Shown one piece after another: positions 1-36,156 of a DNA stretch of 36,156 nt. The stretch covers positions 1 through 36,156 of the forward strand of contig QIAU01000172.1 of assembly GCA_003225055.1 (NCBI GenBank). The letters are read 5' to 3'. The notes below the pieces were generated by a model, which ran no database searches, had not been told where the DNA came from, and was given only the letters and a program-made list of their open reading frames with translations. Position 1 is the stretch's first letter. Each line of letters opens with the position of its first letter. The translations under genes and the position numbers were made by a program. This stretch comes from Acidobacteriota bacterium. GTDB taxonomy: Bacteria > Acidobacteriota > Terriglobia > Terriglobales > Acidobacteriaceae.

Positions 1-594
1 TCGGCGGAAAATCTGGATCGGTGGTTTGGGACGATTCGAGGTTTGTGGCTGGTGGCAGAACACGGCGCCGAGTTGAAAAACTCATCCACGTCCATATGGG
101 AGCCATTGCGCTCACAGGTGGCGGCGGACTGGAAATCCACAGTCCTGCCGATCTTGGAGCACTTCGTGGACCGCACGCCGGGGAGTTTTGTTGAAGAAAA
201 GAAATATGCGCTGGTCTGGCACTATCGCGCGGCCGAACCGGAATTCGGCGAGTGGCTGGCCAATGAATTGGTGTCAATGCTGGAGGCGATGCTCGCGGAG
301 ACAGAACTGAGGGCGTTCCGCGGGGAGAAGATCGTAGAGGTCAAGCCGGTCTGGGCGAACAAAGGAGAGATGCTCGGTCGTCTTCTCGCGGCTTACCCCG
401 ATCCCGACTTCATTTTTGCGGCAGGTGACGATCGCACAGATGAGGACCTTTTTGAACGGTTGCAAGACAATGCCTGGACGGTACACATCGGCCCTGGACC
501 TACTCGCGCTTCTTATGTTGTGGCGGATTTCGAGGGCTTGCGCCGGGTATTGAAATTGCTTGCCGAATCCGGAAGGCTACGTAAGGCATCTTGA
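1..594 (+). CDS. otsB: Trehalose-6-phosphate phosphatase domain, 3' end (5' end outside window)
   Basis: The reading frame is open from base 1, so the gene enters from the left and only about 197 codons are visible. The protein is the C-terminal part of a HAD-superfamily trehalose-phosphatase, which removes phosphate from trehalose-6-phosphate to give the compatible solute trehalose in the cytoplasm. Diagnostic pieces seen are the early WLVAEHGAEL segment, the conserved Lys of VKPVWANKGEMLGRLL and the acidic Mg-binding motif GDDRTDEDLF. In many acidobacteria and fungi this domain is fused behind a trehalose-6-phosphate synthase (OtsA); whether it is so here cannot be seen. The end is an ordinary TGA with no obvious hairpin behind it. 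Confidence 0.9.
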   Translation, partial: SAENLDRWFGTIRGLWLVAEHGAELKNSSTSIWEPLRSQVAADWKSTVLPILEHFVDRTPGSFVEEKKYALVWHYRAAEPEFGEWLANELVSMLEAMLAETELRAFRGEKIVEVKPVWANKGEMLGRLLAAYPDPDFIFAAGDDRTDEDLFERLQDNAWTVHIGPGPTRASYVVADFEGLRRVLKLLAESGRLRKAS

Positions 595-966
595 TCCAGT
601 CACGCGGAATGGCAGGATTGCTGACCGCAAAGGATCACTCCCACCACATTGTGATGGAGAGAATGTCATCTGCTCAAACGCGTCCCGCCGTAATCAACTT
701 GAGTCTGCGGATCGCGAAATCGCATGCAAGCACTGTCAATGCGTTGTTGTTGTCCCTACCGAAACTTCAACGCGTGAATCGTAGCCAAGCCTCAGCCAGC
801 CATCGGTGACTCTGGGGCAGTTATGCAGCGTGAGGTTGTGGCGATCCTAGGTGAATGCCTTCCTTGCTTTCCGACAGAAGAAAGAGGCAACTTCAAGAAG
901 GTGCACACATCGAATACTGCTGGAGACAAGCCAGCGGAATCTTCGAACGCCAGGGGAGGAATTTTT
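595..966. other. Intergenic stretch without a recognised gene
   Basis: Short open frames exist on both strands here but none has a ribosome site plus recognisable protein sequence. One frame (from 823) runs into the next gene, but the good ribosome site lies just before 967, so the upstream part is read as leader. No hairpin terminator was recognised behind the phosphatase gene. Confidence 0.5.
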
Positions 967-1203
967 ATGGCTACCTGTGAAGTTTGTGGCAACGAATACG
1001 ACAAGAGTTTTGAATTGATAGCAGCTGGCGCGCGCCACACTTTCGACAGCTTCGAGTGCGCGATCCAGGCCATCGCCCCGATTTGCGAGCACTGCAAGTG
1101 TAGGGTAATTGGTCACGGTGTGGAGGTTGGTGGCCGTTTTTTCTGCTGTGCCCATTGCGCAAGATCCGCGACGTCAGCCGATGTTAAGGATCGTGCGGCA
1201 TAG
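967..1203 (+). CDS. Small Cys-rich metal-binding (prokaryotic metallothionein-like) protein
   Basis: A 78-residue protein starting MATCEVCGNEYDK. The start at 967 is chosen because an AGGGGAGGA ribosome site lies directly upstream and the homologous small proteins known to me begin at this Met. Two Cys pairs are visible: CEVC at the N-terminus (zinc-ribbon half) and CEHCKC plus FCCAHC near the C-terminus. The second half, with Cys spacing C-x2-C-x-C ... CC-x2-C, resembles the metallothionein-like domain of Pseudomonas/cyanobacterial SmtA-type proteins, which chelate zinc or cadmium. Between them lies the conserved block AGARHTFDSFECAIQA. Metal storage or sensing is inferred from the cysteines only; the family is usually left hypothetical. 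It stands alone, between the phosphatase gene and the oppositely oriented CBS gene. Confidence 0.7.
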   Translation: MATCEVCGNEYDKSFELIAAGARHTFDSFECAIQAIAPICEHCKCRVIGHGVEVGGRFFCCAHCARSATSADVKDRAA

Positions 1204-1301
1204 CAGTTCGAAGAGCCGTTGAAAATCGCTGAACACACGGCTTGGCTTGAGCATCTCTCGAATCGAGAACCACGGCGGCGAAGAAGCCGCCGTGGCTAAT
1301 C

Positions 1302-1745
1302 TCACGCTGCGATCGAAGGTCGGGAGGCTTTCGAGATTTCCGCGACCGTTTTCGACACCCGTTCTGGTTTGTCCTTCAGCGCCAGATCTGCTTGAGAGAC
1401 GATGCCGATCACGCGGTCTTCCGCATCCACGATTGGGATTCGTCTCACTTGGTGTTCCTGCATGAGTCGTTCGCAGATCTCTATGTTTTCACCATCCCGG
1501 CACGTGAGCGGAGCCAGGGTGATGAGCTTTTCGATCTGCGTGGTTTTTGGATCCATGCCTTCGGCAATGACGGAGCAGCACAGGTCGCGGTCGGTGATCA
1601 TTCCGACGAGTTTTCGGGACCGTTGATCAGCCACAACCGGCATGGAGCCAATGCTTCGATCGCACAAGATTTTGGCGACCGTCTGTGCCGTGTCACTGAG
1701 CACACAACAGGCTGGATCGCGGCTCATGATTTCTCTGATCTTCAC
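1302..1745 (-). CDS. CBS-domain pair protein
   Basis: 147 residues made almost entirely of two CBS motifs (roughly residues 1-60 and 70-130). Both show the classical pattern: MKIREIMSRDPACCV at the start, MPVVADQRSRKLVGMITDRDL closing the first, RRIPIVDAEDRVIGIVSQADLAL closing the second. CBS pairs bind adenosine nucleotides and usually sense energy state or regulate a partner protein; stand-alone pairs such as this are common stress-associated proteins in soil bacteria. The C-terminal tail (KPERVSKTVAEISKASRP) is charged and probably disordered. It lies in the same orientation as, and 31 bp downstream of, the BON-domain gene, so the two may be cotranscribed. No partner enzyme domain is fused. 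Confidence 0.9.
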   Translation of the reverse strand: MKIREIMSRDPACCVLSDTAQTVAKILCDRSIGSMPVVADQRSRKLVGMITDRDLCCSVIAEGMDPKTTQIEKLITLAPLTCRDGENIEICERLMQEHQVRRIPIVDAEDRVIGIVSQADLALKDKPERVSKTVAEISKASRPSIAA

Positions 1746-1776
1746 AGATCACCTCTGAATATGCAGCTTCACGCTC

Positions 1777-2166
1777 TTACATTTCCTGCGTGATCTTGAT
1801 CTTGTCGACGATCTTTCGGTCGCCGGCATAAGATTGCGCGATCCGCAGTGCTAGATCGTGCTGTTGTTCGGAGTCGACAGTGCCGGTGAGAATCACCAAA
1901 TTTTCATCGACATGTACACCGACGTTGCTGTTGCGGAGCGCAGGTTCCGAATTCAAACCCTGTTGAATCGGCTGCTGGACTTCCGGGATTGATAACCCTT
2001 GACGCGGCGCTTCCTGGTCCGGCGGCATCTGCTGTCGCGGAGCCCTTTCTTCAGGAAACGTGGGCGGCGTAGTTTGGGGCGGCGACGTCGGAGGCGGCTG
2101 TCCCTGTTGCTGGGCGAGCATTGCTGGGGCTAAGAGCAACACCAGCCCGAATAACATCTGCTTCAT
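1777..2166 (-). CDS. Exported BON-domain protein
   Basis: 129 residues. A signal peptide is clear (MKQMLFGLVLLLAPAMLAQ). Residues 20-75 are Pro/Gln-rich low-complexity sequence, probably a flexible linker. The C-terminal 55 residues form a BON domain: GLNSEPALRNSNVGVHV, then ILTGTVDSEQQHDLALRIA, then DRKIVDKIKI. BON domains, as in OsmY, bind phospholipid or envelope surfaces, and the protein is inferred to act in the periplasm during osmotic or envelope stress. An AGGAGG-type ribosome site is present just before the ATG. The gene is upstream of, and same strand as, the CBS-pair gene. Confidence 0.85.
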   Translation of the reverse strand: MKQMLFGLVLLLAPAMLAQQQGQPPPTSPPQTTPPTFPEERAPRQQMPPDQEAPRQGLSIPEVQQPIQQGLNSEPALRNSNVGVHVDENLVILTGTVDSEQQHDLALRIAQSYAGDRKIVDKIKITQEM

Positions 2167-2487
2167 AGAAACCTCCTCTGCTTACCTATTTTTGATGCCC
2201 GAAATCGGTACAACGCTTACAATTGACCCCACCCAAATCTCTTTTGAATGGAGTGGGTTACGCTCCGAAGTAGCGCTCACTTCGCGCGTTCTTTATCCAT
2301 CTCCCCCCTAGGCGCGTGCAGCCAAGGCAGAACACTTCTCAGCAACCGGCAATGAACCTCGATAATCGAAAACCTTGGAGTCTCTCACAGAGGCGTCGGC
2401 CGTGCACTCCAGGCTGCGAGGACACTTAGAATTTCGTGCGGCGCACCTGCAGAAAAGCGGATGTTGATCGAAAAAGGAGGCGGACAA
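2167..2487. other. Intergenic region between divergent genes
   Basis: It separates the minus-strand BON gene from the plus-strand rhodanese relic and should contain the promoters of both. I see no coding sequence and no confident sigma-70 boxes. A strong AAGGAGG ribosome site occurs near its right end, directly before the ATG at 2488. Confidence 0.5.
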
Positions 2488-2850
2488 ATGACTTTTGATG
2501 CCAACCGAGTTAAGGCAAACTATGAATACTTCGCCGCAAACTGCAAGCCGAGAAGCAGAGAAACGACGTACTGAAGGCGGTCGAAGCGGGCAAGTTCGAC
2601 TTCGTGATTCTCGATACGAGCGGCCGCGAGGCCTTCGCTAATGGACACATTCAAGGCGCGTGGTGTGTTCCCGAAGGCGAGGTGAATCAGGCCATCCAAG
2701 CCTTGCCGAAGGATCGGGAACTCGTGACCTATTGCTGGGGGCACGATTGACACCTCTCCGCAAAAGTAGCTTTGCAGTTGGCAGAGCACGGATTCTTGAA
2801 AGCCGGCGGCATACGGTATTCGATGCGGCTGCAGCAAGCAGTTCACATCA
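2488..2850 (+). pseudogene. Rhodanese-like sulfurtransferase, frameshifted, with TGA at a conserved Cys position
   Basis: A good ribosome site (AAGGAGG) precedes ATG 2488, which opens MTFDANRVKANYEYFAA. One base seems to be missing around 2530-2536, because the protein continues in another frame as KLQAEKQRNDVLKAVEAGKF, then FDFVILDTSGREAFANGHIQ, GAWCVP and LVTYCWGHD. That is a single-domain rhodanese (sulfur transfer, persulfide on Cys). At 2748-2750 the codon is TGA, followed in frame by HLSAKVALQLAEHGF. In relatives as I recall them this position of the CWGxxC loop is Cys. After HGF a couple of residues are missing compared with the usual GFxVKExxGGI, and the tail is atypical; the end given is approximate. 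Two or three lesions favour a decayed gene. Selenocysteine decoding of the TGA is treated as a separate finding. Confidence 0.65.
2754..2786 (+). other. RNA hairpin directly after the in-frame TGA of the rhodanese gene
   Basis: GCAAA (2760-2764) pairs with TTTGC (2771-2775) around the six-base loop AGTAGC; outside it CTCTCC (2754-2759) can pair with GG-C-AGAG (2780-2786), leaving a one-sided AGTT bulge and a C bulge. The loop has G at its second position and begins 14 bases after TGA. Bacterial SECIS elements have a stem-loop with G in the loop about 16-37 bases after UGA, so this is near but not inside the usual spacing. It may be chance. Confidence 0.3.
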
Positions 2851-3078
2851 CAAGATGGAAGGGCGGCGTGACCCCCGGAAGCTTCAAGGCGTTCCGCCTG
2901 ACTTTCCCAGTCCACATCGTCACGTCTCAAAGATCCTCTTTCCAGCATGCCCTGGAGCGCCTCCCCAGGCGTGCTGGTTGCCCTCAGAAAAATCTGGCAA
3001 GCTCATGGATCTACAGGGCTTCTTTCGCCCTCTCAGAGCAAACCTTTCGACACTGAAGCGATATCGAAATAGCAAAAG

Positions 3079-3104
3079 GAGGATATATGTCGAGGATATA
3101 TGTC
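3079..3104 (+). repeat. 13-bp tandem duplication of ribosome site plus start codon
   Basis: GAGGATATATGTC occurs twice in direct succession (3079-3091 and 3092-3104). Each copy contains its own GAGGA ribosome site and ATG (3087 and 3100). Because 13 is not a multiple of three the two ATGs are in different frames; only the second (3100) is in frame with the signal peptide of the following gene. Confidence 0.9.
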
Positions 3105-3478
3105 AAGGATGCTCATGCTTGCCTTGGCTCTGCTGTGCTCGACAGCCGGGCTGCAGGCACCGCAAGACCGGTATCCACAAAATCCGCCATCAGGATCGAG
3201 CCAAGCGGGAGCCTCCTCAGGTCAAACCTCAGTGTCTGCCAGGCCCCAATGGAACTTTCACGTCGACCGATAACCCGGGAACAACATATCAACTTCAGGG
3301 TGATACCTCGAGGCTCAGCAAGCATGTCGGGCATGAGGTTCAAATCACCGGCCCCACCTCCGGATTCGAGTGCCGCAAGTCGAGCACCGGAATGCCGCAG
3401 GGCAGTTCGCAGCAACAGTCACTCATCCTAGACAAGGTGAAGCACATATCTGAGAACTCCAAGACAATGAGCGAATAA
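3100..3478 (+). pseudogene. Exported DUF5818-like small protein, frameshifted
   Basis: From ATG 3100 a signal peptide is read (MSRMLMLALALLCSTAGLQA), then a Ser/Gln/Pro linker ending near SSGQTSVSA before the frame closes at a TAA near 3274. In a second frame the conserved domain follows: CLPGPNGTFTSTDNPGTTYQ, then LSKHVGHEVQITG, ending at the TAA 3476-3478. This domain resembles the DUF5818/OB-like envelope proteins frequent in acidobacteria. The frames change at about 3215-3225, where GTGTCTGCCAGG could be the product of a short deletion between TGTCTG-like repeats. Function of the family is unknown. It sits 85 bp before the pyrophosphatase gene, same strand. Confidence 0.6.
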
Positions 3479-3560
3479 GAAGCAGCTGAAGAAAAGGGGG
3501 CACCTGCCGAAACAATTCTTGGCCTCCGAGGAAAATTAGTTCGGCAAGTGGACGGGTACC

Positions 3561-4115
3561 ATGACTCATTCCTGGCATGACGTCGCTCCTGGTGAACACC
3601 TTCTTCCGAAGGAGTTCAATGCAGTCATCGAGATTCCGCTGGGTTCAAGTGTGAAATATGAATTGGACAAGCAAAGCGGGTTGATCAAAATGGATCGACT
3701 TCTCTATTCGGCAGTCTACTACCCCGCCAATTATGGATTCATTCCACAGACTCTGGCCGAGGACGACGATCCCCTGGACGTGCTGGTGTTTTCGCAAGAG
3801 GCGGTCGCGCCGCTCACGGTGGCGCCGGCGCGTGCGATCGGTCTGATGACCATGATCGATTCCGGCAAGAAGGACCACAAGATAATTGCCGTAGCCACAG
3901 GTGATCCTGAATTCAAGGACTACGACAACGCCGACGAGCTTCCGCCCCATCGTCTCGCTGTGCTTCGCAGGTTCTTTCAGGATTACAAGCAGCTTGAGTA
4001 TAAAGCTGTTGAAGTCGATGAGATCACACCGGCAGAAAAAGCCTATCCCATCATTGAGGAAGCATTGCACCGCTATAGCACTCAGCGTCGACGTGGATTT
4101 CAATCGCCTGTCTAG
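3561..4115 (+). CDS. ppa: Inorganic pyrophosphatase (family I)
   Basis: 184 residues, the normal length for a soluble family I pyrophosphatase, which hydrolyses PPi to two phosphates in the cytoplasm and pulls biosynthetic reactions forward. Seen motifs: [19 protein letters not shown] at the N-terminus, the [14 protein letters not shown] loop, and the metal-binding signature DDDPLDVLV (three Asp ligands), followed by [14 protein letters not shown]. The frame is intact, in contrast to the genes on both sides. The start [11 protein letters not shown] is typical for this family. The surroundings do not suggest an operon partner; the preceding gene is broken and the following one a relic. Confidence 0.95.
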
Positions 4116-4189
4116 CGATTGCTTAGAGCGCCAGGCATATGCGCGTCTGGACCCGGCAAGACAGCCGCTACTTGCCACAGATACGCAGT

Positions 4190-4498
4190 CTGCCGCCGCA
4201 TCCCGAGAGAATTTACAGCGACTACGCCGGCTGGGTTCCGGGTGCTCACGCTGGCGAACTCGACCGCTGGGGGGGTCAAAGCACAGCTTCAGAATGCCGA
4301 CCTGGCGGATTACTTCGAAGAATCAGTTTCTGTGGATTCCATGCGGGCAATTCAAGCCAGCTTTGGGCGTGTATCGCAGCTTCGTCGCTCACCTGAAGGT
4401 GCAGCCCAAAACCATCCGTCTTGCGGCCGCTCACGCTTGGGATGTCTTGGGTGCCCTGCAGGCGGGGATGGTCAGCTGCCTTTGTGGCACCTCCTGAA
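4190..4498 (+). pseudogene. Haloacid dehalogenase type II (HAD superfamily), decayed and truncated
   Basis: Pieces of one protein are spread over three frames: LPPHPE, then ENLQRLRRLG, then GFRVLTLANSTAGGVKAQLQ with NADLADYFEESVSVDSMRAI, then KPALGVYRSFVAHL with IRLAAAHAWDVLGALQAG. The order and spacing match the C-terminal two thirds of 2-haloacid dehalogenases, which hydrolyse C-halogen bonds of small haloacids; AAHAWDVLGAL is the characteristic late motif. At least three frame changes and a missing N-terminus show decay. The C-terminus runs into the remnant of dhaK on the opposite strand at about 4489-4498, so a deletion removed both gene ends. Confidence 0.7.
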
Positions 4499-4647
4499 AC
4501 TAACCCGACTTTACCTCGTTTTGGAGCATCCCGGCGCGCGACGTAGAACGGATCCAAGCTTACGCGAATGCGATCTCTGGGTTTTGATTGCATTCCCTCC
4601 AGCTCCTCCCGAACGGCGTCGTCAGGTGAATTGATGAGTTTTTTCAT
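4489..4647 (-). pseudogene. dhaK: Dihydroxyacetone kinase subunit DhaK, first 53 codons only
   Basis: Behind a strong GGAGGAGAG ribosome site the frame starts MKKLINSPDDAVREELEG and continues RVSLDPFYVARRDAPKRG and KVGLVSGG. This is the N-terminus of DhaK, whose Gly-rich SGGGSGHEP segment begins exactly where the similarity stops. The rest (about 280 residues including the substrate-binding His) is absent; downstream sequence is the opposite strand of the dehalogenase relic. It is the last gene of the glycerol operon (glpD-glpK-glpF-dhaK), where DhaK would phosphorylate dihydroxyacetone. The frame stays open beyond the junction but codes unrelated residues. Confidence 0.75.
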
Positions 4648-4694
4648 GGCCCTCTCCTCCTTACTTTCACTTCGTTAAAGACCGTCTCTGCGGA

Positions 4695-5426
4695 TTACAT
4701 GAAGTGTGCGGAGCGGATTATTAAACCCGCCAGGCCACCCCCGATCAAAGGCCCGATCACGGGTACGACCGCATAGCTCCAGCCAGAGCCGCCTTTGCCT
4801 GCAATGGGCAGCGCGGCGTGCGCAATGCGCGGACCCAGATCACGGGCGGGGTTGATCGCGTAGCCCGTAGGTCCGCCCAGAGAAAGACCAATACCCCACA
4901 CGAGGGCGGCCACCAAGTACGGCCTCAGGCCTGGCGTCAAGCCTGTCGCCGCCGCCGGCTTTGAGGAGATCGCTGCCACCACCAGCAGAAGCACCATGGT
5001 GCCGATAATTTCGCTGATCAGGTTGGTCGCGAAGTTGCGGATGGCAGGCATCGTGGAGAAGACGAGAAGCTTGAAATCTTGGTTCTCAGTCTCTTTCCAG
5101 TGTGGCAGAAAGTGCAGCCACACCAGTACGCCGCCGACAAACGCTCCCGACACTTGCGCAATCGCGTACGGCACCAGTTTTGAATAGTTGCCAGAGGTGA
5201 CCGCAAAACCGAGAGTCACGGCGGGATTAATGTGGGCGTCGCTGCTGCCGAATGCGATGGCAGTGAAGACGCCGGACATAACGGCGAAAGCCCACCCGCT
5301 TGCAATAACCATCCAACCCGCGCCTTCCGCTTTGGAGCGCTTCAGCAGGACATTTGCCACGACACCATCACCGAGCAGAATCAGTATCATCGTCCCCATG
5401 AACTCACCTAAGATAGGCGGAGTCAT
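4695..5426 (-). CDS. glpF: Glycerol uptake facilitator (aquaglyceroporin)
   Basis: 243 residues from the start MTPPILGEFMGTMI, chosen because AAGGAGGTC lies just before it; a longer frame would add 16 charged residues without a ribosome site. Major intrinsic protein family, six membrane helices. Both pore NPA motifs are present (HINPAVTLGF and AINPARDLGPR). The Asp directly after the second NPAR is typical for glycerol-conducting members rather than pure water channels. It allows passive glycerol entry across the inner membrane, where GlpK traps it. Located between glpK and the dhaK remnant on the same strand with an 80-bp gap to glpK. Confidence 0.95.
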   Translation of the reverse strand: MTPPILGEFMGTMILILLGDGVVANVLLKRSKAEGAGWMVIASGWAFAVMSGVFTAIAFGSSDAHINPAVTLGFAVTSGNYSKLVPYAIAQVSGAFVGGVLVWLHFLPHWKETENQDFKLLVFSTMPAIRNFATNLISEIIGTMVLLLVVAAISSKPAAATGLTPGLRPYLVAALVWGIGLSLGGPTGYAINPARDLGPRIAHAALPIAGKGGSGWSYAVVPVIGPLIGGGLAGLIIRSAHFM

Positions 5427-5505
5427 TTTTGACCTCCTTTCTCTCGCTTTCAATTTGCAATTCGCACGGCGCACTTCTTATGTGGGTGACGTTCAGCGTG
5501 GTTGT

Positions 5506-7005
5506 TTAATCCACCCAATCGAACGTACAGGTCACGGCTTTTTTCCAGAGCCGGTACAGCTCCTCCCGGGCTCCTTCATCCATACTCGGTCTCCATGTCT
5601 TTTCGACAGACCAGTGGGAGCGGAGATCATCGATGTCCTTGTAGAAGCCTACGGCCAGTCCGGCGGCGTAAGCAGCTCCGAGAGCTGTGGTCTCCTTGAT
5701 TACCGGCCTTACGACCGGCTTGTTGAGAATGTCCGACTGGAACTGCATCAACAGCTCGTTCTCGATCATGCCGCCGTCGGCCCGCAGCGCATCGAGTTCG
5801 ATCCCGGAATCCTTCTTCATTGCTTCAACGACTTCGCGAGTCTGGAACGCAGTGGCTTCCAGAACGGCGCGGGCGAGGTGCCCCTTGGTGGCGTAACGAG
5901 TGAGGCCGGCAATGACGCCACGGGCATTTCCCTTCCAATAGGGCGCAAACAACCCGGAGAATGCCGGGACGAAATAGACACCGCCGTTGTCTTTCACGGT
6001 GCGCGCAAGCGTTTCGATCTCAGGACTCTTTTGGATAAGCCCGAGATTGTCGCGAACCCACTGCACTAGCGCACCCGTGATGGCGATGGCGCCCTCCAAG
6101 GCATAATGTGCTGGCTGTTTGCCGATCTTGTAGGCGAGCGTAGTCAGCAATCCGTATTTCGATTGGACTGGACGGTCGCCAGTGTTCAGGAGCAGGAAGC
6201 TTCCGGTGCCGTAGGTATTTTTAGCTTCACCCACGCTGAAGCAAGTCTGGCCCACCAACGCTGCTTGCTGATCACCCAAGTCCCCCGCAATCGGCACGTC
6301 TTTGAGGCTAGCCAACTTCGCCTTGCCGTACACCTCGCTGCTCGAGGCTATGCGGGGCAGCATGGCTGCGGGAATCCCGAACGCGTTCAGGATGTCTTTG
6401 TCCCAATCGAGTGTTTCTAGGTTCATCAGTTGCGTCCGGCTGGCGTTCGTAACATCGGTCAGGTGAATGCCCCCTTCCGGACCGCCGGTGAGGTTCCAAA
6501 TCAAAAACGTGTCGATGTTGCCGAACAGCACATCGCCTGCTTCTGCCCGCTTGCGAGCTCCCGGCACGTTCTCCAGAATCCATCGGATCTTTAGCCCACT
6601 GAAATAGGTCGCTAGCGGCAGACCTGTTTTGCCGCGGAAGCGGTCCTGTCCGCCGTCCCGGGAGAATTCATTGATGTAGTCGGCTGTACGCGTGTCCTGC
6701 CAGACAATGGCATTGGCCACGGCCTTGCCTGTCTTGCGCTCCCAGACAACCGCGGTTTCGCGCTGGCTGGTAATTCCGACGGCAGCGAGGTCCGCCGGGC
6801 GAAGCCCCTTTTGCTGCAAGGCATCGGCAATGACTTCCTGGGTGCGCTGCCAGATCTCCACTGAGTTGTGCTCGACCCAACCCGGCTTGGGATAGATTTG
6901 CTCGTGTTCCTTCTGGGCTGTCGTCACGATCTTCCCGGAAGCGTCGAACACCATGAAGCGGGTACTCGTCGTGCCCTGATCGATTGCTCCTATGTATTTC
7001 GCCAT
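5506..7005 (-). CDS. glpK: Glycerol kinase
   Basis: 499 residues, full length, FGGY carbohydrate kinase family. It phosphorylates glycerol with ATP to sn-glycerol-3-phosphate. N-terminus [20 protein letters not shown] contains the phosphate-1 loop DQGTTSTR; the [20 protein letters not shown] and [10 protein letters not shown] segments and the final [16 protein letters not shown] motif are all in place. Lies 38 bp downstream of glpD with the same orientation, so it is almost certainly in the same transcript. No lesion seen. Allosteric control by a PTS protein cannot be judged. Confidence 0.97.
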
Positions 7006-7043
7006 TCCATTCTTCCTTCATCTGCGCCCGCTAGGCGCAAGCC

Positions 7044-8714
7044 TTACCCGGCATGTTCTAGATCCACGTGCTCGGGTCTTAGACCGATCGTTTGCAGCAG
7101 CCTATTGGTCTTGTTGATGTAGTCCTCGACTGCCTGCTGCATTTGCGTTCGAGACCAATCCAGTTCCTGCGCAAGATACGAACCGACAACCGGCGCGGCC
7201 TTGATCGCAAGCCTCCAGTCGAAAAGCTGCAGGCCAATGCGCCGGGCTAGAATGTCCCCGATGGTCATGGCCATCTCCTGACGGATGCTGTAGACGATTT
7301 CTGCCTGGATGGGAGCCAGACCTTCGACCAGAGGCGAGGCGAGGTGAGAGTTCTGTTTTGCGAGATCAAGAATCTTTTTGGCGCCAGCGCCAAATTTTTC
7401 CGAAAGATGTCGAGTGGTACCTGGTGAAACGCGATATCCAGTCGCCAAAGCCTCCCCGAAGCCAGGTGTCCAGCCTTGGGAACCGCTGAGTGGATGATGG
7501 CGCGTTATGCACTTTGCTACCGAGCCTCCAAGGTACTGCTGAACAGCGTTCGTCGCGTCTTCAGCCATCGCGCGATAGGTGGTCCACTTGCCTCCAAGCA
7601 CGCTTATGAGTCCAGTGCCCTTGTCGAGTTCGACCTCATGATCGCGGATCAGCTTTTTGGTGTTGCGCGCCCCAGCGGAACTTACCAGTGGCCGTAGGCC
7701 CGCAAATCCACTGACGATCTGGTCCGTTGTGAGCGGCTTAGCAAGATAACGGTTTAGGTGCCGAAGCAAGTACTCCGCTTCCTCGCGCTTGACAACCATC
7801 TCATCCTGGAGAGTTGCTTCGTCGTCTGTCGTACCCACTAGAAGTCTGTCCAGCCACGGAATGGCGAAGATAACTCGTCCGTCATCGGTCTTTGGGATGA
7901 GCAGCGCGTCGCCGTTGCAAAACCCCTCAACCGGAAGAAGGATATGGACCCCCTTGGTTGGCCGCAGCCTTTGCTCGATGCCAGGCGAGGCAAGTTGGCG
8001 AATGCTGTCGGAAAATGGTCCAGTAGCGTTGACGAATGCTCGAGCACGCACGGTGAGGCGCCGATGGGAGATTCGGTCCTGTACCTGCGCCGCCATGAGC
8101 CTGCCGTCTGAAGCTTTTTCAAATCCCACGATGCGTGCATAGTTGAGCGCCTCACCGCCGCATTCCGTCAAGGTTTGAATGAGCGCTATGTCGTACCGGG
8201 CGTCGTCGAACTGGCCGTCGGCGTACGCGACGCTCCCGACCAGACCTTCGGGCTTGAGCGCGGGGATCCGCCTGATTGATTCTTCGCGAGAAACATATCG
8301 GCTGGGAAAGAGCAGGCTCTTGCCCGAAATCCAGTCATATAGCTTCATTCCTATCCGGTAATACAAAACCTCGTAGTTGCTGAAGCATGGAACCAGGAGT
8401 TCTAGCGGCTTGGCGAGGTACGGAGCATTGTGCAGCATGAGCTTGCGCTCACGCAGAGCTCGTCTTACGACATGATACTGACCTACGTCCAACTCAGCGA
8501 TCGCCTGCCGCAGGTACCGCACGCCTCCGTGGACGAGTTTGGTGGAGGCGCTAGAAGTCGCGGAGGCGAAGTCCCCCGCGTCAAACAGGACTGTCTTTAG
8601 GCCACGCAGCTGTGCATCCAAGGCGCAGCCTGCCCCTGTAGCGCCTCCGCCAATGACACATACGTCGAATGTTTCACTTTCAATTCTTGACAGCGCGATG
8701 GAGCGAGTTCTCAT
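7044..8714 (-). CDS. glpD: Aerobic glycerol-3-phosphate dehydrogenase (FAD)
   Basis: 556 residues. The FAD-binding Rossmann motif is near the N-terminus (VCVIGGGATGAGCALDA), followed by SSASTKLVHGGVRYLRQ, typical for GlpD/GlpA-type enzymes. The oxidase core (FVNATGPFSDSIR, LVGTTDDE, GFAGLRPLV, GGKWTTYR) and the C-terminal domain are present. It oxidises glycerol-3-phosphate to dihydroxyacetone phosphate at the inner membrane and passes electrons to quinones. The start MRTRSIALSRIESETFDV is 33 bp after the reconstructed end of the porin gene. With GlpK and GlpF it forms a complete glycerol uptake and oxidation route. Confidence 0.96.
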   Translation of the reverse strand: MRTRSIALSRIESETFDVCVIGGGATGAGCALDAQLRGLKTVLFDAGDFASATSSASTKLVHGGVRYLRQAIAELDVGQYHVVRRALRERKLMLHNAPYLAKPLELLVPCFSNYEVLYYRIGMKLYDWISGKSLLFPSRYVSREESIRRIPALKPEGLVGSVAYADGQFDDARYDIALIQTLTECGGEALNYARIVGFEKASDGRLMAAQVQDRISHRRLTVRARAFVNATGPFSDSIRQLASPGIEQRLRPTKGVHILLPVEGFCNGDALLIPKTDDGRVIFAIPWLDRLLVGTTDDEATLQDEMVVKREEAEYLLRHLNRYLAKPLTTDQIVSGFAGLRPLVSSAGARNTKKLIRDHEVELDKGTGLISVLGGKWTTYRAMAEDATNAVQQYLGGSVAKCITRHHPLSGSQGWTPGFGEALATGYRVSPGTTRHLSEKFGAGAKKILDLAKQNSHLASPLVEGLAPIQAEIVYSIRQEMAMTIGDILARRIGLQLFDWRLAIKAAPVVGSYLAQELDWSRTQMQQAVEDYINKTNRLLQTIGLRPEHVDLEHAG

Positions 8715-8747
8715 AAGGGTTTGTCCGCTCGCTTGCAGGTATGCATC

Positions 8748-10237
8748 TCAGAACCCGATCACGTTCCGAAAACCAAGGGCAACTGCGTTCCCTTGACGCC
8801 GAGCACCTAGATCCACCCAGTACTGAACCACCGGCTGCACCGTCAACCAGGGAGTCGCCTGCGCGCGATAGCTCTGAAGTCGAACGCCGTTTCCCCCTTG
8901 CCGATGTTCACTCCTTGAAGGGCCTGCACCCGCCGAAACTCATCGCTCACCCGGTTGTATACGAACCCAAGAGCCGCGGCGTCGTCGCCACGGTTCGGAA
9001 TCAGACCGTTGTAGCCGAAACCTCCGGTAATCTCAGAGTTGACCTGATTGACGTCGTCAGGACTCCAATCGAATCCGAAGTGCACATCTAAACCGCGCTT
9101 CGAGCCAGCCTCTGCGCGATACACCGCCTGGTCAGCCATGCCATAGACCAGATAGTTGCCGACCCCGACTTCCTGGTTACGCAAATCCTTAAACTCTCCG
9201 TGATTGTAAAGTGAGCCGAACTTGTAGAGACCCGGGTAGTTCTTCTCATCCTTTGGCGCCGGCTTGATCCGACCGGGAAGGGGCGCATAGGCTCCTTGGG
9301 AAAGCTCGGGCGAGTCGACAACAAAACCGACTTCTGAGGCTTCTACCGGCGTGTTGAAGATGTCGAAGTGGACACCCGTTGCGTCATCGAACGGGTTTCG
9401 ATTTCCCGAGAAAATCGCGGTCCTAAAGTTAAAATTGTGCGTTGGCCACACGCGGACTTCTGCTGCTGGAACTCCGGCAGGATCAAACGGGGAGAAAACG
9501 GCGCTGAACTCGTTCCCAAAGGCAAAGCCAAGCGGTTCCAGCAGGTGCTCTTCAAGGTTTTGCTGCCCCCCATAGTTGTCTTGGGCGCCCCACTGGCCAA
9601 GCTTCAAGAACAGCCTGTTGTCGAAGAGCGCCTGCTCGAACCAGAACGCATCCAACCGGGCCGTCTGCTTGCTAGCAAGGCTGCTAGGGTTGGCAATGCT
9701 GCCCAGAGTTTGGCCGCCGACGTTTACTCCCCCCTGCCAAGGGCCGGTGGCGAAAAAACTGAGGCCCTTGAGCGGAGTAAACTTTCCGAAATCGATTAGC
9801 AGGTTGCCGCGGGTGCGTTCCCATCCATTGCCTCCATTGACGCTACGCGGAGTGTGCACGGTGCCTATGAAGTCGGCGCTGTACATAAGCTGAAGAGTGA
9901 CCCCCTTATCTTCTATCTTCTATCTTCTATCTTCTATCTTCTATCTTCTATCTTCTATCTTCTATCTTCTATCTTCCATCTTCTATCTTCCATCTTCCGT
10001 CTTCGTCCGGAAGCCGCCCCAATCACCGGTGAAGTGTTTCTGAGTTCCAAGTTTTTCGAGACTGGATCGGGGCGCATCCGAGTCACCCTTCGAGTCTGCG
10101 TCTTGCCCCAAGGCCAAGACAGACACGCAGAGCAGGGAAAGCAGCAGGAATCCAAGCAAGTGCCTGGCGCGATGGGGACAAACTCCTGGGTCCTTAAATG
10201 ACCTATGCGCCTTGGTGTGCACCGTGTGTTCCGTCAT
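8748..10237 (-). pseudogene. OprB-type carbohydrate porin, interrupted by a heptanucleotide array and a 3' frameshift
   Basis: ATG 10237 has an AGGAG ribosome site and opens MTEHTVHTKAHRSFKD followed by a hydrophobic signal segment (LLGFLLLSLLCVSVLALG) and the OprB hallmark HFTGDWGGFRTK. There a 7-bp repeat array (9908-9998) brings in stop codons. Behind it, in the same frame, the protein resumes: KGVTLQLMYSADFIG, then long beta-barrel sequence to about 8875, where one base is gained or lost. The true C-terminus is in the next frame: SYRAQATPWLTVQPVVQYWV and finally VALGFRNVIGF, ending with the Phe typical of outer-membrane proteins (stop 8748-8750). OprB porins admit sugars through the outer membrane. 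The gene leads the glpDKF operon, 33 bp before glpD, suggesting a former role in glycerol or sugar uptake. Confidence 0.85.
9908..9998. repeat. 13-copy heptanucleotide tandem array inside the porin gene
   Basis: Plus-strand unit ATCTTCT: nine perfect copies (9908-9970), then ATCTTCC, ATCTTCT, ATCTTCC, ATCTTCC. A degenerate GTCTTCG follows. In the porin's direction the unit reads AGAAGAT or GGAAGAT. AGAAGAT copies give an in-frame TAG every 21 bp, whereas GGAAGAT copies give TGG. The first and last GAAGAT are 84 bp apart (12 units, 28 codons), so reading frames on either side agree. Array expansion from a single GAAGAT seed (Glu-Asp before KGVT) explains the arrangement. Confidence 0.95.
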
Positions 10238-10267
10238 GCCATTTCTCCTCTCCAGCGTATTTGCAGG

Positions 10268-10310
10268 AAAAAAGCCCAAGACGGGCGCACTTATAGCGTT
10301 CGTCTTGGGC
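10268..10310 (-). terminator. Intrinsic terminator (or leader attenuator) before the porin-glp operon
   Basis: GCCCAAGACG (10274-10283) and CGTCTTGGGC (10301-10310) form a perfect 10-bp stem with a 17-base loop; on the minus strand the stem is followed by six T (10273-10268). It ends only about 30 bases before the porin ATG at 10237. It can be the terminator of whatever gene lay upstream, or a conditional terminator in the leader of the glycerol operon. I recognise no riboswitch class upstream of it. Confidence 0.75.
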
Positions 10311-10363
10311 GGTTTCTCTAGCCTCTCTACCCGTGCGACGGCCTGCATACTACCTGGCGCGAC

Positions 10364-10375
10364 AGAAATATTTCT
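10364..10375. promoter_or_regulatory. 12-bp perfect palindrome upstream of the porin-glp leader
   Basis: AGAAATATTTCT is a perfect palindrome in AT-rich sequence, upstream of the terminator hairpin. It could be an operator or part of a promoter region of the glycerol operon. No convincing -35/-10 pair could be placed with it, so the function is open. Confidence 0.3.
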
Positions 10376-10731
10376 AACAATTCTTAGTTCGGATTCGCTC
10401 ATGTGACCCAGAACTTAGAATCGCTGACTGAAATGGATCGCACACCCTGGGGGAACCAGATCTTCGATCTCACGCGCGGTCCGCACCAGTCTCCAACAAG
10501 TACCGGCAGCTCCAGGCCAACTACCTGTAACTCGCTAACAATTAACGGCGCCACGACTGCTGGGAGCACCTCAAGCACCTCCGGCACAAAATGCTCGAGG
10601 GCGCGGCGAGCTCTTCAAGGCAGCCGAATCGAGCAGGAACGTGCGTTCGATGGAGAAAAGTCCTTGGGCGCGTGCGGCTCCGAGCCGCTCGGAATGCGTC
10701 GAACTAAGCCCTGCACTCTTCGCCTGGCCGG

Positions 10732-11055
10732 TTACGAAACAGTGACAGGTTCGCGGGCAAAACCTGCGACGAGATCGTGATTGACGATAGGCACCTTGCC
10801 ATTCGACACAACTTGTTCGGTCATTGCCGGGATATTCTCGGGAGTTCCGCACCAAAGATCCGCACCAAAAAAAGACAATCTTGCCCGGTGCCGACAGCGC
10901 CGCCATAAGCATTTCAAGCATCCGCACGGCCGGAATGATGGGCCGTCTCGTCCAGAAGCTGGAACGGCTTTTCTGAACCACGACCAGTTCACGCTGCGCC
11001 GGGTGTACGTCTGCTCTGTGCTGCCAACACCGTGGTGCTGTTCTATTGAACCCAT
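10732..11055 (-). CDS. Unrecognised small open frame, probably a decayed gene
   Basis: From ATG 11055, behind a GAGGA ribosome site, 107 codons read MGSIEQHHGVGSTEQT at the start and GADLWCGTPENIPAMTEQVV then GKVPIVNHDLVAGFARE near the end. The last 45 residues look like genuine protein, while residues 20-55 are Arg/Cys-rich and look out of frame; a second frame over that part gives AVRMLEMLMAALSAPGKIVF, which fits better. I therefore suspect one or two frameshifts in an older gene. A faint likeness of the DLWCGTPEN ... GKVPIVN pattern to EIIA-mannose PTS domains is too weak to name it. The region 10403-10730 beyond it holds nothing I can assign. Confidence 0.3.
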   Translation of the reverse strand: MGSIEQHHGVGSTEQTYTRRSVNWSWFRKAVPASGRDGPSFRPCGCLKCLWRRCRHRARLSFFGADLWCGTPENIPAMTEQVVSNGKVPIVNHDLVAGFAREPVTVS

Positions 11056-11096
11056 AAATTTCCTCATTTTGTGAACCCATAAAATTTCCTCATTTT
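11048..11096. repeat. Tandem duplication (about 24 bp) containing ribosome site and ATG
   Basis: GAACCCATAAATTTCCTCATT and the almost identical GAACCCATAAAATTTCCTCA copy lie side by side (11048-11070 and 11073-11096), differing by one A. On the minus strand each copy reads GAGGAAATTTATGGGTTC or GAGGAAATTTTATGGGTTC, a ribosome site and start codon for the open frame starting at 11055. Confidence 0.85.
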
Positions 11097-11266
11097 CGAT
11101 GCATGGCGCGATGCTCAAGTTGACTTGCGAGCGGAGTGTGGCCGTTTGCTAGAGATTCAGTGATTCAGACTGGCAAGTACGGTGTTTACCCGATATTCCA
11201 TTTGACGTCACTTACTCGAATGAAAGTGAGCCGACCTCCAAGACAAAATTCAGTGGAAGGCGGAAC

Positions 11267-11410
11267 CTGAGGTGTACCCTCCTCGCTCACCGTCAGCTTC
11301 CCCTTTTCCAGCACGCCCGCCCTCAGCCATCTCTGAATGAGCCGCACGACGCGCCAGTTCCCAATCCGGTGCTCGACAACTTGACCAGCCAGTTCTGCGA
11401 CAAAGTGTGA
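11267..11410 (-). pseudogene. Group II intron reverse transcriptase/maturase fragment
   Basis: The minus strand encodes FVAELAGQVVEHRIGNWRVV followed by RLIQRWLRAGVLEKGK and SEEGTPQ. This is the palm region of group II intron-encoded reverse transcriptases (consensus MLEHRIGDRRILRLIRKWL ... EEGTPQG), just before the catalytic YADD block. After GTPQ the frame is lost and the following sequence is degenerate; upstream domains are missing as well. No intron RNA domain V was recognised nearby. It is a scrap of about 48 codons left from an inactivated intron. Confidence 0.7.
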
Positions 11411-11479
11411 ACGACCCCACGACACTACCCACCACAAAGACTTGCGAGAGCATGTCACTATCACTCGCTCGCACCATCC

Positions 11480-11716
11480 GTTTGACTGGGAGGGCATTGG
11501 CTGTCTTTGGGCGATGGCGTTACCAGGGCAAGTTACATCTGATCGTAATTTTGCCGAATGGAAGTCGCTCTCTGATGCCTACCGAGTGGACTGATTTCGA
11601 TTCTTGCGCACTCTGTTCGCCTGCTGAATCGACACAGAACACTAATCTCGGTTCCGTTAAAGACTTGCTTCGCGCGCGTTGTCGTAGACGCTCTCCTCAA
11701 CCGCCGCTCCACATAG
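11480..11716 (+). pseudogene. DUF5372-like fragment at the head of a degenerate recombinase module
   Basis: The plus strand reads ALAVFGRWRYQGKLHLIVIL, PNGSRSLMPTEWTDF, then after a frame change VVVDALLNRRST ending in TAG at 11714. The pattern (short beta-rich domain ending in PxEWTDF, then a short helical tail) is what I remember from DUF5372-like proteins that precede small proteins and tyrosine recombinases in soil bacteria. The assignment rests on memory of that arrangement and on the neighbours to the right; it could be chance. Confidence 0.3.
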
Positions 11717-11758
11717 GTGGCGAGGCGGCGAAAAATCTGTCCGCGAGGAGAGCGCACA

Positions 11759-11917
11759 TTGCAGCGCAATCTGAACTTTCTCGACATCCCCATTCCGGAA
11801 ACCCAAGCGTGGGAAACGCTGGAGAACGAGCACAGAACGGTGGTGAGCGAAGTTCTGGCGCGACTGATCGCCAAGGCAACACCGGCCGATCCAAGACCGC
11901 AGGAAGACCATGATTGA
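11759..11917 (+). CDS. Small helical protein of a recombinase module
   Basis: A 52-codon gene beginning with TTG at 11759, with GAGGAGAG as ribosome site six bases upstream. It reads MQRNLNFLDIPIPETQAWET and LARLIAKA, an acidic, helical small protein of unknown function. Its TGA overlaps by eight bases the ATG (11910) of the recombinase relic that follows, the classic coupling of two genes of one mobile module. The frame itself is intact, although its partner is destroyed, so it probably no longer serves a purpose. Confidence 0.5.
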   Translation: MQRNLNFLDIPIPETQAWETLENEHRTVVSEVLARLIAKATPADPRPQEDHD

Positions 11918-12291
11918 TATCGCCAAAGTAAAGTCCTGGCGCGAAGAATGGCAGGCGGGGCGTCCTGGATTTTCCCAGCTCCGCGCAAGCCAGGCCAGCA
12001 CATCGGCCGATTGAATAATGCACACGACGCTATCTGCGAGAGAGCTGAGCTCGCATTCGTTCTCTATGTTTGCGCCACACCTTCGCAACGCACATGGCCG
12101 AAGCCGGCATTGACCTGGCGACGCTGGCAGCCATCCTTGGACACGGCTCAATACGGATCGTGCAGCGCTACGTGCATCCGACGGCCGATCACAAGCGCGT
12201 GGCGATGCTGAAGTATGCGGAAACGATGAGGCGGCTCGAGCTCGCAACCCTGCAGTTCGCTTTGCAAGAGAACAACGGGAGAGTCAATTGA
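11910..12291 (+). pseudogene. Tyrosine recombinase with its central part deleted
   Basis: The N-terminal scrap MIDIAKVKSWREEWQAGRPG continues to a stop at 12014. From about 12067 the catalytic C-terminus follows in another frame: LRHTFATHMAEAGIDLATLA, then AILGHGSIRIVQRYVH with the active-site Tyr in RYVH, then a helical tail ending QENNGRVN. The segments containing the first catalytic Arg and the His of HxxR are gone, so the enzyme is dead. Roughly 200 residues are missing between the two pieces. It belongs with the small overlapping gene before it and perhaps the DUF5372-like fragment, forming a degenerate integration module beside the tRNA genes. Confidence 0.75.
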
Positions 12292-12422
12292 AAGTCGAGC
12301 CAACTTAACTTTGGGCCAACTCGGACCGCAATTCAGGGCGATTGTCCGCAAATCAGCGCAACGAACGCAAAGGAAGGAAGCGAGCTAAATGCAATGGGCG
12401 GAACGCAATGCGAAGAAAAGGT

Positions 12423-12497
12423 TGGAGGCGCGGGTCGGAATCGAACCGACGTATAAAGGTTTTGCAGACCTCTCCCTTACCACTTGGGTACCGCGCC
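12423..12497 (-). tRNA. tRNA-Cys (anticodon GCA)
   Basis: On the minus strand acceptor GGCGCGG pairs with CCGCGCC; the anticodon loop CTGCAAA carries GCA; the T-arm contains GGTTCGATTCC. Discriminator T and an encoded CCA (plus-strand TGG 12423-12425) are present. The cloverleaf appears complete. Confidence 0.93.
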
Positions 12498-12560
12498 CTG
12501 TACCTAAATTAGCGTCACACACTTAAAAAGTCCACTGCGCAGAGTTAAACCAGTTAAACC

Positions 12561-12580
12561 GAAGTTCCAGATGGAACTTC
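12561..12580. repeat. Palindrome between the two tRNA genes, copy 1
   Basis: GAAGTTCCA-GA-TGGAACTTC, nine-base arms and a two-base centre, flanked by TTAAACC on both sides. It lies upstream of tRNA-Cys. A related palindrome occurs at 12675-12691 and a single half-site (AAGTTCCAG) near 12616. Confidence 0.85.
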
Positions 12581-12636
12581 GGGTTAAACCTCGCCGGACG
12601 GTCACCCAACAAGTTAAGTTCCAGTCGTTATCGGAG

Positions 12637-12666
12637 AAAAGCCCGCAAAAAAAATGCGGGCTTTTT
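12637..12666 (-). terminator. Intrinsic terminator behind tRNA-Gly
   Basis: AGCCCGCA and TGCGGGCT form a strong stem around an A-rich loop, with A and T runs on the two sides, so it can end transcription in either direction. Its position 44 bp after the 3' end of the minus-strand tRNA-Gly fits a terminator for that gene. Confidence 0.8.
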
Positions 12667-12674
12667 AGGCCGAA

Positions 12675-12691
12675 GTTCCAGATTCTGGAAC
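12675..12691. repeat. Palindrome between the two tRNA genes, copy 2
   Basis: GTTCCAG-ATT-CTGGAAC, seven-base arms. It shares the CCGAAGTTCCAGA core with the palindrome at 12561-12580 and lies 20 bp behind the 3' end of tRNA-Gly. Confidence 0.8.
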
Positions 12692-12707
12692 GCCGGTTTA
12701 GGGAATC

Positions 12708-12784
<77 letters not shown>

Positions 12785-12825
12785 TTATTCTCTCATTCTA
12801 CAGCACTTCCTCGTTTCACGCCAAT

Positions 12826-13450
12826 TCACTGGTCCCGCATTAGGTCCCGTTTTTCCGTACTCCCCTCTTCCCAGTCGCCTAGCGAGGTCCCGTTCGGCAG
12901 GGAACGCTCGATGAATTGCGCTTGAGCCTTTCTCGCCTTGGGGCTGTTGTGCACATAGTGCATCGTCATGTCCACATGCGACTGGCGAAGCATGCGCTGC
13001 ACAACCACCGGGTCCTGTCCGTTGTCGATCAGGAACGTCGAAAGACCGTGTCGCAGGTTGTGGAACCCGAACCGCGGACAACCTTCCGGGATCACTCCGG
13101 CAGCGACCGCTGCAGGTCGAATGTAGTCCTGCGCGATCATGCTGCCGAGCCGGGGTTGCTTGCCATGCAACTTGAAGGACGGGAACACAAAATCCGAGTC
13201 CGTGCTGTACGGAGTTTCCTGACGCCAGCCCTGCAACAGGGCCGCAATAGTCTCGTGCATCTCGACTGCCGCCTTGGAAGCCCGTGACTTTGGACGCCCG
13301 AGTTGGCCGTGAACCCAATCACGCCGGATGTTGATCTTCAGTTTCTTCCAATCAATATCCGACCACGTCAAGCCTAGTGCCTCCCCGATGCGAATCGCAG
13401 TAACCCCGCTACCAAGATCACGAGCACCCGTACCAAAGGTTCTGTGCCGC
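12826..13450 (-). pseudogene. Phage-type tyrosine integrase, catalytic domain only, frameshifted
   Basis: The main frame reads TAIRIGEALGLTWSDIDWKK (contains the first catalytic Arg), FGFHNLRHGLSTFLI (HxxR box), and MLRQSHVDMTMHYVH (late His and the nucleophilic Tyr), ending MRDQ. Upstream the sequence VLSGTEPLVRVLVILVAG is in another frame, so an indel lies near 13410. The N-terminal core-binding and arm-binding domains are missing. Such enzymes integrate genomic islands into tRNA genes, and this one lies next to tRNA-Gly, but in the unusual place (5' side of the tRNA), so the two may not be functionally linked. Confidence 0.8.
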
Positions 13451-13976
13451 TCAGAACAGACCCTTCCTCCTCCCGCTCAATCTCAGCTATAGAAGGGAAG
13501 GATAACTCTCCTTGTCTTTGGATTGGCCGGTTAACTGTCGGTCAGTCTAGAAGGCATTAGAAGGCATACATTCCCAGGTGATGGGCGCAGGTTGTGTGTC
13601 CGCAGTGGACCCGATCAGCTTGAAGACTCTGGCAATCAGCAAGGGGTCTGTTTCATCGCTAACTCGGATGATTTGATTCTAAGTTGTTACGGACACTTCG
13701 CCTTCATTTCTGCGCCGCCTCGGAGCAAAACCAGGCGCCGCCCCTTTTTGACCACCACTGGTTTCCTTCACTAACCTGCATTCACCAGAGTTCCGTTCGC
13801 AAGAGAAGCCAAATCAGAGACCTATCCGTTGTGCAGCCACAAAGTGATTGTGCACGCCTGGCTTAAGGCGCCGAATGGTGGTGTTCCCAGAATCTCAGCT
13901 CTCGGTTGATGGACGTTGATGCAAATCTTCATGTACAACCCTAAAAGGGTTATTTAAACTGCCGGAGGGGGCAGCG
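13451..13976. other. Stretch without a recognised gene
   Basis: I find no protein family, tRNA or strong repeat here. A small inverted repeat AACCCTAAAAGGGTT occurs shortly before the next gene (about 13937-13951), but has no T run and is probably not a terminator. The right end carries the ribosome site GGAGGGGG for the gene at 13977. Confidence 0.4.
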
Positions 13977-14774
13977 TTGTCTTCTTCGTCCATCAGAAAA
14001 CACGGGGGCACTGGCGCGGCGAGTGACCAGCCCGCGGTCCCCGAGCCTTCATTCGCCCAGCGAGCACGCACCTTAGTGTACTTGGGCCGCATCGGCAGCC
14101 TTTCGACCCTTTCGCGCAAGCAGCCCGGGTTCCCGTTCGGATCAGTGATGCCGTACGGGTTGGACGATCGCGGGCGGCCCATCTTCCTAATCAGCACGAT
14201 GGCCATGCATACTCAAAACCTCCAGGCAGATCCGCGCGCCAGCCTGCTAGTGACACAACCCGACCCTAGTGACGATCCGCTAGGCTCCTCCAGGGTGACG
14301 TTAATGGGAAATGTTCTGTCGATACCGGAACCGGAGCTGGCCGAGGCCCGCAAGCTCTACTTGTCACGTTACACCAACAGCAAATACTGGGTGGATTTTG
14401 AAGATTTCTCTTTTCACCGCATGGACGTCGTGGACGTTTACTACGTCGCCGGCTTCGGAGTGATGGGCTGGATATCTGCTTCTGAGTATAACCGTGCGCA
14501 ACCTGACCCTCTCGCTGACTCGATGGCCGAAATCATTCAGCACATGAACGCCGACCACCAGGATGCGCTTGTCCTGCTTGCCCGGACATTTGCGCACATT
14601 GAGTCGCAGGAAGCAACGATGACCGCGGTAGACCGCCTTGGCTTTCATGTGCGCTTGAAAACTCAGGATGGCATGAAAGGTGTCCGCATCGCATTCTTGC
14701 GGGAAGTGGGTAATCCGGCCGAAACCAGAGAAGCCTTGGTCGAGATGACGCAGGCGGCGCGCTCGGAGGTGTGA
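13977..14774 (+). CDS. HugZ-like FMN-binding split-barrel protein with DUF2470 domain
   Basis: 265 residues starting with TTG, supported by GGAGGGGGC just upstream. Residues about 25-170 form a pyridoxamine-phosphate-oxidase-like split barrel (ARTLVYLGRIGSLSTLS, then PYGLDDRGRPIFLISTMAMH, DPRASLLVTQ, RVTLMGNVL, YFVD-like YWVDFEDFSFHRMDV). The C-terminal 80 residues are DUF2470 (IIQHMNADHQDALVLLARTF ... GVRIAFLREVGNPAE). Proteins with this arrangement bind heme and take part in heme-iron use in Helicobacter and Campylobacter (HugZ), and occur widely in soil bacteria and plants without proven function. No heme-uptake gene is nearby. Intact, single gene. Confidence 0.85.
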   Translation: MSSSSIRKHGGTGAASDQPAVPEPSFAQRARTLVYLGRIGSLSTLSRKQPGFPFGSVMPYGLDDRGRPIFLISTMAMHTQNLQADPRASLLVTQPDPSDDPLGSSRVTLMGNVLSIPEPELAEARKLYLSRYTNSKYWVDFEDFSFHRMDVVDVYYVAGFGVMGWISASEYNRAQPDPLADSMAEIIQHMNADHQDALVLLARTFAHIESQEATMTAVDRLGFHVRLKTQDGMKGVRIAFLREVGNPAETREALVEMTQAARSEV

Positions 14775-14956
14775 TGTCCGCAGGAAAAGCATTATTTCGC
14801 GTCACTTAGGCCGCCTCCTGGGCTGCCGACTCCCGCGGCTTCGCATTCTCAAAGGGAATAATAGCTCCGATCCCCCGCAGGGAGGCTGTCGATCGGCGTC
14901 TAAAATAGGTAAGGGTGGAGGGACTGCCATGTGGTGTCTCTCTCTCGACTGTACCC

Positions 14957-15004
14957 TGCCGAGGTGCACCGCTCGTGGGGGTTCAACGCCCCCTCCCGGC
15001 ACCA
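14957..15004 (+). pseudogene. 3'-end fragment of a tRNA gene (Leu-like), possible attachment-site remnant
   Basis: A perfect T-arm (GGGGG-TTCAACG-CCCCC, 14977-14993) is followed by TCCCGGC, discriminator A and CCA (15002-15004). Before it a stretch resembling a long variable arm occurs, which with the TCCCGGCACCA end points to tRNA-Leu. No matching 5' acceptor strand (GCCGGGA) or anticodon arm is found in the preceding 150 bases. Such 3' ends of tRNA genes are left where islands have integrated. Confidence 0.7.
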
Positions 15005-15145
15005 CAAATAACCCTTGGCCCGTTTGGTTGTGCAAAACCCTAGACGATTTTCCATTCGATTCGGTTAGATGATCGAGCAGAGAGAGCGTACGTTCCAGAA
15101 GGGCTTCTATCATTCGATGGGTCTGATTAAACCCGGCCCAGTCCA

Positions 15146-15535
15146 TCAGCGATTTGCCAGCGTGGCAATGTCTCCTAAGCCGAGAAGCTTTCGGTCTGCT
15201 GTAACCAAGGTAAGTGCCAACACTTTAGCAGTTGCAGCCAGGAACCGATCTGCCGGGTCGGCGTGGCTCAACTGCAATCCTTCCGCAGTCACAACAACCT
15301 CATGCGTCAAAGGAGCTTCACGAAACCCAAGCGCCATCTGCTCCACCCAATGAGTAGGGTCTGGATATAGCACAATCTTCCCCTTGCGATGAAGTATCAG
15401 AGCTTCCCAAGTGCTCATAGGTGACAACCAAAGTTCATTAGCCTCATTTTCCAATTCTGCCCACAAACGTTTACCTATCAGCTTAGGATCTTTTCGACTC
15501 CAAAGCCAAATATGTGTATCCAGGAGGAGTTTCAA
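15146..15535 (-). CDS. PIN-domain toxin, VapC type
   Basis: 129 residues with the PIN fold: MKLLLDTHIWLW (first catalytic Asp), SPMSTWEALIL (Glu), HADPADRFLAATA (Asp of the centre) and LTLVTADRKLL (last Asp). PIN toxins of VapBC systems are Mg-dependent ribonucleases that typically cut tRNA or rRNA when the antitoxin is degraded. The start codon overlaps the end of the antitoxin gene (ATG within the last four bases), typical translational coupling. All acidic residues are retained, so the toxin is probably active. The pair lies between two tRNA-end fragments, consistent with an addictive module of a former island. Confidence 0.9.
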   Translation of the reverse strand: MKLLLDTHIWLWSRKDPKLIGKRLWAELENEANELWLSPMSTWEALILHRKGKIVLYPDPTHWVEQMALGFREAPLTHEVVVTAEGLQLSHADPADRFLAATAKVLALTLVTADRKLLGLGDIATLANR

Positions 15536-15774
15536 GTGCGGTAGGCCCCAAACTCGTTTAGGTCAATCACAGGTTCCATGATGTCACCCACAATTTCAAA
15601 CGTATCTTTCATTGAGCCCAACCATTCCTTGCGCTTCACCTTGGCGGCAGCCGGGATCAGCTCTGCGATCGGCTCACCCCGCCGCGTAATGATCACTGAC
15701 TTTTTGGTCTTATTTACCTCGTCGATCACAGCCAGGCACTTTGCTTTGAATTCCGAGATCGCAATTTTGCCCAT
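15532..15774 (-). CDS. Antitoxin of the Phd/YefM (VapB-like) type
   Basis: 80 residues: MGKIAISEFKAKCLAVIDEV and KKSVIITRRGEPIAELIP are the typical N-terminal DNA-binding fold of Phd/YefM antitoxins. The C-terminal part (KDTFEIVGDIMEPVIDLNEF) is acidic and would wrap and block the toxin's active site. A GGAGAG ribosome site precedes the ATG. Antitoxins of this type repress their own promoter; a palindrome overlapping the predicted -10 box is described separately. Confidence 0.9.
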   Translation of the reverse strand: MGKIAISEFKAKCLAVIDEVNKTKKSVIITRRGEPIAELIPAAAKVKRKEWLGSMKDTFEIVGDIMEPVIDLNEFGAYRT

Positions 15775-15798
15775 CGTATGCTCTCCTTTGGTCCCTTC

Positions 15799-15826
15799 AT
15801 TATACTATAGTCATCTCCGTTGACCA
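15799..15826 (-). promoter_or_regulatory. Predicted promoter and operator of the toxin-antitoxin pair
   Basis: On the minus strand TGGTCA (15826-15821) is followed after 16 bases by a perfect TATAAT (15804-15799), 25 bp before the antitoxin start at 15774. The palindrome ACTATAGT (15804-15811) overlaps the -10 box and is a plausible binding site for the antitoxin. The -35 box is weak. Confidence 0.5.
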
Positions 15827-15902
15827 TGACGCATAATTCCACTCTAACGCGATTTGCGCCTGACAGTCCTCCGTCATATTGATTGATAATCATCCAAGCA
15901 TC

Positions 15903-15955
15903 AGGCTGTTAAATTAACCGGAGGGTTGTACGTTCGAGTCCTACTTGAGGAGCCA
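15903..15955 (+). pseudogene. tRNA-Asn-like 3' fragment, possible attachment-site remnant
   Basis: GGCTGTTAA (Asn anticodon loop with GTT) is followed by an unusual insertion ATTAACC, then GTTCGAGTCCTAC, the acceptor strand TTGAGGA, discriminator G and CCA (15953-15955). One T-stem pair is mismatched. The 5' half is not recognisable as a tRNA; some similarity starting at TCCTCC (15866) may be a degenerate remainder. An integrase 3' end begins seven bases to the right, the standard layout of an island inserted at a tRNA gene. Confidence 0.7.
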
Positions 15956-15961
15956 TTCTTT

Positions 15962-16150
15962 TCAACAGGTTAGGTCCTTCCCCGCGTGCTGCTTGCGTGC
16001 TGTTTGCGCTGAATGCAAGTCCAGAAACCCCTTCTCCAGCGCCTGGTCAATCCTGCCATCCACCACGTCACCATAGATGTTCATGGTGGTTCTGATTATC
16101 GCTGTGACGCATCGCCTTCTGCCTGCGCCAGAAATCCCGGCACGCGGTCA
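15962..16150 (-). pseudogene. Tyrosine integrase C-terminal fragment beside the tRNA-Asn remnant
   Basis: Minus strand: FWRRQKAMRHSDNQ in one frame, then TTMNIYGDVVDGRIDQALEK in the next, ending in a TGA at 15962-15964. The two together match the end of integrases (consensus MRHSDIRTTMNIYGDVV), with the catalytic Tyr in NIYGDVV; a frameshift separates the boxes near 16095. The rest of the gene is replaced by the ATPase gene to the right, which runs the other way. Together with the tRNA-Asn fragment this marks the end of a former island. Confidence 0.75.
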
Positions 16151-16160
16151 CGCTCACCAC

Positions 16161-16189
16161 TTGACCATCCACGATTATAGTCGAATAAT
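16161..16189 (+). promoter_or_regulatory. Predicted sigma-70 promoter giving a near-leaderless transcript
   Basis: TTGACC (16161-16166), a 17-bp spacer and AATAAT (16184-16189) lie in an AT-rich stretch directly before ATG 16199. Transcription would begin at or within a few bases of the start codon. No ribosome site is present between, in agreement with leaderless translation. Prediction only. Confidence 0.4.
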
Positions 16190-16198
16190 TATTAGAGT

Positions 16199-17431
16199 AT
16201 GGTCGAACTGGAACCCGACTTCGATCATTGCCGTCGCCTGCTGGGGGAGCGGCTGCGGGAGCCGGCTCCGGGGCGCATTCAGCTCCTTACCGGCCCGCGG
16301 CAGGTGGGCAAGACCACGCTGCTGCTGGAGCTGGCTCGCCTGTTCGGTGAGGCGGCCGTCTACATGGCCGGTGACGAGCCTGACGCAGCACTGCCCGGCT
16401 TCTGGGAGCGTTGCTGGACGGAAACAGAAGCCCGCGCGCAACGCGGCACAGCCGTCCTGCTGCTGGACGAGATCCATCACTTGCCCGACTGGGCGGCACG
16501 CCTCAAGGGACAATGGGACCGCCTGCGCCGGCGGCATCTGCCGCTGCACGTGGTCGCGACCGGTTCCTCCGCCCTGCGCGTGGCCACGGGATCGCGGGAG
16601 AGCCTGGCCGGGCGCTTCGAGAGAATGACGCTTAGTCACTGGCCCGCCGCGGCATTAGGCAACACATTTCATCTATCCGAGCACGACGCCGCTTTGAGTC
16701 TGGTGCAGTTCGGCTCCTACCCCGGCACGATGGAGTTGAAGAGTGACCCGGCGCGCTGGCGTGCCTATGTGAGGGACGCGATCATTGAGCCGGCAATTGG
16801 GCGAGATGTCCTGTCGTTAGGGGCAGTCCGGCGTCCTGCCCTGCTGCGGCAGGTGTTTGCGATCGCAACGGCATCACCGGCGCAGGTCGTGTCGCTACAG
16901 AAGTTGCAGGGGCAGCTTCAGGACAAAGGCGCGCTCGAAACCGTGGCTCACTACCTGGCCATGCTGCAGGAGGCATACCTGGTGTCACCGCTGGAGAGAT
17001 TTTCGACGCGCGCCCATCGGCGGCGTTCAGCGCCGCCAAAACTGTTGACGCTGAACAACGCGCTGTTGTCGGCCATGCACCCCGATGGCCCTCCAGACCC
17101 GGCGAAGGAGCCGCAGCGGTTCGGCGCCTGGGTGGAGAATGCTTGCCTGGCCTTCGCCGTGAATCAAGGGCAGAGGGTCATGTACTGGCGAGAGGAGCCG
17201 CTCGAAATCGATGCTGTCTTTGAGGGAAGCTGGGGTAACTGGGCGGTTGAAGTCAAAACCGGCAGCTTCGATGTTCACTCCCTTAAAGGGTTGCTGGAGT
17301 TCTGCCGCCGAAACCCAAAATTCACCCCCCTGGTAATCACCGCGCCAGGGAGCGAGAGTATGCCCCGGCGTCACGGGCTGCGCAGCGTGACGTGGGAGGA
17401 ATTCCTTACGTCCGGACCGCCAACAATATGA
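16199..17431 (+). CDS. AAA-type ATPase with DUF4143 C-terminal domain
   Basis: 410 residues. An N-terminal AAA_14-type ATPase has Walker A LLTGPRQVGKTTLL (about residues 30-43) and Walker B VLLLDEIHHLPDWA (about residue 95), then sensor VVATGSSALRV. The C-terminal half is DUF4143-like, ending in a nuclease-like EVKTGSFDVHSLKGLLEFCR core (Asp in EIDAVFEG, Glu-x-Lys in VEVKTG), as in PD-(D/E)XK folds. Proteins of this family are very common in bacteria and often multi-copy or on islands; their cellular role is unknown. GC is higher than in the flanks, and the gene abuts the integrase scrap and tRNA-Asn fragment, so it looks like island cargo. Fully open. Confidence 0.88.
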   Translation: MVELEPDFDHCRRLLGERLREPAPGRIQLLTGPRQVGKTTLLLELARLFGEAAVYMAGDEPDAALPGFWERCWTETEARAQRGTAVLLLDEIHHLPDWAARLKGQWDRLRRRHLPLHVVATGSSALRVATGSRESLAGRFERMTLSHWPAAALGNTFHLSEHDAALSLVQFGSYPGTMELKSDPARWRAYVRDAIIEPAIGRDVLSLGAVRRPALLRQVFAIATASPAQVVSLQKLQGQLQDKGALETVAHYLAMLQEAYLVSPLERFSTRAHRRRSAPPKLLTLNNALLSAMHPDGPPDPAKEPQRFGAWVENACLAFAVNQGQRVMYWREEPLEIDAVFEGSWGNWAVEVKTGSFDVHSLKGLLEFCRRNPKFTPLVITAPGSESMPRRHGLRSVTWEEFLTSGPPTI

Positions 17432-17585
17432 GCCTCCGGCAATCTGCCCTGCGAAATTGCAGGGTTCGGGCGGTATCGAGGAAATCAGCGGCGGTGTCTA
17501 ACACTATATTACTAACCTGCAACATGTTTTCCGTTTGCAAAGACTTTTCATGGTGTTTAGGCGGCGACAGCGGTTAGTTGCGCGG

Positions 17586-17760
17586 TTACGGGCGTGAGTT
17601 GGGCAACCGTGGATCGCAGAGCGCTAAGCCTTCGGCTCGGCGCTTGAAGTCACTGACATCGAGGGCCCACTCGTGCTGGTAGGTGGACCAGTAGTAGGAG
17701 ATGGGGTGTTTGCGGAAGATCTGAGCATGAATGGGATTGAGCTGGTGAGCCCGGACTCAC
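17586..17760 (-). pseudogene. Fragment of an unidentified, perhaps transposase-related, gene
   Basis: Minus strand reads RAHQLNPIHAQIFRKHPISY, YWSTYQHEWALDVSDFKRRA and LCDPRLPNSRP to a TAA at 17588-17586. The sequence HPISYYWSTYQHEWALDV resembles the opening of a group of transposase-like proteins (consensus HPLxYYWSxYQSEWATDV) that I know from soil bacteria. Only about 55 codons survive and the following residues are unlike the family. The name is tentative. Confidence 0.35.
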
Positions 17761-17848
17761 GCTTGCATTCGGTGGCGGTCAGACGTATTTTGTCGGGCAG
17801 AGGGGGGCCCGATAATGGAAATTTCGGCTTATAGCAAGGGGCCCATTC

Positions 17849-18739
17849 ATGGCAAAAACCGCAAGGCTTAGTGCGGCACTGCTGACTCTCGTCTGTCTCT
17901 GGTGCCGGGGGGCGCAGGTGCCTGCGCCGGAGTCGCTCGAAGCGCTGCGGAAGCGTGCCGAGAAAGGCAGCCCGGAGGCCCAGACGGCCTTGGGCACGAT
18001 GTACCGCAACGGTCAGGGCGTACCTCAGGACCTGGGCGAGGCCGTGCGGTGGTTCCGCCAGGCGGCCGTCCAGGGCTACGCCGCGGCCGAGAATAGCCTC
18101 GGGTTCCTCTACGACTACGGTGGGGGAGTTCCCATAGACCACCAGGAAGCGGCCGGCTGGTACCGCCAGGCGGCCGTGCAGGGCTATGCTGAGGCACAGC
18201 TCAACCTGGGCTGGCTTTACGACAGCGGTCAGGGCTTTCCAATTGACCACGCTGAGGCGGCGCGCTGGTACCGCAAGGCGGCCGAGCAGGGGAATGCCGA
18301 CGCGGCGTTCGACCTGGGGGTGATGTACGAGGAAGCGCAAGGCGTCGCGCAGGATTACGTCGACGCCGCCCGCTGGTACCGCAGGGCTGCAGACCAGGGG
18401 ATGCACATTGCTCAGCTTAGCCTGGGCCGAATGTACGCCAGCGGCCGCGGCGTGGCCCGCGATCGGGCTGAGGCCGCCCGCTGGTACCGTAAAGCCGCGG
18501 ACCTGGGCCTCGCCTCCGCGCAGTACGCGTTGAGCCTGGCATATTCCAGCGGCCTGGGCGTGCCCCCAGACCAGGTGGCGGCATACGAGTGGATGGACCT
18601 GGCCGTCTTTCGCGCGCGTGGGCCGATCCGCGAAAAATACTCCGCTGCGCGCGATGCACTGACCGCCGGAATGACCCCCGAACAATTGGCCGAGGCGAGG
18701 CGCCGAGCCGGCGAGTGGAAGACGAAATGGCCGCACTGA
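17849..18739 (+). CDS. Exported Sel1-repeat (TPR-like) protein
   Basis: 296 residues with a signal peptide (MAKTARLSAALLTLVCLWC). Six consecutive 36-residue Sel1-like repeats follow, each with the pattern AxxxLGxxYxxGxGVxxDxxEAxxWYRxAAxQG, for example AEAQLNLGWLYDSGQGFPID and AQLSLGRMYASGRGVARDRA. A short C-terminal helical tail ends EWKTKWPH. Sel1 proteins build alpha/alpha solenoids and act as protein-interaction scaffolds in the periplasm or outside. No partner can be read from the context, since both neighbours are relics. The repeats are similar but not identical, so recent expansion is not suggested. Confidence 0.9.
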   Translation: MAKTARLSAALLTLVCLWCRGAQVPAPESLEALRKRAEKGSPEAQTALGTMYRNGQGVPQDLGEAVRWFRQAAVQGYAAAENSLGFLYDYGGGVPIDHQEAAGWYRQAAVQGYAEAQLNLGWLYDSGQGFPIDHAEAARWYRKAAEQGNADAAFDLGVMYEEAQGVAQDYVDAARWYRRAADQGMHIAQLSLGRMYASGRGVARDRAEAARWYRKAADLGLASAQYALSLAYSSGLGVPPDQVAAYEWMDLAVFRARGPIREKYSAARDALTAGMTPEQLAEARRRAGEWKTKWPH

Positions 18740-18764
18740 GGGACCGAAGTCCTTTTTCTATTCA

Positions 18765-19157
18765 CTAGAAATCGCTCTTCCACTTCCATCCGTCGGATGG
18801 GCGCGTGATGGCCCCCATGCGCAGCCTATGGTCGGCGGAGTTGCGGCTGGGATTGCCGGTGATAATTACATGGTCGCCCGGTTTGAGCGTGTCCTTCTCA
18901 ATTCCCTGACGGCTCAGTTGGCCGGCGGTGCCCCACTCGGCGGCCTACGTGATCGTCTGTCGCTTTTCGCCGGGAGTTTCCACCAGAACGACCGAATGCG
19001 GATTGCGGAACAGGAACTCGACCACCCTGCCCTCAATCTTCACCATCTCGAGAGAGTAGGTCGAGGCGAAGGCCTGGTGCGCCCAGGCGTGACGACCACA
19101 GAAGAGGGCCGTGCCGATCACCAAAGCCCACAGCCCGAGCTTAGCCCATTTCGGCAT
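18765..19157 (-). pseudogene. Exported DUF6152-type protein with in-frame amber codon
   Basis: From MPKWAKLGLWALVIGTALFC (signal peptide) the frame continues AHQAFASTYSLEMVKIEGRV and FRNPHSVVLVETPGEKRQTI to a TAG at 18945-18947, then without frame change AAEWGTAGQLSRQGIEKDTL, KPGDHVIITGNPSRN and finally TRPSDGWKWKSDF with a TAG at 18765-18767. This matches DUF6152 proteins (HHAFxAEYD ... GTVxxxxWxNPH ... W ... GxPxxLSRxGI ... LKPGDxVTVxG), small secreted proteins of unknown function. The position of the internal stop is usually an aromatic residue before VEWG, so a single TAC or TAT to TAG change is enough. A longer start at 19214 is possible. Confidence 0.7.
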
Positions 19158-19469
19158 GACACGCTCATACCCGAGTGATGCATACAGATGCGCCACAGCC
19201 GGCGCTCCGCCCATCCCGGGGAGATTTGGCTATGATGGGCTCGCCCTGGAACAACAAGGAAAGCGCTTGTGAAGCTCGTGATGCTGTAGGCGAATTTCGA
19301 GGCGAGGCGTGACTCGGGACGAACCCCTTACATTCCGGGAGAATGTGGATAAGGGATTCCGGGGACTACAACGTGTTCTCGTCGGTCCTCTTCGTAAGAC
19401 GTGAATACGCGCCCGGGTGCGGGCTGTACTCCCATCACAGGGAACAAATTGGACGAGACAAATGCGCCC

Positions 19470-20149
19470 TGAACCGATTCCGGTTCCGTTAGCCAGCTAT
19501 ATCCCCGCCCGCCGCGCTGCCCACGGGCGCACGGCAGACATCAATCGTTAGCTGAGCCATGAAGCCATGGCTGACGACATAGCGGACCTCATGAAGTATC
19601 TCAGGATTGAAAAAGCCGACGTGATGGGCTATTCGCTCGGCGGCGGCGTAGCCTTGCGGACAGCCCTCCAGCGTCCAAACATGATCAGAAAGCTGATGAT
19701 TGTCTCGGCTGCGTTTAAGTGCGACGGATGGTACCCCAAAATCCTTGCCGCCATGGCGCAGGCGGGGTGGGCGACGGCTGCGCAGATGAAGCAGAGTCCC
19801 ATATATCAGACCTACGCTCGCGTCGCGCCGAGCCTGGCAGATTGGCCCGTACGGTTCACCAAGCTCGGCGAGTTGCTGAGCAAGGACTATGACTGGTCGA
19901 AAGACGTGGCTGCGATCAAGGCGCCGACTCTGCTCGTGGTGGCCGACGCCGATGCCGTCCGCACTGCGCATACCGTGAAGTCTTTGAGTTGCTGGGTGGG
20001 GCAAGAAGGGCCGGCTGGGATGGTTCGGGATGTCCAATGGCCACCTGGCTATTCTGCCGGGGGTGACGCACTACAACATTCTCGCATCACCCGTACTGGC
20101 ATCAACGGCCACGCACTTTCTTGATGCCCCCATGCCCAGGGCGCGGTAA
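19470..20149 (+). pseudogene. Alpha/beta-hydrolase, multiply broken
   Basis: Recognisable order: AHGRTADINR, a TAG stop, then LSHEAMADDIADLMKYLRIE, ADVMGYSLGGGVALRTAL with the nucleophile elbow GYSLGG, FKCDGWYPKILAAMAQ, LGELLSKDYDWSKDVAAIKA and PTLLVVADADAVRTAH (the catalytic Asp strand). Then two frame changes lead through FELLGG and RRAGWDGSG to MSNGHLAILPGVTHYNILAS with the last catalytic His and the end HFLDAPMPRAR, TAA 20147-20149. The N-terminal cap with the oxyanion strand is missing or unreadable. These hydrolases act on esters or lactones of unknown identity. The gene is dead. Confidence 0.75.
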
Positions 20150-20168
20150 GGTAGGCGGAATTGGGAGC

Positions 20169-20195
20169 TGTCGATCCGACTATTCTTCGTTCGAC
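20169..20195 (+). promoter_or_regulatory. Predicted ECF42-type promoter of the YCII/DGPF-sigma operon
   Basis: TGTCGA (20169-20174) and CGAC (20192-20195) are separated by 17 bases, about 70 bp before the first YCII/DGPF gene. I recall TGTCGA at -35 and a CGA/TC-type -10 as the motif reported for the ECF42 sigma group, whose member is encoded downstream. TGTCGA alone is common by chance; position and spacing make it notable. Confidence 0.6.
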
Positions 20196-20263
20196 GTATA
20201 AATAGAGGCGGGATTCGGATCTAGTGGGGGACCGCCCAAATCAAAAGATTAGGAGATAAGGCA

Positions 20264-20689
20264 ATGAGAGTCATGGTCATCGTAAAGGCCAGCAAAGAAT
20301 CCGAGGCTGGCGTTCTTCCGGACAAGGAACTCCTTACCCAAATGACCAAATACAACGAGCAACTTGTTAAAGCAGGCGTCATGCTCGCTGGAGATGGCCT
20401 GCAGCCGACCTCGAAGGGCAAGCGGGTCAGGTTCTCCGGAGACAAGCGCACCGTAATTGATGGGCCATTCACCGAAACCAAAGAACTGATCGCCGGCTAC
20501 TGGCTGTGGCAGGTGAGGTCGATGGCAGAGGCGGTCGAGTGGCTCAAGCGTTGTCCTAATCCTCACCACGAAGAGACCGAGGTCGAAATTCGTCCGGTAT
20601 TTGAGGCGGGTGACTTGGGCGAAAACTTCAGTCCCGAACTGAGGGAAAGAGACCAGCGCCTGCGAGAACTAATTGCGGCAAAGAAATAA
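20264..20689 (+). CDS. YCII-related (DGPF-domain) protein 1
   Basis: 141 residues behind a TTAGGAG ribosome site. The fold is the YCII/DGPF ferredoxin-like domain: MRVMVIVKASKESEAGVLPD at the start, AGVMLAGDGLQPTSKGKRVR, and the family signature VIDGPFTETKELIAGYWLW, then EAVEWLKRCPNP and EVEIRPVFEAGDLG. DGPF proteins are encoded next to ECF42 sigma factors in actinobacteria and acidobacteria, as is the case here, and are regarded as their regulatory partners or main targets; the biochemical activity is not known. The C-terminal extension LRERDQRLRELIAAKK is charged and helical. It leads the module and has the promoter-like element upstream. Confidence 0.93.
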   Translation: MRVMVIVKASKESEAGVLPDKELLTQMTKYNEQLVKAGVMLAGDGLQPTSKGKRVRFSGDKRTVIDGPFTETKELIAGYWLWQVRSMAEAVEWLKRCPNPHHEETEVEIRPVFEAGDLGENFSPELRERDQRLRELIAAKK

Positions 20690-20708
20690 GCGAGGCTTCT
20701 AATCCTCG

Positions 20709-20734
20709 TGTCAAACGAGGGATCCCTGTTCGAT
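20709..20734 (+). promoter_or_regulatory. Weak ECF42-like element before the second YCII/DGPF gene
   Basis: TGTCAA (20709-20714) and CGAT (20731-20734) are 16 bases apart, about 75 bp before the second gene. The -35 differs in one base from TGTCGA and the spacing is one shorter than in the upstream element. Possibly a secondary promoter. Confidence 0.3.
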
Positions 20735-20807
20735 GTAATGACGGAGCCGGAGACTCCGACGTTGCACGAGGCCGACGCGAACTGAACTCAACAAGAACCA
20801 GAAGACG

Positions 20808-21224
20808 ATGAAATTCCTATGTATTTACAAATCCAGCAAGCCCGAAGGCACTCCCCCAACCCAGCGAGAAATGGCCGAGATGGGGAAGCTTATCGAAGAA
20901 TCCGTGAAGTCCGGAATCCTGATATCGACGGAAGGCTGTCTGCCCAGCGCCAAGGGCGCGCGCGTGCGACTCTCATCAGGAAAGTTCACGGTGACCGATG
21001 GGCCGTTCACCGAGTCCAAAGAGATCGTTGGCGGCTTCGCTCTGATCCGGGCAAACTCAAAGGAAGAGGCCATTGAACACACCAAAGACTTCCTCAAGAT
21101 CGCGGGCGACGGTGAGACCGAAGTTCGCCAGATATTTGAGCCCACGGACTTCGTTGCTCCGGGCAGCGAACCTAACCATGAATCGCTGGTCTCCCAGTGG
21201 ACCGGAGAATCGGAAGAGGACTGA
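20808..21224 (+). CDS. YCII-related (DGPF-domain) protein 2
   Basis: 138 residues, paralogous to the gene before it: MKFLCIYKSSKPEGTPPTQR, SGILISTEGCLPSAKGARVR, and the signature VTDGPFTESKEIVGGFALIR, ending with an acidic tail (QWTGESEED). The DGPF signature and the surrounding basic pattern are preserved, while the two proteins differ strongly elsewhere, so the duplication is old. The ribosome site is weak (GAAGACG), unlike that of the first gene. It lies 118 bp after the first gene and 141 bp before the sigma factor gene, all on the same strand. Confidence 0.93.
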   Translation: MKFLCIYKSSKPEGTPPTQREMAEMGKLIEESVKSGILISTEGCLPSAKGARVRLSSGKFTVTDGPFTESKEIVGGFALIRANSKEEAIEHTKDFLKIAGDGETEVRQIFEPTDFVAPGSEPNHESLVSQWTGESEED

Positions 21225-21365
21225 AGCGGTCAGACCGGCCGATGACCGGGTTCGGTCGCAAAGCGTGGAAATTCAAGAAGGGACGCCGTCGGAATACGCC
21301 GGTTGGTCCCGTCTTCCGTCAATCCAACTTGCGCGGATGGTCTGAACATGGTGTGATCGGTAGCA

Positions 21366-22637
21366 GTGACGGCTACTGATACACATCGTGCCATCGAGGC
21401 GGTGTGGAGGATCGAGTCGGCGCGCGTGATCGCCGGACTCACGCGCATCGTACGCGACGTCGGCATCGCCGAGGAACTGGCCCAGGACGCCCTCGTTGCC
21501 GCGCTTGAGCAGTGGCCAGAGTCGGGCATTCCCCAGAATCCCGGTGCCTGGCTCATGGCCACCGCGAAACATCGCGCCATCGACCAGTTTCGCCGACATA
21601 CCCTGATCGACGGCAAGCACGAGATTCTTGGCCGCGAACTTGCCGAACGTGAAAGCGAAGTTCCCGACCTTACTGCCGCCATAGATGACCACATAGGCGA
21701 CGACCTGTTGCGCCTGGTGTTCATCGCCTGCCATCCCGTGCTCTCGACCGAAGCCAGAGTTGCCCTGACCCTGCGCTTGCTGGGGGGCTTGACCACCGAG
21801 GAAATTGCTCGGGCATACCTGATCGCGGAAACCACGATCGCCCAACGAATCGTTCGGGCGAAGCGCAATCTAGCCGATGCGCACGTTCCCTTTGAGGTCC
21901 CTCGTGCAGCCGAGTTCACCTCGAGGCTGACCTCGGTGCTGCAGGTCATCTACCTCATCTTCAATGAGGGTTACTCAGCAACCTCAGGCGACGACTGGAT
22001 AAGGCCGGCGCTGTGTGAAGATGCGCTACGTCTGGGCCGCATTCTGGCCGAACTGGTGCCGAAGGAACCCGAGGTGCACGGCCTGGTGGCGTTAATGGAA
22101 ATCCAGGCATCGCGTTCGCGGGCTCGCGTGGGCGCATCGGGAGAACCCATCCTGCTTCTCGATCAGGACCGCGCACAATGGGACCAGTTGCTGATCCACC
22201 GTGGTCTTTCGGCGCTTGATCGGGCCGAGCAGCTTGGCCGGAAACGTGGCCCGTATGCAATCCAGGCGGCGATCGCCGCCTGTCATGCGCGGGCCGCTAC
22301 CCCGAAAGATACTGATTGGGCGCGCATCGTGGCTTTCTACGACGAGCTGGCGGAAATTGCACCGTCCCCGGTCGTTGAGCTGAATCGTGCGGTTGCCGTC
22401 GGCATGGCATCGGGTCCGGCAGCGGGCCTCGAACTAGTCGATCCCCTGCGCGATGATCCTGTACTTCGAGCCTACCATCTGCTGCCGAGCGTCCGTGGCC
22501 ACCTGCTTCAGAAGCTCGGCCGCCTCGAAGAGGCTCGCGCGGAGTTCACCAGAGCAGCATCCATTGCGCGCAACAGACGCGAACGCCACTTGCTCCTGGA
22601 GAGAGCCCGGGCCTGCGGCAACGACCTAATGAAATGA
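21366..22637 (+). CDS. ECF42-type RNA polymerase sigma factor with DUF6596/TPR-like C-terminal extension
   Basis: 423 residues, GTG start; a stop codon 12 bases upstream in frame leaves no earlier start. Region sigma-2 covers about residues 10-75 (VRDVGIAEELAQDALVAALE, NPGAWLMATAKHRAIDQFRR). Region sigma-4 covers about residues 125-175 (VALTLRLLGGLTTEEIARAY, ETTIAQRIVRAKRNL). Then the DUF6596 domain with the hallmark VLQVIYLIFNEGYSATSGDD, and a long helical TPR-like tail. This architecture is that of ECF42 (formerly SigJ-like) factors, which have no anti-sigma factor; the C-terminal extension controls activity. The neighbours, two DGPF proteins, are the typical partners. The target promoter element upstream suggests autoregulation. 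Confidence 0.95.
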   Translation: MTATDTHRAIEAVWRIESARVIAGLTRIVRDVGIAEELAQDALVAALEQWPESGIPQNPGAWLMATAKHRAIDQFRRHTLIDGKHEILGRELAERESEVPDLTAAIDDHIGDDLLRLVFIACHPVLSTEARVALTLRLLGGLTTEEIARAYLIAETTIAQRIVRAKRNLADAHVPFEVPRAAEFTSRLTSVLQVIYLIFNEGYSATSGDDWIRPALCEDALRLGRILAELVPKEPEVHGLVALMEIQASRSRARVGASGEPILLLDQDRAQWDQLLIHRGLSALDRAEQLGRKRGPYAIQAAIAACHARAATPKDTDWARIVAFYDELAEIAPSPVVELNRAVAVGMASGPAAGLELVDPLRDDPVLRAYHLLPSVRGHLLQKLGRLEEARAEFTRAASIARNRRERHLLLERARACGNDLMK

Positions 22638-23116
22638 ACAAGACGCCTTCAGGCCAATAGCGCGGCCTCCCAAGCGCCCGGTCCGCTACCTGCAGTGCAA
22701 GGTCTCAGCTGCTCGGGCATAAGGAACCCTACTGGAGCGAACTCGCAAGCCTCGAGAATGGGGCGTTGGCATGCTGCCCGATAAACCGGATGGTGCCGAT
22801 CACGAGAGTGAGAATCGTGGCCAGCATTGCCGCCCATGATCAATCGCTCCACACCAGTCGCGGACGACGCCTTTCAGCGTGAGCATTTGTCGTCCTGCCA
22901 GCTAGGGAATCGCGAGGAACACTAAGCAGAGCCGGAGACCAAGCCCAGCATGAGAACGAGGAACTGTTGAAGCTGAGTTAACCTCTTACCCGAACTTCAA
23001 TCTTTACACGTCTCACGTCACCCAGGATCATCTCTAGCGCTGCACGTCCAGTTCTGTAAACTTCGCCGTGGTTGTTAAATCGGTGGCATGCGACGTCAGA
23101 AGCCACACAGGGTTAC
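22638..23116. other. Stretch without a recognised gene
   Basis: Only short frames occur. On the minus strand WAAMLATILTLVIGTIRFIG (about 22770-22840) looks like one membrane helix of a lost membrane protein, but nothing adjoining supports it. No terminator hairpin was identified behind the sigma factor gene. Confidence 0.35.
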
Positions 23117-23284
23117 TCACTTGAGTCCAGAGCCTTCAACAATCGTTACGTAACGATCGATGGGGAGGTCGGTGAAGTTTTCCATCTGCCCACTGGGTTC
23201 CGGCCATCGAATCTCTAACCGGTCAATCCTTGTGCGTTTGCCGACGCCTTCTTCGAAGTCGCAGAATTGGGATCCCTGATACCT
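23117..23284 (-). pseudogene. C-terminal tail of an ASPIC/UnbV (CRTAC1) domain protein
   Basis: Minus strand: GVGKRTRIDRLEIRWPEPSG, then NFTDLPIDRYVTIVEGSGLK and TGA (23119-23117). This is the end of the ASPIC/UnbV domain (consensus LGxAxxVDxVEIRWPSG ... LxNVPADQxxTIxEG), found at the C-terminus of large secreted VCBS/FG-GAP proteins of acidobacteria. Only about 50 codons survive; the preceding residues (YQGSQFCDFEE) no longer fit. The rest was lost, and the GH31 gene follows immediately upstream on the same strand. Confidence 0.75.
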
Positions 23285-23304
23285 TACGAGCGGCCTGCAG
23301 TCAA

Positions 23305-25602
23305 TTACTTATTGCTGACATTGCCGGAATCGAACAGACTTCCCCATGTTCGTATGTGCAGATTCGTAGCCGATTGAAATGGGACCGTAAGTTTTCGCAT
23401 TTGGGCATCGTAATGATAGTCTGCTCCCTCGCGCAAGGCGACTCCATTTCTGGTCACGCCGCCCGGATTTGTGCAGTAAACCTCCAGAGTGCCGTTCACG
23501 CCCAAGTCGCCAAAGTCGATTCCCAGTTCGGTACCTACAGAGGCGACGGTGATCTTCTGGACGCCGCTGCCCGTGAAATAGGTGAATTGACTCGACAGCT
23601 TAGTAGACGGAAACACCTCGATTCTCAATTTCGGACCCCAGTTGTTTTCCCAGTTGTTGTTGAGCCTAACGATATTGCCCCGCGGGATGATGGCTCCTGC
23701 ACGTGCAAACAGAGGAATAGTGTCCAGCGGGGCGGCCGCCGTAATCGTAGCTTCGCCCTGGTAGACCGTGCGCTTGTCGTCGTAGTTTATCCACCTGCCG
23801 GCCGGCAGGTAGACTGTTCTATCGGCAGCCTTGGGCTCAGTCACTGGCGCTACAAGAATATCGTTCCCGTAAAGGTACTCATCCCACAGGTCCGCGAGTT
23901 TGTTATCGCTGGGGAAAGCAAACACCAGGGCCCGCATGACCGGCATACCGGTCTGCGTGGCTTGGTACATGTAGGACCGCGTGTAGGGGATTAGATCGTG
24001 GTGCACCGAGGCATACACTCTCGCGATGCCGACCAGTTCATCGTCATAGTCGTCCCACAGCGTCCGCTTGGGCCCGAGGAGTACCTCCATCATCGGACTA
24101 AAGGCGCTGAATTCCAACCAGCGTGCCAATAACTCCTTGTCTTTTTCTGCGGGCGCAAAGTAGCCTCCGGTATCGGAGCCCCACATTGGGAAGTTCATAG
24201 CCCCGGCGCGAAGCCCGTTCTTGATGGAGACCTGTAGCCCGGAAAAGCTAGACCAGGTATCACCATTCCAAACGGCAGTATATTTTCGGCTGGTGTCGTT
24301 GACATTCCGCGAGAAGGTGAAGTAATCGGCACCGTAGGCTGCGCTCAGCCCTTCGGCCGCCAACTTGGGAAAGAGAACTGCCTGTTCGTTCTGGAACGAG
24401 TCCGGCATTTCGTTCTCCTCCCCACGATCGATCTTGTAACCCTTGATGCCAAGGCGAACGTAGGCGTTTAAGTTATCTGCCAACCAGTTGTAAACTTCGG
24501 GTCTTCGAATATCGGCGGCCGGCCATTTCAAAGGGAACAGGTAGCCTTTGGTAGAACCTTCCTGAAACAGACGGCTTGAACACCGGTTCGCAATCCACAG
24601 AAGAAGATTCATGCCGCGCACGTTCAGATCACGAATCATCTTCGGCGGGTCGGGAAAAGACGAGTCAAAATCCATGTTTCCCCAACCCAAGTCTCCCGAT
24701 CCAAAAGGCCTGTCCAGCCAAATTGCGCCAGCCGGTATGTGCAGCGCACGCAACCGGTCGGCATCTTGAATCACTTTTTCTTGAGAGTTCGCAACCCCCC
24801 GCAGATCCTCGTGCTCGTCGTCTCTCCACCAAATACTGCCGAACGCCCATGTGGGTGGCATGAAGGCGGGTCCGGCGATATCGTTATATAAGCTCAGGAT
24901 CTTGGCGTAGGAAGGCCCGTAGATGATGTCATACTTAAGTTTCGAATCTCTGAACGAGAAGCCAGTCTTGCCTGCTTGAGCGATTGCGTAACGCCCTTGC
25001 GCGAGAGTCTCTGCATAAATGCCATACTTCTTTGAGGTCATGTAAAAAGGAGCTCGCGCACTCGCGTGGTGAACGTAGAGCTGATTCCCGAGGCCAAGAA
25101 ATTCTCGATCCGCACCTCGGTTATCAAGGTTTCCCCCGAAGGGATACTCCCAGATGCCGTAATAGTGCTCACCCTGGTCGTTGAACTCTTCGGAAATCTC
25201 ATCCGGAGTTGCCTTTCCATAGGAGATGAGCACTTGTAATACCTGAGGCTTAAGAAATCTGAAGCTCACCTCCGCCCGGTCGGGCGTCCCGAGAGGCAGG
25301 GGATATCTCCCCGCGAGTTCGAGCCCTAGCCTGGCGCGCAAAGTGTCGGCGGTCTTATTGATATCGGTTGCGTCTGTGACGGGATAAAGTTCCACGCCGA
25401 AGGTCAACGCCGTGCCACTCTCTGAAATCAGCACCTCGCCGGTGGATCGCTCCAGCACTCGATACGAGTACGGACTCGTGCTCACTTCAAGGCGCAATGC
25501 GGAGGACTCCAGAGTCTCTACCGCCATGCAGATCTCTGAACCTGCGACCGTGGTGATGAGCAGAAGTACTAGGCGCGTCCAACACCGGAAGGTTGTTTCC
25601 AT
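23305..25602 (-). CDS. Secreted glycoside hydrolase family 31
   Basis: 765 residues from the start METTFRCWTRLVLLLITTVA (a signal peptide); an open extension to 25677 adds 25 residues but no export signal. GH31 retaining enzymes cleave alpha-glucosides, alpha-xylosides or alpha-galactosides. The catalytic barrel is complete: FGSIWWRDDE, IPAGAIWLDRPFG, nucleophile Asp in GIKGYKIDRGEE (about residue 392), acid/base Asp in WNGDTWSSFSGLQ (about residue 448), and PMWGSDTGGYF. N-terminal galactose-mutarotase-like and C-terminal beta domains flank it. Substrate cannot be fixed; the KIDRGEE nucleophile loop differs from the common KTDFGE of alpha-xylosidases. It is divergent to a LysR regulator. Confidence 0.93.
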   Translation of the reverse strand: METTFRCWTRLVLLLITTVAGSEICMAVETLESSALRLEVSTSPYSYRVLERSTGEVLISESGTALTFGVELYPVTDATDINKTADTLRARLGLELAGRYPLPLGTPDRAEVSFRFLKPQVLQVLISYGKATPDEISEEFNDQGEHYYGIWEYPFGGNLDNRGADREFLGLGNQLYVHHASARAPFYMTSKKYGIYAETLAQGRYAIAQAGKTGFSFRDSKLKYDIIYGPSYAKILSLYNDIAGPAFMPPTWAFGSIWWRDDEHEDLRGVANSQEKVIQDADRLRALHIPAGAIWLDRPFGSGDLGWGNMDFDSSFPDPPKMIRDLNVRGMNLLLWIANRCSSRLFQEGSTKGYLFPLKWPAADIRRPEVYNWLADNLNAYVRLGIKGYKIDRGEENEMPDSFQNEQAVLFPKLAAEGLSAAYGADYFTFSRNVNDTSRKYTAVWNGDTWSSFSGLQVSIKNGLRAGAMNFPMWGSDTGGYFAPAEKDKELLARWLEFSAFSPMMEVLLGPKRTLWDDYDDELVGIARVYASVHHDLIPYTRSYMYQATQTGMPVMRALVFAFPSDNKLADLWDEYLYGNDILVAPVTEPKAADRTVYLPAGRWINYDDKRTVYQGEATITAAAPLDTIPLFARAGAIIPRGNIVRLNNNWENNWGPKLRIEVFPSTKLSSQFTYFTGSGVQKITVASVGTELGIDFGDLGVNGTLEVYCTNPGGVTRNGVALREGADYHYDAQMRKLTVPFQSATNLHIRTWGSLFDSGNVSNK

Positions 25603-25908
25603 GAGGTGCTCGCACGAAAGGAGCTGCAATCTGGCGTTCCGGAAGGTCATCAGTGTTTTGCCGAGCCTGCAGTGCATGCCGCCTGGACCTCACAGTTGCC
25701 TGATCTAGGGCGACAACCCTGATGTTGGTTTTTGGTAAAGTGAGCCATGGCCGCGAACGATAGGCAGCAAGGCGCGGAGTGTCAAACCGGAAATATTCAA
25801 GAAAAAGTTTAACAACACTAAAGAAAGCGTGAGAGGTTAAAGCGACCGCCAGGGGGCCACTCGTTTACCTTCAGTGTGCTGCACAGTTCATTTTCGGGAA
25901 AACGCAAA

Positions 25909-26796
25909 ATGGATATCCATCAACTCAAGCTGTTCCTCGCCGTTATGGAGTCTTCCAGCATGACCAGCGCGGCCGAAAAAGTTCATCTGTCACCCGGCGC
26001 CGTCAGCCTCCAGCTCCACAATCTTGCGGACGAACTGCACACAGAACTCTTTGTGCGCTCTGGAAAAAGGTTGATTCCGACTCCGGCTGCATCGCGCCTT
26101 GGCGAGCATGCCAAGGACCTGGTTAAGCGCATGGAGCAAATCCAGCAGGAGTTTGAGAATGAGCTCTCCAAAGATGTGCGGCCGTTTCATTTTGCTACCG
26201 GCGTCACCACGCTGATTTACCAGCTTGGCCGCCCCCTTAGGCAACTACGAAAGCAGTATCCCAACGCACAGATCAGGGTGACGGTGGGTGTGACGGAGGA
26301 AATTGTCGCCGGTTTGCACGATCGGCGTTTCGATTTGGGCCTGATCTCGTTGCCAGTTTGCGAAGAAAACCTCACGATGCTGCCGTTGTTCGAGGAGGAG
26401 CTGCTGGTGCTGCGTCCGTCGGCAAAAAGCGTGGGCGGCAGCCACGTTGCACTGATGAAAGCTCCCGAGCTGGCTCGGGCTCCTTTCCTGCTCTATCCCA
26501 AGCGCAGCAACATGCGGCAAGTCATCGATAAATTTTTTCAAGACATTAATGTGATCCCGCGGGTGGTCATGGAAGCAGCCGATACCGAAGCCATCAAGAG
26601 TCTGGTGGAGGCAGGGTTCGGCTACTCGATACTCCCCGAACATGCATTGCGGAAGCGGAACAGGTTTTTCCAAACTTTTCGAGTGGAAGGACATCGCTTG
26701 AGCAGAACCTTAGCGCTTGCGATGGCACGCACCGACTATCCTCGCAAGCTGACCAGATCGATTGCGGAATCTCTCCAGAAACTTCTTTTGGAGTAG
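25909..26796 (+). CDS. LysR-family transcriptional regulator
   Basis: 295 residues from MDIHQLKLFLAVMES, the usual LysR start; an in-frame ATG 33 bp earlier is less likely. The winged helix-turn-helix occupies about residues 1-60 (MTSAAEKVHLSPGAVSLQLH, then LHTELFVRSGKRLIPTPAAS). The effector domain follows (GVTEEIVAGLHDRRFDLGLI, VEAGFGYSILPEHAL). The gene is divergent to GH31 (about 300 bp between starts) and convergent to the uronate-isomerase-like gene, 18 bp apart at the ends. LysR proteins usually control the divergent gene, so GH31 or the sugar-acid genes are the likely targets. The ligand is unknown. Confidence 0.93.
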   Translation: MDIHQLKLFLAVMESSSMTSAAEKVHLSPGAVSLQLHNLADELHTELFVRSGKRLIPTPAASRLGEHAKDLVKRMEQIQQEFENELSKDVRPFHFATGVTTLIYQLGRPLRQLRKQYPNAQIRVTVGVTEEIVAGLHDRRFDLGLISLPVCEENLTMLPLFEEELLVLRPSAKSVGGSHVALMKAPELARAPFLLYPKRSNMRQVIDKFFQDINVIPRVVMEAADTEAIKSLVEAGFGYSILPEHALRKRNRFFQTFRVEGHRLSRTLALAMARTDYPRKLTRSIAESLQKLLLE

Positions 26797-26814
26797 GAGG
26801 GTTCTTGCCGCGGA

Positions 26815-28134
26815 TCAGTGGGCAACAGAGCTTGCCACGTGTGTACCCGTCCATTTTTCGAAATTTGAGCGAAACAGGCGGTCCACATCACGCTGGATAA
26901 GCTGGCGGGTGATAGCGCGGCCATCGCGGGCGAGCAGTCGGTATGACTCTGCCAGGACGCACGCCAGAGTGGCGCGGGTATTTCGCCATTTGTAAATGAC
27001 CTGCTCCAGCACCCGCGCATCGGAATGTTGCGGGATGAAACTGGTGCCCAGCATTTCTATTCGCTCACGAGTGATCTCTTTCACGATGGAAGGATTATTT
27101 AGGAACCACCAGCACCCGAAGGGCATAAGATTATTGAATTTTCTTGCGTAGACACAGAGTTCGTGCTGGTTCTCACGGCTAAGCAGACTCACCAAGAAGC
27201 GGTTCTCAGGAAAATGTCGGCATAAGCTCTCCACCGAACGGAGATTTGCTTTGCCCACCGCATCGCCCGCCAGGCGGATCCGGGGATTAACCTGGTAGCG
27301 AACCCCAATCATGAGAGAGAGCGGCAGGTTGAATTCGCGGCACGAAGGGAGAACAGCCTGGCTTAGAATTCTGCTCTGGACCGTCTCCTCCGGGAATTGG
27401 AAGCTGTCGGGCAGCGAAACTGCCATGTACACGGGGCGCATACGCTGGTACCAGTCCGACAGGAATCGCCGGATCCCAACCAATGTCCTTCCCGAGGCAT
27501 CGCCTTCAACGGCATAGCCCTGCTCGGCCAAGGTCTGCCAATGCGCCGGCCAGTCTCGGACGATGCGGTCCAGACGCAGCACGGCGTGGAATTGGGGGTG
27601 GGCTTCGTAACCGTTCATCCAGATGCGCTGTTCCTCAGAATGCAACGGATCATTCGTCATTGCCACCGTGCTCACACCTGCCATCTGGAGCACTCTTGTA
27701 ATGTGCGCGTCGATGTTCTGAGCGTAAAAAAACGATCGCGCCTCTTCCAATCCACTACTCTCGGTGGGCAAGTCGAAGGCTCGTAGAACAGCAATAATGC
27801 CCCGCGTTGCTTCCGAGATGGGGCTGTTTTCAACGAACAACGCTCGCCAGATCGCCTCCGCCCTTTCCTTCTTGGAGAGTTCCCAATAGCGCTCGGGTGA
27901 CATGTCGGCCGAGCGGAAGAATTCCGCTTCCAGGTAATGGTAGGTCAGCAGTTCGTCGATTCCCCATAACCCCAGATTGCCGAACGCGGGGGCGAACAGG
28001 TGGGTATGGATGTCGATGAATTCCGTGGAACGCAGAACGTCTGCGACAGTGGATTGGATCTGAGCGACCGGGAGCCCATCCGGACTCGAGGTGCCGTCAC
28101 CAGAACCTGAATTTACGACTGATCTGGTTTCCAT
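26815..28134 (-). CDS. Glucuronate isomerase-like amidohydrolase (UxaC family)
   Basis: 439 residues, a little shorter than the usual 465-470 of UxaC. The metal-binding start is clear: EFIDIHTHLFAPAF, followed by GIDELLTYHYLEAEFF, a segment typical of uronate isomerases. Later ARSFFYAQNIDAH, TNDPLHSEE, VGIRRFLSDWYQRM, FLVSLLSRENQHELCVYARK and FGCWWFLNNPSIV match the divergent UxaC-like group common in acidobacteria and planctomycetes. UxaC interconverts D-glucuronate/D-fructuronate and D-galacturonate/D-tagaturonate; whether this divergent member uses those substrates is uncertain. A GCAGGGGGA ribosome site precedes ATG 28134, and a strong promoter is predicted 130 bp upstream. Confidence 0.82.
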   Translation of the reverse strand: METRSVVNSGSGDGTSSPDGLPVAQIQSTVADVLRSTEFIDIHTHLFAPAFGNLGLWGIDELLTYHYLEAEFFRSADMSPERYWELSKKERAEAIWRALFVENSPISEATRGIIAVLRAFDLPTESSGLEEARSFFYAQNIDAHITRVLQMAGVSTVAMTNDPLHSEEQRIWMNGYEAHPQFHAVLRLDRIVRDWPAHWQTLAEQGYAVEGDASGRTLVGIRRFLSDWYQRMRPVYMAVSLPDSFQFPEETVQSRILSQAVLPSCREFNLPLSLMIGVRYQVNPRIRLAGDAVGKANLRSVESLCRHFPENRFLVSLLSRENQHELCVYARKFNNLMPFGCWWFLNNPSIVKEITRERIEMLGTSFIPQHSDARVLEQVIYKWRNTRATLACVLAESYRLLARDGRAITRQLIQRDVDRLFRSNFEKWTGTHVASSVAH

Positions 28135-28262
28135 TCCCCTGCCTGCATCTGTGGCTCAGCCGACTGGGATCTAAGGCCAGAAGCCCCAGCCATAACCTCG
28201 GGCGCCAAAGCTTGCTAACTCTTCGACTAGGAGAAGCGTGCGATAGCCTAAGCGTCGCGCAA

Positions 28263-28291
28263 TATATAGGGGTCAGTTGCAGGGTTGTCAA
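28263..28291 (-). promoter_or_regulatory. Strong predicted sigma-70 promoter of the uronate-isomerase-like gene
   Basis: On the minus strand a perfect TTGACA (28291-28286), a 17-bp spacer and TATATA (28268-28263). The transcript would have a leader of about 120 bases before ATG 28134. Best promoter match seen in the window. Confidence 0.65.
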
Positions 28292-28391
28292 ATCAAGAGT
28301 GATAAACGATTGCTTTAAAAAGACTCAACGCGGCGGCGGCCCTCACCCTTTATAATCGTGCGCCCAGTGGCGGTCGATGAGGGAATGTGGA

Positions 28392-29168
28392 ATGGGTCAT
28401 CCTGGGCTCGATCTCACAAACAAAACTGCCGTAGTGATCGGAGGTACCAGCGGCATCGGGCTGGCGCTGACCAAAGCCCTGGCCCAAGCGGGAGCAAACG
28501 TGGTCCCGTCCGGTCGCCGTGCCGAGCTCGTGCAAAATGCTGCCTTAGCAGTGGAAGCCCTCGGTTGCTCGTCCCTGGCTCAGATTTGTGATGTCACTGA
28601 CAGCGCCAGTCTCGATCGGCTCTTGCAGTCAGTTTGCAGAAAGTTCGGGAGTGTGCAGATTCTTGTGAACTGTGCCGGCCGGACGAAGCGGATGCCCACG
28701 CTTGAATTTCCGGAATCAGAATGGGCGGGAATTCTGGAAACCAATTTGAACGGAACCATGCGTGCCTGCCGCGTCTTTGGCCGGCACATGATCGAACGGC
28801 GCTATGGACGTATCATCAACATCGCTTCGCTGGGGTCCTTGCTTGGTCTTTATGAGGTTGCTGCATACTGCGCAAGCAAAGCCGGTGTAGCCGCACTTAC
28901 CCGATGTCTGGCTGTCGAGTGGGCCCAGTCCGGCGTATGCGTAAATGCGATTCTGCCCGGCGTCTTGCGTACTGATCTGAATGCCGAGTTGCTGGACGGA
29001 ACCGAACGCGGGCGCGAATTCCTGCTGCGCACGCCGATGCACCGCTTCGGACGACCGGACGAGCTTGCCGGTGCCGCCGTTTTTCTCGCATCCGATGCCG
29101 CCAGCTTTGTGACCGGCCACTTGTTGGTAGTGGATGGAGGTTTCCTGGCGAGCGGGGTCAATCAGTAA
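28392..29168 (+). CDS. Short-chain dehydrogenase/reductase
   Basis: 258 residues from ATG 28392, preceded by AGGGA at good distance; an ATG 15 bases earlier gives a weaker start. Classical SDR: cofactor loop VIGGTSGIGLALTKAL, NCAG in LVNCAGRTKRM, catalytic Ser in NIASLGSLLGL, and YCASK with the Tyr/Lys pair, then PGVLRTDLNAELL. The Arg residues after the Gly loop (SGRRAEL) suggest NADP(H). The closest general match by eye is the gluconate 5-dehydrogenase or 3-ketoacyl reductase type. Its place beside a uronate-isomerase-like gene suggests oxidation or reduction of a sugar acid, but this is inferred. A TATAAT lies 36 bp upstream (28351-28356) without a good -35. Confidence 0.9.
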   Translation: MGHPGLDLTNKTAVVIGGTSGIGLALTKALAQAGANVVPSGRRAELVQNAALAVEALGCSSLAQICDVTDSASLDRLLQSVCRKFGSVQILVNCAGRTKRMPTLEFPESEWAGILETNLNGTMRACRVFGRHMIERRYGRIINIASLGSLLGLYEVAAYCASKAGVAALTRCLAVEWAQSGVCVNAILPGVLRTDLNAELLDGTERGREFLLRTPMHRFGRPDELAGAAVFLASDAASFVTGHLLVVDGGFLASGVNQ

Positions 29169-29563
29169 GATTTCGTCACACTGCCTGGACGACCCTGCCC
29201 ACCGCCGCATGCTCGACCATCGGCAGATTCCCGCGGGCACAATGGCCAATTTCTGCTATTCGAGTAGTTTTGGCCACCCCGAACAACAATAAAGACGCAG
29301 ATGACCCAGCGAGACCGGCCCACTGGAAAAAGCGCGTGGGCAGACTGGCGAGCCACAAACATTGAACCCGAAATGTCGCGAAGTTCGGGGGAGCATGCGT
29401 TTTTATTGAGGGTGCCTAAAATCGAAGCCCAGTTTTTATAAGTTGACACCTCGTAAGCAACCTACTTACTCTCCTATCTCCGTGAAATCGCTTTCGATAG
29501 AGTGGCTTTCTCGGGTGAGAGCCCCTTTGAGATAGCAATCCATTTCAGGAAGCTCGGCGCGCC
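29169..29563. other. Intergenic stretch before the alpha-galactosidase gene
   Basis: No gene recognised on either strand. A TTGACA at 29443-29448 has no good -10 partner at the right distance. An AGGAAGCTCGG ribosome site occurs directly before ATG 29564. Confidence 0.4.
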
Positions 29564-30730
29564 ATGAATATTTCTCGATGGGTCGTGATTACGGCGTTAC
29601 CCGCCTGTCTCGCATTGTGCTCTACCGCGTCAGCGCAGACCGCGGCTGCTCATTCAGCCACTCAGTTGGCCCAGACGCCGCCGATGGGTTGGAATAGTTG
29701 GAACAACTTCGGCTGCAATGTGAGTGAGCAACTCATCCGGGAGACTGCGGATGCCATGGTGAGCAGCGGCATGCTGGCGGCCGGCTATCACTACGTGAAC
29801 ATCGATGACTGCTGGCAGGTCAGCCGCGCCGCTGACGGTACGATCGTCGCCGATCCCGCCAGATTTCCCTCCGGCATCAAAGCTCTCGCCGACTACGTAC
29901 ACAGCAAAGGCCTTAAGCTTGGCGTCTACACAGACGCCGGCCGCTTTACCTGCGAAAAGCGCCCGGGAAGCCTGGATCACGAACTCCAGGACGCGAAAAC
30001 CTACGCGGCATGGGGAGTGGACTACGTTAAGGTTGATTGGTGCCATTCCGAAGGACTTGATCCTGAAGTGCAATATGCGAAATTTCGTGACGCCCTGGCG
30101 CAGGCAGGACGGCCCATCGTGTTCAGCATCTGCAATTGGGGGGTAAAGGCGCCTTGGAAGTGGGGGCCGGCGACGGGCAATCTGTGGCGAACCACGGGCG
30201 ATATCAGCGACCACTACGACCGCATGTCGGTGATCGGATTTTCCCAGAACGGCCTGGAGAAATTCGCTGGCCCGGGACACTGGAATGATCCCGATATGCT
30301 CGAGGTGGGCAATGGCGGCATGAAGCCTGACGAATACCGCACCCACATGGCCCTGTGGGCTCTGCTGGCCGCTCCGCTTTTGGCCGGGAATGACGTCAGG
30401 AACATGCCCCCTGAGACGAAGGATATTCTCATGAATCGCGAGGTCATTGCCGTAGATCAGGACCCGAAGGGTGTTCAGGGGCACCGGATTTGGGAGGAAG
30501 GCCCGCTGGAAATCTGGGTGAAGCCGCTGGCTGATCGAAGCCAGGCTGTGGGTCTGTTCAATCGAGGCGAATCCGTACTCAACATGACCCTGAACTTGAA
30601 AGCGCTGGGCCTGACGGGTCCGGCCAAGTTGCGCGACCTTTGGCAACACCAGGATCTTGGCCCGGTCGAAGACTCGTACACCTCCGAAGTTCCGAAACAT
30701 GGCGTGATGATGTTAAGAGTGTCGCAATAG
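29564..30730 (+). CDS. Secreted alpha-galactosidase, glycoside hydrolase family 27
   Basis: 388 residues with a signal peptide (MNISRWVVITALPACLALCS). GH27 starts canonically at TPPMGWNSWNNFGCNV. Retaining enzyme that releases terminal alpha-galactose from galactomannan, raffinose sugars or galactolipids. Nucleophile Asp158 lies in DYVKVDWCHSEG and the acid/base Asp213 in RTTGDISDHYD; the substrate loop NIDDCWQ and GPGHWNDPDMLEVGNGG are typical. The C-terminal beta domain (about residues 315-388) is present, no extra carbohydrate-binding module. Intact. With GH31 nearby it suggests attack on galactose- and xylose-bearing plant polysaccharides. Confidence 0.96.
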   Translation: MNISRWVVITALPACLALCSTASAQTAAAHSATQLAQTPPMGWNSWNNFGCNVSEQLIRETADAMVSSGMLAAGYHYVNIDDCWQVSRAADGTIVADPARFPSGIKALADYVHSKGLKLGVYTDAGRFTCEKRPGSLDHELQDAKTYAAWGVDYVKVDWCHSEGLDPEVQYAKFRDALAQAGRPIVFSICNWGVKAPWKWGPATGNLWRTTGDISDHYDRMSVIGFSQNGLEKFAGPGHWNDPDMLEVGNGGMKPDEYRTHMALWALLAAPLLAGNDVRNMPPETKDILMNREVIAVDQDPKGVQGHRIWEEGPLEIWVKPLADRSQAVGLFNRGESVLNMTLNLKALGLTGPAKLRDLWQHQDLGPVEDSYTSEVPKHGVMMLRVSQ

Positions 30731-30779
30731 CCTTGGGCATGGGTCGAGCGAATCCAGAGGTGCCGATGCTGTGGTGTGC

Positions 30780-31050
30780 CTCAGCCGGTGTTGAAGCTCC
30801 GGGCAAACACGCTGTCGCAACGTCTCCACCAAAGTCATGCCCAGTTGAGGGTGAGTCTTGCGTCACCTGCCATATGCCAAAGGTGGAACTACCCGGCGCA
30901 CATTTCAAGTTCACCGACCACCGCATCCGCATCACGCGACCGGAGACCGATGCCCCTACTAGACGGACTAGTAGGCTGCGGAAAAATCACGAATTGCTGA
31001 CCCGCTTAGACGGCGATGATTGGATCAACGACTCCGGCAGTGTGCCCTAA
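30780..31050 (+). pseudogene. C-terminal fragment of a multiheme cytochrome c-type protein
   Basis: Plus strand: CPVEGESCVTCHMPKVELPG then AHFKFTDHRIRITRPETDAP. CVTCHMPK with the following HFKFTDHRIRI is the standard last heme site of secreted TPR/multiheme cytochrome proteins of acidobacteria (consensus CITCHMPK ... HFxFTDHRI). The residues before it (PGKHAVATSPPKS) do not continue the family, so only a fragment of about 40 meaningful residues is left. It starts soon after the stop of the alpha-galactosidase gene. Confidence 0.65.
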
Positions 31051-31200
31051 GATGAACTTCATTTCCACAGCGGAACCGTGATAGCCACTTGGTCATGCGA
31101 GGGCACGACCCGCGGCAAGCCACAATGTTGAACTACATTTCATCCGAGGAACGAATGGCGCACGATCACCCGCTCGCGCCTTTCGAGCGGCTGCGTCCGT

Positions 31201-32172
31201 TCAGTATCCCAGTTGCTTATCGACGATATTCAGTAGAGTTTCTCCGCGACGAAATCTCTCCAGCTGAGCAAGGAAGAATCGCATGGCGTTGTCGAGCCAG
31301 TCGGGAGTGTGGTCCGCACAATGCGGGGAAAGTAAAACGTTTTCCAGAGTATAGAACGGATGGCCGTTGGGCAGCGGCTCTTCATCGAAGACATCCAGGG
31401 CAGCGCCTTTGATTCTCTTCTCAGAGAGGGCTTTGATCATTGCACCTTCGCTGACTACGGGCCCTCGGCCGATGTTGATCAGTACTGCGTTTTTCTTCAT
31501 GACTGCGAATTCCGCCTCGCCAATCAGACCGCGAGTTTCCTCGTTCAAAGGTGCCGCTACCACGACATAATCGCAACGCGGAAGCATTTCAAGGCGCTGA
31601 TTCGATCCGTAGATCTGGTCGACAACCGGATCGTGTTTGTACTGTAGGGATATGTGTCGCTTCAGTCCGAGGACAGTCATACCCAGTGCGCGGACCCTGG
31701 CGGCAACTGCACTTCCGATATCGCCGTATCCGACAATGCCCACGGTTTGGCCAGAAGCCATTGTTACGTTAAACGGCTCCCACAAACCGGTCATTTGGTT
31801 GCGAATCATGCGGCGAAAGTCCTTGGCGAAGTATAGGATCGCCGCCAAGGCAAACTCGCCGAGCGACGGGCTAAAGACACCACTGCCGTTTGTAAGCGTA
31901 ACGCCGCTGGCGATCAACTCGGGGAACAGCGTCCGCTCCAGACCGGCCGAACGCGAATGGATCCAACGCAAACGGTGCGATATCAGGAACACTTGGCGAA
32001 TCAGAGAAAGACGGCCTGACCAGTTTAGAATGACCTCAACCTCGGCTGCGACCTGCTCGAAAGCGCGCGCTGAGTCTCCGACCACGATTGTTGCAACCTG
32101 ACGCAACTCGTCTTCGAGCGGCAAATACGATTCGCCAGGAGCAGTCAACACCAGAATCGGCCTCTCGTTCAT
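31201..32172 (-). CDS. D-2-hydroxyacid dehydrogenase (NAD(P)-dependent)
   Basis: 323 residues. The family is shown by the Rossmann motif VGIVGYGDIGSAVAARVRAL, LINIGRGPVVSEGAMIKAL (with the conserved Arg region), the EEPLPNGHPFYTLENV loop (catalytic Glu) and LSPHCADHTPDW (catalytic His). N-terminal catalytic segment LRWIHSRSAGLERTLFPEL is typical. Such enzymes reduce glyoxylate or hydroxypyruvate, or oxidise D-hydroxyacids. Its ATG is four bases behind the stop of the MFS transporter gene, so the two are cotranscribed. Together with the tartrate-dehydrogenase remnant upstream, a role in tartrate or other sugar-acid catabolism (hydroxypyruvate or glyoxylate reduction) is likely. Confidence 0.92.
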   Translation of the reverse strand: MNERPILVLTAPGESYLPLEDELRQVATIVVGDSARAFEQVAAEVEVILNWSGRLSLIRQVFLISHRLRWIHSRSAGLERTLFPELIASGVTLTNGSGVFSPSLGEFALAAILYFAKDFRRMIRNQMTGLWEPFNVTMASGQTVGIVGYGDIGSAVAARVRALGMTVLGLKRHISLQYKHDPVVDQIYGSNQRLEMLPRCDYVVVAAPLNEETRGLIGEAEFAVMKKNAVLINIGRGPVVSEGAMIKALSEKRIKGAALDVFDEEPLPNGHPFYTLENVLLSPHCADHTPDWLDNAMRFFLAQLERFRRGETLLNIVDKQLGY

Positions 32173-32176
32173 GACA

Positions 32177-33517
32177 TTAACGGCAGGAGGGATCTCCTAC
32201 CCGGGACTCGATGCCAACCGCAAGCATCAGGATTGCCGCCACCAAAAAACTGCCGACCAGACACAGAAGACCTGCACTGAAGGATCGCGTTCGCGCAACC
32301 AAGGATCCGATAACGAGCGGACCGACGAAGCCGCCGAGGTTGCCTACGGAATTGATCAAGCCAATCGATGCAGCCGCCGCTGACTTGCTCAAGAACTCAG
32401 TCGGTACTGCCCAGAAAGCCGGATGGAATGCATAGTATGCGGCGCCCACCAGGATGAAAGAGACCAGTGCGAGCGCCAAGGCTTGTCCAGAGCGGATGGC
32501 AAGAAAGAGAAACAAACCACTTAACAAAAGCGGGATGGCTGCATGCCAACGCCGCTCCCGGCTACGGTCCGAATGCCACCCGTTCATCTGTTGGGTTAAG
32601 AAGCCTGCCAAGTAGGGCAGAGCAGCGAGCAGAGTAACTCGCAGATCGCTCTGTCCGGATAAGCGTTTCAGCATGGTGGGAAGCCAAAATGCGATTCCGT
32701 AGTTTCCCGCTACCGCAAAGAAGTAGCAGAAGGTAAGCAGAATAACATTACGATGACGCAACGCTCGCCAGACGCTGTACGAGCCCAGGGTATGTTTCTC
32801 GCGTTGCTCTTGCTCAAGTCGTATCGTGATCCATTGGCGCTGGTTTGGGGGGAGCCACTCTGCCTGATGTGGCCAGTCCGTCAGGTAGAAGACGGTGATC
32901 ACGCCAAGAACAATCGCAGGCAGTCCCTCGAGGATGAAGAGCCACCGCCAGCCTCTCAGACCTAGCCAATGCAGTCCCAGTAGTAAACCTGCCAGCGGCG
33001 AGCCGATAACATACGAGAGCGGCATAGCCGCATAGAAGGCGGCGATGGCCTTGGCGCGGTCGGTGTTCCGAAACCAATGCGTCAGGTAAACAATGACCGC
33101 GGGGAAGAAGCCGGCCTCTGCAGCACCTACTAGGAATCGCACCAGATAAAACGCCCGAGCGGTGTGGATGAACGCCATCAGCACGGTCAAGACTCCCCAC
33201 GAGAGCATAATTCGAGCAATCCAGCGACGTGCGCTCCAATATTCGGCAATCAACGCGCCAGGTATTTCCAGCAAAAAGTAGCCAACAAAGAAAATGCCGG
33301 CGCCAAGACCCATCGCACGTTCGTTCAATCCCAAGTCGCCGGGCATCTGGAGAGCGGCAGCGCCGACATTCATGCGGTCAAGAAAGGCCACGATGTAAAG
33401 TGCGAATAGAAAGGGTAATAAGCGGCGGGCAATGCGGCGCCTGGTCCGCAGAGAAATATCGTCAGGGCTGGCAATCAATGGGTTCGGAGTTCCTTTGTCG
33501 ATGCCCGGCTTGAGCAT
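32177..33517 (-). CDS. MFS transporter, anion:cation symporter (sugar-acid/tartrate type)
   Basis: 446 residues, 12 predicted membrane helices. N-terminal RRRIARRLLPFLFALYIVAF then LDRMNVGAAALQM is the signature of the ACS family (tartrate, glucarate, hexuronate, phthalate carriers). Others: GAGIFFVGYFLLEIPGALIA, RFLVGAAEAGFFPAVIVYLT and a long cytoplasmic loop after helix 6 (WLPPNQRQWITIRLEQEQRE). It imports organic acids with protons across the inner membrane. Gene order tartrate-dehydrogenase fragment > transporter > D-2-hydroxyacid dehydrogenase, with gaps of 39 and 4 bp, points to a tartrate or related sugar-acid operon. Intact. Confidence 0.93.
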   Translation of the reverse strand: MLKPGIDKGTPNPLIASPDDISLRTRRRIARRLLPFLFALYIVAFLDRMNVGAAALQMPGDLGLNERAMGLGAGIFFVGYFLLEIPGALIAEYWSARRWIARIMLSWGVLTVLMAFIHTARAFYLVRFLVGAAEAGFFPAVIVYLTHWFRNTDRAKAIAAFYAAMPLSYVIGSPLAGLLLGLHWLGLRGWRWLFILEGLPAIVLGVITVFYLTDWPHQAEWLPPNQRQWITIRLEQEQREKHTLGSYSVWRALRHRNVILLTFCYFFAVAGNYGIAFWLPTMLKRLSGQSDLRVTLLAALPYLAGFLTQQMNGWHSDRSRERRWHAAIPLLLSGLFLFLAIRSGQALALALVSFILVGAAYYAFHPAFWAVPTEFLSKSAAAASIGLINSVGNLGGFVGPLVIGSLVARTRSFSAGLLCLVGSFLVAAILMLAVGIESRVGDPSCR

Positions 33518-33556
33518 GGAGCGTTTTGGAATCCTCGCAAAAATGACCTGTCAGGT

Positions 33557-33934
33557 TTACTTTGCTTGGCTGACCGCGGCAGCGATGGCTTCCCCCAAAT
33601 CCTGAGTAGACGCACGGCCGCCAATATCGGGAGTGCGAATTTTGGAATCTGCTAAAGTGAGCGAAATGGCCTTCTCAACTGCATCGCCAACATCCCATGA
33701 GCCGAGGTGTCTCAGCATTGGGGCACCGGACCAAATCTGGCCTATGGGATTGGCAATTCCTTTTCCAGCCATGTCCGGGGCAGAACCGTGAACCGGCTCA
33801 AACATCGAGGGGCACTCTCTTTCCGGGTTGAGATTCCCCCAGGGGGCGATTCCGATTGACTCAACGCCAGCAGGACCGAGATCGGAAAGAATGTCTCCGA
33901 ATAGATCCGATCCGACCAACACGTCGAACCAGTT
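33557..33934 (-). pseudogene. Tartrate/isopropylmalate dehydrogenase-type enzyme, 3' third only
   Basis: From NWFDVLVGSDLFGDILSDLG the frame runs GIAPWGNLNPERECPSMFEP, VHGSAPDMAGKGIANPIGQI and WSGAPMLRHLG to the end VSQAK. These are the metal- and NAD-binding C-terminal motifs of tartrate dehydrogenase/decarboxylase, a member of the isocitrate/isopropylmalate dehydrogenase family (the NLNPER and FEPVHGSAPDIAGKGIANP blocks). About 240 N-terminal residues are lacking. They are replaced by the end of a truncated FG-GAP gene in another frame; the junction lies at 33928-33936. The neighbouring transporter and hydroxyacid dehydrogenase remain intact. Confidence 0.85.
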
Positions 33935-35026
33935 CTTCATCATGACTCCACAGTGGTTGGCCCGTGTGGTCCCACAGAATAGCCAATGAGAAGCTCGTCG
34001 AGTCCATCACCGTCGATATCGAACGGATACGGAAAGTGTCCGGTCTGACCCTGTCCATGCCAAAGCGGCTCAAGATTCCGGTTGAGGATCCCGAAACGCT
34101 TGTATCTATCCATCCAGGTCACCAAAACGCGCACTGCGCCCAGCTCGGAATCCGGGCGTAAAGAATCTTTTCCAAGAGGCTGGCTCTGGATTGTCGGAAC
34201 GTAACCGCTGCAATTCGGCGTCACGCCCGCGGATCCCTTCCGTGATTCTGGCCTTTGCTGTCGGCGTGGTCGATACCCGAAAATCCTGAAAACGCGCCGG
34301 GATGTTGGCTGTTATGCCTGCTTTGCCCCTCGGCAGCTCTTCATCTGTGACCTGGAATAGCAGCCGGTTATCAACATAGGCCTTGATATTGTGACCTACG
34401 GCTTCCACCCTAAGAACGTAATACTTCTTGCCATCATAAGTGAAATCCTTGCGGCCCAGTTCCCGCCATTCGGCGACTCGCAACAATTTTTCTAGCGGGA
34501 GACGAACCGCGAGCCGCCCCTGAGTCCCGCCAGTTAACGCAAAAAGATAATAATGCAGGTTGGTATGATAACGAAAAACGACTCCCGCCATGTCAGTCGT
34601 GGAAAGCGGCTTTACCTTCACCTCTACGCTACAGTCATGCCATTCCGGATCGCCGGTCAGCAGAATTGGGTTCATCTGCCCGGATTGCTCATTTGCCAGG
34701 TGCTGCTCGAGGTAAGGATTTCCATCTTCATCGCCCACGATCCAGGCGTCCAGGTGGCAGATAGCGTTCGCCCATGGACCGAGAGAAACGCCGCAATTAG
34801 CAAGATAGTGATGCTCCTGGATTGCCCCGTTGAGCTGACCGACCGGCCGCGACAGCCAGCCGGGACGAAGTCGGGAGAAATCGTCGCGAAACAGATCGGC
34901 ACCGAATGCTTCTTCCGCGAGAGCGGAATCGGTTATTTCGGCGTGCGGCGGGTTGGGGATTATGCCGTTAGATAAGGCCGCCCCAGCGGCGGCGGAAGTC
35001 ATTTTCAGAAATGTTCGCCGGTTCAT
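33930..35026 (-). pseudogene. Tat-exported FG-GAP repeat protein with LamG-like N-terminus, broken
   Basis: Starts MNRRTFLKMTSAAAGAALSN, a twin-arginine signal. Residues 45-240 form a jelly-roll (LFRDDFSRLRPGWLSRPVG, DPEWHDCSVEVKVKPLSTTD, MAGVVFRYHTNLHYYLFALT, YVLRVEAVGHNIKAYVDNRL). Then SWKRFFTPGFRAGRSARFGD begins an FG-GAP/VCBS propeller, but the frame stops at 34106. After an internal deletion other frames give YKRFGILNRNLEPLW, FDIDGDGLDELLIGYS (a Ca-binding repeat) and LWDHTGQPLWSHDEEL, where the sequence jumps into the tartrate dehydrogenase remnant. Proteins of this make-up occur with pectin or rhamnogalacturonan use in acidobacteria and planctomycetes; the exact activity is unknown. 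Confidence 0.75.
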
Positions 35027-35103
35027 GAGTCCGCTTAAAAACAGAAATCGCGGGTGACCTTAATCGGATTTCAGTCACTATCGTTTACAACGAACGGCAG
35101 CCG

Positions 35104-35466
35104 CTAGAAAGTCAGATAGGGCATGTTCGGCTGCTGAGCGGCCAGCGCGGCTTCTCGTAAGCTACGCCTCTCCAGCAGTCGAGCGGTCAAGAACCAACTG
35201 ACTAGCAAAACCCCAAACCGCAGATACGGCAAGGCAAACTCTGGCAACAAAGAAACCGTACGTTTACAGAACAGACACAGGTAGCGGCGCACCGGAATCG
35301 ACCCCTCAAACCCTACTTCCACCAAGCTGCGACAGTAGAAACCGTGAGCACGGAGAGGACAACCGGCTTGGCATTGCGGACAGCTGTCGGGACGATACGG
35401 ATCGGGATCGGAAAGTTCTTGCAGATACTGTTGGATGGCACCGCGGTAGAGGTGTAGCATTTGCAT
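35104..35466 (-). CDS. DUF6431-type zinc-ribbon protein, mobile-element associated
   Basis: 120 residues: MQMLHLYRGAIQQYLQELSD, then Cys pairs CPQCQAGC and (CLFC) in VRRYLCLFCKRTVSLLPEFA, then LPYLRFGVLLVSWFLTARLL. The pattern (HGFYCRSL, IPVRRYLCLFCKRTVSLLP) matches DUF6431, a zinc-ribbon domain of proteins that accompany transposases or resemble transposase N-termini. It ends QQPNMPYLTF, shorter than relatives, which to my memory continue with a helix-turn-helix; it may be truncated. A cluster of inverted repeats lies before its start. A role in DNA binding for a transposable element is inferred. Confidence 0.6.
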   Translation of the reverse strand: MQMLHLYRGAIQQYLQELSDPDPYRPDSCPQCQAGCPLRAHGFYCRSLVEVGFEGSIPVRRYLCLFCKRTVSLLPEFALPYLRFGVLLVSWFLTARLLERRSLREAALAAQQPNMPYLTF

Positions 35467-35938
35467 TGAGGGACCTCCCTCCGGGAGCTGCTAACTCCCG
35501 TGATTGGTTTAGGCCGGAGGGCTTCACCGCCCTCCGGGTGCTAACCACAGAAATCCTACACCCGAAAACATCAGCTGCACTGCATCGGGATAAGAACTTA
35601 TCCCGCGCGACCCACTGGAGCTGCACATTCGGCTCCGACATCTTGTCACGATCGTTCTCTTCCAGGTAGGACTAAATCAGAAAAGAGAGTTGTTTGGCGG
35701 GGGCAAGTAATCCGAAAAATTACAATCATACAAAATCTGGATGGCTGTTTACCGATGGATGGCACGGTTGGCTGCCGGTGGCCTTGGACGTTTTCTTCTA
35801 CCCTGTCTTATGCACAAGTGTTGAGGCAGGGTGAGGCCTGTGCAAAGAAAAACCATTTGGAGACCCTGAAAATGCTGTTGTAAAACAGAGCGGCCGCGAA
35901 GTTCACGCTTCGCGAGCCCATTTCCAGGAGTCACCCAA
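35467..35938. other. Non-coding region with inverted repeats and the left part of an IS element
   Basis: Perfect inverted repeats: CCGGAGGGC / GCCCTCCGG (35514-35522 and 35529-35537) and CGGGATAAG-AA-CTTATCCCG (35586-35605). They lie upstream of the DUF6431 gene. From about 35795 to 35938 the sequence is the upstream region of the transposase gene to the right; the left inverted repeat of that element should lie here but I cannot delimit it without the other end. Confidence 0.5.
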
Positions 35939-36156
35939 ATGGTGATCAACCAGTCCAAGCATACTCGTAGACTGCCCGTCCCACAAGGCTCTGGGAAGTC
36001 TTATTCGGAGCCCAATAAAATCGCAGCGAATACGCTCTTTGACTTCTCCGGCAAGAATCTAACTCCGTATGGTGGTTTGTTACCGGTAGCCACCATGCTG
36101 GAGAAGCTGGGGTTTAAAAAGCTGGTGGAAGAAACCCTGAGCGTGCATCGCATTCC
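35939..36156 (+). mobile_element. IS1380-family transposase, 5' end (runs off window)
   Basis: From ATG 35939, behind a CAGGAG ribosome site, 72 codons are visible: MVINQSKHTRRLPVPQGSGK, then FDFSGKNLTPYGGLLPVATM and LEKLGFKKLVEETLSVHRIP. The segment FDFxGxNLTxxGGLLPxxxMLEKLGF is characteristic of the start of IS1380-type DDE transposases. The frame is open to the window edge, so activity cannot be judged. It suggests that at least one transposable element is present in a form not obviously decayed. Confidence 0.85.

Follow-up and report, generated by a model that had tools for sequence, protein, structure and literature searches.

A heptanucleotide array in an OprB-type porin pseudogene ahead of glpD, glpK and glpF in an acidobacterial draft genome: very probably a lesion and not a switch

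Gene order and features of the locus

The window, i.e. the whole stretch of 36,156 bp that was analysed, is the entire contig C162, one of 301 contigs in the 7.41-Mb draft genome of an Acidobacteriota bacterium. On the minus strand it carries, in reading order, a glpP-like stretch, a hairpin, a porin gene, glpD, glpK and glpF, in agreement with a first-pass annotation of the sequence, which had placed the porin at the head of a glycerol operon with the order porin-glpD-glpK-glpF. The features are as follows (positions in the window):

10408..10939, minus strand: glpP-type glycerol-3-phosphate antiterminator pseudogene, its pieces falling by turns in frames -3 and -1
10268..10310, minus strand: leader terminator-like hairpin (10310-10274; -24.5 kcal/mol), with a tract of six T behind it (10273-10268)
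8751..10237, minus strand: OprB-type porin pseudogene with the array (PF04966; ATG at 10237, native C-terminus at 8751)
9998..10004, minus strand: degenerate unit GAAGACG, sharing six of seven letters with GAAGATG, directly 5' of the array (read from the sequence)
9907..9997, minus strand: heptamer array of 13 units with four in-frame TAG codons, inside the porin pseudogene
8873..8879, minus strand: second porin lesion, where homology shifts from frame -3 to frame -2 (alignment to the intact paralogue)
7044..8714, minus strand: glpD, open, 556 aa
5506..7005, minus strand: glpK, open, 499 aa
4695..5474, minus strand: glpF (MIP channel), open, 259 aa

The porin gene and its relatives

The porin matches the OprB carbohydrate-selective porin profile at 100.8 bits against a cut-off of 22.9, and its C-terminal OprB piece was scored as a separate profile match. 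The gene is not open from the signal peptide to the C-terminal strand, being interrupted by the stops of the array and by a frameshift towards its 3' end. An open paralogue is found on contig C6 of the same genome (G000:C6; stretch L015, 180-1906) and is 46.6% identical over 337 residues (48% in the similarity search). Aligned to the array porin, it follows one frame to residue 413 with a single 28-residue gap at the array, the equivalent of twelve 7-bp units. The first-pass annotation had reckoned twelve extra units as 84 bp or 28 codons, with the frame kept, and the gap has exactly this length; its 3' frameshift was likewise recovered, as the match to the paralogue moves to another frame within 8879-8873. 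It is very probable that the array is a lesion and not a switch, and that the gene, now a pseudogene, carries at least one further lesion. The earlier suggestion that the repeat had killed the gene is partly right, since there are several lesions, of which the array need not have been the first.

Behind the C6 porin lies a truncated glpD that matches residues 2-41 only, and the C6 locus, with an open porin and a truncated glpD, thus mirrors the array locus, with a dead porin and an open glpD. A third OprB match in this genome (G000:C98, 163421-164290) contains an internal stop, and glpK fragments lacking the middle of the gene are present at L229 9971-10558, also on C98; both are further remnants of these two kinds of gene.

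Porin relatives were detected in 11 of the 396 genomes of a phylum sample, the own genome included, the best match outside it reaching 37% identity; the genus mate G001 gave no match to the array porin. The first-pass annotation had asked whether related porins carry one to three units. The motif WGG.R was found in three of 11 OprB loci (C6, G394 and G107), all of them with one-unit spacing, the other eight being uninformative as the motif was not found in them. None of the queried glp genes was found within the 14-16 kb around the porin relative in G387, G394 and G099.

Structure of the heptamer array

Tandem Repeats Finder (TRF) delimited an array with a 7-bp unit at 9907-9997 on the minus strand, counting 13.0 copies with 96% matches and a score of 168, as expected from the thirteen units counted in the first-pass annotation. 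When the window was shuffled 100 times with its dinucleotide composition kept, scores reached at most 39 at period 7 and 66 at any period, so that the array far exceeds chance, as would be expected of a heptanucleotide long simple sequence repeat. On the gene strand the units read GAAGATG GAAGATA GAAGATG (GAAGATA)x10. The stop-bearing GAAGATA accounts for 11 of the 13 units and GAAGATG for two, both near the 5' end; as had been noted before, one unit type (GAAGATA) gives rise to TAG and the other (GAAGATG) to TGG. The ten identical GAAGATA units suggest recent growth of the array. The array is 91 bp long and the porin reading frame is identical on either side of it.

The array stands alone in the part of the genome that was searched for repeats (1,185,135 bases in 81 stretches including the window, about 16%), where the next best score at periods 3-11 is 69. 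A search of the whole genome with three units of the array heptamer returned 11 overlapping matches, all of them within 9907-9997.

Assemblers may miscount arrays about read length. The unit count comes from a draft assembly of 301 contigs and may be inexact for a 91-bp array, which raises the question whether the array or the frameshifts stem from faulty assembly or sequencing. Both flanks of the array belong to the same gene, however, several long adjoining ORFs are open, a wrong unit count would still leave stops, and glpP carries several frame changes of its own; an artefact therefore appears very remote as an explanation.

Copy number and the porin reading frame

The array has several traits of a phase-variable locus. 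It is long and mostly perfect, it lies in the 5' part of a gene for a surface protein, its 13 units share the frame class of one unit, and heptanucleotide switches do exist. In the excerpt of PMC13001214, neuO of the Escherichia coli K1 prophage CUS-3 carries AAGACTC repeats in its 5' coding region and is switched on at repeat numbers that are multiples of three; in that of PMC8262952, ATCTTTC repeats in the promoter region of hmw1A and hmw2A of Haemophilus influenzae control the transcription of surface proteins. One of the readings offered in the first-pass annotation was a contingency locus that happened to be off; in such a locus, slippage would toggle the porin.

This reading was confronted with modelled arrays, comprising every contiguous-block deletion of the real array, among them those that leave 2-12 units, plus prefixes and extensions covering 2-60 units. 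In all arrays of between 2 and 60 units the first stop fell at codon 85 (codon 92 in a 12-unit case; codons counted from one), because GAAGATA, when repeated, carries TAG in all three frames; repeated GAAGATG carries none, and its unit is stop-free in all six frames. With zero units the first stop was at codon 94, out of frame. One unit was the only modelled copy number that restored the native porin frame, as the first-pass annotation had predicted for a contraction to a single unit, but the porin so obtained would not be normal: its frame runs to codon 437 and ends out of step with the native C-terminus, owing to the second lesion at 8879-8873. As all arrays of 2-60 units stop at codon 85 or 92, slippage by a single unit does not turn the porin on. 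Neighbouring copy numbers thus do not alternate between on and off, and the gene is not otherwise intact, given the separate frameshift at 8879-8873. On account of the copy-number model and the second lesion the phase-variation reading was rejected; with a dead glpP neighbour and no such array in the 395 other genomes of the phylum sample, an active translational contingency locus is highly unlikely. It had also been proposed that polarity on glpDKF could vary with the array, an idea that loses its basis as the stop position hardly moves with copy number, so that variable polarity on these genes would not be expected.

The porin array is built of heptanucleotides and lies, as does that of neuO, within the 5' coding part of its gene (PMC13001214, in part), but the neuO unit AAGACTC is stop-free on the coding strand, whereas the main porin unit has TAG in every frame and the gene has a second lesion. 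With hmw1A and hmw2A it shares a heptamer of similar base make-up and a surface protein gene (PMC8262952, in part), but their repeats lie in the promoter and the porin array in the coding region.

A former switch might nevertheless have been locked. If the array had once consisted of the stop-free GAAGATG, it would have toggled the porin at every third copy, and the spread of GAAGATA by slippage would then have fixed the porin in the off state. A hypothetical all-GAAGATG array is open at 1, 4, 7, 10, 13 ... units, and the present number is 13, a one-in-three coincidence; two GAAGATG units are also left at the 5' end. Against this, none of the 395 other genomes of the phylum sample has an array of this heptamer, 11 of the 13 units bear stops, and a two-unit seed accounts for both unit types without a former switch. 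Such a relic is considered improbable.

The glpP pseudogene and the leader hairpin

Positions 10939-10408 are matched, in pieces of alternating frame, by GlpP proteins of three family genomes, encoded at four loci (two in G074, one each in G009 and G167). The best pieces follow the order -3, -1, -3, -1, corresponding to about three frame changes; in the match of one G074 copy (L286) the N-terminal piece is absent. In Pfam searches the pieces covering positions 28-63, 70-108 and 109-145 gave E values of 0.0072, 2.6e-6 and 0.071, respectively. The middle piece alone stands well, and the weakness of the other two counts against the overall reading of the locus. The pseudogene is the sole match to PF04309 in its genome, and a match is present in 4 of 80 family genomes, including this one. 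Three of the four intact glpP loci adjoin glp genes, lying before glpK-glpD-glpF (L285), directly before glpD (L288) or divergent from glpD (L287), and none of the queried glp genes occurs within the stretch of the fourth (L286). Upstream of the pseudogene, a 26-bp AT-rich unit is present twice in tandem at 11047-11096.

The leader hairpin, a predicted terminator, is far more stable than expected (z -5.47), with none of 200 shuffles as good. In Bacillus subtilis, leader terminators of this sort are disrupted by GlpP once it has bound glycerol-3-phosphate (PMC9604022, in part). The present locus shares with the B. subtilis GlpP/glpD leader antitermination system of that excerpt a glpP-type gene, a terminator-like leader hairpin and glp genes in a row, and the hairpin with its T-tract beside glpP is what a GlpP-controlled glp operon would be expected to show. 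It departs from this system in that glpP is not intact, its pieces lying in alternating frames, and in that a dead porin separates the leader from glpD.

G167 has a comparable hairpin (-26.4 kcal/mol), its tail rich in T, between the intact glpP and glpD, and a long inverted repeat followed by T's lies between glpP and glpK of G074 (L285), outside the hits of the 42-base scan. The best hairpins by glpD of G009 and by glpK of G394 reached -15.4 and -18.0 kcal/mol, respectively, and the scan found none by glpK of G387 or before the C6 porin; the latter result and the lack of a strong hairpin by the G009 glpD argue against the leader reading. Rfam gave no match in 8000-12000, and no promoter was found in 8650-10500 by a scan confined to sigma-70-like promoters, of which 0.5 would be expected there by chance, so that this negative carries little weight.

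A dead antiterminator and an apparently standing leader terminator have probably left the operon head mostly shut. A point against a silenced operon is that glpD, glpK and glpF are still open, which would not be long preserved if silent.

Origin of the array

Taken together, the array has in all likelihood arisen in place, by replication-slippage expansion inside the OprB porin gene, as one of at least two lesions in a pseudogene. Slippage would have started from a pair of adjoining, imperfect heptamers within the coding sequence of a one-unit porin, GAAGACG and then GAAGATA, an adequate seed; the best match outside the genome, at 37% identity, is too distant to show the ancestral letters. With the antiterminator dead and the leader terminator in place, the operon head was probably little transcribed, and a second porin may have made the loss tolerable, such that slippage would have gone unchecked by selection. 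The locus can thus be seen as a snapshot of operon-head decay, with a dead antiterminator, a leader terminator apparently standing, a dead porin and open metabolic genes behind.

A heptamer array within a gene can resemble a phase-variation switch and yet be a lesion. Three checks help to tell the two apart, namely whether the unit is stop-free in all frames, whether the rest of the gene is intact and whether the neighbours are alive.

Recurrence of the heptamer and known heptamer repeats

Among the long repeats of prokaryotes, heptanucleotide repeats are reported to be the most abundant class in most genomes, and polymerase slippage has been proposed to cause them (Mrazek et al. 2007, as reported in the excerpts of PMC4692102 and PMC4679880). 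The porin array resembles these 7-nt long simple sequence repeats, as portrayed there, in being tandem, far beyond chance and attributable to slippage, and differs from them in general by occupying a single locus that lies within a gene, the sampled part of the genome being otherwise poor in long repeats of short units. Slippage arrays with units of seven bases are already known as a class from bacteria, and the porin array is of the ordinary kind. A literature search of titles and abstract openings, with most subscription journals outside its coverage, returned no description of this array or unit.

A scan of genome contigs turned up arrays of at least four GAAGATR units in at least 115 stretches, spread over many phyla (L016-L130), which could suggest a dispersed functional element, regulatory or mobile, common to many bacteria. 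Within the stretches listed, 123 arrays consist of four or more exact units, of which 34 are all-GAAGATA, 73 all-GAAGATG and 16 mixed. In viral contigs, GAAGATA was found in 5 stretches as compared with 6 and 1 for scrambled units, and GAAGATG in 4 as compared with 3 and 7. As the numbers are low and this control covered viral contigs, a modest excess is possible. A special cross-phylum heptamer was rejected, the units being not clearly commoner than scrambled ones in these small counts. The backwards control of the own-genome and phylum searches is not independent, because reversed GAAGATA is a rotation of GAAGATA. The likeliest reading is that the recurrence of GAAGATR across phyla reflects the size of the collections.

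Dispersed heptamers are on record for Xanthomonas (GGGAATC) and Nostoc (GGGGAYT) in the excerpt of PMC4692102, and for Beggiatoaceae (TAACTGA) in that of PMC4679880. The porin array has tandem 7-bp units in common with these, as described there, but they occupy many places per genome and the GAAGATR array occurs once in its own. A dispersed family would show many arrays per genome or lineage; here, four or more units of the array heptamer were found in none of the 395 other genomes of the phylum sample, i.e. in one of 396. A dispersed element is thus hardly credible.

Other features of the window

A minus-strand ORF at 12826-13371 shows a partial match to a phage integrase (PF00589, profile positions 44-170 of 172) and is possibly a remnant. 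At 18050-18291, a 108-bp repeat (36 codons) lies inside a Sel1-repeat protein gene on the plus strand (17849-18739).
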